Shown here piece after piece: positions 1 through 64,000 of a stretch of 64,000 bases of DNA. Each line of letters begins with the position of its first letter. Within the stretch, counting starts at the first letter, position 1. Source of the DNA: Hyphomonas sp. (lineage in GTDB: Bacteria > Pseudomonadota > Alphaproteobacteria > Caulobacterales > Hyphomonadaceae); NCBI RefSeq assembly GCF_016125515.1, contig NZ_WGLO01000010.1, positions 1-64,000 of the forward strand, given 5' to 3'. Made by a program: the position numbers and the translations under genes. The notes beneath the pieces are model-generated. The model saw only the letters and a program-made list of their open reading frames with translations, made no database searches and was not told the origin of the DNA.

Positions 1-1635
1 AAATCCACCGTTGCCAAAGGCAAGGCGGAAGAGGGCGCCAAGTTCTCCGACTATTTCGACTTCGACCAACCGATCGAGCAGCTACCGTCCCACCGCCTCC
101 TCGCGCTGCTGCGCGGTGAGAAGGAAGGCATCCTCAAGCTCAACCTCGATATTCCGCACCCGAAGGATCGCCCGCATCCGGCCGTATCGGTCGTGATGTC
201 GAAGGCGGGCCTTGCGCGCAAGGGCCGCGCGGCAGACCAGTGGCTCGCCGAAACGGCCGAAGCCGCCTGGAAGACACGCCTCGCGCCGGCCTGCACCAAT
301 GATCTCTTCGCCCGCGTCAAGGAACGCGCCGACGGCGAAGCCATCCGTGTATTCTCCACCAACATGAAGTCGCTGCTGCTGGCCGCGCCGGCCGGTCCGA
401 AAACCGTGATCGGCATCGACCCCGGCATCCGTACAGGCTGCAAGGTCGCCGTGGTCGATGCCACAGGCAAGCTGCTCGAAACCGCGACCATCTATCCGCA
501 TGAGCCGAAGCGCGACTGGGCCGGCGCGCTCACCACGCTGGCGCGCCTTGCGAAAAAGCACAAGGCGCAGCTGGTCAGCGTCGGCAACGGCACGGCCAGC
601 CGCGAAACGGACAAGCTCGTCGCCGAACTCACCAACAAGATGCCGGACCTCGGCCTGACGCGCGTGATGGTGTCAGAGGCCGGCGCTTCGGTCTATTCCG
701 CGTCGGAACTCGCGGCGAAGGAATTCCCGGATCTCAACGTGTCGCTGCGCGGCGCGGTGTCGATTGCCCGCCGGCTTCAGGATCCGCTGGCGGAGCTCGT
801 GAAGATCGAGCCGAAAGCCATCGGCGTGGGTCAGTACCAGCACGATGTCGACCAGACGGCGCTCTCGCAGTCGCTCGACGCCGTGGTGGAAGATTGCGTC
901 AACGCCGTCGGTGTCGATGTGAACACCGCCTCGGCGCCGCTCTTGTCGCGCGTCTCCGGTCTCAACGAAACGCTGGCATCGAACATCGTTGCCTTCCGCA
1001 ATGAGAACGGCGCGTTCAAGTCGCGCGCTGCGCTCAAGAAAGTGCCGCGCATGGGTCCGAAGGCATTCGAACAGTCTGCCGGTTTCCTGCGCATCCGTGA
1101 GGCAAAGAACCCGCTCGATGCCTCGGCGGTTCACCCCGAAGCCTATGAAGTCGTCGAGCGCATCTCCGAAAAGACCGGCCGCGAACTCAAGAGCCTGATC
1201 GGCGACAAGGCCTTCCTGTCGAAACTGAAAGCGCGCGACTTCTCGGACGCCCGCTTCGGTGAGCCGACCGTCAAGGACATCCTCAAGGAACTCGAAAAGC
1301 CGGGCCGCGATCCGCGCCCGGAATTCAAGACCGCGACCTTCAAGGACGGCGTCGAAACGCTGTCAGACCTGAAGCCCGGCATGGTGCTTGAAGGCGTGGT
1401 CACCAACGTCACGGCCTTCGGAGCCTTCGTCGATATCGGCGTCCACGAGGACGGTCTCGTCCACATTTCGGAGCTTTCGGACACGTTCGTGAAAGATCCG
1501 CATACGGTCGTGAAGGCCGGGCAGGTGGTGAACGTGCGCGTCAAGGACGTTGACGCCGCCCGCAAACGGATCGGCCTCAGTATGAAGTCCGAAACCGCCG
1601 CCGAGCCGCGCGGCCATGCCGGTGGGCGGCGCTAG
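1..1635 (+). CDS. tex: Tex family RNA-binding transcription accessory protein (5' end outside window)
   Basis: This is the C-terminal 544 residues of a Tex protein, usually about 770 residues long. The reading frame is open from base 1, so the start lies upstream of the window. Visible in order are a YqgF/RNase H-like segment (VIGIDPGIRTGCK, near nt 409), a helix-hairpin-helix region (about nt 940-1090) and a C-terminal S1 RNA-binding domain (about nt 1375-1600, with GAFVDIGVHEDGLVHIS). Tex is a conserved cytoplasmic nucleic-acid-binding protein linked to transcription. The gene converges on the GH16 gene, leaving only 6 bp between the stop codons. Family assignment is firm; the exact cellular role is not known from sequence. 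Confidence 0.95.
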   Translation, partial: KSTVAKGKAEEGAKFSDYFDFDQPIEQLPSHRLLALLRGEKEGILKLNLDIPHPKDRPHPAVSVVMSKAGLARKGRAADQWLAETAEAAWKTRLAPACTNDLFARVKERADGEAIRVFSTNMKSLLLAAPAGPKTVIGIDPGIRTGCKVAVVDATGKLLETATIYPHEPKRDWAGALTTLARLAKKHKAQLVSVGNGTASRETDKLVAELTNKMPDLGLTRVMVSEAGASVYSASELAAKEFPDLNVSLRGAVSIARRLQDPLAELVKIEPKAIGVGQYQHDVDQTALSQSLDAVVEDCVNAVGVDVNTASAPLLSRVSGLNETLASNIVAFRNENGAFKSRAALKKVPRMGPKAFEQSAGFLRIREAKNPLDASAVHPEAYEVVERISEKTGRELKSLIGDKAFLSKLKARDFSDARFGEPTVKDILKELEKPGRDPRPEFKTATFKDGVETLSDLKPGMVLEGVVTNVTAFGAFVDIGVHEDGLVHISELSDTFVKDPHTVVKAGQVVNVRVKDVDAARKRIGLSMKSETAAEPRGHAGGRR

Positions 1636-1641
1636 CGCCGT

Positions 1642-2529
1642 CTACTTGTTGTAGTCGCTCAGCTTGAACGTGTCGGAGCATTGCTCCGTCTGGTCCCCGG
1701 CGGCCCGGTAGCTCAGGCAATAGAACGTTGCACGTGCGCCGTCCTTGAAGGTTGGCCGTCCGTGCCATTCGTACTGGTCCGGCGTGCCGCTCCAGAGGTG
1801 CACCATCAACCGTCCCGGCGTCTGGGGAATCGGGAAGTCCTGGGGCTTGGCCGTGTAGGCCAGCCGGTCGTCGACATACCAGCGGATCGCGTCCGTTTCC
1901 CATTCGAACGCGTAGAGGTGAACCTCCTTGCTCGCGTCGAACCCGAGCGGAATGTAAATCGAGCCGAACGGCTTGCCGTTCGTGAAATAGTTCGCGTGCA
2001 TCCGGGTGAGGTCCTTACCCAGGAACTCGATGTCGATCTCGTCATGCGGATCGCCGAACTGCTCGTGCGTGTGCGTGAACATCGCCGATACCGTGCCGGA
2101 GCCGGGCGCCGCCTGCATCACGACTTCATAGCGACCGAAATGGTGGAAGCCCATGTGCTGGTATTCTCCGCCGATGATCTTCTTGTGGGCGACCTTCTTG
2201 CGCCGCACTTCCAGTTCCAGCCGGTCCTTCAGGAAGTGCACCATGCCGCGCCGCCAGGCCGGGTGGGGCGAGTTCGGATAGTAGAAGTCCGAAATGTACC
2301 ACTCGGTCTTGTCGTGTTTTCCGCCGAAATGCTTGACGAAGGAGGGGACAAGTTCGCGGGCGAGGGTGGGCGCTGTCATCGCAGCGAGCACCGGCGTTTC
2401 CGGCGGGGGTGGGGGATGCGAAGGTGGAGAGATGAACGCCGCGAGCGCTGTCAGGAAAGTACCTGTCAATAGCGCGAAGCCGATCATCCGCCAGACGCCG
2501 TACGGTTTGTGTTGTCCGGTCGAAGTCAT
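1642..2529 (-). CDS. Glycoside hydrolase family 16 protein (ExoK-like endo-beta-glucanase), membrane-anchored or secreted
   Basis: 295 residues. A hydrophobic segment at about residues 15-33 is followed by a proline-rich linker (SPPSHPPPPP), then a GH16 catalytic domain. The family signature ExDxE is intact in DEIDIEFLG at residues 163-171, giving nucleophile E164 and acid/base E168. GH16 enzymes cut beta-1,3 or beta-1,3-1,4 glucans, and ExoK-type members trim nascent exopolysaccharide. It lies downstream of an ExoY-like sugar transferase on the same strand (88 bp gap), so polymer trimming or release is the likely role. The N-terminal segment could be a signal anchor. Substrate cannot be read from sequence. 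No clear Shine-Dalgarno precedes this ATG; an in-frame ATG at residue 15 is an alternative start. Confidence 0.88.
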   Translation of the reverse strand: MTSTGQHKPYGVWRMIGFALLTGTFLTALAAFISPPSHPPPPPETPVLAAMTAPTLARELVPSFVKHFGGKHDKTEWYISDFYYPNSPHPAWRRGMVHFLKDRLELEVRRKKVAHKKIIGGEYQHMGFHHFGRYEVVMQAAPGSGTVSAMFTHTHEQFGDPHDEIDIEFLGKDLTRMHANYFTNGKPFGSIYIPLGFDASKEVHLYAFEWETDAIRWYVDDRLAYTAKPQDFPIPQTPGRLMVHLWSGTPDQYEWHGRPTFKDGARATFYCLSYRAAGDQTEQCSDTFKLSDYNK

Positions 2530-2617
2530 GCGGGCGGTCTCGGCTTGGATGGAGCGCAGGCCGCAGCGCGGTCCTGGAATGCACAGGCTAGACCGGCGGG
2601 GCGTGCCCGCCCAGTCT

Positions 2618-3313
2618 TTACTTTGCGCCTGTCGACATCAGGACGGCCGGCACAGTCTTCAGGATGATCCAGATATCACCCCAGAATGTGCGGGTCTTGA
2701 CGTATTTCTTGTCCAGCTCGACCCGCTCGGCATAGGTCGTGTTGCTGCGGCCGCTCGTCTGCCACAGGCCGGTGAGGCCGGGGCGGACGCTGCAATAGTG
2801 CACGAAGTCGTCGCCATATTTCGGGCGCTCATACAGCGGGATCGGGCGCGGACCGACGATCGACATGTCGCCGCGGATGATGTTCAGCAGCTGCGGCAGT
2901 TCGTCGATCGAGGTGGCGCGGATGAATTTGCCCAGCGGCGTGATGCGCGGATCGTTGGTCAATTTCTGCGTCAGGTCCCATTCGCGGCGCGCTTCTGGGT
3001 CGCTGTCGAGCACCGCCTGCAGCTTTTCAGCGGCATTCGGCACCATCGAGCGCAGCTTGAGGCACTGGAACGTTTCCCCGTTCAGGCCCCAGCGCGGCTG
3101 GGAATAGAGAGCCTTCTGGCCGTCCTGGAGACGGATGGCGATCGCCACCACCAGCAGCAGCGGCGCGAGGAAAAGGAGCCCCAGGGACGCCGCGACGATG
3201 TCGAACAGGCGTTTGACGCTGAGGTCTTCGCCGTTCGGCGAGCCCTCATACTCGTGATCCGTGTACGTGTCGTTTGCCAGACCAGTGGTCTGATCGCCGA
3301 ACCGGAAGTCCAT
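2618..3313 (-). CDS. Bacterial sugar transferase (ExoY/WbaP-type polyprenyl-phosphate glycosyl-1-phosphate transferase)
   Basis: 231 residues, the size of the short ExoY class without an N-terminal multi-spanning domain. A membrane-entering helix (FDIVAASLGLLFLAPLLLV, about residues 37-56) is followed by the cytosolic catalytic domain with KLRSM, DELPQLLNI, GPRPIP and RPGLTGLWQ motifs. Such enzymes place the first sugar phosphate on undecaprenyl phosphate and so start repeat-unit synthesis. A good ribosome binding site (AGGGGAAC) sits 7 bases before the ATG. It is followed by the GH16 gene and preceded, after about 360 bp, by the export lipoprotein gene. The donor sugar is unknown. Confidence 0.93.
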   Translation of the reverse strand: MDFRFGDQTTGLANDTYTDHEYEGSPNGEDLSVKRLFDIVAASLGLLFLAPLLLVVAIAIRLQDGQKALYSQPRWGLNGETFQCLKLRSMVPNAAEKLQAVLDSDPEARREWDLTQKLTNDPRITPLGKFIRATSIDELPQLLNIIRGDMSIVGPRPIPLYERPKYGDDFVHYCSVRPGLTGLWQTSGRSNTTYAERVELDKKYVKTRTFWGDIWIILKTVPAVLMSTGAK

Positions 3314-3672
3314 GGAAGTTCCCCTAAAAAGTCTACATTGCCGATATCAGGTACTGGCTTCAGAAGGTGCCCCCACGGCATCAAATGAAGCTTTTCCCTT
3401 GTCCTGATCTTGGCATTTGCAATTCGTATACCACTGCTGCGGTCGCGAATTAAGGGGAAATTAGAAGTTTCACCTGCGGCGAGAAGTATTCGTTAAATAT
3501 TCCGGCACTGCGATACCCGCGGCGCCGCGCACTTGTGCAGATACGGGACCCTGGAGGTCCGAGACGGGATGTCGCAGCCTTAAACCGGCGATTCGCCGGA
3601 TCGGCCCTGCAAAAGAATGAGGCGCCGCGGGGGCTCGCAGCGCCTCGATCAATTTGGTCCGGCCAGTCCGGA
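3314..3672. other. Intergenic region of about 360 bp without a convincing gene
   Basis: No credible coding sequence is seen. It holds a terminator-like hairpin at its right end for the upstream export gene (listed separately), a short hairpin CCGGCG-ATT-CGCCGG at 3585-3599, and an AT-richer stretch near 3420-3500. That stretch probably carries the promoter of the sugar transferase gene transcribed leftward. The track-size reading frame inside (3470-3652, minus) has no domain and I treat it as noise. Confidence 0.6.
3606..3646 (-). terminator. Rho-independent terminator after the export lipoprotein gene
   Basis: The arms GAGGCGC (3619-3625) and GCGCCTC (3640-3646) form a 7-bp stem. Read on the minus strand it is followed by ATTCTTTTG, a U-rich tail. 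It lies 27 bp past the stop of the minus-strand polysaccharide export gene, the expected place. Confidence 0.6.
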
Positions 3673-4263
3673 TCAGAAGATCCGCTCGCCCACCCGGATC
3701 GTGTCGCCCGGCTTGACCACCGTGCTCGGCGTCAGATCGTAGGCAATCTCGCGGTCGGAATCGATGCTCTTGATGTGCACCACCTTCTTGTTCGCGCGGT
3801 AGGTGAATCCGCCAGCCGCCGCCACCGCGTTCTGAACGGTCAGGCCGCTGGTATAGGGGTATTCGCCCGGCTTGCCGACTTCGCCCAAAATGTAGAACGG
3901 GCGATAATTGATCACTTCGACGCTGACGCGCGGGTTGAGGATGTAGCCATTGCCGAGGCTGGCCGAGATCGCGTTCTCCAGTGCGGCGGTCGAGAGGCCC
4001 TCAGCCTTCATCTGGCCGATCAGCGGCAGCGAGATCGCGCCCGTGCCGTCGACTTCGAATTCGCCCGACAGGTCGGGATGGCCGAACACGGTCACGCGAA
4101 GGCGGTCAGCGGAGCCCAGCGTATAGGCCGTGGCGACCTGGGTTTCTGCGTCGATGGTCGCGCCGTCGCGGGCGCCGGCCGTGCCGCCGGTGGTGCCGCA
4201 CGCAGCCAGCGCGAGCGTCAGGGCGGACAGGAAGAAGATGAATAGAGGACGAAGCGCGGTCAT
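3673..4263 (-). CDS. Polysaccharide biosynthesis/export lipoprotein (Wza/ExoF family, OPX)
   Basis: 196 residues. The N-terminus is a lipoprotein signal peptide ending in the lipobox LAAC at about residue 21. It is followed by the Poly_export domain (SADRLRVTVFGHPDLSGEFEV) and a SLBB-type repeat (YILGEVGKPGEYPY near residue 132). OPX proteins form or complete the outer-membrane exit for capsule and exopolysaccharide. It is short compared with Wza (about 380 residues), as in many alphaproteobacterial ExoF/GumB-like members, and lacks the C-terminal membrane-spanning helix region. It sits between the PPP phosphatase and the sugar transferase on the same strand. No Wzc-type kinase or Wzy polymerase is in the window. 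Confidence 0.92.
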   Translation of the reverse strand: MTALRPLFIFFLSALTLALAACGTTGGTAGARDGATIDAETQVATAYTLGSADRLRVTVFGHPDLSGEFEVDGTGAISLPLIGQMKAEGLSTAALENAISASLGNGYILNPRVSVEVINYRPFYILGEVGKPGEYPYTSGLTVQNAVAAAGGFTYRANKKVVHIKSIDSDREIAYDLTPSTVVKPGDTIRVGERIF

Positions 4264-4325
4264 GGTTGCGGTATTCTCCCAGGGGTCTTTGGCGGCATCA
4301 CCGGATGGGGCGACGTTGGGTTGAT

Positions 4326-5252
4326 TCAGGTGCTCAAGAAAGCAACATCTGTGCCGATAAGCTTTGCGGCCGTCAGCTTCCCGGTCAGGAAAGCGCCGGT
4401 ATCGAGACCGATGCGGCGTTCATCATAATGCACGGCGTCCATCGGTGTATGACCATGCACCACCATCTGGGCAAACGGCGCCGCATCATCGAGGAATTCC
4501 TCTCGGATCCACAGCATGTCGCGCGTGCTCTGTTCCTCCAGCGCCACGCCCGGCCGCAGGCCGGCATGCACGAACAGGTAGTCGCCCGCCACATGGTAGG
4601 GCTTCAGCGACTGGAAAAAGGCGAGGTGCTCTGCCGGCAGCTTCACCTGGAACTCGTTCCACACTTTCGTCCACGCATTGCGGGCCGCCTGCATCTCCTC
4701 GTGGGAGTTCAGGCTGGCGCGCTGGTTCGGCGGCTGAAGGCCGTAGGAATAAAGGGTCTCGGCGCCGCCATAGCGGGCCCACTGGCTTCCGAACGAGGCT
4801 TCGCGGGTGAACCGCAGCAGCGCCTCTTCATGGTTACCCATCAGGTAGACCGGGTCGAACTTGTCCGCTGCGCCGCTCGTGAAGAAGTTGATCACGTCGC
4901 GCGATTGCAGGCCGCGGTCGATATAGTCGCCCAGGAACACGATCTGCGGCTTAACGCCATCCGGCAGCGTCGCTGCGTCTTCCTCGATCAGGTGCACCAG
5001 CCGCTCGAGCAGGTCCCGGCGGCCGTGGATGTCGCCGATGGCGTAGATGCACACACCGTCCGGCGCCATCGCCTTGCGGGCGACCGGGCCTTGCGGCGCC
5101 CGGGCCGTTTCCTGGTAATCGTCATTGGCGGGCTGACGGCGGAATCCCTGTTCAATGCGGGCACGAAGCGCGCTCGCGCTCCGGCCGATGGATTTCAGCC
5201 TGCTGCGAAGGGCCGATTGAACTCCAGTCTTAGAGTTGGCCATGTTGAACAT
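4326..5252 (-). CDS. PPP-family metallophosphoesterase (serine/threonine-type protein phosphatase)
   Basis: 308 residues. All PPP metal-site motifs are present in order: GDIHG (73-77), GDYIDRG, GNHE, a histidine in FVHAG, and HGHTP. The first ~65 residues are basic and low in complexity, unlike compact PrpA-type phosphatases. It is on the same strand as the glycosyltransferase upstream and the export gene downstream, which suggests expression with the exopolysaccharide genes. A role in reversing tyrosine or serine phosphorylation of export proteins is possible, but the family also includes Ap4A hydrolases and general phosphatases. A second ATG nine bases downstream (5243) has a slightly better ribosome binding site. 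Confidence 0.85.
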   Translation of the reverse strand: MFNMANSKTGVQSALRSRLKSIGRSASALRARIEQGFRRQPANDDYQETARAPQGPVARKAMAPDGVCIYAIGDIHGRRDLLERLVHLIEEDAATLPDGVKPQIVFLGDYIDRGLQSRDVINFFTSGAADKFDPVYLMGNHEEALLRFTREASFGSQWARYGGAETLYSYGLQPPNQRASLNSHEEMQAARNAWTKVWNEFQVKLPAEHLAFFQSLKPYHVAGDYLFVHAGLRPGVALEEQSTRDMLWIREEFLDDAAPFAQMVVHGHTPMDAVHYDERRIGLDTGAFLTGKLTAAKLIGTDVAFLST

Positions 5253-5298
5253 CCTGTCCGGAGACTAGTTTACTAAGGTTCTGCGTCAAAACCAAGAA

Positions 5299-6345
5299 TT
5301 AGCGCGCATTCTGGTTGGTATTTGGCAACAAGGCTTCCCGAAGGAAGCCCGCCGCCCAGCTCATATGCATGGTTCCTGCCGCGAGGCCTGCAAACAGGCC
5401 GCACGCCGACTTGTGCTTCCAGGCCACCAGCACCGATGCGGCCGCCAGGATCGACACATATCCCAACGGGAGCAGCAGCGCAGGCACATACATCAGTGAG
5501 GCGAGCAGGCCGAGCGCCGAACCGAGAAAGGCGATGATCGGCACGGTCTGGCGGATCTTCAGCCGGGAGCCATGCTTGCGTACATTTCGGGCGCGGCCTT
5601 TGCCGTAACCATAATACTGTTTCGCCAGCCGCGAGACGCTGCCGCGCGGGATGTAGCGGATGCGGATGCCGGCATCGAGATAGACCCGCCCGCCGGCCTT
5701 GCCGAGGCGCACGTCATATTCGGCGTCTTCATTGTGCGAGAACGTCTCGTCATAGCCGCCGATCCGGCGATACCAGCCGAGATCGAACCCGGCATGATGG
5801 CCATGATCAACCCAGCCTGAGGCTTTGCCGCCGCGATGGGCTGCGCCGCCGGAGCCGAGCGGGGTGTCAACCACCCAGGCATTGCCCTTTTCGAAACAGG
5901 TCTCGCCCTCGGCGTCCATGGGGATCACCAGGGAGGCGGCGCCCGTGTCTGTCAGCGACTGGGCCACATCGAGGATGAAATTGTCAGGGTAAATGGAGTG
6001 CGCGTCGCAGCGCACCAGGATGCGCGCGGCGTCCGAGGCGAACGTGGCTGCGGCCAGGTTCAGCGCCGCCGATTGCAGGCGTTTCGGGTTGTTGAGCACG
6101 CCCAGATTGGGAAATTCCCCCCTCAGGCCCTGCACGATAGCCACCGTGTCGTCGGTGCTGCCGCCATCGGCCACCAGCAGCGGCACGCGGCGCAGGTCGG
6201 GCGATCCGGCCATCAGCGACCGGATACAGGCCTCGATATGGCGCGCTTCATTGAGCGTCGGGATCACGGCGAGAATCGTCGCCGGGTCCACTTTCGGCGA
6301 AGCGGCGGCGGGCATGGGCGTTTCTGTGTCGGTCATGTCCAGCAT
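5299..6345 (-). CDS. Glycosyltransferase family 2 (ExoA-like), membrane-associated
   Basis: About 348 residues from the ATG at 6345, which has a GGAG 11-14 bases upstream. The open frame extends to a GTG at 6372, and an ATG at 6336 is another option. GT-A fold motifs are LAVIPTLNEA near the N-terminus, ADGGSTDDT (nucleotide-sugar metal site) and the HNEDAEYDVRLG acceptor/base region. A hydrophobic C-terminal region carries about two to three membrane segments. This arrangement matches ExoA of succinoglycan synthesis, which adds a sugar to a lipid-linked intermediate on the cytoplasmic face. It is the first gene of the leftward exopolysaccharide set. The sugar specificity is unknown. Confidence 0.9.
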   Translation of the reverse strand: MLDMTDTETPMPAAASPKVDPATILAVIPTLNEARHIEACIRSLMAGSPDLRRVPLLVADGGSTDDTVAIVQGLRGEFPNLGVLNNPKRLQSAALNLAAATFASDAARILVRCDAHSIYPDNFILDVAQSLTDTGAASLVIPMDAEGETCFEKGNAWVVDTPLGSGGAAHRGGKASGWVDHGHHAGFDLGWYRRIGGYDETFSHNEDAEYDVRLGKAGGRVYLDAGIRIRYIPRGSVSRLAKQYYGYGKGRARNVRKHGSRLKIRQTVPIIAFLGSALGLLASLMYVPALLLPLGYVSILAAASVLVAWKHKSACGLFAGLAAGTMHMSWAAGFLREALLPNTNQNAR

Positions 6346-6416
6346 CGATCTGCGGTCTCCAGGAGTCCGCACGGTTCAGCAATATTTGTTCCAGAAGGAG
6401 ATTTCCGCTCCGATGA

Positions 6417-6430
6417 CCTGTCCTGACAGG
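6417..6430. promoter_or_regulatory. Palindrome CCTGTC-CT-GACAGG, possible operator
   Basis: A perfect 6-bp inverted repeat with a 2-bp spacer lies in the divergent region between the leftward glycosyltransferase and the rightward monooxygenase-like gene. Its size fits a dimeric repressor site. No cognate regulator is encoded nearby, so function is a guess. Confidence 0.3.
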
Positions 6431-6476
6431 CGAATTCGGCATTAACCTTAACAACCACCGCCACCTACCCCTGCGG

Positions 6477-6490
6477 ACGGGCTTGCCCGT
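6477..6490. promoter_or_regulatory. Palindrome ACGGGC-TT-GCCCGT, possible operator
   Basis: A perfect 6-bp inverted repeat with a 2-bp spacer, 50 bp upstream of the monooxygenase-like start at 6541. It differs in sequence from the palindrome at 6417. It could be an operator or simply a GC-rich hairpin in the leader. Confidence 0.28.
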
Positions 6491-6540
6491 TTCGACGGAC
6501 TCCATACTGTGTGTCCAACAAACTTAAAGGGAGAACGCAC

Positions 6541-6831
6541 ATGATCGGTGTTGTTGCAAAGTTGAAGATCCAGGCCGGCAAGCAAGGCGAATTCGAACAG
6601 GTCGCCAAGGACCTGATGGCAAAGGTCAAGGCAAACGAGCCGGGCTGCCTGACCTATCAGCTCTACAAGGCCAAGGGCTCGGAAACCGACTACATCTTCA
6701 TGGAGCAGTACGCTTCTGCCGACGCGCTGAAGGCGCACGGCCAGACTGAATACTTCAAGGCCGCCGGCCCGAAGCTCGGCGCTGTCCTCGGCGGCGCGCC
6801 CGAGATCGCCTATTACGACATTGTCGAATAA
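6541..6831 (+). CDS. Antibiotic biosynthesis monooxygenase (ABM) domain protein, YgiN-like putative quinol monooxygenase
   Basis: 96 residues forming one ABM ferredoxin-like domain, with typical features (KAKGSETDYIFMEQYAS, then FKAAGPKLG). The ATG at 6541 is preceded by AAAGGGAG, a strong ribosome binding site. The frame could be extended to a GTG at 6511, but that GTG has no such site. Family members act as small cofactor-free oxygenases on quinols or polyketides, or as heme-degrading proteins. The substrate here is unknown. It sits 15 bp upstream of an acyl-CoA dehydrogenase, so the two are probably co-transcribed. Confidence 0.88.
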   Translation: MIGVVAKLKIQAGKQGEFEQVAKDLMAKVKANEPGCLTYQLYKAKGSETDYIFMEQYASADALKAHGQTEYFKAAGPKLGAVLGGAPEIAYYDIVE

Positions 6832-6846
6832 CCCGGAGCTTCAGCC

Positions 6847-8070
6847 ATGGACCTCTCGCTTTCCCCGTCCGACCTGAAGTTCCAGCAAGAGGTACGCGAG
6901 TGGATCGCCGTCAATTTTGACGCCGACCTGCGTGCGCGCATGGCGCTGTCGAAGAACGGCTATATCGACAAGCCCAGCCAGGTGACCTGGCAGAAGAAGC
7001 TCGCCGCGAAGGGCTGGATTGCCCCGAACTGGCCGGAAAAGTATGGCGGCCCCGGCCTGACCACCACCCAACGCTACATCCTGCACTCGGAACTGTCGGG
7101 CGCCGGCACGCCGAATGTCGCGCCGTTCGGCATCTCCATGGTCGCCCCGGTGATCATGGCCTTCGGCAATGACGAGCAGAAGAAGAAACACCTGCCGCCG
7201 ATCCTGAGCTCCGATCTCTGGTGGTGTCAGGGCTATTCGGAGCCGGGCTCTGGCTCGGACCTCGCGTCCTTGCAGATGAGCGCCGTGCGGGACGGCGACG
7301 AGTACGTCCTCAACGGGTCCAAGATCTGGACGACGCTCGCCCAATGGGCCGACATGATCTTCTGCCTCGTGCGCACCTCGAAAGCGGGCAAGCCGCAGGA
7401 AGGCATCAGCTTCATCGTCTTTCCGATGACGCTACCCGGCATCACCATCCGCCCGCTGCCCACGCTTGACGGCCCGGCGGAAGGCCAGCACGAGATCAAT
7501 CAGGTTTTCTTCGAGAACGTCCGTGTGAAGATCAAGGACGCCCTGATCGGTAAGGAAAACGAAGGCTGGACCTATGCGAAATACCTGCTCGAGTTCGAGC
7601 GGGGCAATGCCTATGCGCCCGGCCTGCGCCACATGCTCAGCAAGACCCGCAAGATCGCCTCGAAGGAAATCGATGGCGGCGAGCCGGTCATCAGGAACCC
7701 TGACTTTGCCCGCAAGCTCGCGATGATGGAGATGCGCATCGAGGCGCTCGACGCCACAGAACGCCGGGTCCTGTCCTCGCTGTCGGCCGGCCAGAATGTC
7801 GGCCCGGAAAGCTCGATGCTGAAATGCGCCGGCTCGGAAGCCCAGCAGGCGATCACCGAGCTGACGCTGGAAGCGGCCGGCTTCTATGCCGAGCCGTTCA
7901 TGCAGGACACGCTGTCGCTTGCGGGAGCAGGGGCCAATGTGGACTCGCCGACGCCGACCTATGCCCTGACCGCTGCGCCGAGCTATTTCAACTACCGCAA
8001 GACCTCGATCTATGCGGGGTCAAACGAAATCCAGCGCAACATCATGGCCAAGGCGGTTCTCGGTCTCTGA
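6847..8070 (+). CDS. Acyl-CoA dehydrogenase family protein
   Basis: 407 residues with the full three-domain acyl-CoA dehydrogenase layout. The signature is CQGYSEPGSGSDLASL around residue 128. A central beta domain and a C-terminal helical domain follow, ending in the ETF/FAD-interacting motif YAGSNEIQRNI. It oxidises an acyl-CoA to the enoyl-CoA with FAD and electron-transfer flavoprotein in the cytoplasm. The long N-terminal region (WLxKKLAAKGWIAPNWPEKYGG type) is typical of FadE proteins acting on bulky or ring-bearing substrates rather than of short-chain dehydrogenases. Unlike the pairs at 26567 and 57442 it has no partner next to it. A GGAG ribosome binding site precedes the ATG. Confidence 0.93.
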   Translation: MDLSLSPSDLKFQQEVREWIAVNFDADLRARMALSKNGYIDKPSQVTWQKKLAAKGWIAPNWPEKYGGPGLTTTQRYILHSELSGAGTPNVAPFGISMVAPVIMAFGNDEQKKKHLPPILSSDLWWCQGYSEPGSGSDLASLQMSAVRDGDEYVLNGSKIWTTLAQWADMIFCLVRTSKAGKPQEGISFIVFPMTLPGITIRPLPTLDGPAEGQHEINQVFFENVRVKIKDALIGKENEGWTYAKYLLEFERGNAYAPGLRHMLSKTRKIASKEIDGGEPVIRNPDFARKLAMMEMRIEALDATERRVLSSLSAGQNVGPESSMLKCAGSEAQQAITELTLEAAGFYAEPFMQDTLSLAGAGANVDSPTPTYALTAAPSYFNYRKTSIYAGSNEIQRNIMAKAVLGL

Positions 8071-8104
8071 GCTTCTGACGACAGCCCGCACTGGAACGCC
8101 CGAA

Positions 8105-9559
8105 ATGACGACAGCCATCGCTGCCAAGCCGAACCTGTTGACGCGTATCTCGTTCGGAATCGGCGGCGCCGCATCCGGGATCAAGGACAACGGGTTCGAG
8201 TACGTCCTGTTGTTCTTTTACTCCAACATCCTTGGGGTAGATGCAGGCCTCGTCGCGCTTGCGCTGTTGTTTGCGCTGATCATCGACGCCGTTTCGGATC
8301 CGGTTGTCGGCTACTGGTCGGACAACCTTCGCACCCGGTTCGGTCGGCGGCACCCGATGATGTATGGTGCGTTGATCCCGGTCGCCATTTCCTACTTCCT
8401 CACCTGGAATCCACCGGCTGGCGTATCGGGCAACGACCTGTTCCTCTGGCTTCTCGCCACCACGATTTTCGTGCGACTCGCGTTCACATTCTACGAGGTG
8501 CCCAGTACAGCGCTCGCGGCAGAGCTGACCCAGGATTATGACGCGCGCACGTCGCTGATGTCGCTGCGTTACTTTTTTGCCTGGTTCGGCGGCCTCACGA
8601 TCCAGATCCTGTTGTTCTGGTTCCTGCTCGTGCCGACGCCCGATATTCCGGTCGGTGTGTTCAATGTCGGCGGCTGGAACACCTACGGCTCCGTGGCCGC
8701 GGTCTGCATCTTTCTTGCCGTACTCGTCTGCGCAGCAGGCACCCACCGCCACATCCCGAACCTGAAGGCGCCGCCGCCCGCGCGCCAACTGACCCTCGGG
8801 CTGATCTTCAAGGAAATCTTCGAGACAGTCTCCAACCCATCATTCCGCGCCTTGTTCCTTGCCACGCTGTTCGGCCTGATCGCTTCGGGTATTTCCGCCA
8901 CCCTGAACCAGTACATCAACACGATCTTCTGGGGCTTCGATAACGAGCAGATCGCGAAGATCACGGCCGCCGTCTACATATCCGCTGTGCTCGCCCTGAT
9001 CATTGCGCCGCTGATCGGCAAGACCTTCGGCAAGAAGCGCGGCGCCATCGTGATCGGCGTTCTTGCTTTTTCAATTGCGCCCATGCCCGTGATCCTGCGT
9101 CTGCTGGGCTTCTTGCCACCCAATGGCAGCGAGGACCTCTTCAACATCATCATCTCCATCACGATTTTCGACCTGGCGCTGATCATTGCCACGCAGATGC
9201 TGATGGGCTCGATGGTTGCCGACATCGTTGAAGACAGTCCATTGCAGACCGGGCGCCGTTCGGAGGGTATCTTCTTCGCGGGAATAAGCTTCATCCGAAA
9301 GCTGTCACAGGGCGCCGGCGTCCTGACGGCGTCTGCGGTGCTTTCGGTTGCCGGGTTCGCCCAGGGCGGCGGTGGGGCCGGGGCAACGCCCGAGTCGATT
9401 CGTGCGCTCGGCCTGGGGTATGCCGTCTGCTTGCTCACGGCGTGGACGCTGATGCTCATCTGCGTCAGTTTCTACAGGATCAGTCGCGAATCGCATGCCG
9501 AGAACCTTCGCGCATTGGGCGAACGGGAAGCGGCCGCAACGCTCGCGGGAAGCGACTAA
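8105..9559 (+). CDS. MFS transporter of the GPH (glycoside-pentoside-hexuronide:cation symporter) type
   Basis: 484 residues from the ATG at 8105. An upstream extension to 8012 overlaps the dehydrogenase gene and is unlikely. About 12 hydrophobic segments are visible. The first cytoplasmic loop carries the GPH-like signature DAVSDPVVGYWSD...RFGRRHP, where the Asp residues line the cation site in MelB-type symporters. The protein is expected in the inner membrane as a cation-coupled symporter, for a glycoside or another organic solute. It starts 34 bp after the acyl-CoA dehydrogenase stop and probably belongs to the same transcript, so the substrate could be a catabolic one rather than a sugar. 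Confidence 0.88.
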   Translation: MTTAIAAKPNLLTRISFGIGGAASGIKDNGFEYVLLFFYSNILGVDAGLVALALLFALIIDAVSDPVVGYWSDNLRTRFGRRHPMMYGALIPVAISYFLTWNPPAGVSGNDLFLWLLATTIFVRLAFTFYEVPSTALAAELTQDYDARTSLMSLRYFFAWFGGLTIQILLFWFLLVPTPDIPVGVFNVGGWNTYGSVAAVCIFLAVLVCAAGTHRHIPNLKAPPPARQLTLGLIFKEIFETVSNPSFRALFLATLFGLIASGISATLNQYINTIFWGFDNEQIAKITAAVYISAVLALIIAPLIGKTFGKKRGAIVIGVLAFSIAPMPVILRLLGFLPPNGSEDLFNIIISITIFDLALIIATQMLMGSMVADIVEDSPLQTGRRSEGIFFAGISFIRKLSQGAGVLTASAVLSVAGFAQGGGGAGATPESIRALGLGYAVCLLTAWTLMLICVSFYRISRESHAENLRALGEREAAATLAGSD

Positions 9560-9612
9560 CTGAAATGTCATGCATGTGCGAATTGCGCCGCATTTCGCGC
9601 CGCAATAGAGCC

Positions 9613-11037
<1,425 letters not shown>

Positions 11038-11132
11038 CGGGCGCTTGGGCGCCCTTGCTGCCCGGAACCGAAAACGCTTGCCTTCCGGACCGTCCTTGAG
11101 CCAACTCTGCCCCCAAACAGGGGAGTTGACAC

Positions 11133-12752
11133 ATGACCGATGCAACAAGCGCAGCACCGCAGAAAGGATTTCTCGGATTCGTCGAGCGCGCCGGCAACAA
11201 ACTGCCGGATCCCGTCTTCCTGTTCTTCTATCTGATCCTGATCCTTGTTGCCGTTTCGGTCCTCTGCGCCTTGCTGGGCGTGTCAGCGGTCCACCCGACC
11301 CAGATCGAGGCCGATGGCACGGCCGTGGTGATCGAGGCGGCCAGCCTGCTCTCACCTGACAATCTGCAGCGCCTGTGGGTGCAGATGCCGGCCACCTTCA
11401 CCCATTTCCACCCGCTCGGCTATGTCCTTGTCGTCATGCTTGGCGCCGGTGTGGCGGAACGCTCCGGCCTCTTCGCCAGCGGCATGCGCGCGGCCGTGCG
11501 CGGCGCGCCGAAGGCGCTGCTGACGCCGGTGGTCGCGCTGATCGCCATGCTGTCGAACCACGCATCGGACGCGGGCTATGTTGTGCTCATCCCGCTCGCG
11601 GGCATCCTCTATGCGGCCGCGGGCCGGCATCCCATTGCCGGAATTGCGGCGGCCTTTGCGGGCGTCTCGGGTGGCTTCTCGGCGAACATCACCCCGGGCC
11701 AGCTGGACGCCTTGCTCTTCGGCATCACCCAGCAAGCGGTGGACAATTCCGGCCTGGTCGAAGGCCTGCATGTCAATATCGCGGGCAACTGGTTCTTCAT
11801 CACGGCGCTGATGATCATCTATCTGCCGATCATCTGGTTCGTCACGGACCGGATCATCGAACCGCGCCTCGGCAAATGGACACCGTCGGCCGAACAGGCC
11901 CGGGATTTCGGTGACGAGGACAAGCCGCTCGATGCCGGCCAGCGCAAGGGAATCGGCCGGGCCGGACTTGCCGCGCTCGGCGTCGTACTGCTCTGGGTGC
12001 TGATGACTTTCGGACCGGGTACGCCGCTGATCAACGAGGAGGCTTGCTTGCCGGACGCCATGGCGGCCGGCGACTGTTCCATCCATGCCAACCTTGCGCC
12101 GCTCTACCAGTCGCTGGTGGCCGGTTTCTTCCTGCTCTTCCTGTTTGCCGGCTGGGCCTATGGCGCCGCGGCCGGGACGATCAACAACCACCGCGACCTC
12201 GTTGGCATGATGTCCGAGGCGATGAAGGACATGGGCTACTATCTCGTGCTCGCCTTTGCGGCGGCGCATTTCGTTGCGATGTTCGGCTGGTCCAATCTCG
12301 GCCTGATCGGCGCCGTGCACGGAGCAGGGGCAATCGAGTCGAGCGGCCTGCCGCTGCCTCTGGTGCTCGGGCTCATCGTGATCTTCACCGGCTTCCTCAA
12401 CCTGTTCGTCGGCTCGGCGAGCGCCAAGTGGGCGCTGCTCGCCCCGGTGCTCGTGCCGATGCTGATGCTGGTCGGCATCAGTCCGGAAGGGGCAACCGCC
12501 GCCTACCGGGTGGGTGACGGGGCGACCAATATCATCACGCCCTTGATGGTCTATTTCCCACTGATCCTGATCTTCGCCCAGCGCTGGAAGAAGGATTTCG
12601 GGCTCGGCAGCCTGACTGCGCTGATGCTCCCTTATTCGTTCTGGCTGCTGTTGACCGGCATCGTCCTAACGGTCGGCTGGTTTACCCTTGGCCTGGATCT
12701 GGGGCCCGGCGCGCCGGCAGGTTACAGCCTTCCGGAGGTTGCCGCGCCCTAG
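11133..12752 (+). CDS. abgT: AbgT family transporter (p-aminobenzoyl-glutamate transporter)
   Basis: 539 residues, close to the usual 510-540. The N-terminal family motif is recognisable (GFVERAGNKLPDPVFLFF), as are about a dozen membrane segments and the conserved GxATNIITPLMVYF stretch near the C-terminus. AbgT proteins take up p-aminobenzoyl-glutamate, a folate breakdown product, and some members export sulfonamides. A ribosome binding site (GGGGAG) precedes the ATG. It stands between degP and an NhaD-like antiporter on the same strand. Folate salvage would fit the one-carbon genes farther along (metF, metH, glyA), but that link is inference. Confidence 0.93.
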   Translation: MTDATSAAPQKGFLGFVERAGNKLPDPVFLFFYLILILVAVSVLCALLGVSAVHPTQIEADGTAVVIEAASLLSPDNLQRLWVQMPATFTHFHPLGYVLVVMLGAGVAERSGLFASGMRAAVRGAPKALLTPVVALIAMLSNHASDAGYVVLIPLAGILYAAAGRHPIAGIAAAFAGVSGGFSANITPGQLDALLFGITQQAVDNSGLVEGLHVNIAGNWFFITALMIIYLPIIWFVTDRIIEPRLGKWTPSAEQARDFGDEDKPLDAGQRKGIGRAGLAALGVVLLWVLMTFGPGTPLINEEACLPDAMAAGDCSIHANLAPLYQSLVAGFFLLFLFAGWAYGAAAGTINNHRDLVGMMSEAMKDMGYYLVLAFAAAHFVAMFGWSNLGLIGAVHGAGAIESSGLPLPLVLGLIVIFTGFLNLFVGSASAKWALLAPVLVPMLMLVGISPEGATAAYRVGDGATNIITPLMVYFPLILIFAQRWKKDFGLGSLTALMLPYSFWLLLTGIVLTVGWFTLGLDLGPGAPAGYSLPEVAAP

Positions 12753-12847
12753 CCCCGCAGCGACTTCCGGGCGCAGCATCAGATGGATTGCAAGCCGCTG
12801 GACGCGGAGTCATATCTCTGCGCGGTTTCGTCCTAGGAGGGGCACCC

Positions 12848-14200
12848 ATGAACTCAAAACCGGGGTCGGCGCACGCGCGCGCCGGCTGCAGAACTGTGCG
12901 CGCCTTGGTCTCGGGTCTCGGCGCTTTTGTGCTGGCGCTGCCAGCCATGGCAGAAGGGGCAGGCGGTCCGCTCGCCGGAATGTTGCCCGCCGCTATCGGT
13001 CCGGTGCCGGTCGATTTCATTCTCTTCGCGCTGACGCTTCTGGGCGTCGCGATCTTCCACCACCGGGTCTTCACGGTGGCGGTCACCGGCCTCGCAATCA
13101 TCCTTGCCTGGAAATTCCTGGTCGTCGGCTTCAAGCACGGCGCCGGTCTCGCGGGTTTCTCGGCCCACATCTCGCATGAGTGGGTCGTAATCGCGAACCT
13201 CTTGCTGTTGCTGCTCGGCTTCGCGGTCCTGTCGCGGCATTTCGAAACCTCGAACGTGCCGGAAAAGATCCCGGCCATCCTGCCGGACAACTGGACGGGC
13301 GGCGTTGTGCTTCTGGCGCTGGTCTTCTTCCTGTCGAGCTTCCTCGACAATATTGCCGCCGCCATGATCGGCGGCATCGTCGCCAAGCACGTCTATCACG
13401 GCAAGGTCCATATCGGGTACATCGCCGCGCTCGTGGCGGCGTCCAATGCGGGTGGGGCCGGTTCGGTCGTGGGTGACACAACGACCACCATGATATGGAT
13501 CGACGGCGTCAACCCGCTGGACGTGCTGCACGCCTATGTCGCGTCCTTCGTCGCGCTGGCGGTCATCTCGGTGCCGGCGTCGTTGTCGCAGCAGAAGTTC
13601 CACCCGATCCAGAAAGCGGCCACCGCAGGGATCACGGTGGACTGGGGCCGCGTGGCCGTGGTCGTCGTCATCCTGCTGACCGCCATCGGCTCGAACGTGG
13701 CCGCGAATCTCTACTTCCCGGAACTGCTCGATATGCTGCCGGTGATCGGCATCGGTGTCTGGGCGGCGATCATCGTCACTGCGCTGCTGCGCAAGCCGGA
13801 CTGGACGATCATTGGGTCTTCTTTGAAGGGCACGTTGTTCCTGCTCTGCCTCGTGATGTCGGCTTCGCTGATGCCGGTCGAGAGCCTGCCGCCGGCCAGC
13901 TGGCCGACGACCATGGGTCTCGGCTTTGTCTCGGCCGTGTTCGACAATATCCCGCTCACGGCCCTCGCGCTGGCGCAGGGTGGCTATGACTGGGGCGTGC
14001 TCGCCTTCGCGGTCGGCTTCGGCGGTTCGATGATGTGGTTCGGCTCTTCGGCCGGTGTCGCCATCTCGAACATCTTTCCAGAGGCCAAGTCGGTCTGGAA
14101 ATGGGTGACGCAGGGCTGGTTCGTAATCGCGGCCTATGTGCTCGCGTTCATGGCGCTGATCCTGATCCTGGGCTGGCACCCGCACGCGCCGCACCGCTAA
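12848..14200 (+). CDS. NhaD-like sodium/proton antiporter (ion transporter superfamily)
   Basis: 450 residues from the ATG at 12848, which has an excellent AGGAGG ribosome binding site. An in-frame start at 12788 lacks one. About 11 to 12 hydrophobic segments are seen. Two half-repeat motifs typical of the family are present: SSFLDNIAAAMIGG and AVFDNIPLTALAL, both with Asp-Asn in a re-entrant region, plus VVGDTTTTMIWIDG. This resembles NhaD and citrate/arsenite permeases of the IT superfamily. NhaD-type Na+/H+ exchange is the best guess; an organic-anion permease is the alternative. The gene ends at a strong bidirectional terminator shared with mlaC. Confidence 0.82.
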   Translation: MNSKPGSAHARAGCRTVRALVSGLGAFVLALPAMAEGAGGPLAGMLPAAIGPVPVDFILFALTLLGVAIFHHRVFTVAVTGLAIILAWKFLVVGFKHGAGLAGFSAHISHEWVVIANLLLLLLGFAVLSRHFETSNVPEKIPAILPDNWTGGVVLLALVFFLSSFLDNIAAAMIGGIVAKHVYHGKVHIGYIAALVAASNAGGAGSVVGDTTTTMIWIDGVNPLDVLHAYVASFVALAVISVPASLSQQKFHPIQKAATAGITVDWGRVAVVVVILLTAIGSNVAANLYFPELLDMLPVIGIGVWAAIIVTALLRKPDWTIIGSSLKGTLFLLCLVMSASLMPVESLPPASWPTTMGLGFVSAVFDNIPLTALALAQGGYDWGVLAFAVGFGGSMMWFGSSAGVAISNIFPEAKSVWKWVTQGWFVIAAYVLAFMALILILGWHPHAPHR

Positions 14201-14217
14201 GCCCGGCATGCCCAAAG

Positions 14218-14259
14218 AAAAGGCCCGCCTCGGACGATCCGGGGCGGGCCGATTTTTTT
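14218..14259. terminator. Bidirectional rho-independent terminator between nhaD-like gene and mlaC
   Basis: An 8-bp stem GGCCCGCC (14222-14229) / GGCGGGCC (14243-14250) is followed by GATTTTTTT on the plus strand. On the minus strand it is followed by TTTTCTTT. It serves the converging NhaD-like and mlaC genes. Confidence 0.85.
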
Positions 14260-14272
14260 GAGGCGGCTGCGA

Positions 14273-14899
14273 TCAGGTGCGGGTCTTGGACTTCAGTTCG
14301 GCTGTCATCGAGTCAATCTTCTTGATCAACGCGTCGGCCGAACCGTTCGACCGGTCCAGCAGGGCGATGAACTGGGCCCGCTGTTCGATGGCCAGCCAGA
14401 TCAGGTTGCCGTCGAGGTTCAGCGCAACGTCGATGACCTGATAATCACCGTCTTTGCCTTGGACGCGCCAGCGGACATCCATGTCCTTGCCGTCTTGGCG
14501 TTTGATGACCGTGTTGACGATCGAGTCGGTTTCCGAACGGTCGACCGAATTCTTCACGACCACGGCTTCGCCGCGATAGGCGTCCAGCTGGTACTCGTAC
14601 ACGGCCAGTGCATAGGTGCGGAACGCTTTTCGGTACTTGGCAAGTTCAGCATCCGAGAACCGGCGGGCGTACTTGCCGATCACGAAGTTGGACACCGCAT
14701 CGAGATCGGTGATGGTATCCATGTATTTGCTGAACGTCGCGGTGCGTTCGGCAGCCGAAAGCTTGGGATTGTTCAGTGACTGCAGCACTTCGCTGGCGTT
14801 CTTCTGGACATAGGCTTCGGTGCGGGCATCCGCGAACGCGGGCAGGCTCCCGGCCAGGATGACCGACGCTGCAAGTGTTGCTCGGATGAGTGTTTTCAC
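14273..14899 (-). CDS. mlaC: MlaC/Ttg2-type phospholipid-binding periplasmic protein
   Basis: 208 residues from a GTG at 14899, which has AGGAG eight bases upstream and begins a clear signal peptide (VKTLIRATLAASVIL...PAFA). The longer frame to 15007 overlaps mlaA and is unlikely. The mature part is a Tol_Tol_Ttg2 (MlaC) domain, with the helix-rich start (YVQKNASEVLQSL) and the beta-sheet end (VDVALNLDGNLIWLAIEQRAQF). MlaC ferries phospholipids between the outer-membrane MlaA complex and the inner-membrane MlaFEDB pump. It follows mlaA after 31 bp, so the two are co-transcribed. The MlaFED genes are not in the window. Confidence 0.92.
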   Translation of the reverse strand: MKTLIRATLAASVILAGSLPAFADARTEAYVQKNASEVLQSLNNPKLSAAERTATFSKYMDTITDLDAVSNFVIGKYARRFSDAELAKYRKAFRTYALAVYEYQLDAYRGEAVVVKNSVDRSETDSIVNTVIKRQDGKDMDVRWRVQGKDGDYQVIDVALNLDGNLIWLAIEQRAQFIALLDRSNGSADALIKKIDSMTAELKSKTRT

Positions 14900-14930
14900 G
14901 GGATTACTCCTCTTTCGGGGCGACCGTCGA

Positions 14931-15686
14931 TTACTCTTCAAATTCGTCAAAATCCGGGAGGTCTTCATACTCGGTTGCATCATCAAGCTTGCCATTAGCA
15001 ACCGCATTCTGACGCTGAGATGAATAAAGTCGGCGCATGGCGATGTAGGGTTCGGGCTGGGAATTCAAAGTGTCGATTTCGTCATCAAACAGAACGCGCG
15101 CATTGACGGCCGACAGCACGCCGAGTCCGGCCCGCACCGACATGTTGGTGTCTTCGTCATTGTCGATCTCTATGTAATTCAAGGGGTTGAAGGCCATGTC
15201 GACGCCGTCGCCCATGAGGTCCCGGGGCGAGCTTGGTCCGAGGATCGGCAGCACCAGAAAGGGGCCGCTTTCAAATCCCCAGACGCCGAGCGTCTGGCCG
15301 AAATCCTCGGTATGGCGCTCGATGCCGAAATGGTCGGCGGCGTCCCAAAGTCCGAGAACACCGATGGTCGTGTTGATTCCGAAGCGGGCGACCGTGGCGC
15401 CAGCGCGCGAGGGCTCGGCCTGCAGCACGTCGTTCGCCAGGATGACCGGGCTGTTCAAGTTGCGCAGGAAATTAGTCACGCCGGTGCGGGCAAACTCCGG
15501 CGTCACGGTCTTGTAAGCCGTTGCGGCGGGGCCGAGCGCGTATTTGTCGACGCCATTGTTGAACGCGAACATCTGCCGGTTGAACCCCTCGAAGGGGTCA
15601 GCCATGTCGCCCTTCTCGGGGGCGGGCGCCGTGGCGCAAGCTGTAAGGGCGAGCGAAACTAACGCAGCGCCGATAGGCATTTTCAT
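14931..15686 (-). CDS. mlaA: MlaA (VacJ) outer-membrane phospholipid-removal lipoprotein
   Basis: 251 residues from the ATG at 15686 (upstream frame to 15743 rejected because the lipoprotein signal begins here). The lipobox is LTAC at residues 13-16. The MlaA core is plain: DPFEGFNRQMFAFN, then the ring-forming helices, LGVWGFESGPFLVLPILGPSSPRD and the NPLNYI stretch. MlaA removes mislocalised phospholipid from the outer leaflet of the outer membrane and hands it to MlaC. The acidic C-terminal tail (DLPDFDEFEE) is a feature of this copy. It is divergent from the SAM-cycle operon regulator. Confidence 0.94.
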   Translation of the reverse strand: MKMPIGAALVSLALTACATAPAPEKGDMADPFEGFNRQMFAFNNGVDKYALGPAATAYKTVTPEFARTGVTNFLRNLNSPVILANDVLQAEPSRAGATVARFGINTTIGVLGLWDAADHFGIERHTEDFGQTLGVWGFESGPFLVLPILGPSSPRDLMGDGVDMAFNPLNYIEIDNDEDTNMSVRAGLGVLSAVNARVLFDDEIDTLNSQPEPYIAMRRLYSSQRQNAVANGKLDDATEYEDLPDFDEFEE

Positions 15687-15828
15687 GGGAGGACGTCCTG
15701 CATAGTCAGAAGAGTAAATGGATACCGGGCCTAAAAGGTTCAACGGCTAGGCATTTTTGGGGCGCTTGATCGTTACTTTTGCATCACACTGTTGAAAGTG
15801 TGTGACTGGGCGTGCGGCTGGAAGCCGG

Positions 15829-15862
15829 TTGCCAAAACATATAAATGGATGTTTATATGTTT
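15829..15862 (+). promoter_or_regulatory. Promoter and near-perfect operator of the SAM-cycle operon (putative ArsR/SahR-type site)
   Basis: An 11-bp perfect inverted repeat (AAACATATAAA at 15835-15845, TTTATATGTTT at 15852-15862) with a 6-bp spacer lies immediately before the regulator's start. A -35-like TTGCCA (15829-15834) and a -10-like TTTATA/TTATAT (15852-15858) at 17-18 bp spacing overlap it, so a bound dimer would cover the promoter. The predicted transcription start falls at about 15865-15867, on or next to the ATG, suggesting a leaderless message. ArsR-family repressors typically bind such AT-rich dyads. A second small inverted repeat, CACACT-6-AGTGTG, is at 15785-15802. Confidence 0.65.
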
Positions 15863-15866
15863 CCGG

Positions 15867-16841
15867 ATGACGCACCTTGATGACCTTCTCGAAAAGCTGA
15901 AAGCGGCGGGCGAGCCTACGCGGCTCCGCCTTTTGGCGCTGTTGCGCGGCAACGACCTGTCTGTAGGCGAGCTGGTTCAGGTGCTGGGACAGAGCCAGCC
16001 GCGCCTGTCACACCATCTCAAGAACCTGTCCGAAGCGGGGCTGGCAGAGCGGTTGCCGGAAGGGGCATTCGTGTTCTACCGCGCCGCCCGCACAGAGCCG
16101 GGACTGTCTTTTCTGGACCATCTGTTTTCGCAGATCAGCCATGACGCACCCGAATTTCAGGCCGACCGGGACAAGCTGCGCGAAGTGATCCAGGCGCGCG
16201 CCGAATCGGCAGCGGCCTATTTCTCCAGCATCGCAGAAACCTGGGACTCCTTGAGGGCGCTGCATTTCCCCAATGAGGCCATCGAGGACACGCTGCTGGA
16301 GCTGGCTGGGCCGGGGCCCTATCGGCGGATTGTCGACTTCGGCACCGGCACGGGACGCATGCTGATGCTGCTGTCCGGCCGTGCGAAGGAGGCCGAGGGT
16401 ATCGATTTCAGCCACCGGATGCTGACCGTGGCCCGGGCAAACCTGGAACAGGCGGGCGTGAGCAACGGCCGGGTGCGCTTTGGCGATGTCACCGCGGCGC
16501 CGTTCGAGGATGCGTCGGCCGATCTCGTGATCGTGCATCAGGTGCTGCATTATCTGGACACGCCGGGCGACGCGATTGCCGAGGCCGCGCGTGTGCTGGT
16601 GCCGGGCGGCGCATTGCTGGTGATCGACTTTGCGCCGCACGATCTTGAATTCCTGCGCGCCGAACATGGCCACCGGCGCCTGGGCGTGCGCCATGACGCG
16701 CTGGCCGAATGGGCGCAGGCGGCCGGGCTGAAGCTCGACCCGCCACGTTCCTTCGATCCGCCGCAACAGGGCGCCCCGGGCCTGACCGTGAACATCTGGC
16801 GGGCCACCAAGCCCGCCGCTTCCAATGCGAGAGCTGCATGA
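15867..16841 (+). CDS. ArsR-family regulator fused to a SAM-dependent methyltransferase domain (SahR-like)
   Basis: 324 residues from the ATG at 15867; an in-frame ATG at 15849 lies inside the operator. An ArsR winged helix occupies about residues 1-90 (LGQSQPRLSHHLKNLSEAGL is the recognition region). A class I methyltransferase domain (DFGTGTGRMLMLLSG motif I, about residue 155; HQVLHYLD) fills the C-terminal half. No metal-binding CxxC of metal sensors is seen. ArsR regulators of this type (SahR) are known in Proteobacteria to repress SAM-cycle genes and respond to S-adenosylhomocysteine. The context here fits: metF overlaps its stop (ATGA) and both metH parts follow. The methyltransferase fold probably senses SAM or SAH; catalysis is not excluded. 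Confidence 0.85.
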   Translation: MTHLDDLLEKLKAAGEPTRLRLLALLRGNDLSVGELVQVLGQSQPRLSHHLKNLSEAGLAERLPEGAFVFYRAARTEPGLSFLDHLFSQISHDAPEFQADRDKLREVIQARAESAAAYFSSIAETWDSLRALHFPNEAIEDTLLELAGPGPYRRIVDFGTGTGRMLMLLSGRAKEAEGIDFSHRMLTVARANLEQAGVSNGRVRFGDVTAAPFEDASADLVIVHQVLHYLDTPGDAIAEAARVLVPGGALLVIDFAPHDLEFLRAEHGHRRLGVRHDALAEWAQAAGLKLDPPRSFDPPQQGAPGLTVNIWRATKPAASNARAA

Positions 16842-17737
16842 TCCGTTCCCAGACCAATCCTCACGACGCCGGCAAGGGCTTGCGCGTCTCGTTCGAGTTC
16901 TTTCCGCCGAAGACCGACGCGATGGCCGCGCGTCTGTGGGAAACCGTGGAGCGGCTGGAGCCGATGGCGCCGGACTTCGTGTCGGTGACCTATGGCGCGG
17001 GCGGCTCGACGCGCGAACGCACGCAGGCCATCGTCAAGCGCATGGCGGAGGAAACGATGCTGCGCCCGGCGGGGCACATCACCTGCGTTGCGGCAACGAA
17101 GGACGAGATCGACCAGGTGCTGCGCGACTATTGGGCGGCGGGCGTGAAGCGGATCGTGGCGCTGCGGGGCGACCCGACCGACGGGATCGGCACGCGTTAT
17201 GTCCCGCATCCGGGCGGCTACGCCTATGCCAGCGACCTGATTGCGGGTGCACGGAAGATTGCCGATTTTGACATTTCGGTGGGCTGCTATCCGGAAGTGC
17301 ATCCGGATGCGCCATCGCTGAAAGCCGAGGTGGAGAACCTGAAACGCAAGTTTGATGCCGGCGCCACGCGCGCGATCTCGCAGTTCTTCTTCTACCCCGA
17401 CGTATTCTTCAAGTTCGTCGACGCGGCGCGCGCAGCCGGCATCACGCAGCCGATCATTCCCGGGATCATGCTGCAGTCGAACTTTAACGGCCTGAAGCGG
17501 ATGGCGGATCTTTGCGGCACCGCCATTCCGGCGCGCATCGCGGAGATGTATGACGGGCTGGAAGATGATCCGGAGACGCGCGATCTCGTGACCGCGCATG
17601 TGGCCGCAGAGCTGTGCAACCGGCTGGCGGAGCAGGGCGTGAACCACTTCCATTTCTACACCATGAACCGGGCGGGTCTGTCGCTGTCGACATGCCGTCT
17701 GCTCGGCCTGAAACCCCAATCCGCAAAGGCGGCGTGA
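16838..17737 (+). CDS. metF: 5,10-methylenetetrahydrofolate reductase
   Basis: 299 residues, the normal MetF length. The TIM-barrel motifs are clear: SFEFFPPKT at the N-terminus, VSVTYGAGGST, VALRGDPTD, CYPEVHPDA and QFFFYPD. It reduces methylene-THF to 5-methyl-THF with FAD, supplying the methyl donor for MetH. The ATG overlaps the TGA of the ArsR-fusion regulator and the next gene starts 4 bp after its stop, so translation is likely coupled along the operon. Confidence 0.97.
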   Translation: MIRSQTNPHDAGKGLRVSFEFFPPKTDAMAARLWETVERLEPMAPDFVSVTYGAGGSTRERTQAIVKRMAEETMLRPAGHITCVAATKDEIDQVLRDYWAAGVKRIVALRGDPTDGIGTRYVPHPGGYAYASDLIAGARKIADFDISVGCYPEVHPDAPSLKAEVENLKRKFDAGATRAISQFFFYPDVFFKFVDAARAAGITQPIIPGIMLQSNFNGLKRMADLCGTAIPARIAEMYDGLEDDPETRDLVTAHVAAELCNRLAEQGVNHFHFYTMNRAGLSLSTCRLLGLKPQSAKAA

Positions 17738-17740
17738 CCG

Positions 17741-18808
17741 ATGACCAGACAAGATCGTATTGTCGCCCTGAAGGCCGCTGCGAAGGAACGTATCCTCATT
17801 CTGGATGGCTCCTGGGGCGTGATGATCCAGCGCCGGGGGCTGGCGGAGGAAGATTTCCGGGGCGAACGCTTCGCGGGTCATGTGGGTCAGATGAAGGGCA
17901 ACAACGACATCCTCTGCCTGACGCGGCCGGATATCGTGACCGATCTGCACAATGCCTATTACGGTGCGGGTGCGGACATTTCGGAGACGAATACGTTTTC
18001 AGCGACGACCATCGCGCAGGAAGACTACAAGCTCGATGCGGTCGCCGTGCGCGACATCAACCTTGCGGGCGCGCGCCTTGGCCGCGCGGCGGCGGATGCC
18101 TGGACCGCAAAGGAGCCGCACAAACCACGCTTCGTGGCTGGCTCCATCGGTCCGCTCAACAAGATGCTGTCGATGTCGGCGGATGTAAACGATCCGGGCG
18201 CGCGTTCGGTGACCTTTGACGACGTGTACGAAGCCTATCGCCAGCAGATCGTCGCGCTGAACGAAGGCGGAGTTGACCTCTACCTGATCGAGACGATCAC
18301 CGACACGCTGAACTGCAAGGCCTGCATCAAGGCGATCGTGGATCTTGAGGCTGAGGGGCTTGAGAAGCTGCCGATCTGGATTTCCGGCACCATTACCGAC
18401 CGGTCCGGCCGGACCCTCTCGGGCCAGACGGTGGAGGCGTTCTGGAATTCAGTGCGTCATGCCAAGCCGTTCGCCATCGGTTTCAACTGCGCGCTGGGCG
18501 CGGACCTGATGCGGCCGCACATCGCCGACATGGCGCGCGTGGCGGACACGCTGGTGGCGGCCTATCCGAATGCGGGCCTGCCGAACGAGATGGGTCAGTA
18601 TGACGAGCGGCCGGACCAGACGGCGAACTCGGTAGGCGCCTGGGCGAAGGACGGCATCGTCAACATTCTCGGCGGCTGCTGCGGCACGACGCCGGAGCAT
18701 ATCGCTGCCATCGCGAAGGCGGTTGAAGGCGTCAAGCCCCGCTTGGCGGCGCCGACGAAGCATACGATGCGGCTGGCGGGGCTGGAGCCGTTCGAGGTGG
18801 CGTCGTGA
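17741..18808 (+). CDS. metH: Methionine synthase, homocysteine-binding module (MetH part 1)
   Basis: 355 residues equal to the N-terminal homocysteine S-methyltransferase domain of MetH. Evidence is ILDGSWGVMIQ at the start, ETNTFSAT, and the zinc-site cysteines in GFNCALG and GGCCGTTPEH. The folate-, cobalamin- and activation domains are in a separate gene that starts at 19230. Splitting of MetH into these two proteins is known in alphaproteobacteria, and the two chains must associate for turnover. Unusually, an unrelated gene (18805-19233) lies between the halves and overlaps both. Confidence 0.95.
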   Translation: MTRQDRIVALKAAAKERILILDGSWGVMIQRRGLAEEDFRGERFAGHVGQMKGNNDILCLTRPDIVTDLHNAYYGAGADISETNTFSATTIAQEDYKLDAVAVRDINLAGARLGRAAADAWTAKEPHKPRFVAGSIGPLNKMLSMSADVNDPGARSVTFDDVYEAYRQQIVALNEGGVDLYLIETITDTLNCKACIKAIVDLEAEGLEKLPIWISGTITDRSGRTLSGQTVEAFWNSVRHAKPFAIGFNCALGADLMRPHIADMARVADTLVAAYPNAGLPNEMGQYDERPDQTANSVGAWAKDGIVNILGGCCGTTPEHIAAIAKAVEGVKPRLAAPTKHTMRLAGLEPFEVAS

Positions 18809-19233
18809 CGAAGCCGCCGGCGACCGAAGGCGACCTCTTCGTCTTCTATGGCCTGCTCAAACGAGGCGCCGCGGGGCAGCCGGCGGACTTGCCGTTGGCG
18901 GAGGCAGGCGCGTTCGGCGCACCCTGCTGGTTCCGTGGACGAATGGTGGACCTGGGCGGCTTTCCGGGTGTGGTGGCGGGCGATGAGCTTTGCCACGGCA
19001 TCCGCTGGCGCCTAAGCGATGCGGGGATCGTGCCCGCGATGGATGAATTCGAAGACGTGACAGACGACCCGGCAACGTCGCTATACCTGCGCGTGCAGGT
19101 GGCGCTGTGCGATGAAGCGGGCGCAGAGACGGGCGAGACCGCCTGGATCTATTGGTATAATCAGGATGTCAGCGCCTGTCCCGCCGTGCCCGGCGGGAAC
19201 TGGCCGCTGGATGCAGGAAGAATTCGCAAATGA
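18805..19233 (+). CDS. Gamma-glutamylcyclotransferase-like (AIG2/GGCT fold) protein
   Basis: 142 residues starting with a GTG that overlaps the metH part 1 stop (GTGA), and ending in ATGA overlap with metH part 2. The GGCT signature is visible: VFYGLLKRG (normally YGTLRxG), a central GFPGVVAGD, and the candidate catalytic glutamate in MDEFED. These folds cleave gamma-glutamyl amines or peptides with release of 5-oxoproline, though many homologues have no assigned substrate. Being translationally coupled to both metH halves, it may act on a gamma-glutamyl or sulfur metabolite tied to homocysteine, cysteine or glutathione. That is inference. Confidence 0.82.
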
Positions 19234-21869
19234 CGAAGAGCGCATCGCAGAACTTCATCAATATCGGTGAACGGACGAACGTGACCGGCTCGGCCGTGTT
19301 CCGGAAGATGATCACCGATGGGCGGTATGCCGACGCGGTGGAAGTGGCGCGCCATCAGGTCGAAAATGGCGCGCAGGTGATCGACGTCAACATGGACGAG
19401 GGTATGCTCGACGGCGTCGTCGCGATGCGTACCTTCCTGAACCTGATCGCGGCGGAGCCGGATATCGCACGCGTGCCGGTGATGATCGACTCGTCCAAGT
19501 GGGAGGTGATTGAGGCGGGCCTGAAATGCGTGCAGGGCAAGGCCATCGTCAACTCGATCTCCATGAAGGAAGGCGAGGCGAAATTCCGGGAGCAGGCGCG
19601 GGCCTGCATGGCCTATGGTGCGGCCGTGGTCGTGATGGCGTTCGACGAGGTGGGGCAGGCGGACACCAAGGCCCGCAAGGTCGAGATCTGTCAGCGCGCC
19701 TTCCGTATCCTGACGGAAGAGGTGGGGTTCCCCGCTGAAGACATCATCTTCGACCCGAACATCTTTGCGGTGGCGACCGGCATCGAAGAGCACAACAATT
19801 ACGCGCTCGATTTCATCGAGGCGGCGCGGGAAATCCGCGCGACTTGCCCCGGCTGCCATATCTCCGGCGGGCTTTCGAACGTCTCGTTCAGCTTCCGGGG
19901 CAATGAGCCGGTGCGCCGGGCGATGCACTCGGTGTTTCTCTATCATGCCATCCCGGCGGGCATGGACATGGGCATCGTCAATGCCGGCCAGCTTGATATC
20001 TATGACGACATTGAGCCTGAGCTGCGCGCGCGTGTCGAGGATGTGATCCTCAATCGCCGCGCGGATGCGACCGAGCGGCTGATCGAGATTGCCGAGGGCC
20101 TGAAGGGCCAGAAGGGCAAGAGCGCGGAAAAGGACCTGAAATGGCGCGATGCGCCGGTGGCGAAACGCCTTGAATACGCGCTGGTGCACGGTATCACCGA
20201 ATTCATCGATCAGGATACGGAAGAGGCGCGCCTGTCGGTCGAGCGCCCGCTGCACGTGATCGAAGGACCGCTGATGGATGGCATGAACGTCGTCGGCGAC
20301 CTGTTCGGATCCGGCAAGATGTTCCTGCCGCAGGTGGTGAAGTCGGCGCGCGTGATGAAGCAGGCGGTCGCCTGGCTCGAACCCTTCATGGAAGAGGAGA
20401 AGCAGCGTCTCGGCACGGTGGACGTCTCCAATGGCAAGGTGCTGATGGCGACCGTAAAAGGCGACGTGCACGACATCGGCAAGAATATCGTTGGCGTGGT
20501 GCTGGCCTGTAACGGCTATGACATCATTGACCTTGGCGTGATGGTGCCGGCCGAAAAGATTCTTGAAACGGCCATTAATGAGAAGGTCGACATCATCGGC
20601 CTGTCCGGTCTGATCACGCCGAGCCTCGACGAGATGGTGTTTGTCGCCAGCGAGATGCAGCGGCGCGGGATGACGCAGCCTCTTCTGATCGGCGGGGCAA
20701 CGACGAGCCCGGCGCATACGGCTGTGAAGATCGATCCAGTCATCCGTTCGGCGCCGGTGATCCATGTGGTGGATGCCAGCCGCGCCGTGGGTGTCGTCTC
20801 GGCGCTCCTGAACGACGAGGACCGACCGGCCCTGGTCGCACAGACGCGCGCACGCTACGAACGCATGCGTGAAGCGCGCAAGGATGGTCCGCCGAAGCCC
20901 CGGTTGTCGCTGGCGGACGCGCGCAAGGCCGCCTTCCGGCCCGACTGGGCGAACTACACCGCGCCGAAACCGGCCTTCACGGGTACGCGCACATTCGAGG
21001 GCATCGATCTGGCCACGCTGGCCCGGTACATCGACTGGACGCCTTACTTCTCTGCCTGGGACCTTGCCGGCCACTATCCGGAAATCCTGGAAGATGCGGT
21101 GGTCGGCGAGGCAGCGCGGGGCCTATGGCGCGATACCGAAGCAATGATGCAACGGCTGATCGGCGAAAGCTGGTTCAATCCCAAAGCCGTGGTTGGCTTC
21201 TGGGGCGCGAAGGCGGTGGGCGACGATATCCGTCTCAGCACCGGCGACACGTTCCATACGCTCCGCCAGCAGATGAAGAAGGACAATGGTCGCGCCAACT
21301 ATGCGCTTTCAGACTTCATTGCGCCTGAGGGCGAGGACTGGATCGGCGGCTTCTGCGTGACCGCCGGCCCGGAAGCCGACCGGATTGCCGAGACGTTCAA
21401 AGCCAAAGGCGACGACTATTCCTCGATCATGGTCAAGGCGCTGGCTGACCGGTTTGCCGAGGCGATGGCGGAATACATGCACGAGCGCGTGCGCAAGGAA
21501 TTGTGGGGCTATGCGCCAGATGAAGCGCTGACGCGCGAGGAGCTGATTGCCGAGAAGTATCGCGGCATCCGGCCCGCGCCCGGCTATCCGTCGCAACCGG
21601 AACATTCCGAGAAGGCGACCCTGTTCCGCCTGCTGGATGCCGAACGGCAGATCGGTGTGGAGCTTACCTCAAGCTTTGCGATGAACCCGGCACCGTCCGT
21701 GTCCGGAATGTATTTCGCAAACCCTGCGGCGATTTATTTTGCGCTCGGCCGTATCGAGCGCGACCAGGTGGAGGATTATGCCCGCCGCAAGGGCTGGGAC
21801 GTGAAGACGGCCGAGCGCTGGCTGGCGCCGGTGCTGAATTTCGATCCGTTCGTTCTGGTCGAGGCCTAA
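19230..21869 (+). CDS. metH: Methionine synthase, folate-, cobalamin- and activation-domain module (MetH part 2)
   Basis: 879 residues. Domains in order are: pterin-binding ([17 protein letters not shown] at the start, then [11 protein letters not shown]); cobalamin cap and Rossmann domain with the base-off ligand motif DVHDIG near residue 413, then GLSGLITPS and IGGATTS; and the SAM-binding reactivation domain from about residue 580 ([13 protein letters not shown]). It transfers a methyl group from 5-methyl-THF through B12 to homocysteine held by part 1. The reactivation domain uses SAM, so SAH/SAM control by the operon's regulator makes sense. It overlaps the GGCT-like gene by 4 bp. Confidence 0.97.
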
Positions 21870-21872
21870 ACG

Positions 21873-22253
21873 TTGCGCCTGCGGACCGTGACGTTCGTGG
21901 TGCCGGATTATAAGGCCGGTCTTGCGTTCTTTGTGGGCAAGCTCGGGTTCGATCTGGTCGAAGACACGTTGCTCGGAGGCGGCAAGCGCTGGGTGGTTGT
22001 GGCGCCGAAGGGCGCAGAAACGCGGTTGCTGCTGGCGGTGGCCGATGGTGACGCTCAGCGCGCCGCCATCGGAAACCAGACAGGCGGCCGCGTCGCCTTC
22101 TTTCTGGAGACGGACGATTTTGACCGCGATCATGCCGCGTTCGCCGGGCGTGGCGTGACCTTCATGGAAGCGCCGCGCCGGGAAGAATATGGAACCGTCG
22201 CCGTGTTCCGCGACGATTTCGGGAATCTGTGGGACCTTATCCAGATCGTTTGA
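21873..22253 (+). CDS. VOC family protein (glyoxalase/bleomycin-resistance fold)
   Basis: 126 residues, one vicinal-oxygen-chelate domain of two beta-alpha-beta repeats (LRTVTFVVPDYKAGLAFFVGKLGF and the C-terminal VFRDDFGNLWDLIQ). The start is a TTG three bases after the metH stop; no ATG or GTG allows the first beta strand. Proteins of this type can be lactoylglutathione lyases, dioxygenases or resistance proteins. The substrate is unknown. It is the last gene of the SAM-cycle operon, and its 3' end overlaps the remnant of a DUF5694 gene on the other strand. Confidence 0.8.
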   Translation: MRLRTVTFVVPDYKAGLAFFVGKLGFDLVEDTLLGGGKRWVVVAPKGAETRLLLAVADGDAQRAAIGNQTGGRVAFFLETDDFDRDHAAFAGRGVTFMEAPRREEYGTVAVFRDDFGNLWDLIQIV

Positions 22254-23008
22254 TCTTCGAGATAGTCCGCCGGCTCAACGCGCGAGAAGCCCGGCGTGCT
22301 TTCGGTGAAGTGGCGCAGCCAATAGGCATGGTCGGAGCCGTCGAGCACGATCACGCGGTTGCCGGGCTTGGTCGTTGCGGCGATCTTGCTGAAGGTGAGG
22401 GCATTGCGCGCGAACCAGCCGTCATTGAGCAGCGCGCAGGGCTCGCTCGTCGCATCGGCGAGTTTGAGCGGGCCATAATAGAAGGCGTTGTGCATCGCCG
22501 TGATCTACGTTGGATCCTTCTGGCGTGCGAGCAGCTGCGAGATGGTCTCGGCCTTCCGGGCCTCCGAGAATTTGGTCGCCTCGGCTTGCACCTTGTCGAA
22601 GGGGAAGAAATCAATCTCGCCTTCGCGCGTATCAGCGCCGTTGACCCGCTCGATGCCCAGCTCATGCGCCTGCCGGTAGGCGATCGGGGCGACCTCGTTA
22701 CTGTTCGAAAGCAAATCGTCGGGCGCGAAATCCATGTAGCCGGCGTCAAGAAAGTCCGGTCGTTTGTTTTCAGCTTCCACCATGATGGCGGTGAGCTGGA
22801 AGACAGCCAGACGACGCACAAGCGCTTCGAGTTCGGCCCGGCGGACAGGCGTGAGCACGTCGTCGGCTTCTGCGTTGACGAGATCTGCGCCGGGGTTGGC
22901 GAAGTGCCACGACCCGAGCACCAGCACTTGCCGGGATGCGGCGTCGGTTTCTGCTTGCGGGGCCATGCGTTCGGCAATGGTCGAACAGGCTACGGGCAGG
23001 GTCAGCAA
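22130..23008 (-). pseudogene. Broken DUF5694 (TraB-like) lipoprotein gene
   Basis: Two pieces of one DUF5694 protein lie in the same frame. The first (22505-23008) holds VLVLGSWHFANPG and PFDKVQAEATKF; the second (from about 22495 down) holds MHNAFYYGPLKLAD and DGSDHAYWLRHF. They are split by an in-frame TAG at 22505-22507 where relatives probably carry a tyrosine (DPT*ITAMHNAF). The natural start also seems lost. Upstream codons continue a lipoprotein signal (RTKKLKLAALALLTLPVACS) with no ATG or GTG, and the first usable codon is a TTG inside it. The domain probably ended near 22254, so the overlap with the VOC gene beyond that may be fortuitous. A sequencing error at the TAG cannot be excluded. 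Confidence 0.75.
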
Positions 23009-23161
23009 GGCCAGCGCGGCGAGTTTCAGTTTCTTGGTACGACTCCGGATTACCCGTTCAGATGCAGCGGCAAGCTACGGCGGATGCAAAGGCGGCAAAG
23101 AAATGTGAGCCTAGCGAGCCCGCCCCGAGTCGCTATAAGCCGACGTCGTGACAGCCTTGTC

Positions 23162-24601
23162 ATGACGGAGTTCCAGATGCCCAAATCGCCCCTGCGTGCC
23201 GAGAATGCCAAGATCGTCGCGACCCTTGGGCCGCGCAGCCGGTCGCTGAAGGAGATCCGAGCGCTGGCCGAGGCGGGCGCCGATGTGTTCCGTCTGAACT
23301 TCTCCCATGGCAGCCATGAGGATCACCGGCAGACGCTGGAGACCGTGCGCAAGGTTGAGGCGCTGGTCGGACGGCCGCTCGCGGCGTTGGCAGACCTTCA
23401 GGGTCCGAAGGTGCGCGTCGGCAGTTTTCCGGGCGGGGAGATGAAGGTGGCCTGGCGGTCGGAATATCCGCTGGTGGCGGCCGAGACGACCGGCGCGCCC
23501 GATACGATTCCGGTGCCGCACAAGGCGATCCTCGACCAGCTGGCCGAAGGCGACACGATCCTTGTGGATGATGGTAAGCTGATTTTCACGGTGACCCAGG
23601 CTGGCAAGACGCCAACCGTGCGCGCCGATGTGCCGGGCAAGATTTCAGACAAGAAGGGTTTTACCGTGCGCGGCAAGGCGCTGCCGGTGAAGGCGCTGAC
23701 CGACAAGGACAAGGCGGACCTGGAATTTGCCTTGTCGATCGGTGTCGACCTTGTAGCGCTGTCCTTCGTTCAATCGGTGGCCGACATCGCGATGACCAAG
23801 GCGATCATCAATGGCCGCGCGCCGCTGATCGCGAAGCTGGAGAAGCCTGCGGCGTTGGGTGAGCTGCGCGAGATCATCCAGGCTTCCGATGGCGTGATGG
23901 TCGCGCGGGGCGACCTCGGCGTGGAATACCCGCCGGAAGAAGTGCCGGTGATCCAGCGGCGCATCATCCGCGCGGCGCGGGCCGCAGGCCGGCCGGTGAT
24001 TGTTGCGACGCAGATGCTGGAATCCATGATCGAGAATTCGGCGCCGACCCGGGCGGAAGCCTCGGACGTTGCCACGGCGATCTATCAGGGGGCCGACGCC
24101 GTGATGCTGTCGGCCGAGACCGCCGTTGGTCGCCATCCGGCGACGGCGGTGGCGATCATGTCACGGATCATCCGCGCGACCGAGAATGCCGAGGACTATC
24201 GCAGTTCGATGACGCAGTTCGACGGCGATGAGCTGGCGCAGACAGCGATTGATGTGGTTGCGCAGACGTCTCTGGGCATGGCCGCTGCTGAAGGCGCCTC
24301 GGCATTGGCGCTGCGAACGGGGGCGTTCGAGCGGCTCGCGCGGTTCTCCCGGGTGCGCGGGGCAACGCCGATCCTCTATGGATCCATCGAGGATGCACGG
24401 GTGCGTCAGGCGTGCCTTCTTTGGGGCGTGCATCCGCACAAGCTCGATGCGGGAGTCGAGAACTGGTACCGCGCGCTGATGAAGGCGGCGGGCCTGGAGG
24501 GCCGCGTCGCCTATGCGCGCTGGGCGGGGGACGAGTCGCGCTTTGCCTGGGAGATCGGAGTCGGCAAGGGCCTCGATGGCAAACCGATCACTGGCGTATG
24601 A
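23162..24601 (+). CDS. pyk: Pyruvate kinase
   Basis: 479 residues, normal length. The barrel start is KIVATLGPRSRS and RLNFSHGS. ADLQGPKVRVG leads into the B domain. The catalytic-site region is LEKPAALGELREI, then VARGDLGVEYP, ATQMLESMI and DAVMLSAETAVG. The start at 23162 (MTEFQMPKS) is preferred; an ATG at 23177 is possible, and the very long upstream frame is spurious. It converts phosphoenolpyruvate and ADP to pyruvate and ATP. The stop overlaps the 3' end of the convergent retropepsin-like gene by 14 bp. Confidence 0.96.
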   Translation: MTEFQMPKSPLRAENAKIVATLGPRSRSLKEIRALAEAGADVFRLNFSHGSHEDHRQTLETVRKVEALVGRPLAALADLQGPKVRVGSFPGGEMKVAWRSEYPLVAAETTGAPDTIPVPHKAILDQLAEGDTILVDDGKLIFTVTQAGKTPTVRADVPGKISDKKGFTVRGKALPVKALTDKDKADLEFALSIGVDLVALSFVQSVADIAMTKAIINGRAPLIAKLEKPAALGELREIIQASDGVMVARGDLGVEYPPEEVPVIQRRIIRAARAAGRPVIVATQMLESMIENSAPTRAEASDVATAIYQGADAVMLSAETAVGRHPATAVAIMSRIIRATENAEDYRSSMTQFDGDELAQTAIDVVAQTSLGMAAAEGASALALRTGAFERLARFSRVRGATPILYGSIEDARVRQACLLWGVHPHKLDAGVENWYRALMKAAGLEGRVAYARWAGDESRFAWEIGVGKGLDGKPITGV

Positions 24602-25115
24602 TCATCTGCCCCTGACGGACTTCGTAGGAATTCAGTTCGCCGAGGAAGGTCATGCCGAGTAGGGATTGTTCTAGGCCGCTGGTCAGGATCACCGCATCGA
24701 CATTCTCGATCTTTACCCGGCCGATCCGGATGCTCTCGAGCGTGACGGGAGCGCCATAGGTGATGCCGCCGGCGGTTCGGATTTCGGAATCGAATTCGAG
24801 TTCCTCGGGTTTCAGGCCAAGGCGCTGGGCGTCGAAGTAGGTCAGCGCGACGATGCTGGCGCCGGTATCGACCATGAACTTAATCTGCGTTCCGCCGACA
24901 TCGGCGCGGGTCCAGAAATGGCCGTCATTTTCCTTGTCGATGAAAGCGGCGCGGGACCCGGGCAGGGCCGTCGGTTCCGGTGTGGCGGCGGCGACCATGG
25001 CGACCGGTTCGGGCTCGGCGGCGTCTTCCTTGAACTTCGGGGCAATGCCGAAAGCGATGACCATCGCGGCGGCGACAGCGGTGAACATGACGAAGAACAG
25101 GTTGCGCAAGGCCAT
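24588..25115 (-). CDS. Retropepsin-like aspartic protease, TIGR02281 family, membrane-anchored
   Basis: 175 residues. An N-terminal membrane anchor (about residues 5-25) and a short linker precede a single retropepsin-fold domain with the active-site motif FMVDTGASIVAL. Like retroviral protease it would need to dimerise to form the two-aspartate site. Members of this family are widespread in alphaproteobacteria and usually encoded next to a DUF1289 gene, as here (4 bp gap). The active domain is expected on the periplasmic side. Natural substrates are not established. Confidence 0.9.
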   Translation of the reverse strand: MALRNLFFVMFTAVAAAMVIAFGIAPKFKEDAAEPEPVAMVAAATPEPTALPGSRAAFIDKENDGHFWTRADVGGTQIKFMVDTGASIVALTYFDAQRLGLKPEELEFDSEIRTAGGITYGAPVTLESIRIGRVKIENVDAVILTSGLEQSLLGMTFLGELNSYEVRQGQMIIRQ

Positions 25116-25119
25116 CGTG

Positions 25120-25314
25120 TCAGCGTTTTCCCATCGATTCTAGGCGCGCGATCCGTTCGGGCAGCAGCGCAGTGACCTGTTCGCGGGCCTCGGCGCCCAT
25201 TTTTACCCATCCGCCGATCTCCGGCAGGGTCCGGCCACAGCCGAGGCAAAGCCCGGTTTTTCCGTCAACGGCGCAAACCTTGATACAGGGGCTCTTTATA
25301 GGTTCGACGGGCAT
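25120..25314 (-). CDS. DUF1289 domain small cysteine-rich protein
   Basis: 64 residues. It has the family pattern of clustered cysteines: SPCIKVC...GLCLGCGRTLPEIGGW. The four cysteines suggest a small metal- or redox-active site. No function is assigned. It is the upstream partner of the retropepsin-like gene on the same strand. Confidence 0.88.
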   Translation of the reverse strand: MPVEPIKSPCIKVCAVDGKTGLCLGCGRTLPEIGGWVKMGAEAREQVTALLPERIARLESMGKR

Positions 25315-25448
25315 GTTTATAGCAAATACTGAATGGGGACTCTCTGCAAGTATTGCATGAACGCCGTAATAAAACCTTGCCGGACAGAGCCCGGAATTTT
25401 TGTTAATCTAAACGCTGCGCTCGTATTTGGCGCAGGGAGTAATGTGTA

Positions 25449-26450
25449 TTGAGCGATCCTGCGGCCCAGAAGTCTCCCCTGTCGGATGTCCGCGACCTGA
25501 TTCTCAAGCCGGTCGAACCCGACACGGCGTCCGGCAATAAGGTCCGCGACGCACTGCTCGGCATGGGCCGGGAGGGCGATTTCGGTCGCCTGGGCGAGGC
25601 GGCCGAATGGCTGGCCAGATGGCAGCGCCGGTTCCCGCCACGCATCGAGAAGCCGACCCTGGCCATCTTCGCCGGTTCGCACGGGATCGTGGATGCAGGT
25701 GTGTCGCTGTCGAGCAATTCAGATACCCGCGCCCACATCGATGCGCTGCGCGAAGGCAAGGCCCCGTTGTCGGCGATCGCGACCCAGGCCGGTGCCACCG
25801 TGCGCGTATTCGAGCTGGCGCTGGACCGGCCGACGCCCAGCATCGCGCAGGAACCGGCCATGACCGAGCGCGAGTGCGCGGCAACCATCGCCTATGGCTT
25901 TGAAGCGGTCGAGGACCAGCCCGACCTGCTCGCAATTGCCGTTTCAGGCGCCGGCGTCGGGACGGCGGCGGCGGCTGTAGCCTGTGCGCTTTACGGCGGA
26001 TCGCCGGACTATTGGGTGCGCCCGAGCGCCCAGACGCCGGCGAGCCTGTCGACCAAGCGGAGCCAACTGGTCAACGACGCCCTGCGTCTGCACCGGGGCC
26101 ATTTGTCCGATCCTCTGGAAGCGCTGCGCTGTCTCGGCGGGCGCGAGCTCGCCGCCTGTGTCGGAGCGATCATCGCAGCGCGCCATCAGAGCATCCCGGT
26201 GGTACTCGACGGGTTCGCGACCACCATCGCGGCCGGTGTGGTGCACGCTGTGTCTCCTTCGGCAGTCAGCCATTGCCTCGCCTCTCACATCACCCAGCGC
26301 CCGGCGCACGAAGCGGCGTTGGAGCGGGTCGGACTTGCGCCGCTGCTCCAACTGCAATTCCAGACCGGCGGCGGCCTCGGCTCGGCGTCGGCCATCGGCG
26401 TGCTGAAGACCGCGTGCGCGCCTTTTATTGCCAAGCCCGCAGACGCCTGA
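25449..26450 (+). CDS. CobT-like phosphoribosyltransferase homologue lacking the catalytic glutamates
   Basis: 333 residues, CobT length, with recognisable CobT landmarks: IFAGSHGIVDAGVS (normally FAGNHGV), DPLEALRCLGGRELAA, VPVVLDGF-like IPVVLDGFATT and HCLASH. Two conserved sites are changed. The GEMGIGNTT segment reads AVSGAGVGTAA, and the C-terminal RLGEGSGA reads FQTGGGLGSA, so the glutamate proposed as catalytic base in Salmonella CobT (E317) is glycine. Standard dimethylbenzimidazole phosphoribosyltransferase activity is therefore doubtful. It could use another acceptor base or serve as a partner subunit, as in phenol-activating ArsAB. The start is a TTG with GGGAG ten bases upstream. 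No other cob gene is nearby. Confidence 0.75.
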   Translation: MSDPAAQKSPLSDVRDLILKPVEPDTASGNKVRDALLGMGREGDFGRLGEAAEWLARWQRRFPPRIEKPTLAIFAGSHGIVDAGVSLSSNSDTRAHIDALREGKAPLSAIATQAGATVRVFELALDRPTPSIAQEPAMTERECAATIAYGFEAVEDQPDLLAIAVSGAGVGTAAAAVACALYGGSPDYWVRPSAQTPASLSTKRSQLVNDALRLHRGHLSDPLEALRCLGGRELAACVGAIIAARHQSIPVVLDGFATTIAAGVVHAVSPSAVSHCLASHITQRPAHEAALERVGLAPLLQLQFQTGGGLGSASAIGVLKTACAPFIAKPADA

Positions 26451-26475
26451 CGTCAGGTTCACTGCGGCATTCTTT

Positions 26476-26491
26476 ACGTTTACGTGCACGT
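26476..26491. promoter_or_regulatory. Three ACGT boxes at 6-bp spacing upstream of the acyl-CoA dehydrogenase pair
   Basis: The sequence TTTACGTTTACGTGCACGTC contains ACGT at 26476, 26482 and 26488, with a perfect 10-bp palindrome ACGTGCACGT at 26482-26491. The left part resembles the TTTACGTTTACGT half of boxes described for LiuR-type MerR regulators of fatty-acid and branched-chain catabolism. It lies 75 bp before the dehydrogenase start, in the only sizeable gap, where a promoter is expected. No such regulator is encoded nearby. Confidence 0.4.
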
Positions 26492-26566
26492 CACCTTGCC
26501 AGCGTACACTTTTGACTGACATAGAGGTGCCAATAAGCACCCAGAGGTATCGGAGGAATATCGGCC

Positions 26567-27760
26567 ATGAATCTCGACTTCACGCCTGAAGAGATCGCCT
26601 TTCGCGATGAAGTGCGCGCGTTTATCCGCGACAATTATCCGAAGGAACTGGCGGGGGTCGGCACCCGCGAAGATCTGACGCGCGAGCAGTTCCTCGCCTG
26701 GCACAAGATCCTCGGCAAGAAGGGCTGGTCGGCTCCGGCCTGGCCGAAGAAATACGGCGGCACCGGCTGGACCTCCACCCAGCGCTATATCTGGTCTGAA
26801 GAGAATGCGCGCATGGACACGATCATGCCGCTGCCGTTCTCGGTTTCGATGGTCGGCCCGGTGATTTACACCTTCGGCAGCGAAGAGCAGAAGGCGAAAC
26901 ACCTGCCGGGTATCCTGTCGGGTGAAGTGTGGTGGTGCCAAGGCTATTCCGAGCCGGGCGCCGGCTCGGACCTTGCGAGCGTGAAGACTACAGCCGTCCG
27001 CGACGGCGACCATTACGTGATCAACGGCCAGAAGACATGGACGACGCTGGCCCAGCACGCCGACTGGGGCTTCTTCCTCTGCCGCACCGACCCGTCGGCC
27101 AAGCAGCAGGAAGGCATCAGCTTTATACTCGTCGACATGAAGACGCCGGGCATCGAAGTGCGCCCGATCAAGCTGATCGACGGCACGCATGAAGTGAACG
27201 AGACTTGGCTGACGGACGTGCGCGTTCCGGTCGAGAACCTCGTCGGCAAGGAAAACGAAGGCTGGACCTATGCGAAATTCCTGCTCGCGCACGAGCGCTC
27301 GGGCATCGCCGGCGTGGCGCGTTCCAAGCGCGGTATCGAGCGTCTGCGCGACATCGCGTCGTCGGAAACCATCGACGGAACACCGCTGATCACCAACGGT
27401 GATTTCGCCCGCAAGATCAGCCAGCTGGAAATCGACCTGACCGCCCTCGAATTCACCGAGCTTCGCACGCTGGCTTCGGAAGCGGCCGGCAAGGGCCCGG
27501 GTCCGGAAAGCTCGATCCTGAAGGTGAAGGGCACCGAGATCCAGCAGCGCCTGACCGAGCTGACGCTCGAAGCGGTCGGCAATTACGGCGCGCCCTATGC
27601 CCGCGGCATGGACGGCCACGGCATCAACGATTTCGGTGTCGGTCCGGACTATTCTAACTATGCGGCCGATACGTATTTCAACATGCGCAAGACGTCGATC
27701 TACGGTGGATCCAACGAGATTCAGCGCAACATCATCACGAAAATGATCCTCGGCCTTTAA
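26567..27760 (+). CDS. Acyl-CoA dehydrogenase, large-type subunit of a pair
   Basis: 397 residues with the CQGYSEPGAGSDLASV signature, a central beta domain (KTWTTLAQHADWGFFLCRT) and the C-terminal YGGSNEIQRNII. A GGAGG ribosome binding site precedes the ATG. It is paired with a shorter dehydrogenase 26 bp downstream. Such pairs encode heteromeric FadE enzymes (alpha2beta2) that oxidise bulky CoA thioesters, for example steroid side chains, in mycobacteria and other bacteria. The pairing is seen; the heteromeric nature and substrate are inference. Confidence 0.93.
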   Translation: MNLDFTPEEIAFRDEVRAFIRDNYPKELAGVGTREDLTREQFLAWHKILGKKGWSAPAWPKKYGGTGWTSTQRYIWSEENARMDTIMPLPFSVSMVGPVIYTFGSEEQKAKHLPGILSGEVWWCQGYSEPGAGSDLASVKTTAVRDGDHYVINGQKTWTTLAQHADWGFFLCRTDPSAKQQEGISFILVDMKTPGIEVRPIKLIDGTHEVNETWLTDVRVPVENLVGKENEGWTYAKFLLAHERSGIAGVARSKRGIERLRDIASSETIDGTPLITNGDFARKISQLEIDLTALEFTELRTLASEAAGKGPGPESSILKVKGTEIQQRLTELTLEAVGNYGAPYARGMDGHGINDFGVGPDYSNYAADTYFNMRKTSIYGGSNEIQRNIITKMILGL

Positions 27761-27786
27761 GGCGCTGGGACTGGGAGGTTTAGACC

Positions 27787-28941
27787 ATGGATTTCAATTT
27801 CACCGAAGAACAGACGATGATCCGCGACAGCCTCGCCCGGCTGATCAAGGACCAGTATGATTTCGACACCCGCCGCAAGGTCGTCGCCTCGAAAGAGGGT
27901 TGGCGTCCGGCGATGTGGGCGCAGTTTGCGGAACTCGGTCTGCTGGCCGCACCGTTCAGTGAAGAAGACGGCGGCCTCGGCGGCGGCCCGATCGACGCGA
28001 TGGTCGTGATGGAAGAATTCGGCAAAGGCCTTGTGGTCGAGCCCTATCTCCAGTCCGTTGTTTGCGGCGGCGGTTTCCTGAAGCGCGGTTCGGATGCCCA
28101 GAAGGCAGAGCACCTCGCCCCGATGATCGCCGGTGAGCGCGTGTTCGCGTTCGCTTACGCCGAGCCGAAGGGCCGCTTCAACCTGGCGGACCTTGAAACG
28201 ACGGCCACGAAAGACGGCAGCGGCTGGAAGATTTCCGGCCACAAGGCCGTCGTCGTCGGTGCGCCGTGGGCAAGCCACCTCATTGTCACGGCACGGACGG
28301 CCGGTGGCCGCCGCGACACCAAGGGCATCGGTGTGTTCATTGTTGCCAAGGATGCCAAAGGCGTCACCACGCGCGACTATCCGACCGTGGATGGCCGCCG
28401 CGCTTCGGAAGTGCACTTCGACAACGTGTCGGTGGGCGCAGAGGCCGTGATCGGCGATGCCGGCAACGGCCTGCCGCTGATCGAAACGGTCACCGATGAG
28501 GCCATCGCCGCGCTCTGCGCCGAGGCGTGCGGCGCAATGAAGGTCGCCCAGACGATGACGGTCGAGTATTCGCGCACGCGCAAGCAGTTCGGTACGCCGA
28601 TCGGTAAGTTCCAGGTGCTGCAGCACAAGATGGTCGACATGTTCATGGAAGCCGAACAGTCGGTTTCGATGACCTACATGGCAACGCTGAAGCTGGGCGA
28701 AGACGAAGTCACCCGGAAGAAAGCTGCGTCAGCTGCGAAGGTGCGCATCGGTCAGGCCGGCCGTTTCGTCGGCCAGAACGCGATCCAGATCCATGGCGGC
28801 ATGGGCATGACAGACGAGCTGGCCATCGGCCACTACTTCAAGCGCCTGACAATCATCGATTCGGAATTCGGCAACGTCGATCACCACCTGAAGCGGTACA
28901 CGGATCTTTCCGCCGCCGACGTTGCGGTCGCTGCCGAGTAA
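27787..28941 (+). CDS. Acyl-CoA dehydrogenase, partner subunit of a pair
   Basis: 384 residues. It starts FNFTEEQTMIRDSLARL and has an acyl-CoA dehydrogenase C-terminal domain (SRTRKQFGTPIGKFQVLQH, then QIHGGMGMTDE). The usual QGYSEPGSGSDL-type loop is replaced by YAEPKGRFNLADLE, as expected of the second chain in heteromeric FadE pairs. GGGAGG precedes the ATG. The operon ends at a strong terminator just downstream. Confidence 0.92.
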   Translation: MDFNFTEEQTMIRDSLARLIKDQYDFDTRRKVVASKEGWRPAMWAQFAELGLLAAPFSEEDGGLGGGPIDAMVVMEEFGKGLVVEPYLQSVVCGGGFLKRGSDAQKAEHLAPMIAGERVFAFAYAEPKGRFNLADLETTATKDGSGWKISGHKAVVVGAPWASHLIVTARTAGGRRDTKGIGVFIVAKDAKGVTTRDYPTVDGRRASEVHFDNVSVGAEAVIGDAGNGLPLIETVTDEAIAALCAEACGAMKVAQTMTVEYSRTRKQFGTPIGKFQVLQHKMVDMFMEAEQSVSMTYMATLKLGEDEVTRKKAASAAKVRIGQAGRFVGQNAIQIHGGMGMTDELAIGHYFKRLTIIDSEFGNVDHHLKRYTDLSAADVAVAAE

Positions 28942-28967
28942 GGCTGGCCGAACGCCAAGACATCAAG

Positions 28968-28997
28968 CGGGGCTGGAGCAATCCGGCCCCGTTTTTT
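28968..28997 (+). terminator. Rho-independent terminator after the acyl-CoA dehydrogenase pair
   Basis: A 10-bp stem (CGGGGCTGGA / TCCGGCCCCG, one G-U pair) with a GCAA tetraloop is followed by six T. The T tract touches the stop codon of the convergent glycosyltransferase gene. Confidence 0.9.
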
Positions 28998-30253
28998 CAT
29001 GCCTTGGCGCCGAGGGCGTTCTGGATCAATGCGATTGCGGAGGCGTGTGAAAGCCGGTCGCGTGCGTGGGCCCGCGAGGCGTCCGAGAGAGTTTTGCGCC
29101 GCTCGGTATCGGCCGCGAGGTTCAGGATTTCTGCTTCCAGCGCCTTGGGACCGTCAGCGGTGACCACGAGATCATCGAGTACATCCCCGAAACCCTCCAG
29201 CGCGAGCGGATAGGCGACGGTCGGCATGCCGAGCAGAAGGTATTCGGCGACCTTGATGCTGACGCCGGTGGCAAAGCGGGTCGGGGCGATGCCGATGGCG
29301 TTTGCGCCGCCGATGCTTTCGAGCGACTCGACCCGGCCGAGCACCTTGACGCCCGGAAGGGCAGCCCGCTCCGGCGTCAGCGTCTTTCCAATCGAGCCGG
29401 CAATCCAGAAATCGAGCGAGGGCGCCTTTGCGCGTACGCCGGGCCAGACATCGTCGAGGAAGTGGTTCAGCGCCTCGGTATTGCCGCCGTGCACCGTGCC
29501 GATAAACACCACGCGCGGTGCGCCGGTATCTTCCGTGGCCTGATAGTCCGGTGCATCGGGCGGCACCCAGGCCATCTGTGTGCCCGGCAGGTGACGCTGC
29601 ACCTTGGCCAGCTCGTTCGCCGAGGCGAAGAAGATCAGGTTGCAGCTCGACAGCCAGTCGATCTCCGTCTGAAGCGAGGTCTCGTCGAAGTCGATGACCT
29701 GGCCGCCGGCGCGGAAACGGTCCGCGCGGTCCGACAACAGGTCATGCATCAGGCAGGCGTGCAGGGTGCGCCGCTTCAGCTTTTTCAGGGCAGGGCCCAT
29801 GGAGCTGTACTCGGCCAGCGTGATAGCGGCGGGATCCGCGTCGCAGACACGCGCCACGATACTTGCTTCCCTGGGGCTGATCTCCTTGCCGAGATAGCTG
29901 GGGATAATCAGCTTGCCGCCAAGGCGCATATACGCCTCCTTGGCGAGGCGAACGGCGAAGCGCGTCCAGATGCGCGGCGAAGTGGACCAGTAGCGGCCGG
30001 CGATCTTTACCGAGCCCGGCCAGACGATGGCTGAGGCAAAACCCGCGAGGCGCGGGTGCACGCTGGCCCAGGGGCGGTTGCCGAAGGACTGCCAGGGCGC
30101 GAACACGATGCGGATGTCCAGTCCCGCGCGCTTCACCATCCGCAGGAAGGTTTCGAGATAGGCGCCATTGCCGGTCGCCATGTTGTCGAGCTGGCGCTGG
30201 ACGAGGATGTCCATCACGGGGCGCGGGGCGGCGGAGGGCTGTTTATCGGACAT
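28997..30253 (-). CDS. Glycosyltransferase family 4/1-type (GT-B fold)
   Basis: 418 residues from the ATG at 30253; an in-frame extension to 30340 has no support. The N-terminal acceptor domain is divergent. The C-terminal donor domain has a GT-B Rossmann strand (VVFIGTVHGGNTEALNHF), GVKVLGRVESL and the sugar-nucleotide site with GVSIKVAEYLLLGMPTVAYP, where the EX7E-like glutamates lie. It should transfer a sugar from a nucleotide donor, perhaps to a surface polysaccharide. No polysaccharide genes adjoin it; the exopolysaccharide locus is 23 kb away. It converges on the dehydrogenase pair. Confidence 0.82.
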   Translation of the reverse strand: MSDKQPSAAPRPVMDILVQRQLDNMATGNGAYLETFLRMVKRAGLDIRIVFAPWQSFGNRPWASVHPRLAGFASAIVWPGSVKIAGRYWSTSPRIWTRFAVRLAKEAYMRLGGKLIIPSYLGKEISPREASIVARVCDADPAAITLAEYSSMGPALKKLKRRTLHACLMHDLLSDRADRFRAGGQVIDFDETSLQTEIDWLSSCNLIFFASANELAKVQRHLPGTQMAWVPPDAPDYQATEDTGAPRVVFIGTVHGGNTEALNHFLDDVWPGVRAKAPSLDFWIAGSIGKTLTPERAALPGVKVLGRVESLESIGGANAIGIAPTRFATGVSIKVAEYLLLGMPTVAYPLALEGFGDVLDDLVVTADGPKALEAEILNLAADTERRKTLSDASRAHARDRLSHASAIALIQNALGAKA

Positions 30254-30314
30254 GAGGCAACGTTCGGGCTGGGGAGCGCCCGTCAATGCAAGTCCGTGGC
30301 CAGAAGGGCAAGCG

Positions 30315-30569
30315 TCAGGGGCGAAGATGCGCGGCTTCACTCGCGCGCGGCGCGAAATGCACGGAGCCGGTAAAGCAGGTGCTCAGGCAGGACAGGGCGC
30401 CCAGCGCGTCCTGATAAGCCGCATCGATCTCGGACAGGCCGGTATTTGCGGGGATATTGCTGCGGAGGAACTGCAGGGCCTGGCGTATTTCCTCAAGATG
30501 GAACGCAGCCGAAACCGGCCTGCCTTCGAGGCGCTCCCAGTCGCTGTCGGGACCTATAATACAATCCAT
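30315..30569 (-). CDS. Hypothetical small protein
   Basis: 84 residues, no family recognised. It begins MDCIIGPDSDWERLEG and has a helical middle (LEEIRQALQFLRSN) and three cysteines. It fills the only gap between the glycosyltransferase and rlmJ and is preceded by an AT-rich stretch (30570-30610) that could hold its promoter. No clear ribosome binding site is seen. It may be a real small gene or a chance frame. Confidence 0.45.
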   Translation of the reverse strand: MDCIIGPDSDWERLEGRPVSAAFHLEEIRQALQFLRSNIPANTGLSEIDAAYQDALGALSCLSTCFTGSVHFAPRASEAAHLRP

Positions 30570-30639
30570 GTTAGAAAAATATCATAAATCTATTTTAAGT
30601 AAATGTCATGTTCCCCGAATTTTGTGAATTCCGGGACGC

Positions 30640-31428
30640 TCAGCTATTCCGCGCCCAGAGTGCTTCGAGGTCCTGCGCCATCTTTTCGGACGTGCGGGCG
30701 ATGGCGTCCGGAACGCGGAATCCGACGATCGCGGTGCCCTCCAGCGAACTCGTCTCGGTGGACGCAACCGGCCAGCGCGAGCCGGAGATCAGGTTTGCAC
30801 CAAGCTCGGCCAGCAGCTCACCGAACTCGGCCTCGCGCCCGTCCCGGAAGAGGGGCAGCCAGAGCAGGATCATGCCGGTGGGCCAGCGTTTGAGCGCTTT
30901 GGGCGTCCACAGGGCGAGGGCTTCGATGTCACGCCGCGTCTCGTAACTCGGATCGGAGAAGACGACGATCTGCTCATGCCCGCGCGGGGCAAGCTTGAGT
31001 GCGCCGGCATAGCCGTCCGCTTCCCGGATCAGCACGCGCGGGTCGGCGCCGACCGCGGCGGTCAGCGCCTTGAATTCGGCGGGGTGGCGTTCGAACAGGA
31101 TCGCGCGCGCCGAGGCCGGCAGGCGGGCCAGCGCCAGGGCGGGGGAGCCGGGATAGTCCGTCTCGCCCCGTGCGCGGACGAGATCCAGCCAGTCGCCGAA
31201 GCCGGCGGGCACCTCGCCTTTCAGGAGGGCAAGGATGCCGGCGTCGGCCTCGCCGCCCTTGCGGGCCTGCGCGCCGGTCAGGTCATATCGTCCGCGTCCG
31301 GAATGTGTTTCCACATACAGTACCGGGCGCGGGCCTTTGGCGAGGGCACGGAGCACGAGGTCGAGCACGGCGTGCTTGAGCACGTCGGCGCGGTTGCCTG
31401 CGTGAAACCCGTGCTGATAGGACAGCAT
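30640..31428 (-). CDS. rlmJ: 23S rRNA (adenine-2030-N6)-methyltransferase
   Basis: 262 residues, usual for RlmJ. The N-terminus MLSYQHGFHAGNRADVLKH is diagnostic; YVETHSGRGRYDL is the SAM-binding motif I region. The N6-adenine methyltransferase motif, DPPY in E. coli, reads DPSYE here, a conservative variation. It methylates A2030 of 23S rRNA. It lies 8 bp downstream of the M28 peptidase gene on the same strand and may share its transcript. Confidence 0.93.
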   Translation of the reverse strand: MLSYQHGFHAGNRADVLKHAVLDLVLRALAKGPRPVLYVETHSGRGRYDLTGAQARKGGEADAGILALLKGEVPAGFGDWLDLVRARGETDYPGSPALALARLPASARAILFERHPAEFKALTAAVGADPRVLIREADGYAGALKLAPRGHEQIVVFSDPSYETRRDIEALALWTPKALKRWPTGMILLWLPLFRDGREAEFGELLAELGANLISGSRWPVASTETSSLEGTAIVGFRVPDAIARTSEKMAQDLEALWARNS

Positions 31429-31436
31429 CTAACGGC

Positions 31437-33179
<1,743 letters not shown>

Positions 33180-33374
33180 GACAGGTATCCCGGCCAGAGT
33201 TTTGGATGGGGCGGGTCTGGCACGACCGGGCGGGGGCATCAAGCGCGAGAACGGCCCTTTGCCCGTGCAAATCGCCTTGCAGGCTCTGTGTTTGCACTCT
33301 TGTCACTGTCCGTTCAGACGCAATTTCTATAATTGCCAGGATAGTGGGCCAACCGGCCTGACAAGGGATTCGCC

Positions 33375-34460
33375 ATGAAGACGGCAATGAGACGGAACTG
33401 GATGCAACGACTGCGCGCAGGCATTGTCGCGGTGGCGGGCGCGTTCATGGCCTTGACCCTGCCGGCCTGCGCCCATCCGGTGACGGTCGGGGCCTTGCAG
33501 TCTGCCGGTTCGGTGACGGCGCAATTCCTGCCGGATCAGAACGCCTTCATTGCCGCCGATGGCGCCCGGCTGGGCCTGTCGGTCTGGCCGGCGCAGGGCA
33601 CGGACGACCCCGACTATGTCGTGGTCGGCGTGCACGGTATGAGCGACTATGCCGGCGCATTCCACATGGCGGCGCCCTATTGGGCCAAGCATGGCGTGAC
33701 CACCTATGCCTACGACCAGCGCGGCTTCGGCCGTTCGCCCAACAAGGGCTACTGGCCGGACGAAGAGCTGATGCGCCAGGATCTGCGCACCGCCGTTGAT
33801 GTGGCGCGCCAGCGCCACCCGGATGCGGTGATCACGGTTGTGGGTGTGTCGATGGGGGCTTCCGTGGCGCTCACGGCCTTCGGGTCCGACGATCCGCCGA
33901 AAGCTGACCGGCTGATCCTTTCGGGCCCCGGCCTTCGCGGCTGGGGCGCGATCAATCCGCTCTACCGCGTCAGCCTCTATGCCTCGGCCCATACGAACCC
34001 TGGCTGGATCGTCGTGCCGCCAGCGGGCCTGATCAAGATCGAACCCTCCGACAACAATGCGATGCTGCGCCGGACCTGGTCTGACCCGAACATGACCTAT
34101 GAAAACCGCATCGATGCCGTCTATGGCCTCGTTACACTGATGGAACACGCGCACTGGGCGGCGGCACGTTTGCCCCGGACCCTGCCGATCCTCGCCTCGT
34201 ATGGCGCCAAGGACATCGTCGTGCCGGAGAATGGCGTCGAGCGGACCGCGAAACTGCTGCCGCCGAATGTGCGCACGGTCTATTATCCCAACGGGTATCA
34301 CATGCTGCTGCGCGACCTTCAGGCCGAGAAGGTCCATGCCGACTATCTCGCCTTCATGAAGGACCCGGGCGCACCTCTGCCGAGCGGCGAGGTCGAGTGG
34401 CCGTTCCGTCATCCGTGCACCCAGATGGCGGCCGTTCCAGCGCCTGCGACAGCGTGCTGA
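33375..34460 (+). CDS. Alpha/beta hydrolase (lysophospholipase/monoacylglycerol lipase type), lipoprotein copy
   Basis: 361 residues. An N-terminal signal ends in the lipobox-like LPAC near residue 35, so the protein is exported and probably lipid-anchored. The Hydrolase_4 fold follows, with VGVHGMSDYAG (oxyanion), AYDQRGFGRS, nucleophile elbow GVSMG, and Asp and His from YGAKDIVVP and NGYHMLL. Such enzymes hydrolyse monoacylglycerols or lysophospholipids. It is followed after 9 bp by a close paralogue lacking a signal peptide. Confidence 0.88.
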   Translation: MKTAMRRNWMQRLRAGIVAVAGAFMALTLPACAHPVTVGALQSAGSVTAQFLPDQNAFIAADGARLGLSVWPAQGTDDPDYVVVGVHGMSDYAGAFHMAAPYWAKHGVTTYAYDQRGFGRSPNKGYWPDEELMRQDLRTAVDVARQRHPDAVITVVGVSMGASVALTAFGSDDPPKADRLILSGPGLRGWGAINPLYRVSLYASAHTNPGWIVVPPAGLIKIEPSDNNAMLRRTWSDPNMTYENRIDAVYGLVTLMEHAHWAAARLPRTLPILASYGAKDIVVPENGVERTAKLLPPNVRTVYYPNGYHMLLRDLQAEKVHADYLAFMKDPGAPLPSGEVEWPFRHPCTQMAAVPAPATAC

Positions 34461-34469
34461 AAGGCGCAG

Positions 34470-35369
34470 ATGGCCGCCTTCCTCTTCCTTGAAGATGAAG
34501 GTGCGATGCTGGCGCATGATGGCGCGCGGCTTGGCCTCAGCGTTTGGAAACCGGACAACGGCCCGCCGGCCGAGCATGTGATCGTCGGCATCCATGGCAT
34601 GAACAATTACGCGGGCGAATTCCGTCTTGCAGCGCCCGCATGGGCGAGGGCGGGCATTCCGGTCTACGCCTATGACCAGCGCGGGTTCGGCCGGTCGGTC
34701 CATCGGGGTCATTGGGCGGGCGGCGACCTGATGCGGGAAGACCTGCGCACTGCAGTCGCCCTGGCGCGGGCCCGCCATCCCGGCGCCACGCTGACCGTCG
34801 TGGCCATCTCGATGGGCGCGGCGGTGGCGATCACCGCATTTGCATCGCAGACGCCGCCACAGGCCGACCGGCTGATCCTGTCGGGGCCGGGCCTGCGTGG
34901 CTGGGGCGCGCTCAATCCGGTCTTTGCGTCGACGCTCTGGCTGGGAGCCAGACTGGCGCCTGGACTGATTGTCAAACCGCCAAGGCTCGCCAAACCGAAA
35001 ATGACGGACAATGACGCCTTCGTCGCGGTGCAGGACGCCGATCCGCTGCATGCACAGCAAAACCGCATCGACCAGCTGGCGGGCGCTGTGTCCCTGATGG
35101 AGCGCGCGCACGAGCAGGTCGCCCGTTTGCCGGCATCAGTGCCCGTGCTCGCAGCCTACGGCGCGCGCGACGAAGTGGTGCCTGAGCCCGGGCCCAGGCG
35201 CACCGCGCCGCGCATGCCGCCGCATGTCCGCACCGTGTATTATCCTGAGGGCTATCACGTGCTGTTGAGCGACCTGCAGCGCGGCAAGGTGATCGCCGAT
35301 TATGCGGCTTTTCTGCGTGATCCGGTCGGCCCTTTGCCCAGCGGCGCCGGGGAATGGCCGTTCCGCTAG
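34470..35369 (+). CDS. Alpha/beta hydrolase, cytoplasmic paralogue of the preceding gene
   Basis: 299 residues. It shares long blocks with the upstream gene, including YAYDQRGFGRS, RLILSGPGLRGWGA and the C-terminal PSG-x-x-EWPFR. The catalytic set is AISMG for the serine, YGARDEVVP for Asp and EGYHVLL for His. There is no signal peptide: it begins MAAFLFLEDEGAMLAHDG, aligning directly to the mature part of the first copy. This looks like a tandem duplication with a change in cell compartment. The spacing implies one transcript. Confidence 0.88.
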   Translation: MAAFLFLEDEGAMLAHDGARLGLSVWKPDNGPPAEHVIVGIHGMNNYAGEFRLAAPAWARAGIPVYAYDQRGFGRSVHRGHWAGGDLMREDLRTAVALARARHPGATLTVVAISMGAAVAITAFASQTPPQADRLILSGPGLRGWGALNPVFASTLWLGARLAPGLIVKPPRLAKPKMTDNDAFVAVQDADPLHAQQNRIDQLAGAVSLMERAHEQVARLPASVPVLAAYGARDEVVPEPGPRRTAPRMPPHVRTVYYPEGYHVLLSDLQRGKVIADYAAFLRDPVGPLPSGAGEWPFR

Positions 35370-35480
35370 GCCTATCCACAGCTGCCTGCCTCTTGCAGCG
35401 GTGCCTGCGTGGACAAATATAGGGGCATCTGCCAATCATTGGCTTTGCTGATTCAGCCCTGTTTTTCGAAGGCTTACTTG

Positions 35481-36104
35481 ATGTCCAATATCCAAGAGAC
35501 CGCGCTCAACCTTGTCCCGATGGTCGTCGAACAGACGAGCCGCGGAGAGCGGGCATTCGACATCTTTTCGCGCCTTTTGAAAGAGCGGATCATTTTCGTC
35601 ACCGGCGGCATCGACGATGGCGTCGCTGCGCTGACGACGGCGCAGCTCCTGTTCCTCGAATCCGAAAACCCGAAGCGCGAAATCGCCATGTATATCAACA
35701 GCCCCGGCGGTTACGTCTCGTCGGGCCTCGCGATCTACGACACCATGCAATACGTGCGCTGCCCCATCTCGACCGTGTGCATCGGCCAGGCGGCCTCGAT
35801 GGGCTCCCTGCTGCTTGCCGCTGGGGAAAACGGAATGCGGATCGCGCTGCCGAATGCCCGCGTGATGCTGCACCAGCCGTCGGGCGGCTATTCAGGCGTT
35901 GCGACCGATATCGAGCGTCACGCCGAAGAGATTATCGAAATGAAGCGCCGTCTTAACGAAATTTACGTGCGCCATACGGGTCAGCCCTACGAAGTCATTG
36001 AGCGCACTTTGGATCGCGATACGTTCCAAACGGCCCAACAGGCCATGGAATTTGGCATTGTGGACAAGGTTTACGAGCGCCGGGCCGCCGAAGACGAGAA
36101 ATAG
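35481..36104 (+). CDS. clpP: ATP-dependent Clp protease proteolytic subunit
   Basis: 207 residues from the ATG at 35481 (an upstream frame to 35409 is not supported). It has the ClpP catalytic serine in GQAASMGS, histidine in MLHQPSGG and the third residue downstream in the TLDRD stretch. It assembles into a barrel that degrades proteins fed by ClpX or ClpA. In alphaproteobacteria ClpXP removes cell-cycle regulators. clpX follows after 128 bp. A weak promoter-like pair (TTGCAG at 35393, AATATA at 35416) lies upstream. Confidence 0.97.
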
Positions 36105-36232
36105 GCGGCTGTCTCAAACCTGCGGCCCGCCCCTTGCAGGCTGCACGAACAACTATAGACTTGAAAAGGTACGGATCGTCTCTGTGCGGGCCTTAAAGCC
36201 TGCGTTAAGCGTTTCGCGGCATTGAGGAAGTT

Positions 36233-37495
36233 ATGACGAAGCAAAACGGCTCCGGCGACTCCAAGAACACGCTCTACTGCTCTTTCTGCGGAAAAAGCCA
36301 GCATGAGGTGAAAAAGCTTATTGCGGGTCCCACCGTGTTCATCTGCGATGAATGCGTCGAACTTTGCATGGACATCATCCGCGAGGAAAACAAAACCTCG
36401 GCGATCAAGTCCCGCGAAGGTGTTCCCACCCCGCAGGAAATCTGCGACGTGCTCGACGATTATGTGATCGGTCAGAGATACGCCAAGCGAATCCTCTCGG
36501 TCGCAGTCCACAACCATTACAAACGCCTCTCGAACGCCGGCAAGACCGATGGGGTCGAGTTGTCGAAGTCGAACATCCTGCTCGTCGGCCCCACGGGTTG
36601 CGGCAAGACCCTGCTGGCCCAGACGCTGGCGCGCATCCTCGACGTGCCGTTCACGATGGCCGATGCCACGACGCTGACCGAAGCCGGCTATGTCGGTGAG
36701 GATGTCGAGAACATTGTCCTGAAACTGCTCCAGGCGGCGGACTACAATGTCGAACGCGCCCAGCGCGGCATTGTCTACATCGACGAGATCGACAAGATTT
36801 CGCGCAAGTCGGACAACCCCTCGATCACGCGCGACGTGTCGGGCGAGGGCGTCCAGCAGGCGCTGCTGAAGATCATGGAAGGCACAGTTGCGGCGGTTCC
36901 GCCGCAGGGCGGCCGGAAACATCCGCAGCAGGAATTTCTGCAGGTCGACACCACGAACATCCTCTTCATCTGCGGCGGTGCGTTCGCGGGCCTAGAGAAG
37001 ATCATCGCCGCGCGCGGTGACAATGCCTCGATCGGCTTCGGCGCCACCATCAAGAATGCCGATGACAAGGGCGTGGGCGAGACGCTGCGCAATACCGAGC
37101 CGGAAGATCTCCAGAAGTTCGGCCTGATCCCGGAATTCATTGGCCGTCTGCCGGTCATCGCCACACTGGAAGATCTCGACGAGAAAGCCCTCATCCAGAT
37201 CCTGACCCAGCCGAAGAACGCCCTGTTGAAACAGTACCAGAAACTGTTCGACATGGAGAACGTCGCGCTGACCTTCACGCCGGAAGCCCTGACCGCGGTT
37301 GCGCGCCGGGCGATCGGCCGCAAGACCGGTGCACGCGGCCTGCGCTCGATCATGGAGGGCATCCTGCTCGACACGATGTTCGAGTTGCCGAACCTGCGCG
37401 GCGTCGAAGAAGTCGTGATCAATGCCGAAGTGGTTGAAGGCAATGCCGAGCCGCTCTACGTGCACGCCAACAAAACGCAGACCGAAGCTGGCTGA
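36233..37495 (+). CDS. clpX: ATP-dependent Clp protease ATP-binding subunit ClpX
   Basis: 420 residues. The N-terminal C4 zinc finger ([10 protein letters not shown]...ICDECVELC) binds substrates and adaptors. The AAA+ module has Walker [11 protein letters not shown], the pore motif YVGEDVENI, Walker [11 protein letters not shown] and the IGF-like ClpP-binding loop around residue 265 (ASIGFGA). It unfolds proteins for ClpP. GAGGAAG precedes the ATG. A strong terminator follows, so lon is not in the same unit here. Confidence 0.98.
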
Positions 37496-37519
37496 TCCAG
37501 GCGCAACGTCTGAATTCGG

Positions 37520-37551
37520 AAAAGCCCCGGCCTTCGCGCCGGGGCTTTTTC
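37520..37551 (+). terminator. Rho-independent terminator of clpX
   Basis: Stem AAAAGCCCCGG (37520-37530) / CCGGGGCTTTT (37539-37549) with an 8-nt loop, followed by more T. It lies 25 bp after the clpX stop. Confidence 0.9.
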
Positions 37552-37570
37552 GTTCCGGAGCCCGGACGCC

Positions 37571-37606
37571 GAAAAGAAAAGGCCGGCATCCGAAGATGCC
37601 GGCCTT
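37571..37606 (-). terminator. Rho-independent terminator of glnA (minus strand)
   Basis: A 12-bp perfect stem (AAGGCCGGCATC at 37579-37590, GATGCCGGCCTT at 37595-37606) with loop CGAA. On the minus strand it is followed by TTTTCTTTTC. It lies about 50 bp past the glnA stop; a 21-bp tandem duplication separates the two. Confidence 0.85.
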
Positions 37607-37647
37607 CTGTCTGGCGAAAGAAGCGCTCTGTCTGGCGAAAGAAGCGC
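37606..37647. repeat. Perfect 21-bp tandem duplication downstream of glnA
   Basis: The unit TCTGTCTGGCGAAAGAAGCGC occurs at 37606-37626 and again at 37627-37647 without a mismatch. It lies between the glnA stop codon and its terminator. It looks like a recent slippage or duplication event in the 3' untranslated region. Confidence 0.9.
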
Positions 37648-37652
37648 CGGGA

Positions 37653-39056
37653 CTAGTTCTTGTAGTACATGTCGAACTCGACCGGGTGCGGATGGAGTTC
37701 GTAGCGCATGTTCTCTTCCATCTTCAGTTCGATATAGGCGTCGATCTGGTCGTCGTCGAACACGCCGCCTTTCTTGAGGAAGGCGCGGTCGGCGTCGAGG
37801 CATGCGAGGGCTTCACGCAGCGAGCCGCAGACTTGCGGGATCGACTTGGCTTCAGCCGGCGGCAGGTCGTACAGGTCCTTGTCCATGGCATCGCCCGGGT
37901 GGATCTTGTTCTCGATGCCGTCCAGGCCGGCCATCAGCAGCGCGGCAAAGGCGAGATAGGGGTTCGCCATCGGATCCGGGAAGCGGGTTTCGATACGCTT
38001 CGCTTTCGGATTCGAGCCGAACGGAATGCGGATCGAGGCCGAGCGGTTGCGCGACGAATAGGCCAGCATGACCGGCGCTTCGTAGCCCGGGACGAGGCGC
38101 TTATAGCTGTTCGTCGACGGGTTGGTGATCGCGTTCAGGGCCTTGGCGTGCTTGATAATGCCGCCGATGTAGTAGAGGCACATCTCGCTGAGGTCGGCAT
38201 ACTTGTTGCCGGCGAACAGCGGTTTACCGTTGCCCCAGATCGACTGGTGAACGTGCATGCCCGAGCCGTTGTCCTTGTACATCGGCTTCGGCATGAAGGT
38301 TGCCGTCTTGCCGTACTGGGCCGCGACGTTGTGGATCACGTATTTGTAGAGCTGCATACGGTCAGCCATGACCGTCAGTGTCGAGAATTTCAGGCCGAGC
38401 TCGTGCTGGGCCGGGGCCACTTCGTGGTGGTGCTTCTCGGGATCAAGGCCGATTTCGCCCATGATCGTCAGCATCTCGCCGCGCATGTCCTGCTCGGAGT
38501 CGATCGGCGGAACCGGGAAGTAGCCACCCTTCGGGCCAGGGCGGTGGCCCATGTTGCCCATCGGGTATTCCTTGCCGGTGTTGATCGGCAGTTCGGTCGA
38601 GTCGAACGAGTAACCGGTCTTGTGAGGCTCGATTGACCAGCGCACGTCATCGAAGATGAAGAACTCGGCTTCCGGACCGAAGAACACGGTGTCGCCAACG
38701 CCCGATGCCTTCACATAGGCTTCGGCTTTTTTGGCGGTGGTGCGCGGGTCGCGGTTGTAAGGCTGGCCCGAGATCGGATCGAGCACGTCGCACATCACGG
38801 CAAGCGTCGGCTGCTGGAAGAAAGGGTCGATGATCGCGGTGGCCTGATCCGGCATCAGCAGCATGTCGGACTCGTTGATGGCTTTCCAGCCGGCAACGGA
38901 AGATCCATCGAACATCTGGCCTTCGGAGAAGAAGTCTTCGCCAACCATGCCCTTGTGGAACGTCACGTGCTGCATCTTGCCGCGCGGATCGGTGAATCGA
39001 AGGTCGACATACTGGATGTCTTCATCCTTCATTTTTTTGTAGAGTTCATCAGCCAT
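37653..39056 (-). CDS. glnA: Glutamine synthetase type I
   Basis: 467 residues from the ATG at 39056 ([21 protein letters not shown]), the normal GSI-beta length. Metal- and substrate-site motifs are present: [33 protein letters not shown] and [17 protein letters not shown]. The adenylylation loop [11 protein letters not shown] carries the regulatory tyrosine, so activity is likely controlled by GlnE and PII. It follows glnB after 68 bp on the same strand, the standard alphaproteobacterial nitrogen-assimilation pair. Confidence 0.97.
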
Positions 39057-39124
39057 GGGGTCTGCCTTCTCGTGAGCTGCTTGTGCTGTCTGATAGGTCG
39101 GCGCGCGGGGCGCCAGCAAGAAGT

Positions 39125-39487
<363 letters not shown>

Positions 39488-39590
39488 TTAAGATTTCATC
39501 CGTGCGTATGGGGTGTTGGGATCAGACGCGATAGGTAGACGCGGGAGTCACGCTTCCTGCACGCTACGTGGTAAATATTCGGGCGGATCG

Positions 39591-39605
39591 GCCTAAAAAT
39601 TAGGC
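39591..39605. promoter_or_regulatory. Palindrome GCCTAA-AAA-TTAGGC in the glnB/coq4-like intergenic region
   Basis: A perfect 6-bp inverted repeat with a 3-bp spacer, about 130 bp upstream of the glnB ATG and 100 bp upstream of the Coq4-like start. It could be an operator for either divergent gene. No regulator was identified. Confidence 0.35.
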
Positions 39606-39635
39606 AGCGCTTTTAGGGCAGGTTTTCCAAATTAA

Positions 39636-39649
39636 TGACGCCTGCGTCA
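39636..39649. promoter_or_regulatory. Palindrome TGACGC-CT-GCGTCA upstream of the Coq4-like gene
   Basis: A perfect 6-bp inverted repeat with a 2-bp spacer, 57 bp before the preferred ATG of the Coq4-like gene. It has the size and TGAC/GTCA ends typical of TetR/AcrR-type operators. No TetR gene is adjacent, so a regulator would act from elsewhere. Confidence 0.4.
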
Positions 39650-39705
39650 CTTTTCAGTAGGCTGTGTGCGTGATACTCACAGGGGTCAAACCGGAGCTGC
39701 TGCTG

Positions 39706-40500
39706 ATGACCGCTGAAATCTTTGTCCATCCTGAGCGAAAGCCTGCCGCGTTCCGTCCACTCAAGGCATGGGCGCACATGCAGAAGCTGATCGCGGACAA
39801 AGAAGACACTGAGCAGGTTTTCCATATCATCGAGGCGCTGAACGGGCGCTCCTTCGAGCGCAATTTCTGGGCATTTGCCGAGACCCCCGCCGGCAAGCGG
39901 CTGCTGGCTGAGAAACCTTACCTGCCGCCGGTCCTCGACGATCACAGCTGGATCCGCGAGCTGCCGGAAGGCACCGTCGGGCGGGCCTATATCGAGTTCA
40001 TGGAGCGCGAAGGCCTGACCGCGCAGGGCCTCGTCGACGAGAGCGAGAAATACCGCTCAAAGGCCAGCGAGTTCGAAGACGACATGCTGTGGTATGGCAA
40101 CCGCCTGCGCGACACACATGACCTGTTCCATGTTCTGACCGGCTACAACCGGGACGCGCTCGGCGAGGCCTCGCTGCTTGCCTTCACATACAGCCAGCAG
40201 CCCGGGCTCGGCGTGCTCTTCATTTCCTTCATGGGGTGCCGCACGATCGCCAAGCACGCGCCCAAGGGCGCGCGAATCATGGATTGTTTCCGGGAAGGCA
40301 AGCGCAACGGCGCCAAGGCCGGACGCATCATCCAGGAAGACATTATGGCCCTGATGCGTGAACCGCTGGACGTTGCCCGCGCCCGTCTCGGCATCGAGAA
40401 GCCGGTCGTCTACCGCGAAACGCTGAAACTGATGTCGCAGCATGGCTACACGCCCACCCTGCAGCCGCAGGACCTGTCGGCTGAGCCGGTCGCCGCATGA
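39706..40500 (+). CDS. Coq4-family ubiquinone biosynthesis protein
   Basis: 264 residues from the ATG at 39706, which has GGAG ten bases upstream; a GTG at 39664 would add 14 residues. The Coq4 metal-site motif HDxxH-like RDTHDLFHVLTGY is present, as are YGNRLRDTHD and GLGVLFISFM. Eukaryotic Coq4 acts in coenzyme Q assembly and C1 oxidative decarboxylation of the ring. The bacterial homologues are assumed to have a related quinone role. Its stop overlaps the start of the histidine phosphatase (ATGA). Confidence 0.87.
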   Translation: MTAEIFVHPERKPAAFRPLKAWAHMQKLIADKEDTEQVFHIIEALNGRSFERNFWAFAETPAGKRLLAEKPYLPPVLDDHSWIRELPEGTVGRAYIEFMEREGLTAQGLVDESEKYRSKASEFEDDMLWYGNRLRDTHDLFHVLTGYNRDALGEASLLAFTYSQQPGLGVLFISFMGCRTIAKHAPKGARIMDCFREGKRNGAKAGRIIQEDIMALMREPLDVARARLGIEKPVVYRETLKLMSQHGYTPTLQPQDLSAEPVAA

Positions 40501-41036
40501 TCTATCTCATCCGACACGGCGAAGCGGCCGCCGGCTGGGGCGACCATCCCGATCCCGGCCTCAGCGATCTGGGCGCCTGTCAGGCCGAAGCCGTCGCTGA
40601 AATACTCAGCGGCCATGGCATTCAGCGCGTTATCTCAAGTCCCATGCAGCGCTGCCGGGAGACCTCCGCGCCTCTGTCGGCCAAGCTCAGCTTGAGCCCG
40701 GCCATCGCGCCCGAAGTCTCCGAAATCGCAACGCCCGCGAACACGCCTGACCGCGTTGCATGGCTGCGCGCCGTCATGGCCGGTACATGGACCGAAGCGG
40801 GCCCGGACTATGTCGGATGGCGCGCCAATATGGGCGCCTTCGTCAGCGCCCTTCCGGCAGGCACGGCGGTCTTCTCGCACTTTGTTGCGATCAACGCGCT
40901 CTGCGGCCTGCTCGAAGGCGATGACCGTGTCACGGTTTTCCGCCCTGGCCACTGTTCGGTCACCCGGCTGGACATGAAAAACGGCCGTCTGCGCGTCGCA
41001 GAATACGGAAGCGAATCCGCCACCCGCGTGCTATGA
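40497..41036 (+). CDS. Histidine phosphatase superfamily protein (phosphoglycerate mutase-like)
   Basis: 179 residues. The catalytic RHGE (residues 6-9) is at the N-terminus. The second-site arginines are in SSPMQRCRETS, and the distal catalytic histidine is in FSHFVAINALCG. The size fits SixA, CobC or small-molecule phosphatases; the substrate cannot be told. It overlaps the Coq4-like gene by 4 bp and is followed by the NAD(P)HX repair gene after 9 bp, suggesting a three-gene operon. Confidence 0.87.
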   Translation: MIYLIRHGEAAAGWGDHPDPGLSDLGACQAEAVAEILSGHGIQRVISSPMQRCRETSAPLSAKLSLSPAIAPEVSEIATPANTPDRVAWLRAVMAGTWTEAGPDYVGWRANMGAFVSALPAGTAVFSHFVAINALCGLLEGDDRVTVFRPGHCSVTRLDMKNGRLRVAEYGSESATRVL

Positions 41037-41045
41037 GCCGCCCTT

Positions 41046-42488
41046 ATGGGCAGACCAATTCTCACTCCGCAGGAAATGCGCCTCGCTGAGCAGGCGGTTT
41101 TCGATGCCGGCGCCAGCAGTTTCGACGTCATGCAACGCGCCGGTGAGGCGGTCGCGGAATTCGTGCACGCGCATTGGCCGGACGGTGACATCCAGGTTCT
41201 GTGCGGGCCGGGAGGAAATGGCGGCGACGGCTTCATAGCCGCAGCAGGCCTCGCCAAGCGCTGGCGCAAGGTCACCGTGTTCTGCGCCGTACCGGTGGGC
41301 GACCTGAAGGGTGACGCTGCCAAGGCCGCCGCGCTATGGGACGGCCCGGTCGGCACGCTGGAAGAGGCGCTCACCGCGCCGCACGAACTGGTCCTCGATG
41401 CACTTTATGGCGGCGGCCTGTCGCGTCCACTTGAAGGCGCCGCTGCGGCGCTCGCTGCGCGGCCCGGCCGGGTGATCTCGGTCGATGTGCCTTCCGGCAT
41501 CGACGGGTTCACCGCCCGGCCGCTCGGTCCATGTTTCCGCGCCGAAGGCACGCTCACCTTTGCGGCGCTTCGGCCCGCCCACGTCTTGTTGCCCGGCGCG
41601 GCCTATTGCGGCGTGGTGATGGTGGCCGACATCGGCATTCCGGCGGCCACGCGCGCGGTCGAGAACAGTCCGGCGCTCTGGGCGGCGGGCATGCCGCAAC
41701 CGGGGCAGGGCGACTACAAGCACCGGCGCGGCCATCTCAAGGTCGTCAGTGGCGGGATGAGTTCCACCGGCGCGGCGCGCCTTGCCGCCCGCGCGGGCCT
41801 GCGCGCCGGGGCCGGCCTCGTCACGCTGCTATCGCCGCCCTCGGCCCTGATGGTGAACGCCGCACACCTCACGGCCATCATGCTATCGTCCGTAGACGGA
41901 CCGGACGAACTCGCCGAAGCGGCGAAGGCCGCCACCGTCGCCGTGATCGGGCCGGCAGCCGGCGTCACGCCGCAAACGCGCGCCAATGTTGAAGTGCTGC
42001 TGAGCTCCCCTGCACGCTGCGTGCTGGATGCCGACGCGCTCACGGTCTGCGCCGACAACCCGGAAGCGCTCTTCGCCCGGCTGCGCCCCGGCGATGTGCT
42101 GACGCCGCATACCGGCGAATTCGAGCGCCTCTTCGGAGATCTGCTCTCCACAGCGCCCAACAAGATCGAAGCCGGACGTCAGGCCGCCGCGCGGGCGGGA
42201 TGCATCGTGCTGCTGAAGGGCGCCGACACCGTAATCGCCCAGCCGGATGGTCAGGTCGTCGTTAACACGCATGCTACCCGCTGGCTCGCTACGGCCGGTT
42301 CGGGCGATGTGCTGGCGGGCATTCTCGCCGGCCTGATGACGCAAGGCGTCGACAGTTTTGTCGCCGCCGCCATGGCCGCCTGGATCCACGGCGAAGCGGG
42401 CCGCCGCGTTGGCGCGGGCCTCGTCGCCGAAGACCTGGAAATGCACCTTCCCGACATCCTGAGCGCCCTGCATGGGGAAATGGGGTAG
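41046..42488 (+). CDS. nnr: Bifunctional NAD(P)H-hydrate epimerase / ADP-dependent NAD(P)H-hydrate dehydratase
   Basis: 480 residues. The YjeF_N epimerase domain (residues ~1-210) has QAVFDAGASSFDVMQRAG, GPGGNGGDGFIAA and VDVPSGIDG. The ribokinase-like dehydratase domain (about 220-480) has the KHRRGHLKVV start, TPHTGEFERLF and ATAGSGDVLAGILAGL. It repairs hydrated NAD(P)H. It is last in the Coq4-like operon and ends just before a tRNA gene on the other strand. Confidence 0.94.
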   Translation: MGRPILTPQEMRLAEQAVFDAGASSFDVMQRAGEAVAEFVHAHWPDGDIQVLCGPGGNGGDGFIAAAGLAKRWRKVTVFCAVPVGDLKGDAAKAAALWDGPVGTLEEALTAPHELVLDALYGGGLSRPLEGAAAALAARPGRVISVDVPSGIDGFTARPLGPCFRAEGTLTFAALRPAHVLLPGAAYCGVVMVADIGIPAATRAVENSPALWAAGMPQPGQGDYKHRRGHLKVVSGGMSSTGAARLAARAGLRAGAGLVTLLSPPSALMVNAAHLTAIMLSSVDGPDELAEAAKAATVAVIGPAAGVTPQTRANVEVLLSSPARCVLDADALTVCADNPEALFARLRPGDVLTPHTGEFERLFGDLLSTAPNKIEAGRQAAARAGCIVLLKGADTVIAQPDGQVVVNTHATRWLATAGSGDVLAGILAGLMTQGVDSFVAAAMAAWIHGEAGRRVGAGLVAEDLEMHLPDILSALHGEMG

Positions 42489-42497
42489 GGCGAAGCC

Positions 42498-42582
42498 TGG
42501 TGCGGATGAGAGGACTCGAACCTCCACGCCTTGCGGCGCTGGAACCTAAATCCAGTGCGTCTACCAATTCCGCCACATCCGC
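42498..42582 (-). tRNA. tRNA-Leu (anticodon UAG)
   Basis: Reading the minus strand, a perfect 7-bp acceptor stem GCGGATG/CATCCGC closes a cloverleaf. It has a D arm, an anticodon stem CTGGA/TCCAG with loop TTTAGGT (anticodon at 42546-42548), a long class II variable arm (CGCCGCAAGGCG region) typical of Leu, a GTTCGAGTCC T-arm and discriminator A at 42501. The CCA end is encoded (42498-42500). It decodes CUA and, by wobble, other CUN codons. Confidence 0.95.
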
Positions 42583-42787
42583 GTTCCGCCCGCCTCATAC
42601 GCGAGGGCTCCGCCGGGGGCAATCGCCTGCTGTAACAGGGGTGGCCGGGGCCACTGCACTCGCCCGTCACGCGGCGTGGACAGGGCCGTCCCCATATGAC
42701 ATAAGCCGCCGCTTCAGGCAGGATTTAGCGTGTCCGGGGCCCCCAGCGGCACCCCCGGTCATGCCTTCATTGACGAAAGAAGTGAAC

Positions 42788-44125
42788 ATGGAAGTCACTC
42801 AGACCAAGGCAGAAGGTCTCAGCCGCACTTTTGCAGTGACGGTTACCGCCGGCGAGCTGCAAGCGAAATTGAACCAGCGGATCGAGGAAATCCGTCCCAC
42901 CATGCGCCTCAAGGGCTTCCGCCCGGGCAAGGTGCCGGCGGCCCACGTGCGCAAGATGTACGGCCGCGACCTGATGGGCGAGCTGATCGACAAGCTGGTC
43001 AACGAGACCAACCAGAAAGCCCTCCAGGACAGCGACCTGCGCCCCGCCGGCCAGCCGAACGTCCATATGGAAGGCGACATCGAGAAAGTCGTGAAAGGCG
43101 AGGCTGACCTCTCCTACCACATGCACGTCGATGTGATGCCCGAGTTCACCCCCGTCGCGGCCGACAGCCTGACGATCGCGCGCCCGGTCGCGGAAGTCAC
43201 CGATGAGCAGATCGACGAGTCGCTGGCTCGCATCGCCGGCCAGAACACCCAGTACGAGCCCCGCGCCAAGACCGCCAAAGCGAAGGATGGCGACGCCGTC
43301 GTGATCGATTTCGTCGGCAAGATCGACGGCGAAGCCTTCGAAGGCGGCTCGGCAGAGCAGCAATCGGTCGTGCTCGGCGCCAACCGCTTCATCCCCGGCT
43401 TCGAAGAGCAGCTTCTGGGCGTCAAAGCGGGCGAAGAGAAGGATCTCAACGTCTCCTTCCCGGAAGACTATCCGGCTGCCAACCTAGCCGGCAAAGCCGC
43501 TGTCTTCGAAGTGAAGGTGCACGAAGTGCGCGCACCGAAAACGCCTGAAATCGACGACGAGTTCGCCAAGGGCCTCGGCCTCGAGAGCCTCGAACAGCTG
43601 CGCGGCCTGGTGAAAGACCAGCTCTCCGCCGAGCACGCGAACGCCTCGCGCTCGAAAGCCAAGCGCGACCTGCTCGACAAGCTGGATGCGGCGCACGACT
43701 TCGATCTGCCGCCGGGCATGGTGGAGATGGAATTCAACCAGATCTGGCAGCAGCTGCAGGCCGAAATGGATGCCGGCCGCGTCACCCCGGAAGACAAAGA
43801 GAAGCCGGAAGACGAACTGAAAGCCGAATACCGCAAGATCGCCGAGCGCCGCGTGCGCCTTGGCCTCGTCCTGGCCGAAATGGGCCGGATCGCGGACGTC
43901 CGCATCACCGAACAGGAAGTCAACCAGGCCCTGATCCGCGAAGCCCGCCAGTATCCGGGCCAGGAGCGGGAAGTGGTGCAGTTCTTCCAGAAGAACCCGA
44001 ACGCCATGGCCCAGCTGCGCGCGCCGATCTACGAGGACAAGGTCGTCGACCACATCCTCTCGGTGGCCAAGGTCGAGGACACGGCGGTTTCGCGCGACGA
44101 CCTCTTCAAGGAAGACGACGCTTAA
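42788..44125 (+). CDS. tig: Trigger factor (ribosome-associated chaperone and peptidyl-prolyl isomerase)
   Basis: 445 residues from the ATG at 42788; an ATG at 42761 would add nine. The N-terminal ribosome-binding domain has the signature GFRPGKVP. An FKBP-type PPIase domain lies at about residues 155-245 (GDAVVIDFVGKIDGEAFEGG). A long C-terminal chaperone domain follows. It shields nascent chains at the ribosome exit. The tail is acidic. A terminator follows. Confidence 0.97.
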   Translation: MEVTQTKAEGLSRTFAVTVTAGELQAKLNQRIEEIRPTMRLKGFRPGKVPAAHVRKMYGRDLMGELIDKLVNETNQKALQDSDLRPAGQPNVHMEGDIEKVVKGEADLSYHMHVDVMPEFTPVAADSLTIARPVAEVTDEQIDESLARIAGQNTQYEPRAKTAKAKDGDAVVIDFVGKIDGEAFEGGSAEQQSVVLGANRFIPGFEEQLLGVKAGEEKDLNVSFPEDYPAANLAGKAAVFEVKVHEVRAPKTPEIDDEFAKGLGLESLEQLRGLVKDQLSAEHANASRSKAKRDLLDKLDAAHDFDLPPGMVEMEFNQIWQQLQAEMDAGRVTPEDKEKPEDELKAEYRKIAERRVRLGLVLAEMGRIADVRITEQEVNQALIREARQYPGQEREVVQFFQKNPNAMAQLRAPIYEDKVVDHILSVAKVEDTAVSRDDLFKEDDA

Positions 44126-44150
44126 GCCTTGCAATTCTTGCAGATTACAG

Positions 44151-44182
44151 AGCCGGCCGGAGAAATCCTGGCCGGCTTTTTC
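44151..44182 (+). terminator. Rho-independent terminator of tig
   Basis: Stem AGCCGGCC (44151-44158) / GGCCGGCT (44170-44177) with an 11-nt loop, followed by TTTTC. It lies 26 bp past the trigger factor stop. Confidence 0.88.
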
Positions 44183-44280
44183 TTGTGCGGTAACAGCTGG
44201 GTCGGCGGCTTGGTAAACGGATATTAACCCCCTTCGCCGAGGTTTCGCGGGTAATTCGAATCTGAGGATAGAGCCCGCCC

Positions 44281-45444
44281 ATGACGGTCCAGAGCATTCG
44301 CCCGCAACTGACTGAGGACGATATCCTTCGCCTGATGCGCGGGGAAACGCCGGAGCAGCGCGCTTCGGTCGCCCATCGCCTGTGCCGCCGCATTGCGCTG
44401 GACGTGCTCAGCGACCGCGAGAAGGCCTTTGCCGACGAGATCATCGGCATCCTGGCTGAAGACGCCGCCGACCTGGTTCGCCGGACCCTCGCCGTCACGC
44501 TGCGCAGCTCGCCAGTGCTGCCGCGCGAGGTGGCGCTGAAGCTTGCCCGCGACATCGAGGCCGTCTCGATTCCACTTCTTCAGGATTCGCCTGTCTTCAC
44601 AGATGAAGACCTCGTCGAGCTCGTGCTGTCAGTCACCGCCGCGAAACAGGCCGCCATCGCCAGCCGCGAGTCGGTGTCGATCATGGTTTCGGAAGTCATC
44701 ACCGAGCATGGCGCCGTCGAGGCTGTCCGCGCGCTCGCGACCAACAGCGGCGCCGAATGGACCGACAAGGCCTTCGACGACACGCTCCGCCGGTTCGGCG
44801 GCGACGAGATCGTCCAGGCAGGCCTGATCAAGCGCGACTTCATCCCGACCCATATTGCCGAGAAGATGGTTTCGCTGGTCTCCGGCCAGCTGTTCGACAT
44901 CCTGGTGAACCGTCACGAACTTCCGGCCCAGCTCGCCATCGATCTTGCCGCCAGCGCCCGCGAGCGCGCGACGATCGATCTGGTGGAACAGGCCGGGCGC
45001 ACCAACGACCTGCCGCGTTTCGTCTCGCAGCTGAACCTCAACGGCCGACTGTCCAATTCACTGATCATGCGCGCGCTTTGCTGCGGTCAGATGCGGTTTG
45101 TGGAGCACGCCCTGTCGGAGTTGTCGGGCGTCGCGCACCAGCGCGTGTGGCTGATGATCCACGATGCCGGCCCGCTTGGCCTCCAGGCGGTGTTCGACCG
45201 TGCCGGTCTGCCGCGCAAGATGCTGCCAGCCTTCAAGGCCGCTGTCACGGTGTTCCACGAGACGCAACATGATGGCGGTCCGAACGACCGCGCAAGGTTC
45301 CGTGCACGGATGATCGAACGCGTTCTGACGCAGTTCCAGGCCATCCCGAAGGACGACCTGGACTACTTGCTCGACAAGCTGGATTATTATTCGGAGATGG
45401 CGTCGCGCGACGACGCGGTCGCCGAAGACACCGACGCGGCCTGA
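44281..45444 (+). CDS. DUF2336 domain-containing protein
   Basis: 387 residues, all helical in appearance, with DUF2336-type repeats (LRRTLAVTLRSSPVLPREVALKLARD; IVQAGLIKRDFIPTHIAEKMVSLV). No membrane segment or signal. This family is largely restricted to alphaproteobacteria and has no established biochemical activity. The acidic C-terminus (DDAVAEDTDAA) is notable. It has its own promoter region (44183-44280) with TTAA-rich sequence and faces a degenerate EAL protein whose gene ends 3 bp away. Confidence 0.85.
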   Translation: MTVQSIRPQLTEDDILRLMRGETPEQRASVAHRLCRRIALDVLSDREKAFADEIIGILAEDAADLVRRTLAVTLRSSPVLPREVALKLARDIEAVSIPLLQDSPVFTDEDLVELVLSVTAAKQAAIASRESVSIMVSEVITEHGAVEAVRALATNSGAEWTDKAFDDTLRRFGGDEIVQAGLIKRDFIPTHIAEKMVSLVSGQLFDILVNRHELPAQLAIDLAASARERATIDLVEQAGRTNDLPRFVSQLNLNGRLSNSLIMRALCCGQMRFVEHALSELSGVAHQRVWLMIHDAGPLGLQAVFDRAGLPRKMLPAFKAAVTVFHETQHDGGPNDRARFRARMIERVLTQFQAIPKDDLDYLLDKLDYYSEMASRDDAVAEDTDAA

Positions 45445-45447
45445 GGC

Positions 45448-46131
45448 TCAGGCGTCGGACTGCGGCGCAACGCCGCCGGCAACGCCCAAGTCCTCCAGGA
45501 ACTCGCCATCGCGCCATCCGGCATGATCGGCCACCACGAGGATGCCCGACGCTTTGGCGGCCTGGGTCACGTCCACCAGATCCTCACATTCGGACAGAGC
45601 AGCTGCATCGACGCGGATCGTGTCGATCAGGATACGGAGGCTCTCGCTCAGCGGCGTCTGCCAGGAGTAGCGCATGTCGATGCCCACGCGGAAACCGACG
45701 CGGCGCAGGCGAGCCACGCGCGATGTGGCATCGGCGGGATCGCCGGCAAACGCAGCGTCCGAGAACATCAGGCAGAATTCCTGTTGGCACAGGATCGTGC
45801 GGCGCACGGCGTTGTCACACAGGAGGGCCGTGTCAGGGTCGGCCAGCGCCGCCATCGGTGCGGCCACAAGGATCGGGCGCTGCGACAGGGATTCGGCGCA
45901 GGCGGCGCTCGCGACGCGCTCCAGCCGGCCGGCCATCCAGCGCGCGGCGCTCAGCGGTTCATTGTCATTGCAGGCGGGCCCGAACGACACGCGCTCTTCG
46001 AATTCCATAGGCTCGTCAGCCAGCAGGCCGAGCGAATCGCCGGCAACAAGGTGCATCACGGACTTGAATCGGACCGCGGGAGCATTGGGCTTGCGGACAA
46101 GGCTCGTGTTCGGGCGGGGGAAGGGGCGCAT
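45448..46131 (-). CDS. Degenerate EAL-like domain protein (probably catalytically inactive)
   Basis: 227 residues from the ATG at 46131, which has AGGA upstream; an extension to 46248 would run into the NUDIX start. The C-terminal half follows the EAL phosphodiesterase pattern: a lineage of ...FCLMFSDAAF, RLRRVGFRVGIDM (normally GxxxALDDFG), IDTIRVDAAAL (normally IDxIKID) and ASGILVVADHAG (normally LGxxVVAEGVE). The metal-binding DD, AEG and N-terminal EAL residues are absent, so c-di-GMP cleavage is not expected. It may bind c-di-GMP or a protein. Its assignment rests on pattern, not search. Confidence 0.6.
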   Translation of the reverse strand: MRPFPRPNTSLVRKPNAPAVRFKSVMHLVAGDSLGLLADEPMEFEERVSFGPACNDNEPLSAARWMAGRLERVASAACAESLSQRPILVAAPMAALADPDTALLCDNAVRRTILCQQEFCLMFSDAAFAGDPADATSRVARLRRVGFRVGIDMRYSWQTPLSESLRILIDTIRVDAAALSECEDLVDVTQAAKASGILVVADHAGWRDGEFLEDLGVAGGVAPQSDA

Positions 46132-46246
46132 CCGGTTTCCTTTTTGCGTCTCATGACTGGCTCTTGCCTTCCCTAACGGCTGGAGTTGAAGATCACGCGC
46201 AGGCAACGGGCAAGATTTCCCGGAAATTTTAAGGATTTTGGCCACC

Positions 46247-47053
46247 ATGACGAAGCCTCCTCCGTCTGAACCCCGTCTTTCCGCGACGATTCTACTGCTG
46301 CGCGATGCGGCGCCCCATCCCGAAGTGCTGATGGTGAAGCGCCATTACGAGATTGATTTTGCCGCCGGCGCGCTCGTGTTTCCGGGTGGCAAGGCGGCGC
46401 CTGCGGATGCCAGTCCCGATTGGGACGACTGGACGGATGGCGATTTTGGCCCGGTCCAGCAGGACGCCCGTATCGCCGCCATCCGCGAAGCGTATGAGGA
46501 ATCCGGTCTGCTCCTTGCGCGTCCCCGCAGCGCGCGCGGCACTGGCGCCACGCTGGTCGGCGCAGACATGGCCGAGAAGCTCGCGCCCTTCCGAAGCGCG
46601 GTCGACAGGGGCGAGCAGTCCTTCCTCGAGCTCATGAAGGAAAACGACCTGGTGCTCGCGCTCGACAGCCTCGTGCACTTCGGCCACTGGATCACGCCGG
46701 AAATGATGCCGAAACGTTTCGATACGCATTTCTACATCGCACCCGCTCCGGAATGGCAGATTGCTGCCCATGACGGCCGCGAGACGACGGATGCGGTCTG
46801 GGTGGCAGCCAATGATGCGCTGCAACAGGAGCGCGATGGCACTGCAACCATCATCTTCCCGACACGGATGAACCTCGTGAAACTCGCCCGCGCGACGTCA
46901 GTGGCCATGGCGATGGAAACCTTCGGGGCAGAGCCCGTGGTCAGCGTTTTGCCGAAAGTCGGGAAGACGGCGGACGGTCAGGCGTGCCTGCATATTCCGG
47001 AGGAAGCCGGCTATGGCCAGACCGAGGAACTCCTGTCGCGCGTCAACGTCTGA
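46247..47053 (+). CDS. NUDIX hydrolase
   Basis: 268 residues from the ATG at 46247; AAGGA lies 12 bases upstream, and a TTG at 46238 is too close to it. The Nudix box is split by an insertion, with FPGGKAAPAD before and REAYEESGLLL after, as in NUDT7/NUDT19-like CoA- or nucleotide-diphosphate hydrolases. The long C-terminal part (FDTHFYIAPAPEW, FPTRMNLVKLA) also matches that group. It would cleave a nucleoside diphosphate linked to another group; the substrate is unknown. It is divergent from the EAL-like gene. Confidence 0.88.
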   Translation: MTKPPPSEPRLSATILLLRDAAPHPEVLMVKRHYEIDFAAGALVFPGGKAAPADASPDWDDWTDGDFGPVQQDARIAAIREAYEESGLLLARPRSARGTGATLVGADMAEKLAPFRSAVDRGEQSFLELMKENDLVLALDSLVHFGHWITPEMMPKRFDTHFYIAPAPEWQIAAHDGRETTDAVWVAANDALQQERDGTATIIFPTRMNLVKLARATSVAMAMETFGAEPVVSVLPKVGKTADGQACLHIPEEAGYGQTEELLSRVNV

Positions 47054-47602
47054 TCAGGCGCGCTGCGCCGTGCGGGCTGCCACGCGGCGCTCCAGCGCGT
47101 CGCACACGGCATCGGCCACCGAATGGCTCGCATCACCTGCCGGACCCGCCGCAATGGCGGCGCGGCAGGCTTCGACGTGCAGATTGATCAGCGGGCCATT
47201 CTCGCCAGGTGCGGTCTGCGACAGCAATGTGCACAGCGAGCGGCTGAGGCGTGAAACGGCCGGAAAACCGTAAGACGGTGCGGCGCCGGTGATGTTGTGG
47301 GCGGCGGTGTAGAGACGGCGATATTCTTCGGCGGTCGCTTCGGGCTTCTGCGCTTCGGCCCAGGTGTCGCGCAGCGCTTCGAGGTCGCGGCGCATCCAGG
47401 CTTCGAACTGTTCCGACAGGCCATCAATGGCCTGCTCGGCATCGCTCGCCAGCGAATCGGCTTCGTCATCCGAAATGGGCGCGGCGTAGCCAGGCGCTGC
47501 GGTCTTGATGACCCGCGAAATGTCCGGAGTCGGCAGAGTCTGGTTGTTTAGCAGGTTCTTTGACGCCGACTGGGTCGCCTTGGAAAACAATTTTCTAAGC
47601 AT
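47054..47602 (-). CDS. Hpt (histidine phosphotransfer) domain protein
   Basis: 182 residues. The C-terminal half forms a helical bundle with a candidate phospho-accepting histidine in LYTAAHNITGAAPSYGF, the usual Hpt pattern H-x-x-x-G-x-x-x-x-x-G. An acidic, Ala-rich middle segment precedes it. No kinase or receiver domain is fused or adjacent, so it would work with an unlinked phosphorelay. TTAACC-like sequence upstream hints at cell-cycle control but does not match a full CtrA box. Its stop abuts the NUDIX gene stop. Confidence 0.72.
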   Translation of the reverse strand: MLRKLFSKATQSASKNLLNNQTLPTPDISRVIKTAAPGYAAPISDDEADSLASDAEQAIDGLSEQFEAWMRRDLEALRDTWAEAQKPEATAEEYRRLYTAAHNITGAAPSYGFPAVSRLSRSLCTLLSQTAPGENGPLINLHVEACRAAIAAGPAGDASHSVADAVCDALERRVAARTAQRA

Positions 47603-47681
47603 GCTTCAGACCTTGCAACTGAGGCCTGAAAGCTAAGGTTCAACGGTTAACATTAAACTGACGCAAGATCCGCCGCAGACC

Positions 47682-48449
47682 TCAGAAAGCAAACTGTTCC
47701 GTCAGGATCCGCTCGTCCAGCGCGTGGCCCGGATCAAACAGCAGTGTCAGGCGGCGCGAGAGGTCGGTCTCCACCGAAACGCGCACGATGTCGCGCACTT
47801 CCTGGTTATCGGCCGAGGCTGAAACGGGCCGCCGATCCGGCGCCAGGATCTCGATATCAACCCGCGCGTCATGGCGCAGCAGCGCCCCGCGCCACCGCCG
47901 GGGCCGGAAGGCGCTGACCGGCGTCAGCGCGAGCAGGTTCGCGCCGATCGGCAGGATCGGGCCATGGGCCGACAGGTTGTAGGCGGTTGAACCGGCCGGT
48001 GTTGCCACCATGATCCCGTCGCACACCAGCTCGTCCATCCGCACCCGCGTATCGACCGCGATCCGAAGGCGGGCCGACTGCGCCGTCTGGCGCAGCAGCG
48101 ACACTTCGTTGATCGCCAGCGCCCGGTGCTCATTGCCGTGGATATCCACTGCGAACATTCGCAGGGGCGCCACGCTTGCCCGCTCTGCCGCGTCGATGCG
48201 CTCCACAAGGCCGTCGGCCTTGTATTCGTTCATCAGGAACCCGATCGTGCCGAGGTTCATGCCATAGACCGGCTTGCCGTCCGAAAACCGGCGCCGCAGC
48301 GTGTCGAGCTGCGCCCCGTCGCCGCCCAGCGCGACCACGACATCGGCTTCTTCCTCCGGGTAGTTGCCATACTTCGCCACCAGCAGGGGCAGAGCCTGCT
48401 GGGCTTCGGGCCGTTTGGAGGCGAAAAATGCGAGTTTCAGGTCAGCCAT
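47682..48449 (-). CDS. nadK: NAD kinase
   Basis: 255 residues, normal length for the short bacterial form. The ATP-site GGDG is in VVVALGGDGAQLDTLR, NLGTIGFLMNEY follows, and the NAD-binding region is CDGIMVATPAGSTAYNLSAHGPI. It makes NADP from NAD and ATP. It is on the minus strand, divergent from the class II aldolase gene and upstream of the Hpt gene by 79 bp. Confidence 0.95.
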   Translation of the reverse strand: MADLKLAFFASKRPEAQQALPLLVAKYGNYPEEEADVVVALGGDGAQLDTLRRRFSDGKPVYGMNLGTIGFLMNEYKADGLVERIDAAERASVAPLRMFAVDIHGNEHRALAINEVSLLRQTAQSARLRIAVDTRVRMDELVCDGIMVATPAGSTAYNLSAHGPILPIGANLLALTPVSAFRPRRWRGALLRHDARVDIEILAPDRRPVSASADNQEVRDIVRVSVETDLSRRLTLLFDPGHALDERILTEQFAF

Positions 48450-48595
48450 GAGCGGGCATGTGCAAATGCTTTGAGCACGGCGTCAAGGCGAGGCCGATGT
48501 CGAACCTGAACCAAACCTGACTCTCGCGTCATCGTAATCTGGCCAGCCGTATCGAGTTAAGGTAATCTGCCCGGATAAACAGGGAGAAACATGCA

Positions 48596-49387
48596 ATGGC
48601 CGACGGTAATCCGCAGATCGATATTCGCAGTTCAGTCAGCGCCGCCGAGTGGCAGGCGCGCGTGGATCTGGCGGCCCTGTACCGCCTGACAGCCCTGTAT
48701 GGCTGGGACGACATGATCTTCACCCACATCTCCCACCGGGTGCCGGGGCCGGAGCATCACTTCCTGATCAACCCGTATGGTTACTTCTTCGAGGAAATCA
48801 CCGCCTCCTCGCTGGTGAAGGTCGATCTGGACGGCAATATCGTCCAGGAGACCGAGGCGATGATCAACCCGGCGGGGTTCACTATCCACTCCGCCATCCA
48901 TGCCGCCCGCGAGGATGCGCAGGTGGTGATGCACGTCCACACCGACCAGGGCGTGGCCGTCTCGGCCCAGAAGGAGGGCCTCCTGCCAATCAGTCAGACC
49001 GCCATGATCGTTCGGAACGACATCGCCTATCACGACTATGAGGGCGTCGCCCTCGATCTCGATGAGCGTGAGCGTCTGGTGGCTGACCTCGGCCCCACCA
49101 AGCATTCGATGCTGCTGCGCAACCACGGCACGCTGACCTGCGGCGAAACGGCCGCCATGACCTTCACCCGCATGTTCTTCCTGGAGCGGGCCTGCAAAAT
49201 GCAGGTTATGGCCCTTACGGCAGGCCGCGACGGCGTGCTGGAATGCGGCGAAGACCTGCAGGACAAAGTCGCCGGGCAGGGCGGATTGACCGGTCAGAGC
49301 AGCGGCATGAAGACGCTCAGCCAGATGCTTGTCTGGCCCGCGCTGCTGCGCAAGCTGGACCGCGAGCTGCCCGGTTATGCCGCATAG
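48596..49387 (+). CDS. Class II aldolase/adducin family protein
   Basis: 263 residues. Class II aldolase fold with zinc-site histidines in VVMHVHTDQGVAVS and LLRNHGTLTCG, and an early YGWDDMIFTHISHRVPG. The family includes fuculose- and ribulose-phosphate aldolases and many adducin-like proteins whose catalytic acid is absent, so the reaction is uncertain. AGGGAG precedes the ATG. A hairpin separates it from hemA. Confidence 0.88.
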   Translation: MADGNPQIDIRSSVSAAEWQARVDLAALYRLTALYGWDDMIFTHISHRVPGPEHHFLINPYGYFFEEITASSLVKVDLDGNIVQETEAMINPAGFTIHSAIHAAREDAQVVMHVHTDQGVAVSAQKEGLLPISQTAMIVRNDIAYHDYEGVALDLDERERLVADLGPTKHSMLLRNHGTLTCGETAAMTFTRMFFLERACKMQVMALTAGRDGVLECGEDLQDKVAGQGGLTGQSSGMKTLSQMLVWPALLRKLDRELPGYAA

Positions 49388-49414
49388 GTAATTTTCCTGA
49401 TCTGATTAAAAAGG

Positions 49415-49443
49415 CTCCGGGCTTAAGGAGACACAGCCCGGAG
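49415..49443. other. Perfect 9-bp stem-loop between the aldolase gene and hemA
   Basis: CTCCGGGCT (49415-49423) and AGCCCGGAG (49435-49443) flank an 11-nt loop, TAAGGAGACAC, which contains a Shine-Dalgarno-like AAGGAG. On the plus strand it lacks a T tail, but read on the minus strand it is followed by CCTTTTTTAAT and would act as a terminator. It lies 47 bp before the hemA ATG, so it may also structure the hemA leader. Confidence 0.55.
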
Positions 49444-49489
49444 GCCCCTGGTGGGGCGCCCTTCACCACTGAAAGTCTGCGTGCGGCCA

Positions 49490-50707
49490 ATGAAGCATCT
49501 CAAATCATTCGAAGACGCCCTCAACAACATTCGCGGCGAGGGCCGTTACCGGGTCTTCATTGACCTCCAGCGCCACCGCGGCCGCTTCCCCAAGGCCACG
49601 GCCCGCATGGAAGACGGCGAGCGCGAAGTGACGATCTGGTGCTCCAACGACTATCTGGCGATGGGCCAGGACGACGAAGTCATCGCCTCCATGCACGACG
49701 CCATCGACAGCTTCGGCGCTGGATCCGGCGGCACCCGTAACATCTCCGGCACCACCCGTTTCCACGTCGATCTCGAGCGTGAACTGGCCGACCTGCATGG
49801 CAAGGAAGCTGCGCTGCTCTTCACTTCGGGCTATGTCTCCAACGACGCCACGCTCTCCACGCTCGGCAAAATCCTGCCGAACCTGGTCATCTATTCCGAC
49901 GCGCTGAACCACGCCTCGATGATCGAGGGTATCCGCCGCTCGGGCGCAGACTACCGCGTCTTCCGCCACAACGATGTGGATCACCTGCGCGCACTGATCG
50001 AACTCGACGAACCGGATCGCCCGAAACTGATCGCCTTCGAAAGCGTTTATTCCATGGACGGCGATTTCGGCCGGATGGAAGAGATCTGCAATCTGGCCGA
50101 CGAGTTCAACGCGCTGACCTATCTCGACGAAGTTCACGCTGTGGGCCTGTATGGAGAGCAAGGCGCCGGCGTCGCCGAAATGCTCGGCCTTGCCGACCGG
50201 ATCGACATCATCGAAGGCACGCTCGCCAAGGGCTTCGGCGTGATGGGCGGCTACATCGCCAGCCATGCCAGCGTCGTCGATGCGATCCGCTCGATGGCCT
50301 CGGGCTTCATCTTCAGCACCTCGACCTGCCCGGTGATGGCTGCCGGCGCGCTCGCCAGCATCCGCAAGCTGCGCACCGACGAAGGCCGCCGCCTGCGCGC
50401 CGTTCACCAGGCGAAAGCCGCCCAGCTGAAGGAACGCTTCCGCGAGGCCGGCCTGCCGGTGATGGACTCGCCGTCGCACATCGTGCCGCTGCTCGTAGGC
50501 GATCCTGAGCGCTGCAAGGCCCTGTCCGACACGCTGCTCTTCGATTTCGGCATCTACGTCCAGCCGATCAACTACCCGACCGTTCCACGCGGCACCGAGC
50601 GTCTGCGCTTCACGCCGAGCCCGGTGCATGACGAGATCATGATGGACGAGTTGGTCGCCGCGATCCTCGCGGTCTGGAAGCAGCTCGGACTGGATAAGGC
50701 CGCTTAG
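49490..50707 (+). CDS. hemA: 5-aminolevulinate synthase
   Basis: 405 residues from the ATG at 49490 ([11 protein letters not shown]), typical of alphaproteobacterial HemA. The PLP alpha-oxoamine synthase motifs are present: [34 protein letters not shown] and the PLP lysine in [13 protein letters not shown]. It joins glycine and succinyl-CoA, starting haem synthesis by the C4 route. The start at 49451 is rejected because the family begins here. Confidence 0.97.
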
Positions 50708-50725
50708 TTTCCGGCGCTGCGGCCT

Positions 50726-51124
50726 TTAACGCTTTTTTCCAAGGCCGATCTGCTTCGCGTGCCGCGAACGCAGCTTGGCATAACTAGGCGCCACCATCGG
50801 ATAGTCGGCCGGCAGGTTCCATTTTGCGCGGTATTCTTCCGGCGTCATGTCATAGCGCGTGCGCAGGTAGCGCTTCAACATCTTCAGCTTCCGCCCGTCC
50901 TCCAGACAGACGATGAATTCCGGCGTCACCGACTTCGCCACTGAAATCGCCGGCTCCAGCTTTTCGGCGGGCGCGGCCGTCTGATGGGTCAGCCCGGTGA
51001 TTGTCGCGTGCACGGTCTTGATCAGGTCGGGCAGGGCGCCCGCCTGTAACACGTTATTGGCCACGTAAGACGACACGATTTCAACGGTCATCTCGAGCAG
51101 CTCGGATTCTTCAAGTTCTTTCAT
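50726..51124 (-). CDS. MucR/Ros-family transcriptional regulator
   Basis: 132 residues. The C-terminal zinc-finger-like region has ECxxC-type spacing reduced to VCLEDGRKLKMLKRYLRTRY, then MTPEEYRAKWNLPADYPMVAP, the diagnostic MucR block. The N-terminal helix mediates oligomerisation in the family. MucR proteins bind AT-rich DNA and regulate exopolysaccharide, motility and cell-cycle genes in alphaproteobacteria. The divergent 218-bp region toward glyA is AT-rich relative to its surroundings, suitable for autoregulation. Several MucR genes per genome are usual. Confidence 0.92.
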   Translation of the reverse strand: MKELEESELLEMTVEIVSSYVANNVLQAGALPDLIKTVHATITGLTHQTAAPAEKLEPAISVAKSVTPEFIVCLEDGRKLKMLKRYLRTRYDMTPEEYRAKWNLPADYPMVAPSYAKLRSRHAKQIGLGKKR

Positions 51125-51342
51125 GTCCCACCCCCGCTGAACTCTGTATTCACCGAACCAGAAATCAGCATAGTTGAGGGTTTAATTGTAATCGCATCAC
51201 GACGTAAAGTATCTATCGTCTTGTGCTCTGAATTTATTTGAAGATTGCCATCTGTATATGCAGGCTGGCCATTACGACAGCAGCAGTTGCTCCCGGCAGC
51301 GCAGGCGCGTAAACAGCCGGGGATTCGGAACCGGAGGACTAA

Positions 51343-52650
<1,308 letters not shown>

Positions 52651-52656
52651 TACACT

Positions 52657-53130
52657 TTGCGTTGTCCGTTCTGTGGGTCTGACAATACTTCGGTAAAGGA
52701 CAGCCGCTCGGCGGAAGACGATACAGCTGTGCGCCGCCGCCGTGTCTGTGAAAGCTGCGGCGCGCGCTTCACCACTTTCGAACGGGTCCAGCTGCGCGAG
52801 ATCACCGTGATCAAGCGCGACGGCAAGCGCGCGCCGTTCGACCGCGAACGCCTCGCCCGCTCCATCACCATCGCCCTGCGCAAACGTCCGGTGGACCGCG
52901 AACAGATCGACCAGATGGTCTCCGGCATCGTCCGCAAGCTCGAGAGCACCGGCGAGTCCGAGATCAGCTCCAACGATGTCGGCGAACTCGCCATGGAAGC
53001 GCTGCGCATGGTCGATCCGGTCGGCTATGTCCGCTTCGCCAGCGTCTACCGCGACTTCAAGGATCCCAGCGATTTCGCCCAGTTCATCGATAAGGCGGCG
53101 CTCGATGATGAAGACGCAGACGGCGCATGA
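52657..53130 (+). CDS. nrdR: Transcriptional repressor NrdR
   Basis: 157 residues starting with a TTG that directly encodes the conserved first residues (M)[10 protein letters not shown]. The zinc ribbon has CxxC (RCPFC) and CxxC (CESCG). An ATP-cone domain follows, with [16 protein letters not shown]. NrdR represses ribonucleotide reductase genes in response to dATP/ATP. No nrd gene is in the window. It overlaps the next gene by 4 bp. Confidence 0.96.
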
Positions 53131-53780
53131 GCTCCGTTCGCATCACGCTCAAGCTTGCGACCTCGCTCGACGGCCGCATCGCCCTGGCCGATGGCACCAG
53201 CCAGTGGATCACCTCCAGCGCCTCGCGCGCCCGCGCCCATGAGCTGCGCGCCGCACATGACGCGATCCTGGTCGGGGTCGGCACCGTCATGGCCGACGAC
53301 CCACTGCTCACCGCCCGCACCATCCCGCTGCCCGCGCGTCAACCGGTCCGCATCGTCGCCGACTCCCACGCCCGCACCCCGCTGCACGCCAAGCTGATGA
53401 CCTCGCTCAATGTCGCCCCGGTCGTCATCGCCACCGCCGGCGACGCCGCCGAGGCCCATGCAGCCGCCGGCGCCAGCGTTTGGCGCTGCGGCAACGGCGT
53501 GCGTGTCAATGTCCGCGACCTCGTCCGGCGCGCCGAGGCTGAGGGCCTGCGCACGATCCTCGTCGAAGGCGGCAGCCAGCTCGCCGCCAGTTTCGTGCGC
53601 GAGGGCCTCGTCCACGAAATCGCCTGGTTCCGCGCGCCGCTCCTGATCGGCGGGGAAGGGCTCTCTGCAGTCGGCGAACTCGGCCTGACCGACCTCAAGG
53701 CTGCGACGCGCTGGCGTCCTGTCGCGACGGAACGGATTGGAGATGACGCCCTCGATACTTATGTTCGAGTTGAGCAATAG
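53127..53780 (+). CDS. ribD: RibD C-terminal reductase domain only (5-amino-6-(5-phosphoribosylamino)uracil reductase)
   Basis: 217 residues comprising just the dihydrofolate-reductase-like RibD_C domain: [50 protein letters not shown] and [11 protein letters not shown]. Full-length RibD is about 360 residues with an N-terminal deaminase (HAE and PCxxxxxxPPC); that half is absent and, as the ATG overlaps nrdR, there is no room for it upstream. The deaminase must be elsewhere in the genome or replaced. Confidence 0.9.
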
Positions 53781-53800
53781 GGCCCAGGCAGGATTTCCCA

Positions 53801-54430
53801 ATGTTTACAGGCCTTGTCACTGATGTCGGCACCATCCGGCGCGCCGAGCACCGCAATGGTCTCACCCGGTTCGAGGTCGAGAGCGGCTATCCGCTGACCG
53901 GCATCGCCATGGGCGCGTCCATCCTCCATGCCGGCGTCTGCCTGACCGTGGTGGACATGGGCGAAGCTCCCCGCGGCTCCTGGTTCGCCGTGGAAGCGGT
54001 GCCGGAAACCCTGTCCAGAACCATCCTCGGCAGCTGGACCGAAGGCAGCCGCGTCAATCTTGAACAGAGCCTGAAGCTCGGCGATGAACTCGGCGGCCAT
54101 TTCGTGTTCGGCCACGTCGACGGTGTCGGCGAGATCGTCGCGGTCGAGCCCGAGGGCCAGAGCTTCCGGGTCACCATCCGCCCGCCCGCAGACATCGCCC
54201 GCTACTTCGCCACCAAAGGCTCCGCCGCCATCAACGGCGTATCGCTCACCGTGGCCGCGGCCCTTGCGAACGGCGACTTCCAGGTCGCCGTCATCCCCCA
54301 CACCTGGGAAGTCACGACCCTCAGCACACTGAAGGCCGGCGACAAGGTGAATCTCGAAATCGACATGCTGGCGCGCTACGTAGCGCGCATGATCGGCGCC
54401 GATGCGCCGCAAGGAAAGCCCGCCCCATGA
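53801..54430 (+). CDS. ribE: Riboflavin synthase alpha subunit
   Basis: 209 residues built of two similar beta-barrel lumazine-binding domains. It starts MFTGLVTDVGTI; the second repeat starts at HFVFGHVDGVGEI and has AINGVSLTVA. It dismutates two molecules of dimethylribityllumazine into riboflavin. It overlaps ribBA (ATGA). Confidence 0.96.
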   Translation: MFTGLVTDVGTIRRAEHRNGLTRFEVESGYPLTGIAMGASILHAGVCLTVVDMGEAPRGSWFAVEAVPETLSRTILGSWTEGSRVNLEQSLKLGDELGGHFVFGHVDGVGEIVAVEPEGQSFRVTIRPPADIARYFATKGSAAINGVSLTVAAALANGDFQVAVIPHTWEVTTLSTLKAGDKVNLEIDMLARYVARMIGADAPQGKPAP

Positions 54431-55572
54431 GCAACGACTTCCACGCCGCCATCTCGTCCATCGAGGAAATCATCGAGGATGCGCGCAACGGGCGCATGTT
54501 CATCCTCGTTGATGCCGAGGACCGCGAGAACGAGGGCGACCTCGTCATTCCCGCCACCTTCGCCACGCCGGAAGCGGTAAACTTTATGGCCAAGCATGGC
54601 CGGGGACTGATCTGCCTGTCGATGACGCAGGAACGCGCCCACACGCTCCAGCTCGACATGATGACCCGCAACAACCGCGAAAGCATGCAGACCGCCTTTA
54701 CGGTCTCTATCGAGGCGAAAGAGGGCGTCACTACCGGCATCTCCGCGCACGACCGCGCGCGCACTATTGCTGTCGCGATTGATCCGACCAAGGACAATGA
54801 CGACATCGTCACGCCCGGCCACGTCTTCCCGTTGATCGCCAAGGAGGGCGGCACGCTCGTCCGGGCAGGCCATACCGAAGCCGCCGTCGACATCTCCCGC
54901 ATGGCCGGACTTTATCCGGCCGGCGTGATCTGCGAGATCATGAACGATGACGGTACCATGGCCCGCCTGCCGGAACTGGTCGCCTTTGCCCAGTTGCACA
55001 ATCTCAAGATCGGCACGATTGCAGACCTGATTGCCTGGCGCCGCCAGAACGACCGATTCCTCGAGCGCCGGGTCGAAGCCCCGCTCGATTCCGCTTTTGG
55101 CGACGGGTTCCGCACGGTCTGTTTCCGCAACACGCTCGACGGGTCTGAACACATTGCCATCGTGCACGGCGACATCCGCCCGGATTCGCTGACGCTGGTT
55201 CGCGTCCACCGCACGGACGTTCTCGCGGACGTGCTGGGCGAACGCGGCCCACGCGAAGGCCTCGTCAGCAAGGCCATGAACCTGATCGCCAAAGCCCCGG
55301 AGCCGGGCGTTGTGGTGTTCGTGAACATGATGCATCCCAACGCCATTGCCGAGCGGCTCGGCCTCAAATCGGCCCTCCCGCGCGACCCCACCGCCCCCTT
55401 GCGCGAATACGGCATCGGGGCCCAGATCCTGCGTGAACTTGGCGTGCGCCGCATGATCTACCTGTCCGATACGCAGCCCACCCGCCTTGCGGGGCTTGAC
55501 GGATACGGCCTGACAATAGAGGGCTGGCGCCGCCTGAACGAGGAGAACACCTTATGGCCGACCGCGTCCTGA
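54427..55572 (+). CDS. ribB: 3,4-dihydroxy-2-butanone-4-phosphate synthase fused to a degenerate GTP cyclohydrolase II domain (RibBX-like)
   Basis: 381 residues. The RibB domain (1-205) is intact, with LVDAEDRENEGDLVIPA and KHGRGLICLSMT. The second domain (about 215-381) aligns to GTP cyclohydrolase II (PLREYGIGAQILRELGVRRM) but the zinc-binding cysteines of the CDCG-type motif are missing; only one cysteine remains. GTP cyclohydrolase activity is therefore unlikely, and a separate ribA is expected elsewhere. Fused RibB proteins with an inactive RibA-like half are known (RibBX). It overlaps ribH. Confidence 0.93.
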   Translation: MSNDFHAAISSIEEIIEDARNGRMFILVDAEDRENEGDLVIPATFATPEAVNFMAKHGRGLICLSMTQERAHTLQLDMMTRNNRESMQTAFTVSIEAKEGVTTGISAHDRARTIAVAIDPTKDNDDIVTPGHVFPLIAKEGGTLVRAGHTEAAVDISRMAGLYPAGVICEIMNDDGTMARLPELVAFAQLHNLKIGTIADLIAWRRQNDRFLERRVEAPLDSAFGDGFRTVCFRNTLDGSEHIAIVHGDIRPDSLTLVRVHRTDVLADVLGERGPREGLVSKAMNLIAKAPEPGVVVFVNMMHPNAIAERLGLKSALPRDPTAPLREYGIGAQILRELGVRRMIYLSDTQPTRLAGLDGYGLTIEGWRRLNEENTLWPTAS

Positions 55573-55982
55573 TCGCGATTTCGCGCTATTACAAACACAT
55601 CAGCGACGAGCTGGAAGCGGGCGCGCTGGAAGTGCTCGAAGCTGCCGGCGCGAAAGTCACCGTGATGGAAGTGCCCGGCGCTTTTGAAATCCCGGGCCTG
55701 ATCGCCATGGCCGCCGATTCCGGCCGCTTTGACGGCGCCATCGCCCTCGGCTGCGTCATCCGCGGCGAGACCTCGCACTATGACTATGTTTGCGGTGAAA
55801 GCGCCCGCGGCTTGATGGACCTGATCGTGCAGCGTCGCCAGGCTATCGGCTACGGTATCCTGACGGTCGAGAACGAAGCCCAGGCGCTTGCCCGCGCCGA
55901 CCGCAAGCGCAAGAACAAGGGCGCCGAAGCCGCCCAGGCCTGCCTCGCAATGATCAAGTTCCGCAAAGAGCTGATCCGTTGA
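55554..55982 (+). CDS. ribH: 6,7-dimethyl-8-ribityllumazine synthase
   Basis: 142 residues, lumazine synthase fold. Substrate-site motifs are EVPGAFEIPGLIAMAA and ALGCVIRGETSHYDYVC, with the catalytic histidine in the latter. The start lies 19 bp inside the ribB gene, and the stop overlaps nusB. It condenses the RibB and RibD-pathway products. Confidence 0.95.
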   Translation: MADRVLIAISRYYKHISDELEAGALEVLEAAGAKVTVMEVPGAFEIPGLIAMAADSGRFDGAIALGCVIRGETSHYDYVCGESARGLMDLIVQRRQAIGYGILTVENEAQALARADRKRKNKGAEAAQACLAMIKFRKELIR

Positions 55983-56446
55983 GCGCACCGAAACTCCCCT
56001 TCGACGTCATCCGCGCCCGCCGCGCCGGCGCGCGCCTGGCGGCCGTGCAGGCGCTTTATGAAATGGAGCAGACGGAGAAATCCGCCCGCGCCACCGTGCG
56101 CGAATTCATGGAAGACCGTCTCGGCCTCGGCCCGGACGGGGCCCCCATCGAGGATGCTGATCCGGACCTGTTCAAGTCGGTGGTCAACGCGGTCGTCGAT
56201 CATCAGGCGCGGATCGACAATGCCATCCTCGCGCGCCTCGCCGAAGGCTGGAAACTGACCCGCCTCGACGCGACGATGCGCGCCCTGCTGCGCGCCGCCG
56301 GCGCCGAGTTCATCGTGCACCAGGAACTCTCCGACGCAGTGATCCTCGACGAATACGTCTCGCTCGCCCACGATTTCTTCGACGAGCCCGACGCCAAATT
56401 CGCCAACGCGCTCCTCCAGAACATGGGCCGCGACCTCCGCGCCTGA
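55979..56446 (+). CDS. nusB: Transcription antitermination protein NusB
   Basis: 155 residues from a TTG overlapping the ribH stop. The NusB helical fold is seen in RRAGARLAAVQALYEME and DEYVSLAHDFFDEPDAKFANALLQNM. It acts in rRNA antitermination with NusE. It is last in the glyA-nrdR-rib-nusB operon; a hairpin at 56470 separates it from the convergent enoyl-CoA hydratase. Confidence 0.95.
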   Translation: MSAPKLPFDVIRARRAGARLAAVQALYEMEQTEKSARATVREFMEDRLGLGPDGAPIEDADPDLFKSVVNAVVDHQARIDNAILARLAEGWKLTRLDATMRALLRAAGAEFIVHQELSDAVILDEYVSLAHDFFDEPDAKFANALLQNMGRDLRA

Positions 56447-56469
56447 CCCCAACCTCTTTCCCTTGTCAT

Positions 56470-56489
56470 CCCGGCGCATGCCCGCCGGG
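56470..56489. repeat. Intergenic palindromic element (TCATCCCGGCG...CGCCGGGA type)
   Basis: A 7-bp stem (CCCGGCG / CGCCGGG) with a 6-nt loop preceded by TTGTCAT. This resembles the GTCATCCCGG... palindromic repeats scattered in alphaproteobacterial genomes between convergent genes. No second copy is in the window. It could also act as a bidirectional terminator. Confidence 0.5.
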
Positions 56490-56571
56490 AAGAGCAGACG
56501 TTGGAAAGCCCAGAAACCTATCAACCGGCCAGCCCAAAGCTGCGTCCGGACGCCCGTGCAGCGCGTGAAGC

Positions 56572-57336
56572 TTACTTGCCCTTCCAGACCGGGGCGCGTT
56601 TCTCGATGAAGGCGCGGGGGCCTTCCTTGAAGTCCTCCGTGCCGACGATTCCGGCGAAGGCCTTGCCGGAATCCTTCCAGAGTTCCTCGTCCGTCTTGCT
56701 GGTCGCGTCGATCGCAACTGCGCGGCTCGCGGCGACGGCGAGCGGAGCGTTGGCGGTGATCCGGGCGGCGAGTTTCTCGGCTTCGGCCATCACTTCGGCT
56801 TCCGGCACCACCTTGTTGACCATGCCGAGTTCGTATGCGCGCTGGGCCGGCAGCGGATCGCCGGTGAGGATCACCTCCAGCGCCACCGCCTTGCCGATCA
56901 CGCGCGGCAGGCGGAACAGGCCGCCGGCACCGGCAACCAGCGATCGCTTCACTTCCGGCAGGCCGAAATTGGTGTCGTCGGCACAGATGATCATGTCGCA
57001 GGAGAGGGCGACTTCGGTGCCGCCGGCCAGCGCCGAACCGGTGATCGCGGCGATCAGCGGCTTGGTGCGCTCGCGCCGCGCGATTCCGGCAAAGCCGCCT
57101 TTCTTGGTAGAGAGGGCGCCGCCGTTGCCGGCCGAGATTTCCTTGAGGTCCGCGCCCGCGCAGAAGGCCTTGCCGACGGCGGTGAGGATGCCGACCCAAA
57201 CTTCGGGGTCCGATTCCATCTGGTCGAGCGCCGCTTCCATGGTCGACGCCATCTCGCCATTGATAGCGTTGCGCGCTTCCGGGCGGTTCATCGTGATGAT
57301 GGCGACATGGCCTTTCTTGACGTATTCGACGGGCAT
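56572..57336 (-). CDS. Enoyl-CoA hydratase/isomerase (crotonase family)
   Basis: 254 residues from the ATG at 57336 (GAGGAAA upstream); the frame extends to 57366 without support. Crotonase motifs: AIITMNRPEARNAING, the oxyanion pair region AFCAGADLKEI and GSALAGGTEVALSCDMII. The usual catalytic glutamates are G-G-T-E and L-P-E-V, both seen. It would hydrate an enoyl-CoA made by the divergent acyl-CoA dehydrogenases next door. Confidence 0.93.
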   Translation of the reverse strand: MPVEYVKKGHVAIITMNRPEARNAINGEMASTMEAALDQMESDPEVWVGILTAVGKAFCAGADLKEISAGNGGALSTKKGGFAGIARRERTKPLIAAITGSALAGGTEVALSCDMIICADDTNFGLPEVKRSLVAGAGGLFRLPRVIGKAVALEVILTGDPLPAQRAYELGMVNKVVPEAEVMAEAEKLAARITANAPLAVAASRAVAIDATSKTDEELWKDSGKAFAGIVGTEDFKEGPRAFIEKRAPVWKGK

Positions 57337-57441
57337 GGGTTTCCTCCTCAAGGGGTTGTTTCCCAAGAGCTAAGGCCCTTACGCGACGTCGCGCAAGCGC
57401 CCCTCTTGCCGGACCTCGCGGCAGGTCTTTCTAATGGGACC

Positions 57442-58635
57442 ATGAAACTCGACCTCGATCCCGAATACGAAGCCTTCCGCGCCGATGTCGTGGAAATCCT
57501 GTCCACGAATGCCCATCTGGCCCCCGGTCCGGAGGACAAGGGCTACAAGAATCCGAAACGGATCGCCTGGCAGAAACTGCTGATCCGGAACGGTCTCGCG
57601 GCGCGGACCATCCCGAAGGAATATGGCGGTTACGGCGCCGAGCCAGACATCCTGAAAGCGCGGATCATCGCGGCGGAGTTCGCCCGCACGCGCATCCAGG
57701 GGCCGATGTCCGGGCAGGGCATCGCGATGCTGGTGCCGACGCTTCTGGAACTCGGCACCGAGGAACAGAAGCAGGCCTATATCCGCCCGACCATCGAGGG
57801 CGAGATGATCTGGTGCCAGGGTTATTCCGAGCCCGGCGCAGGATCTGACCTTGCGGCTTTGCGGACGGCGGCAGTGGAAGACGGCGATCACTATGTGATC
57901 AACGGCTCCAAGATCTGGACCTCAACGGCCAAGCAGGCCGACATGATATTTTGCCTCGTGCGAACGGACCCCACGGCCAAAAAGCATGAGGGCATCACCT
58001 ACATCACCTTCCCGATGACGACGCCCGGCATCGAGATCCGCCCGCTGGTCGACATGACCGGCACGGCGAACTTCAATGAAGTGTTCTTCACGGATGTCCG
58101 TGTGCCGAAGAGCGGTGTCATCTATGCGCCGAACAAAGGCTGGCAGGTGGCCAACGCCACACTCACCCATGAGCGCGGCATGCTGGGCGACCCGAACGCG
58201 ACCAAAGCCCGCTTCCTTGAACTCGTGACGCTGATGAAGAGCGAGAGTGTCAACGGCCAGCGCCTGATCGACAATCCGATGCTGCGCGACCGGCTGATCA
58301 AGCTGCAGTCGGAAGTCTATGCGATGCAGGCCAATGGCCTGCGTATCATGACCAGCCGGCTGAAAAGCGAGAGCCCGGGGCTGGCTGGGCTGATCGTGAA
58401 GCTGAACGGGTGTGACCTCAACCATGAGATCGCGCGCCTGGCGATCGATGCGCTCGGTGAACTCGGCATTCTCTATGAGGAGGGCGAGCACCTGCGCAGC
58501 GAAGGCAGCTGGCAATGGCGCTACATGTACGATCTCGGCCTGATCATTGGCGGCGGCACCGCCCAGATCCAGAAAAACATCATCGCGGAACGCGGCCTCG
58601 GCATGCCGCGCGAGCCCAAGCTGGCAAAGGCGTAA
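57442..58635 (+). CDS. Acyl-CoA dehydrogenase, large-type subunit of a second pair
   Basis: 397 residues from the ATG at 57442; earlier in-frame starts run into the opposite promoter. CQGYSEPGAGSDLAAL, KIWTSTAKQADMIFCLVRT and the C-terminal GGGTAQIQKNIIAERGLG mark it as a full dehydrogenase. It pairs with the short dehydrogenase at 58641 (5 bp gap) as in the pair at 26567-28941, and has an enoyl-CoA hydratase divergent from it. A heteromeric FadE with a bulky acyl-CoA substrate is the likely product. Confidence 0.92.
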   Translation: MKLDLDPEYEAFRADVVEILSTNAHLAPGPEDKGYKNPKRIAWQKLLIRNGLAARTIPKEYGGYGAEPDILKARIIAAEFARTRIQGPMSGQGIAMLVPTLLELGTEEQKQAYIRPTIEGEMIWCQGYSEPGAGSDLAALRTAAVEDGDHYVINGSKIWTSTAKQADMIFCLVRTDPTAKKHEGITYITFPMTTPGIEIRPLVDMTGTANFNEVFFTDVRVPKSGVIYAPNKGWQVANATLTHERGMLGDPNATKARFLELVTLMKSESVNGQRLIDNPMLRDRLIKLQSEVYAMQANGLRIMTSRLKSESPGLAGLIVKLNGCDLNHEIARLAIDALGELGILYEEGEHLRSEGSWQWRYMYDLGLIIGGGTAQIQKNIIAERGLGMPREPKLAKA

Positions 58636-58640
58636 GACCG

Positions 58641-59687
58641 ATGGAATTTGCACTCTCCGAAGACCAGCGCATGTTGCAGGACAGCCTCAAGGGCGTCCTG
58701 TCCGAAGCCGCGTCGCTGGATAAGGTCCGCAAGATTGCTGCGGGCGATGCCGCCGCCCTTGCTGCGCTCGACACGGCGCTCGAAGAGTTCGGTCTCGCCG
58801 CCCTGATGGTGCCGGAAACTTTTGGTGGCCTTGGCCTGGGCGCGCTCGATGCGTGCCTCGTACAAGAACAGCTCGGCTATTTCATCGCGCCCTCGCGCTT
58901 CCTGGCGACGGCGGTGTCTGCTGACCTGTTGGGGCGGCACGGCAACGCGCACCTGCCAGGGCTTGCGAGCAGCGAGGTGAAGGTGGGGCTTGCCCTGACC
59001 GAACTCTTTTCGCGGCGGGACGGGGCGGGGCTCAAGGTCTCCGGCGGCAAGCTCACCGGCAAGTCATTGTTGGCGCTGTCTGCCGAAGGCGCGACGCACC
59101 TACTCACGTCTGATGAGGCGGGCGGGCTGCATCTCGTCGAAGCGCTGGGCGCGCTCGCCGTGATGAAGACAATCGACCGGACACGGACGTTCCATGAGGT
59201 GACGTTCAAGGACGCGCCGAGCGCGCTCAAGGCGCCGGCCGAGGACCGGTTGATCGCGCTCGCGCGCCTGCTCGTTGCCGCCGACACGCTCGGCGCTGCG
59301 CAGGCGATGATCGACAAAGCCGTGGCCTATGCTGCCGAGCGCCAGCAGTTCGGCCGGGTGATCGGCTCGTTTCAGGCGGTCAAGCACATGTGCGCCGAAA
59401 TGGCTGCGAAGCTGGAGCCCGGCCGCGCATTGATCTGGCATGCCGCCCACGCGCTCGATACCAGCGACGCGGAAGGACCTGTCATGGCCAATCTTGCGAA
59501 GTCCTACCTGGCAGAGGCGGGCACCTTCATTGCCCGCACGGCGACAGAAGTGCACGGGGGCATGGGCTTCACCGATCTCGTCGGGCTGCACTACTGGTAC
59601 AAGCGGATCGGCGTGAACCGCCAGCTGTTCGGCTCGCCCGAACAGGCCCGCGAATCGGCGGCGCAGTTGCAGGGTTTTGCAGCCTGA
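58641..59687 (+). CDS. Acyl-CoA dehydrogenase, partner subunit of a second pair
   Basis: 348 residues from the ATG at 58641. It begins MEFALSEDQRMLQDSLKG and ends with the dehydrogenase C-terminal motifs AAERQQFGRVIGSFQAVKH and EVHGGMGFTDLVGLHYWYKR. The QGYSEPGSGSDL loop is absent, replaced by ALTELFSRRDGAGLKV, as expected for the second chain of heteromeric FadEs. Confidence 0.92.
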   Translation: MEFALSEDQRMLQDSLKGVLSEAASLDKVRKIAAGDAAALAALDTALEEFGLAALMVPETFGGLGLGALDACLVQEQLGYFIAPSRFLATAVSADLLGRHGNAHLPGLASSEVKVGLALTELFSRRDGAGLKVSGGKLTGKSLLALSAEGATHLLTSDEAGGLHLVEALGALAVMKTIDRTRTFHEVTFKDAPSALKAPAEDRLIALARLLVAADTLGAAQAMIDKAVAYAAERQQFGRVIGSFQAVKHMCAEMAAKLEPGRALIWHAAHALDTSDAEGPVMANLAKSYLAEAGTFIARTATEVHGGMGFTDLVGLHYWYKRIGVNRQLFGSPEQARESAAQLQGFAA

Positions 59688-59788
59688 GAAAATACAACCA
59701 GTCCGCGAGTTTGGTCTTGAGGTGTCTCTAAACGTGTGAGAGAGTTTTCGTGAAATGCACGCCAGAGGTGTGCGCACGGAGGCCTGCC

Positions 59789-60343
59789 ATGACCGAGATC
59801 CTGATCGACTATGACGCCCTTAAACGCCGCGCGGCGGAGTTCGGATTCCGCCGGGCAGACTTTGATGAGTTGCAGTCCGGCCTGGCGCTGGCCGAGCACC
59901 TGACCGAGCAGACCATGGCGTCAGCGGAATCGATCCGCTGGATCGACGGGATGACCGGCATGGCGGGTTGGGTCACCGGCGATCCGGTGGGGGGCGTGTT
60001 CATCACCGTTCCGCTCAGCCGCGACGGTGTGGCGGCGGTGCGTGACGGCAGTTTCGTCCCCGCCTGGCCGGCGCTGTCGCATCTGGCCTGTCAGGGCGAA
60101 CCCTGCGGCGGCGTCTATATCGGCGTCTATGCCGGCGTCACCAAGGAGGCGCGGCGCGCCGTGATGATGGCGGCGGGCGTCACGCGGGTGGAGTTCTTTG
60201 CGCCGGTGCCCTGCTTCGCACGTGGGGCGACCGAGGCGGGCAAACGGTCGATGGCCTCGCTCGGCTTCCAGCCCATCGAAGGCGGCCTGCCGGATCTCTG
60301 GGGGCAGGAGCCACTGCCCTCCGCACAGGAGAAAGCGGCATGA
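59789..60343 (+). CDS. Divergent GNAT-like protein of unknown function
   Basis: 184 residues from the ATG at 59789, which has GGAGG six bases upstream (better than the ATG at 59750). No family is firmly recognised. The C-terminal half looks like a GNAT acetyltransferase (GVTKEARRAVMMAAG, then EAGKRSMASLGFQPI). It overlaps the next gene by 4 bp, a second GNAT-like protein, so the two probably work together or form a heteromer. Confidence 0.6.
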   Translation: MTEILIDYDALKRRAAEFGFRRADFDELQSGLALAEHLTEQTMASAESIRWIDGMTGMAGWVTGDPVGGVFITVPLSRDGVAAVRDGSFVPAWPALSHLACQGEPCGGVYIGVYAGVTKEARRAVMMAAGVTRVEFFAPVPCFARGATEAGKRSMASLGFQPIEGGLPDLWGQEPLPSAQEKAA

Positions 60344-60969
60344 GCCAGCGGCCGGACTTTGGCGAACTGTCGCTGACCCGGCCGCTTACGCCGGAGATGC
60401 TGGAGGCCTATTCGGCCGGGCCGGTGCGCACGCTGGAGGAATACCAGCAGGCGATGGCGCTGCGCGCGGCCGTGTACCTGGCCGAGCAGGATTGTCCCTA
60501 TGATGAAGAATATGATGGCAACGATTTCTCGTGCACGCATTTTCTGGTGAAGGCAGGCGGACGTCCGGCGGGCACGTGCCGGGTGCGCTGGTTTGCCGGG
60601 TTCGCGAAGATCGAACGCTCGACCATCCTGCCGGCTTTCCGGGGCACGCCGGCGCTCCGCGTGCTGATGGCGGAGACGTGCGAGGTGATCTCGCGCAAGG
60701 GCTACCGTGTGGCTCTGGCGCAGATCCAGTCGCGGCTGTGGCCGGTGTGGAGCCGGGTGTTCCGCTGCCGGCTGGTTCACGGGCGCGAGAACTTTGCCTT
60801 CTCGGGCTTCGACTATTGCGAGATGGAAATCCCTATCGCGCCGCATCCGCAGGCGTTGACCATCAGGGCGGACCCGCTGCAGATCATCCGGCCAGAGGGA
60901 CGCTGGGACGAGCCCGGCGTGCTGGACCGCTCTGCTTCGCGCCCGACCGGCGAGGTGCAGGCGGCCTGA
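60340..60969 (+). CDS. GNAT-family N-acetyltransferase (N-acyl-transferase-like)
   Basis: 209 residues. The GNAT/autoinducer-synthase pattern is visible: ALRAAVYLAEQDCPYDEEYDGND followed by HFLVKAGGRPAGTCRVRWF and IERSTILPAFRGTPALRVLM. This arrangement is shared by LuxI-like and FeeM-like acyltransferases and ordinary GNATs. No LuxR gene is nearby, so quorum-sensing use is unlikely. The acceptor is unknown. It overlaps the preceding gene. Confidence 0.72.
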   Translation: MSQRPDFGELSLTRPLTPEMLEAYSAGPVRTLEEYQQAMALRAAVYLAEQDCPYDEEYDGNDFSCTHFLVKAGGRPAGTCRVRWFAGFAKIERSTILPAFRGTPALRVLMAETCEVISRKGYRVALAQIQSRLWPVWSRVFRCRLVHGRENFAFSGFDYCEMEIPIAPHPQALTIRADPLQIIRPEGRWDEPGVLDRSASRPTGEVQAA

Positions 60970-61083
60970 GTTTTCGCATGGCAGGGCCGCCCGGACGCTG
61001 GCTTGTTTTTCGCGGCGATACGGGCCAACACAGGCGAGTGTGCCTCACCCCGAGTGCGCGCCCGGACTGCGCAGGACCCGCCG

Positions 61084-61719
61084 ATGCCCGACACGATCCA
61101 GAAACTCGATGCTGCCGCCCGCAAGGCGCCTGTTGTCCCCGTGATCGTGGTCGACTCGGTCAGCGCGGCGGGACCGCTGGCACGTACCCTGGTAAAGGCC
61201 GGAATCACCATTGCTGAAGTCACGCTGCGCACGCCCGCAGGGTTGGACGCGATCACCGCGATGAAGGCGGAAGCGCCGGAGCTGCTGGTTGGGGCCGGCA
61301 CAGTGTTGACCGGGCGCGACGCGGATGCGGCGCTGAAGGCGGGCGCAGAATTCCTGGTCTCGCCCGGCATGTCGCCTGGACTGCGTGATGCCCTGAAGGG
61401 CCGCGAAAGCGTGATGATCTCGGGTATCGCCTCGGCCAGCGAAGCGATGACGCGCCATGAGGAAGGATTCGAGCGGCTGAAACTGTTCCCGGCCTCGATT
61501 GCAGGCGGTGTACCGGCGCTGAAGGCGCTGGCCGGGCCCCTGCCGCACCTCAGGTTCATGCCCACCGGCGGCATCAACGAGGATGAGGTGAAGACCTATC
61601 TTAACCTTCCGAACGTCTTTGCGCTGGGCGGCTCGTGGATTGCCAGCCAGGCGGATATTGCCGCCGGCAACTGGGCGCGTATCGAAGACATAGCCAAGCG
61701 GCTGCTGGCACTGGCATAG
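61084..61719 (+). CDS. eda: 2-dehydro-3-deoxy-phosphogluconate (KDPG/KHG) aldolase
   Basis: 211 residues from the ATG at 61084. KDPG aldolase motifs: the general-acid Glu in IAEVTLRTPAGL, LLVGAGTVLTG, the Schiff-base lysine in RLKLFPAS and FMPTGGINEDEV. It cleaves KDPG to pyruvate and glyceraldehyde-3-phosphate in the Entner-Doudoroff pathway. No other pathway gene is adjacent. Confidence 0.93.
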   Translation: MPDTIQKLDAAARKAPVVPVIVVDSVSAAGPLARTLVKAGITIAEVTLRTPAGLDAITAMKAEAPELLVGAGTVLTGRDADAALKAGAEFLVSPGMSPGLRDALKGRESVMISGIASASEAMTRHEEGFERLKLFPASIAGGVPALKALAGPLPHLRFMPTGGINEDEVKTYLNLPNVFALGGSWIASQADIAAGNWARIEDIAKRLLALA

Positions 61720-61795
61720 CCGATGCACCGGCCGGGTTGAGGTGTGGCGGATTTCCCGATCCGGCACGGCGCATGCGCATGGGATGGAGACAAGT

Positions 61796-62572
61796 GTGAA
61801 GGCAGTGATTTTTGCAGGCGGTTTTGGGACGCGCCTGAGCGAAGAGACGACCCTCCGGCCGAAGCCGATGGTGGAAGTGGGCGGCCGTCCGATCCTGCAC
61901 CACATCATGGAAATGTACGCCGCACATGGCATCACCGATTTCGTGGTGCTGGGCGGTTACAAGGTCGAGTTCATCAAGGACTATTTCCTTAACTATACCC
62001 GCCGCACCGGCGACTTCACGGTCGACCTGAGCAATGGCGAACTGACCTGGACGCAGAACAAGCCGCTGCCGTGGAAAGTGACCGTGCTGGACACCGGCAT
62101 CGACACGATGACCGGCGGCCGCCTGAAGCGCGCCAAGGAGATCATCGGCAATGAGACTTTCTGCCTGACCTATGGCGACGGCGTGTCCGATGTAGACCTG
62201 ACGGCGCTGGTGGCGTTCCACAAGAAGACGGGCGTCCAGGCAACCGTCACGGCGGTGACGCCGCCGGGCCGTTTCGGAGTCATGGGCCTCGCCCCGGACG
62301 AGCCGATCGTGCAGTCCTTCCGCGAGAAGGACTCGGTGGACGTGGGCCTGATCAATGGCGGCTTCTTCGTGTGCGAACCCGATGTGATCGACCTGGTCGA
62401 TGGCGATGCCACGGTCTGGGAACAGGAGCCGATGAACCGGCTCGTCGAGGCCGGCCAGCTGGCCGCCTACCGTCACCACGGGTTCTGGCAGGCGATGGAT
62501 ACCGTCCGCGACCGGCAGGTGCTCGAAGCGATCTACGCCAAGGGTGCCCCCTGGCTGAAACAAGGGAAGTGA
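61796..62572 (+). CDS. rfbF: Glucose-1-phosphate cytidylyltransferase
   Basis: 258 residues from a GTG at 61796 with TGGAGA six bases upstream; it gives the canonical (M)KAVIFAGGFGTRL start. An ATG at 61784 has no such site. Nucleotidyltransferase motifs: the GGFGTRL activation loop, RPKPMVEVGGRP, TYGDGVSDVDL and the C-terminal FWQAMDTVRD. It makes CDP-glucose, the precursor of CDP-3,6-dideoxyhexoses. The typical partner CDP-glucose dehydratase (rfbG) is not here; the next gene is an RmlC-type epimerase. Confidence 0.9.
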   Translation: MKAVIFAGGFGTRLSEETTLRPKPMVEVGGRPILHHIMEMYAAHGITDFVVLGGYKVEFIKDYFLNYTRRTGDFTVDLSNGELTWTQNKPLPWKVTVLDTGIDTMTGGRLKRAKEIIGNETFCLTYGDGVSDVDLTALVAFHKKTGVQATVTAVTPPGRFGVMGLAPDEPIVQSFREKDSVDVGLINGGFFVCEPDVIDLVDGDATVWEQEPMNRLVEAGQLAAYRHHGFWQAMDTVRDRQVLEAIYAKGAPWLKQGK

Positions 62573-62576
62573 TCCG

Positions 62577-63107
62577 ATGAAATTCCATCAAACCACCCTC
62601 AAGGATGCGATGCTGATCGACCTTGAACGCCGGGGCGATGACCGTGGCTTCTTTGCGCGCACGTTCTGCGTCGACGAGTTTGCCGCCAATGGCCTGCCGA
62701 CCGAGTTCGTGCAGCAGAACACATCCTACTCCGCCAACAAGGGCACGTTGCGCGGCATGCATTTCCAGCGTGCGCCGCATGGCGAGGACAAGCTGATCCG
62801 CTGCCTGCGCGGCGCCATCGTTGACATCATCATCGACCTGCGTCCGGACTCGCCGACCTTCAAGAAATGGGAAGCGTTCGAACTGAACGACGAGAACAAG
62901 CGCCAGCTGCTGGTGCCGAAGGGCTTCGCCCATGGCTTCCAGACGGTCAGCGACCATGTGGAAGTGACCTACCTGGTCTCGGCGAAGTACACGCCATCGG
63001 CCGAAGGCGGTGTGCGCTGGAACGATCCGGCGTTCGGCATCACCTGGCCGCTGGAGCCAACCGAGATGTCGGACAAAGACAAGACCTGGCCGGATTTTGC
63101 CGGCTAA
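62577..63107 (+). CDS. rfbC: dTDP-4-dehydrorhamnose 3,5-epimerase (RmlC/RfbC family)
   Basis: 176 residues. RmlC cupin motifs: the catalytic-site RGMHFQRAPHGEDKLIRC, SPTFKKWEAFEL, VPKGFAHGFQTVS and GVRWNDPAFGI. It epimerises 4-keto-6-deoxy nucleotide sugars. Next to a cytidylyltransferase, the actual substrate may be a CDP-linked sugar. It starts 4 bp after rfbF and ends at a terminator. Confidence 0.92.
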   Translation: MKFHQTTLKDAMLIDLERRGDDRGFFARTFCVDEFAANGLPTEFVQQNTSYSANKGTLRGMHFQRAPHGEDKLIRCLRGAIVDIIIDLRPDSPTFKKWEAFELNDENKRQLLVPKGFAHGFQTVSDHVEVTYLVSAKYTPSAEGGVRWNDPAFGITWPLEPTEMSDKDKTWPDFAG

Positions 63108-63130
63108 GCGTGTCGGGGACGACGACGGGA

Positions 63131-63158
63131 AAGCCCGCCTTTCGAGGCGGGCTTTTTC
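63131..63158 (+). terminator. Rho-independent terminator after rfbC
   Basis: A perfect 10-bp stem AAGCCCGCCT / AGGCGGGCTT with a TTCG loop and a T-rich tail, 24 bp past the rfbC stop. Confidence 0.92.
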
Positions 63159-63189
63159 TTTGGGCGGCGCAGGACAGGAGAGGCGCGGC

Positions 63190-64000
63190 TCAGCCCTTGA
63201 GCACGTCCACAACCGCTTCGGCAATCGCGAGCGAACTCGTGAGGCCCGGGGATTCGATGCCGAAGAGGTGGACGAGGCCGGCATGGCCGTGGCGGGCAGG
63301 GCCGTCGAGCTGGAAGTCGGCGGCGGGCTGGCCCTGCAGCGAGATTTTCGGGCGCACGCCGGAATAGGCCGTGGTGATCGAGCCATCCGGCAGGTCGGGC
63401 CAGTATTCGCGGATGGCGGCGTAGAAACTGTCGGCGCGGCGCAGGTCCACCCGGTAATCGATCGTGTCCGGATCGTCCGTGTTCAACCATTCGACATCCG
63501 GGCCAAAGCGCATCTGGCCACCCAGGTCGAGCGTGACGTGTACGCCGAGGCCGCCATCGACGGGCGCGGGATAGATCAGGCGCTGGAAGGGCGAGCGGAC
63601 GGTGCAGCTGAAATAGTTGCCCTTGGCGAGGGTGAAGGGCGGCAGGAGAGCGGGGTCGTAGCCGTCCATGGCGCGCGCGGTGCGCACAGCGTAGAGGCCG
63701 GCGCTGTTGACGACTTGGCGGGCGACAAGGGTCATCGGTTCGGCGCCGCCCGCTTCGACGCGGAAGCGGCCGTCGGGCAGGATCCCGGAGGCGGTGACCG
63801 GCGTGTTGAACGCGATGGCGCCGCCATGGTCTTCGAGCTCGCCCTGCAGCGAGAGCATGTAGCCGTGGCTGTCGAGAATGCCGGTTTCGGCGGAGAGGAC
63901 CGCGGCCTTGCAGGACAGGGCCGGCTCCATTTCCATGGCTTCGGCGCCGGAGAGGAAAGAGAGGCCTTCGACGCCGTTGCGCTCGCCTTGCGCGTGAAGG
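63190..64000 (-). CDS. FAD-dependent oxidoreductase (DAO family; L-2-hydroxyglutarate oxidase-like), N-terminus outside window
   Basis: The C-terminal ~270 residues are visible and the frame is open through base 64000, so the start and FAD-binding Rossmann motif lie outside. DAO-fold features seen include LSFLSGAEA...MEPALSC, QVVNSAGLYAV and TAYSGVRPKISLQG, with a C-terminal GIESPGLTSSLAIAEAV. This matches LhgO-type L-2-hydroxyglutarate dehydrogenases, but other DAO oxidases cannot be excluded. It converges on rfbC. Confidence 0.85.
   Translation of the reverse strand, partial: LHAQGERNGVEGLSFLSGAEAMEMEPALSCKAAVLSAETGILDSHGYMLSLQGELEDHGGAIAFNTPVTASGILPDGRFRVEAGGAEPMTLVARQVVNSAGLYAVRTARAMDGYDPALLPPFTLAKGNYFSCTVRSPFQRLIYPAPVDGGLGVHVTLDLGGQMRFGPDVEWLNTDDPDTIDYRVDLRRADSFYAAIREYWPDLPDGSITTAYSGVRPKISLQGQPAADFQLDGPARHGHAGLVHLFGIESPGLTSSLAIAEAVVDVLKG

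Follow-up and report, generated by a model that had tools for sequence, protein, structure and literature searches.

Regulator and gene order

An ArsR-type gene fused to a methyltransferase domain stands ahead of metF and metH in the window (the whole 64,000-nt stretch of Hyphomonas sp. DNA analyzed here), and it raises the question of which regulator this is, which genes it controls and how its own message is started. The genes, an operator dyad, its conservation, a second site and the spacing of the signals around them were read directly from the genomes. The genes are as follows:

15867..16841, + strand: sahR, ArsR-type HTH (HTH_5; residues 9-76 match NF033788) and class I methyltransferase (Methyltransf_11, 156-251)
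16838..17737, + strand: metF, methylenetetrahydrofolate reductase (domain matches; ATGA overlap with sahR)
17741..18808, + strand: metH N-terminal part, homocysteine S-methyltransferase domain (domain matches)
18805..19233, + strand: GGACT ORF, AIG2-like gamma-glutamylcyclotransferase (domain match; between the metH halves)
19230..21869, + strand: metH C-terminal part, with pterin-binding, B12-binding and activation domains (domain matches)
21873..22253, + strand: glyoxalase-superfamily ORF (domain match; 3 bp after metH), possibly the last gene of the sahR operon

The first-pass annotation had placed the regulator gene ahead of metF and both metH parts; order and common strand hold, but the GGACT ORF splits the two metH parts. 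After 4 of 51 sahR loci (L058-L061) had been left out as partial matches with 31-32% identity, metF was found downstream of sahR in 47/47. The GGACT ORF was present in 14/17 Hyphomonadaceae-type loci (L031 ends before it) and 0/30 others, and the glyoxalase-superfamily ORF in 6/47 at E 1e-6, all of them Hyphomonadaceae-type, some loci being incomplete.

In SahR proteins an ArsR-type HTH is joined to a methyltransferase domain that binds SAM, and the 15867-16841 product has both domains. D157, GTGTG 159-163, D180, H224, H228 and DFAPH 254-258 were invariant in 38/38 homologs, and the predicted structure (mean pLDDT 87) comprised a winged helix and a Rossmann methyltransferase. The top Foldseek matches were small-molecule methyltransferases with a whole-chain rmsd near 19 Å, and these matches to SAM methyltransferases were therefore used at domain level only. 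The invariant SAM/SAH-binding motif is compatible with SAH sensing by the methyltransferase fold. By match counts alone, sahR occurred once per genome at E 1e-20 in 61/61 sampled family genomes; across the order a match was found in 78/80 genomes, one of which had two.

Apparent orthology, gene order, a site at ahcY (see below) and the literature on relatives support the identification of the regulator as SahR, and with it the autoregulation and SAM-cycle control that the first-pass annotation had claimed. Its remark that SahR was already established is equally borne out, as the published regulon analysis assigns SahR to Hyphomonadaceae (Leyn 2014, PMC4239095); the presence of SahR in the family of Hyphomonas is thus already published and not new.

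The operator dyad and its second copy at ahcY

The operator upstream of sahR was described by two nested features:

15835..15862, no strand: SahR operator, 28-bp dyad (exact arms; conserved core)
15839..15858, no strand: operator core ATATAAA-N6-TTTATAT, 20 bp (conserved among relatives; length as in the PMC4239095 palindrome)

The dyad with perfect 11-bp arms that had been reported on first reading was recovered as AAACATATAAA-N6-TTTATATGTTT, both arms exact, its end 4 bp before the inferred start codon (15867), and its core supplies the 20-bp palindromic operator expected upstream of a sahR gene. With ≤3 mismatches allowed, the full dyad gave a single match in the window (0 in 100 shuffles) and no second match in the 3.22-Mb genome. 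A scan for any perfect dyad whose 11-bp arms enclose 3-10 bp gave 6 entries in the window (overlaps counted), whereas 20 Markov-1 simulations averaged 0.1; the 5 entries besides the operator are GC-rich. The core scored 11-14 of 14 upstream of the gene in 61/61 family genomes, and the absence of the dyad from related genomes with the same gene order, named at the outset as a refuting result, was therefore not seen. Locus L032 had no convincing dyad (10/14, symmetry 3/10), genome G103 was counted as dyad-bearing at 9/14 with a symmetry of only 3/10, and the placing of G112 relied on an upstream ATG and is ambiguous.

A search for the motif upstream of other SAM-cycle genes, also suggested at the outset, gave one other site with <3 mismatches in the genome, its end lying on the ahcY ATG. 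In the same search metK, which starts ~2.3 kb downstream of the ahcY operator, showed no strong operator site of its own. Since the second site lies at ahcY with metK downstream, the sahR and ahcY operons together cover the SAM cycle, and operators at SAM-cycle genes, as expected for SahR, are present at both the sahR-metF-metH operon and ahcY. In 30/56 genomes the ahcY operator doubles as the ahcY Shine-Dalgarno (SD) sequence and start codon (no full ahcY was obtained for G032, G041, G051, G054 and G060; L092 is incomplete).

Seven further sites, all at 3 mismatches, were treated as chance matches, the reversed control pattern giving 6. The one of the seven viewed in its surroundings (L004) lies ~28 bp before a bacterioferritin-like ORF (by eye), and no SAM-cycle gene was recognized there.

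Predicted promoter position and start of the sahR message

The signals proposed around the dyad are as follows:

15829..15834, + strand: -35-like TTGCCA (18 bp before TTATAT; TTG position conserved)
15853..15858, + strand: putative -10 TTATAT, supplied by the right half-site (near-fixed spacing to TTG and start codon)
15865..15867, + strand: predicted transcription start, 0-2 nt before the start codon (7 nt after the putative -10)

The start codon at 15867 is predicted from relatives, since the same frame could also begin at ATG 15849, inside the dyad, or at TTG 15792; in-frame starts ahead of the core were present in 27/61 family genomes and absent from 34/61. By eye there is no SD sequence ahead of 15867, in keeping with the start without ribosome binding site noted earlier. 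When the first start from +3 onward was chosen (G022 and G046 carry a further in-frame ATG at -2), the start codon fell at +5..+9 from the core in 54/61 family genomes, exactly at the modal +6 in 44 and at +8 in the window, and at +16..+22 in the other 7, all of genus g3. An anti-SD energy of -4 or below was obtained for 6/7 g3 genomes compared with 11/54 close-start genomes, where the SD-like match was by eye mostly AAGGA within the dyad. Applied to family f3, the first-start rule puts the start of 5 genus-g12 genomes at +4, but an ATG at +19 preceded by AGGA is likelier there.

For the promoter alignment genus g3 (7/61) was left out and then 10/54 regions as redundant, giving 44 regions. In 44/44 of these a TTG began between -12 and -7 relative to the dyad core, as against 5-25% in 11 control windows, and the TTG-to-TTATAT spacer was 16-18 in 43/44; the TTG block, dyad and start region alone were conspicuous, mean identity at -60..-15 being 26%. 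Outside the order the TTG stood exactly 20 bp before the core in 17/28 loci, as against 9-12 bp (28 of the 31 loci L027-L057, leaving out L031, L032 and L055).

No promoter was found when 15690-15900 was scanned with the standard sigma-70 consensus, which likewise missed the -35-like TTG, so the -10 assignment rests on the comparison of relatives and not on a consensus match. Nor is the conservation of TTATAT independent proof of a -10, since the same bases belong to the operator. The earlier claim that the dyad covers the -10 element is supported by the near-fixed TTATAT spacing among relatives, but not by the consensus scan. The spacing comparison over 61 family genomes also favors the leaderless start proposed on first reading, and the sahR mRNA is probably leaderless, with its 5′ end at or within two bases of the AUG. 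This may be checkable against published Caulobacter start-site maps.

Alternative readings

The absence of an SD sequence proves no leaderlessness by itself, because in Caulobacter leadered messages are often translated without one; only 24.6% of its CDSs carry an SD (PMC4117421). The same SahR repressor could accordingly act on a leadered mRNA made from an upstream or left-half-site promoter and translated by non-SD initiation; the left half-site contains TATAAA, and the consensus promoter scan was empty. However, columns -60..-13 hold at most 0.3 bits in the 44 regions, so that the left half is without a visible -35, whereas the TTG precedes the right half by 16-18 bp in nearly all of them, and it is in g3, with its more distant start codon, that an SD-like match appears (6/7). 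We consider a leadered message unlikely. Close as the palindrome is to the start codon, a role as terminator, hairpin or riboswitch in the RNA is scarcely credible: the ahcY copy does cover SD and AUG, but shuffled sequences fold just as well (z -0.12), the sahR dyad is located ahead of the predicted start, and an Rfam search of the window and the ahcY region gave no riboswitch, the sole match overall being a tRNA.

Two other identities for the protein bear on its ligand. Arsenite methyltransferases of the ArsM type have conserved catalytic cysteines. Those of C. merolae ArsM are cited in the work on Brevundimonas sp. M20 ArsR-M, a protein published as an arsenite methyltransferase (Li 2023, PMC10190100). 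If the window protein were likewise a bifunctional arsenite methyltransferase and repressor, it would methylate As(III) and tie arsenic to methionine metabolism. The Brevundimonas gene belongs to an arsRM-metF-HMT1-metH operon, its product raised the arsenite tolerance of E. coli and gave a signal in a methyltransferase kit assay, and the residues named there (H223, Q224, H227, F254, R263, H268) correspond to H224, Q225, H228, F255, R264 and H269 here. The window protein, however, has 0 cysteines in 324 residues, which sets it apart from both a cysteine metal sensor of the ArsR type and an ArsM-type catalyst; 37/61 family proteins also have none, the commonest cysteine column (16/38 homologs) is missing from the window protein, and cysteine 134 occurs in 6/8 genus-g11 proteins but 0/8 other proteins of family f2. 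The neighbors and both good operator sites are, moreover, SAM-cycle genes, and we regard the arsenite methyltransferase reading as very unlikely. The palindrome reported in PMC10190100, CTTTATATAAAG, was absent near the dyad in all 16 f2 loci. There is similarly little chance that the regulator is SamR-like, with SAM instead of SAH as ligand. SamR, a distant SahR homolog of Xanthomonadales (~30% identity; PMC4239095), resembles the window protein in adjoining metH genes; it has a 24-bp motif and ahcY is not among its targets named there, whereas the window core is 20 bp, a comparison by length, and a strong second site lies at ahcY.

Proposed mechanism

We therefore return to SahR, and consider it quite likely that the locus is an autoregulated SahR operon with the dyad over the -10, release by SAH, co-control of ahcY and a leaderless sahR message. 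For the host organism, DNA binding by SahR, its ligand, whether it represses or activates, the site where transcription starts and translation without a leader are what we infer. A SahR dimer on the dyad, its right half-site serving as -10, would block RNA polymerase; rising S-adenosylhomocysteine would bind the methyltransferase-fold domain and release SahR, allowing expression of metF and both metH parts and, by release at the second site, of ahcY, probably with purU and metK. The enzymes would recycle SAH to methionine and SAM, while the sahR message, beginning at or within two bases of the AUG, would be translated as a leaderless mRNA.

The switch type is known; what seems new is the tight merging of the operator with promoter and start signals, fused within a few dozen bases at near-fixed spacing in 9/10 sampled family genera. 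On balance we favor the view that in Hyphomonas and its neighbors the SahR operator has merged with expression signals and the promoter has stepped by about one helical turn along an operator that stayed in place, allowing leaderless expression. The right half of the sahR operator would then be the -10 of a message starting at the AUG, and the ahcY operator would provide both Shine-Dalgarno (AAAGGA) and start codon. The step is suggested because the -35-like element occurs at two phases of the same operator, mostly at -20 outside the order, at -9..-12 in the window's own family and for the most part at -10..-12 in family f2.

Comparison with known systems

The SahR regulon of alpha- and deltaproteobacteria was reportedly treated in Novichkov 2014, which we know through citing papers. 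A SAH response is cited as shown for Desulfovibrio SahR. The published regulon, known from the same two groups, has an ArsR-family regulator, a 20-bp palindrome and the core members sahR, ahcY, metH, metH2, metF and metK (PMC4239095), as does the window system in regulator type, core targets and a core that agrees with the palindrome in length, letters not being compared. In the passages on SahR seen there, neither a message without leader nor the phasing of operator and -10 nor an operator reaching over SD and start codon of ahcY is described, and the titles and abstract openings searched, subscription papers being outside their scope, contained nothing on ahcY operator overlap or leaderless SahR. 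Ensifer aridi SahR (gene length 1023 bp) resembles the present system in its predicted operators at sahR and ahcY, besides metH, metK and bhmT, and its promoter activity was highest in the sahR deletion, taken as autoregulation (PMC8877191).

Brevundimonas ArsR-M, which looks like the same protein as the window SahR, shares the fusion heading a metF-HMT1-metH operon and the pocket residues, shifted by one, and this apparent ortholog binds and shifts its own promoter DNA; unlike the window protein it has C134 and was read as an arsenite methyltransferase, and the main text mentions SahR 0 times (PMC10190100). This suggests that the names SahR and ArsR-M stand for one protein family to which different functions have been attached, a point that bears on the annotation of arsenic genes in related bacteria.

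Organization of the sahR operon

The first-pass annotation had placed a fused ArsR-methyltransferase gene (sahR) directly ahead of metF and both metH parts; this gene order was confirmed in the window, where six ORFs adjoin with no more than a few bases of overlap or gap between neighbours:

15867-16841, sahR, same direction as the downstream genes
16838-17737, metF, same direction as sahR
17741-18808, metH N-part, same direction as sahR
18805-19233, GGACT (gamma-glutamylcyclotransferase-like) ORF between the metH halves, same direction
19230-21869, metH C-part, same direction as sahR
21873-22253, glyoxalase-family ORF, same direction as sahR

The sahR-metF order was kept in 47/47 loci. The window SahR shared 90% identity with that of a Hyphomonas MAG, and the genome's best matches mark it as Hyphomonas-like; its order we take to be Caulobacterales. 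The predicted structure comprised winged-helix and Rossmann methyltransferase domains (mean pLDDT 87), with D157, GTGTG 159-163, D180, H224, H228, DFAPH 254-258 and H269 invariant in 38 sequences, and the window SahR sequence contained no cysteine.

The window metF protein was only 60-64% identical to seven compared relatives, which shared 70-95% mutually, whereas the adjoining SahR showed 85-90% identity to its nearest four; judged from these identities, the pattern looks like in-place replacement of metF. Two versions of the metH N-part, about 60% alike, occurred among eight compared (version 1 in the window, L013, L026 and L023; version 2 in L011, L014, L016 and L020), a split discordant with sahR relationships. 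The GGACT ORF lay beside the metH halves in 14/17 Hyphomonadaceae-type loci and 0/30 others. Four Hyphomonas-like contigs (L012, L014, L016 and L017) carrying Acidobacteria or Sulfopaludibacter labels in public records are probably mislabelled MAGs.

Conservation of the predicted operator

The perfect dyad proposed ahead of sahR was borne out at 15835-15862, exact over both 11-bp arms and occurring once in the whole genome. Its presence in relatives carrying sahR was also upheld: in our sample of the family, all 61 genomes had both sahR and a core (central 20 bp) scoring 11-14 matches out of 14 (14 in 43 genomes, 13 in nine, 12 in six and 11 in three). Across the order sample, sahR was present in 78/80 genomes. 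A scan covering 47 of 51 sahR-match loci gave a best core of 11-14/14 in 45 and 10/14 in the other two. Among loci of the order sample outside the family, a core of at least 9/14 was found in 56 of 62 and not in the remaining six, all from family f4. Further inverted repeats that are perfect over 11-bp arms and GC-rich occur at 37520-37605 and 63130-63155; the ones at 37520 and 63130 lead into T stretches and appear terminator-like by eye.

Spacing of putative promoter, operator and start codon

Measured from the core to the earliest start codon lying at +3 or beyond, spacing was +5 to +9 in 54/61 family genomes (exactly +6 in 44) and +16 to +22 in the other seven, all of genus g3; no in-frame start preceded the core in 34/61. 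Anti-Shine-Dalgarno pairing of -4 kcal/mol or better was seen in 11/54 close-spaced genomes versus 6/7 of g3, and in 54/56 for ahcY, the positive control. After removal of similar upstream regions (44 of 54 non-g3 genomes kept), TTG began at -12 to -7 in 44/44, versus 5-25% in 11 control windows, with a spacer between the TTG hexamer and TTATAT of 17 in 28, 18 in 12, 16 in three and 20 in one. In the 37 regions spaced at +6, the gap was filled by 22 different hexamers; distance is thus conserved more than sequence. Of the order's other families, f2 showed the same pattern (+3 to +6 in 15/16), f5, unlike our family, had starts at +16 or more in 15/16, f3 was mixed, and f4 had +14 or more in the eight loci with a core. 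The leaderless message previously proposed gains comparative support from start and TTG spacing, although a standard consensus scan found no promoter upstream of sahR. Leaderless mRNAs are frequent in Caulobacter, with 375 reported (PMC4117421).

The nearest TTG lay at -9 to -12 in 55/61 family genomes, at -10 to -13 in 14/16 f2 loci and at -6 to -10 in 16/16 f5 loci, and was absent in 7/8 f4 loci. Of 28 loci outside the order, 20 had a TTG at -28 to -16 (17 of them precisely at -20) and five had one at -14 to -7, a locus being able to count twice. These positions suggest that one group builds its predicted -10 from the left half-site and the other from the right, with a spacer of 15-17 where the left would serve.

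The ahcY site

The motif sought at other SAM-cycle genes was found at ahcY. A genome-wide search for ATATAAA-N6-TTTATAT with up to three mismatches gave nine places versus six for the reversed control, the sole non-sahR place with fewer than three mismatches being C9:16303-16322 (one mismatch), whose final two bases double as the AT of the ahcY ATG. Downstream, in the same orientation, are a purU-like ORF (named by eye) and metK, so that two operons contain metF, metH, ahcY and metK. This formyltetrahydrofolate deformylase-like ORF spans 593-1450 of L063 (own genome, C9), between ahcY and metK. A three-mismatch copy at L004 1501-1520, followed about 28 bp further on by an ORF resembling bacterioferritin (by eye), is probably due to chance.

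Among 56 family genomes with full ahcY, the dyad ended on the ATG in 30 (+2 in 29, +4 in one), namely all sampled g1, g4, g8 and g9 genomes, and its AAAGGA-like left half is the Shine-Dalgarno sequence in these; in 25 others (g2, g3, g5, g6, g7 and g10) it was 50 bp or more upstream, and one was incomplete. Outside the family the site, where found, was upstream of the gene (G112 ambiguous). The move onto the ribosome site thus looks like a local change.

Comparison with known SahR systems

SahR has been assigned to Hyphomonadaceae with a 20-bp palindrome, and the regulon described has the same core targets as the window system (PMC4239095); Ensifer data were interpreted as sahR autoregulation (PMC8877191). 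In Brevundimonas, ArsR-M is encoded by a 960-bp gene in an arsRM-metF-HMT1-metH operon, shifts its own promoter DNA and is claimed to methylate As(III) (PMC10190100). The palindrome given in that article had no match in any of 16 f2 loci. Proteins of g11, a genus of f2, had 320 aa in 6/8 and C134 in 6/8. The agreement of operon, length, C134 and the pocket residues named there makes it very probable that ArsR-M is an ortholog of SahR and that g11 is Brevundimonas-like. Overall, the window system represents a known regulator whose operator, promoter and start appear unusually merged.
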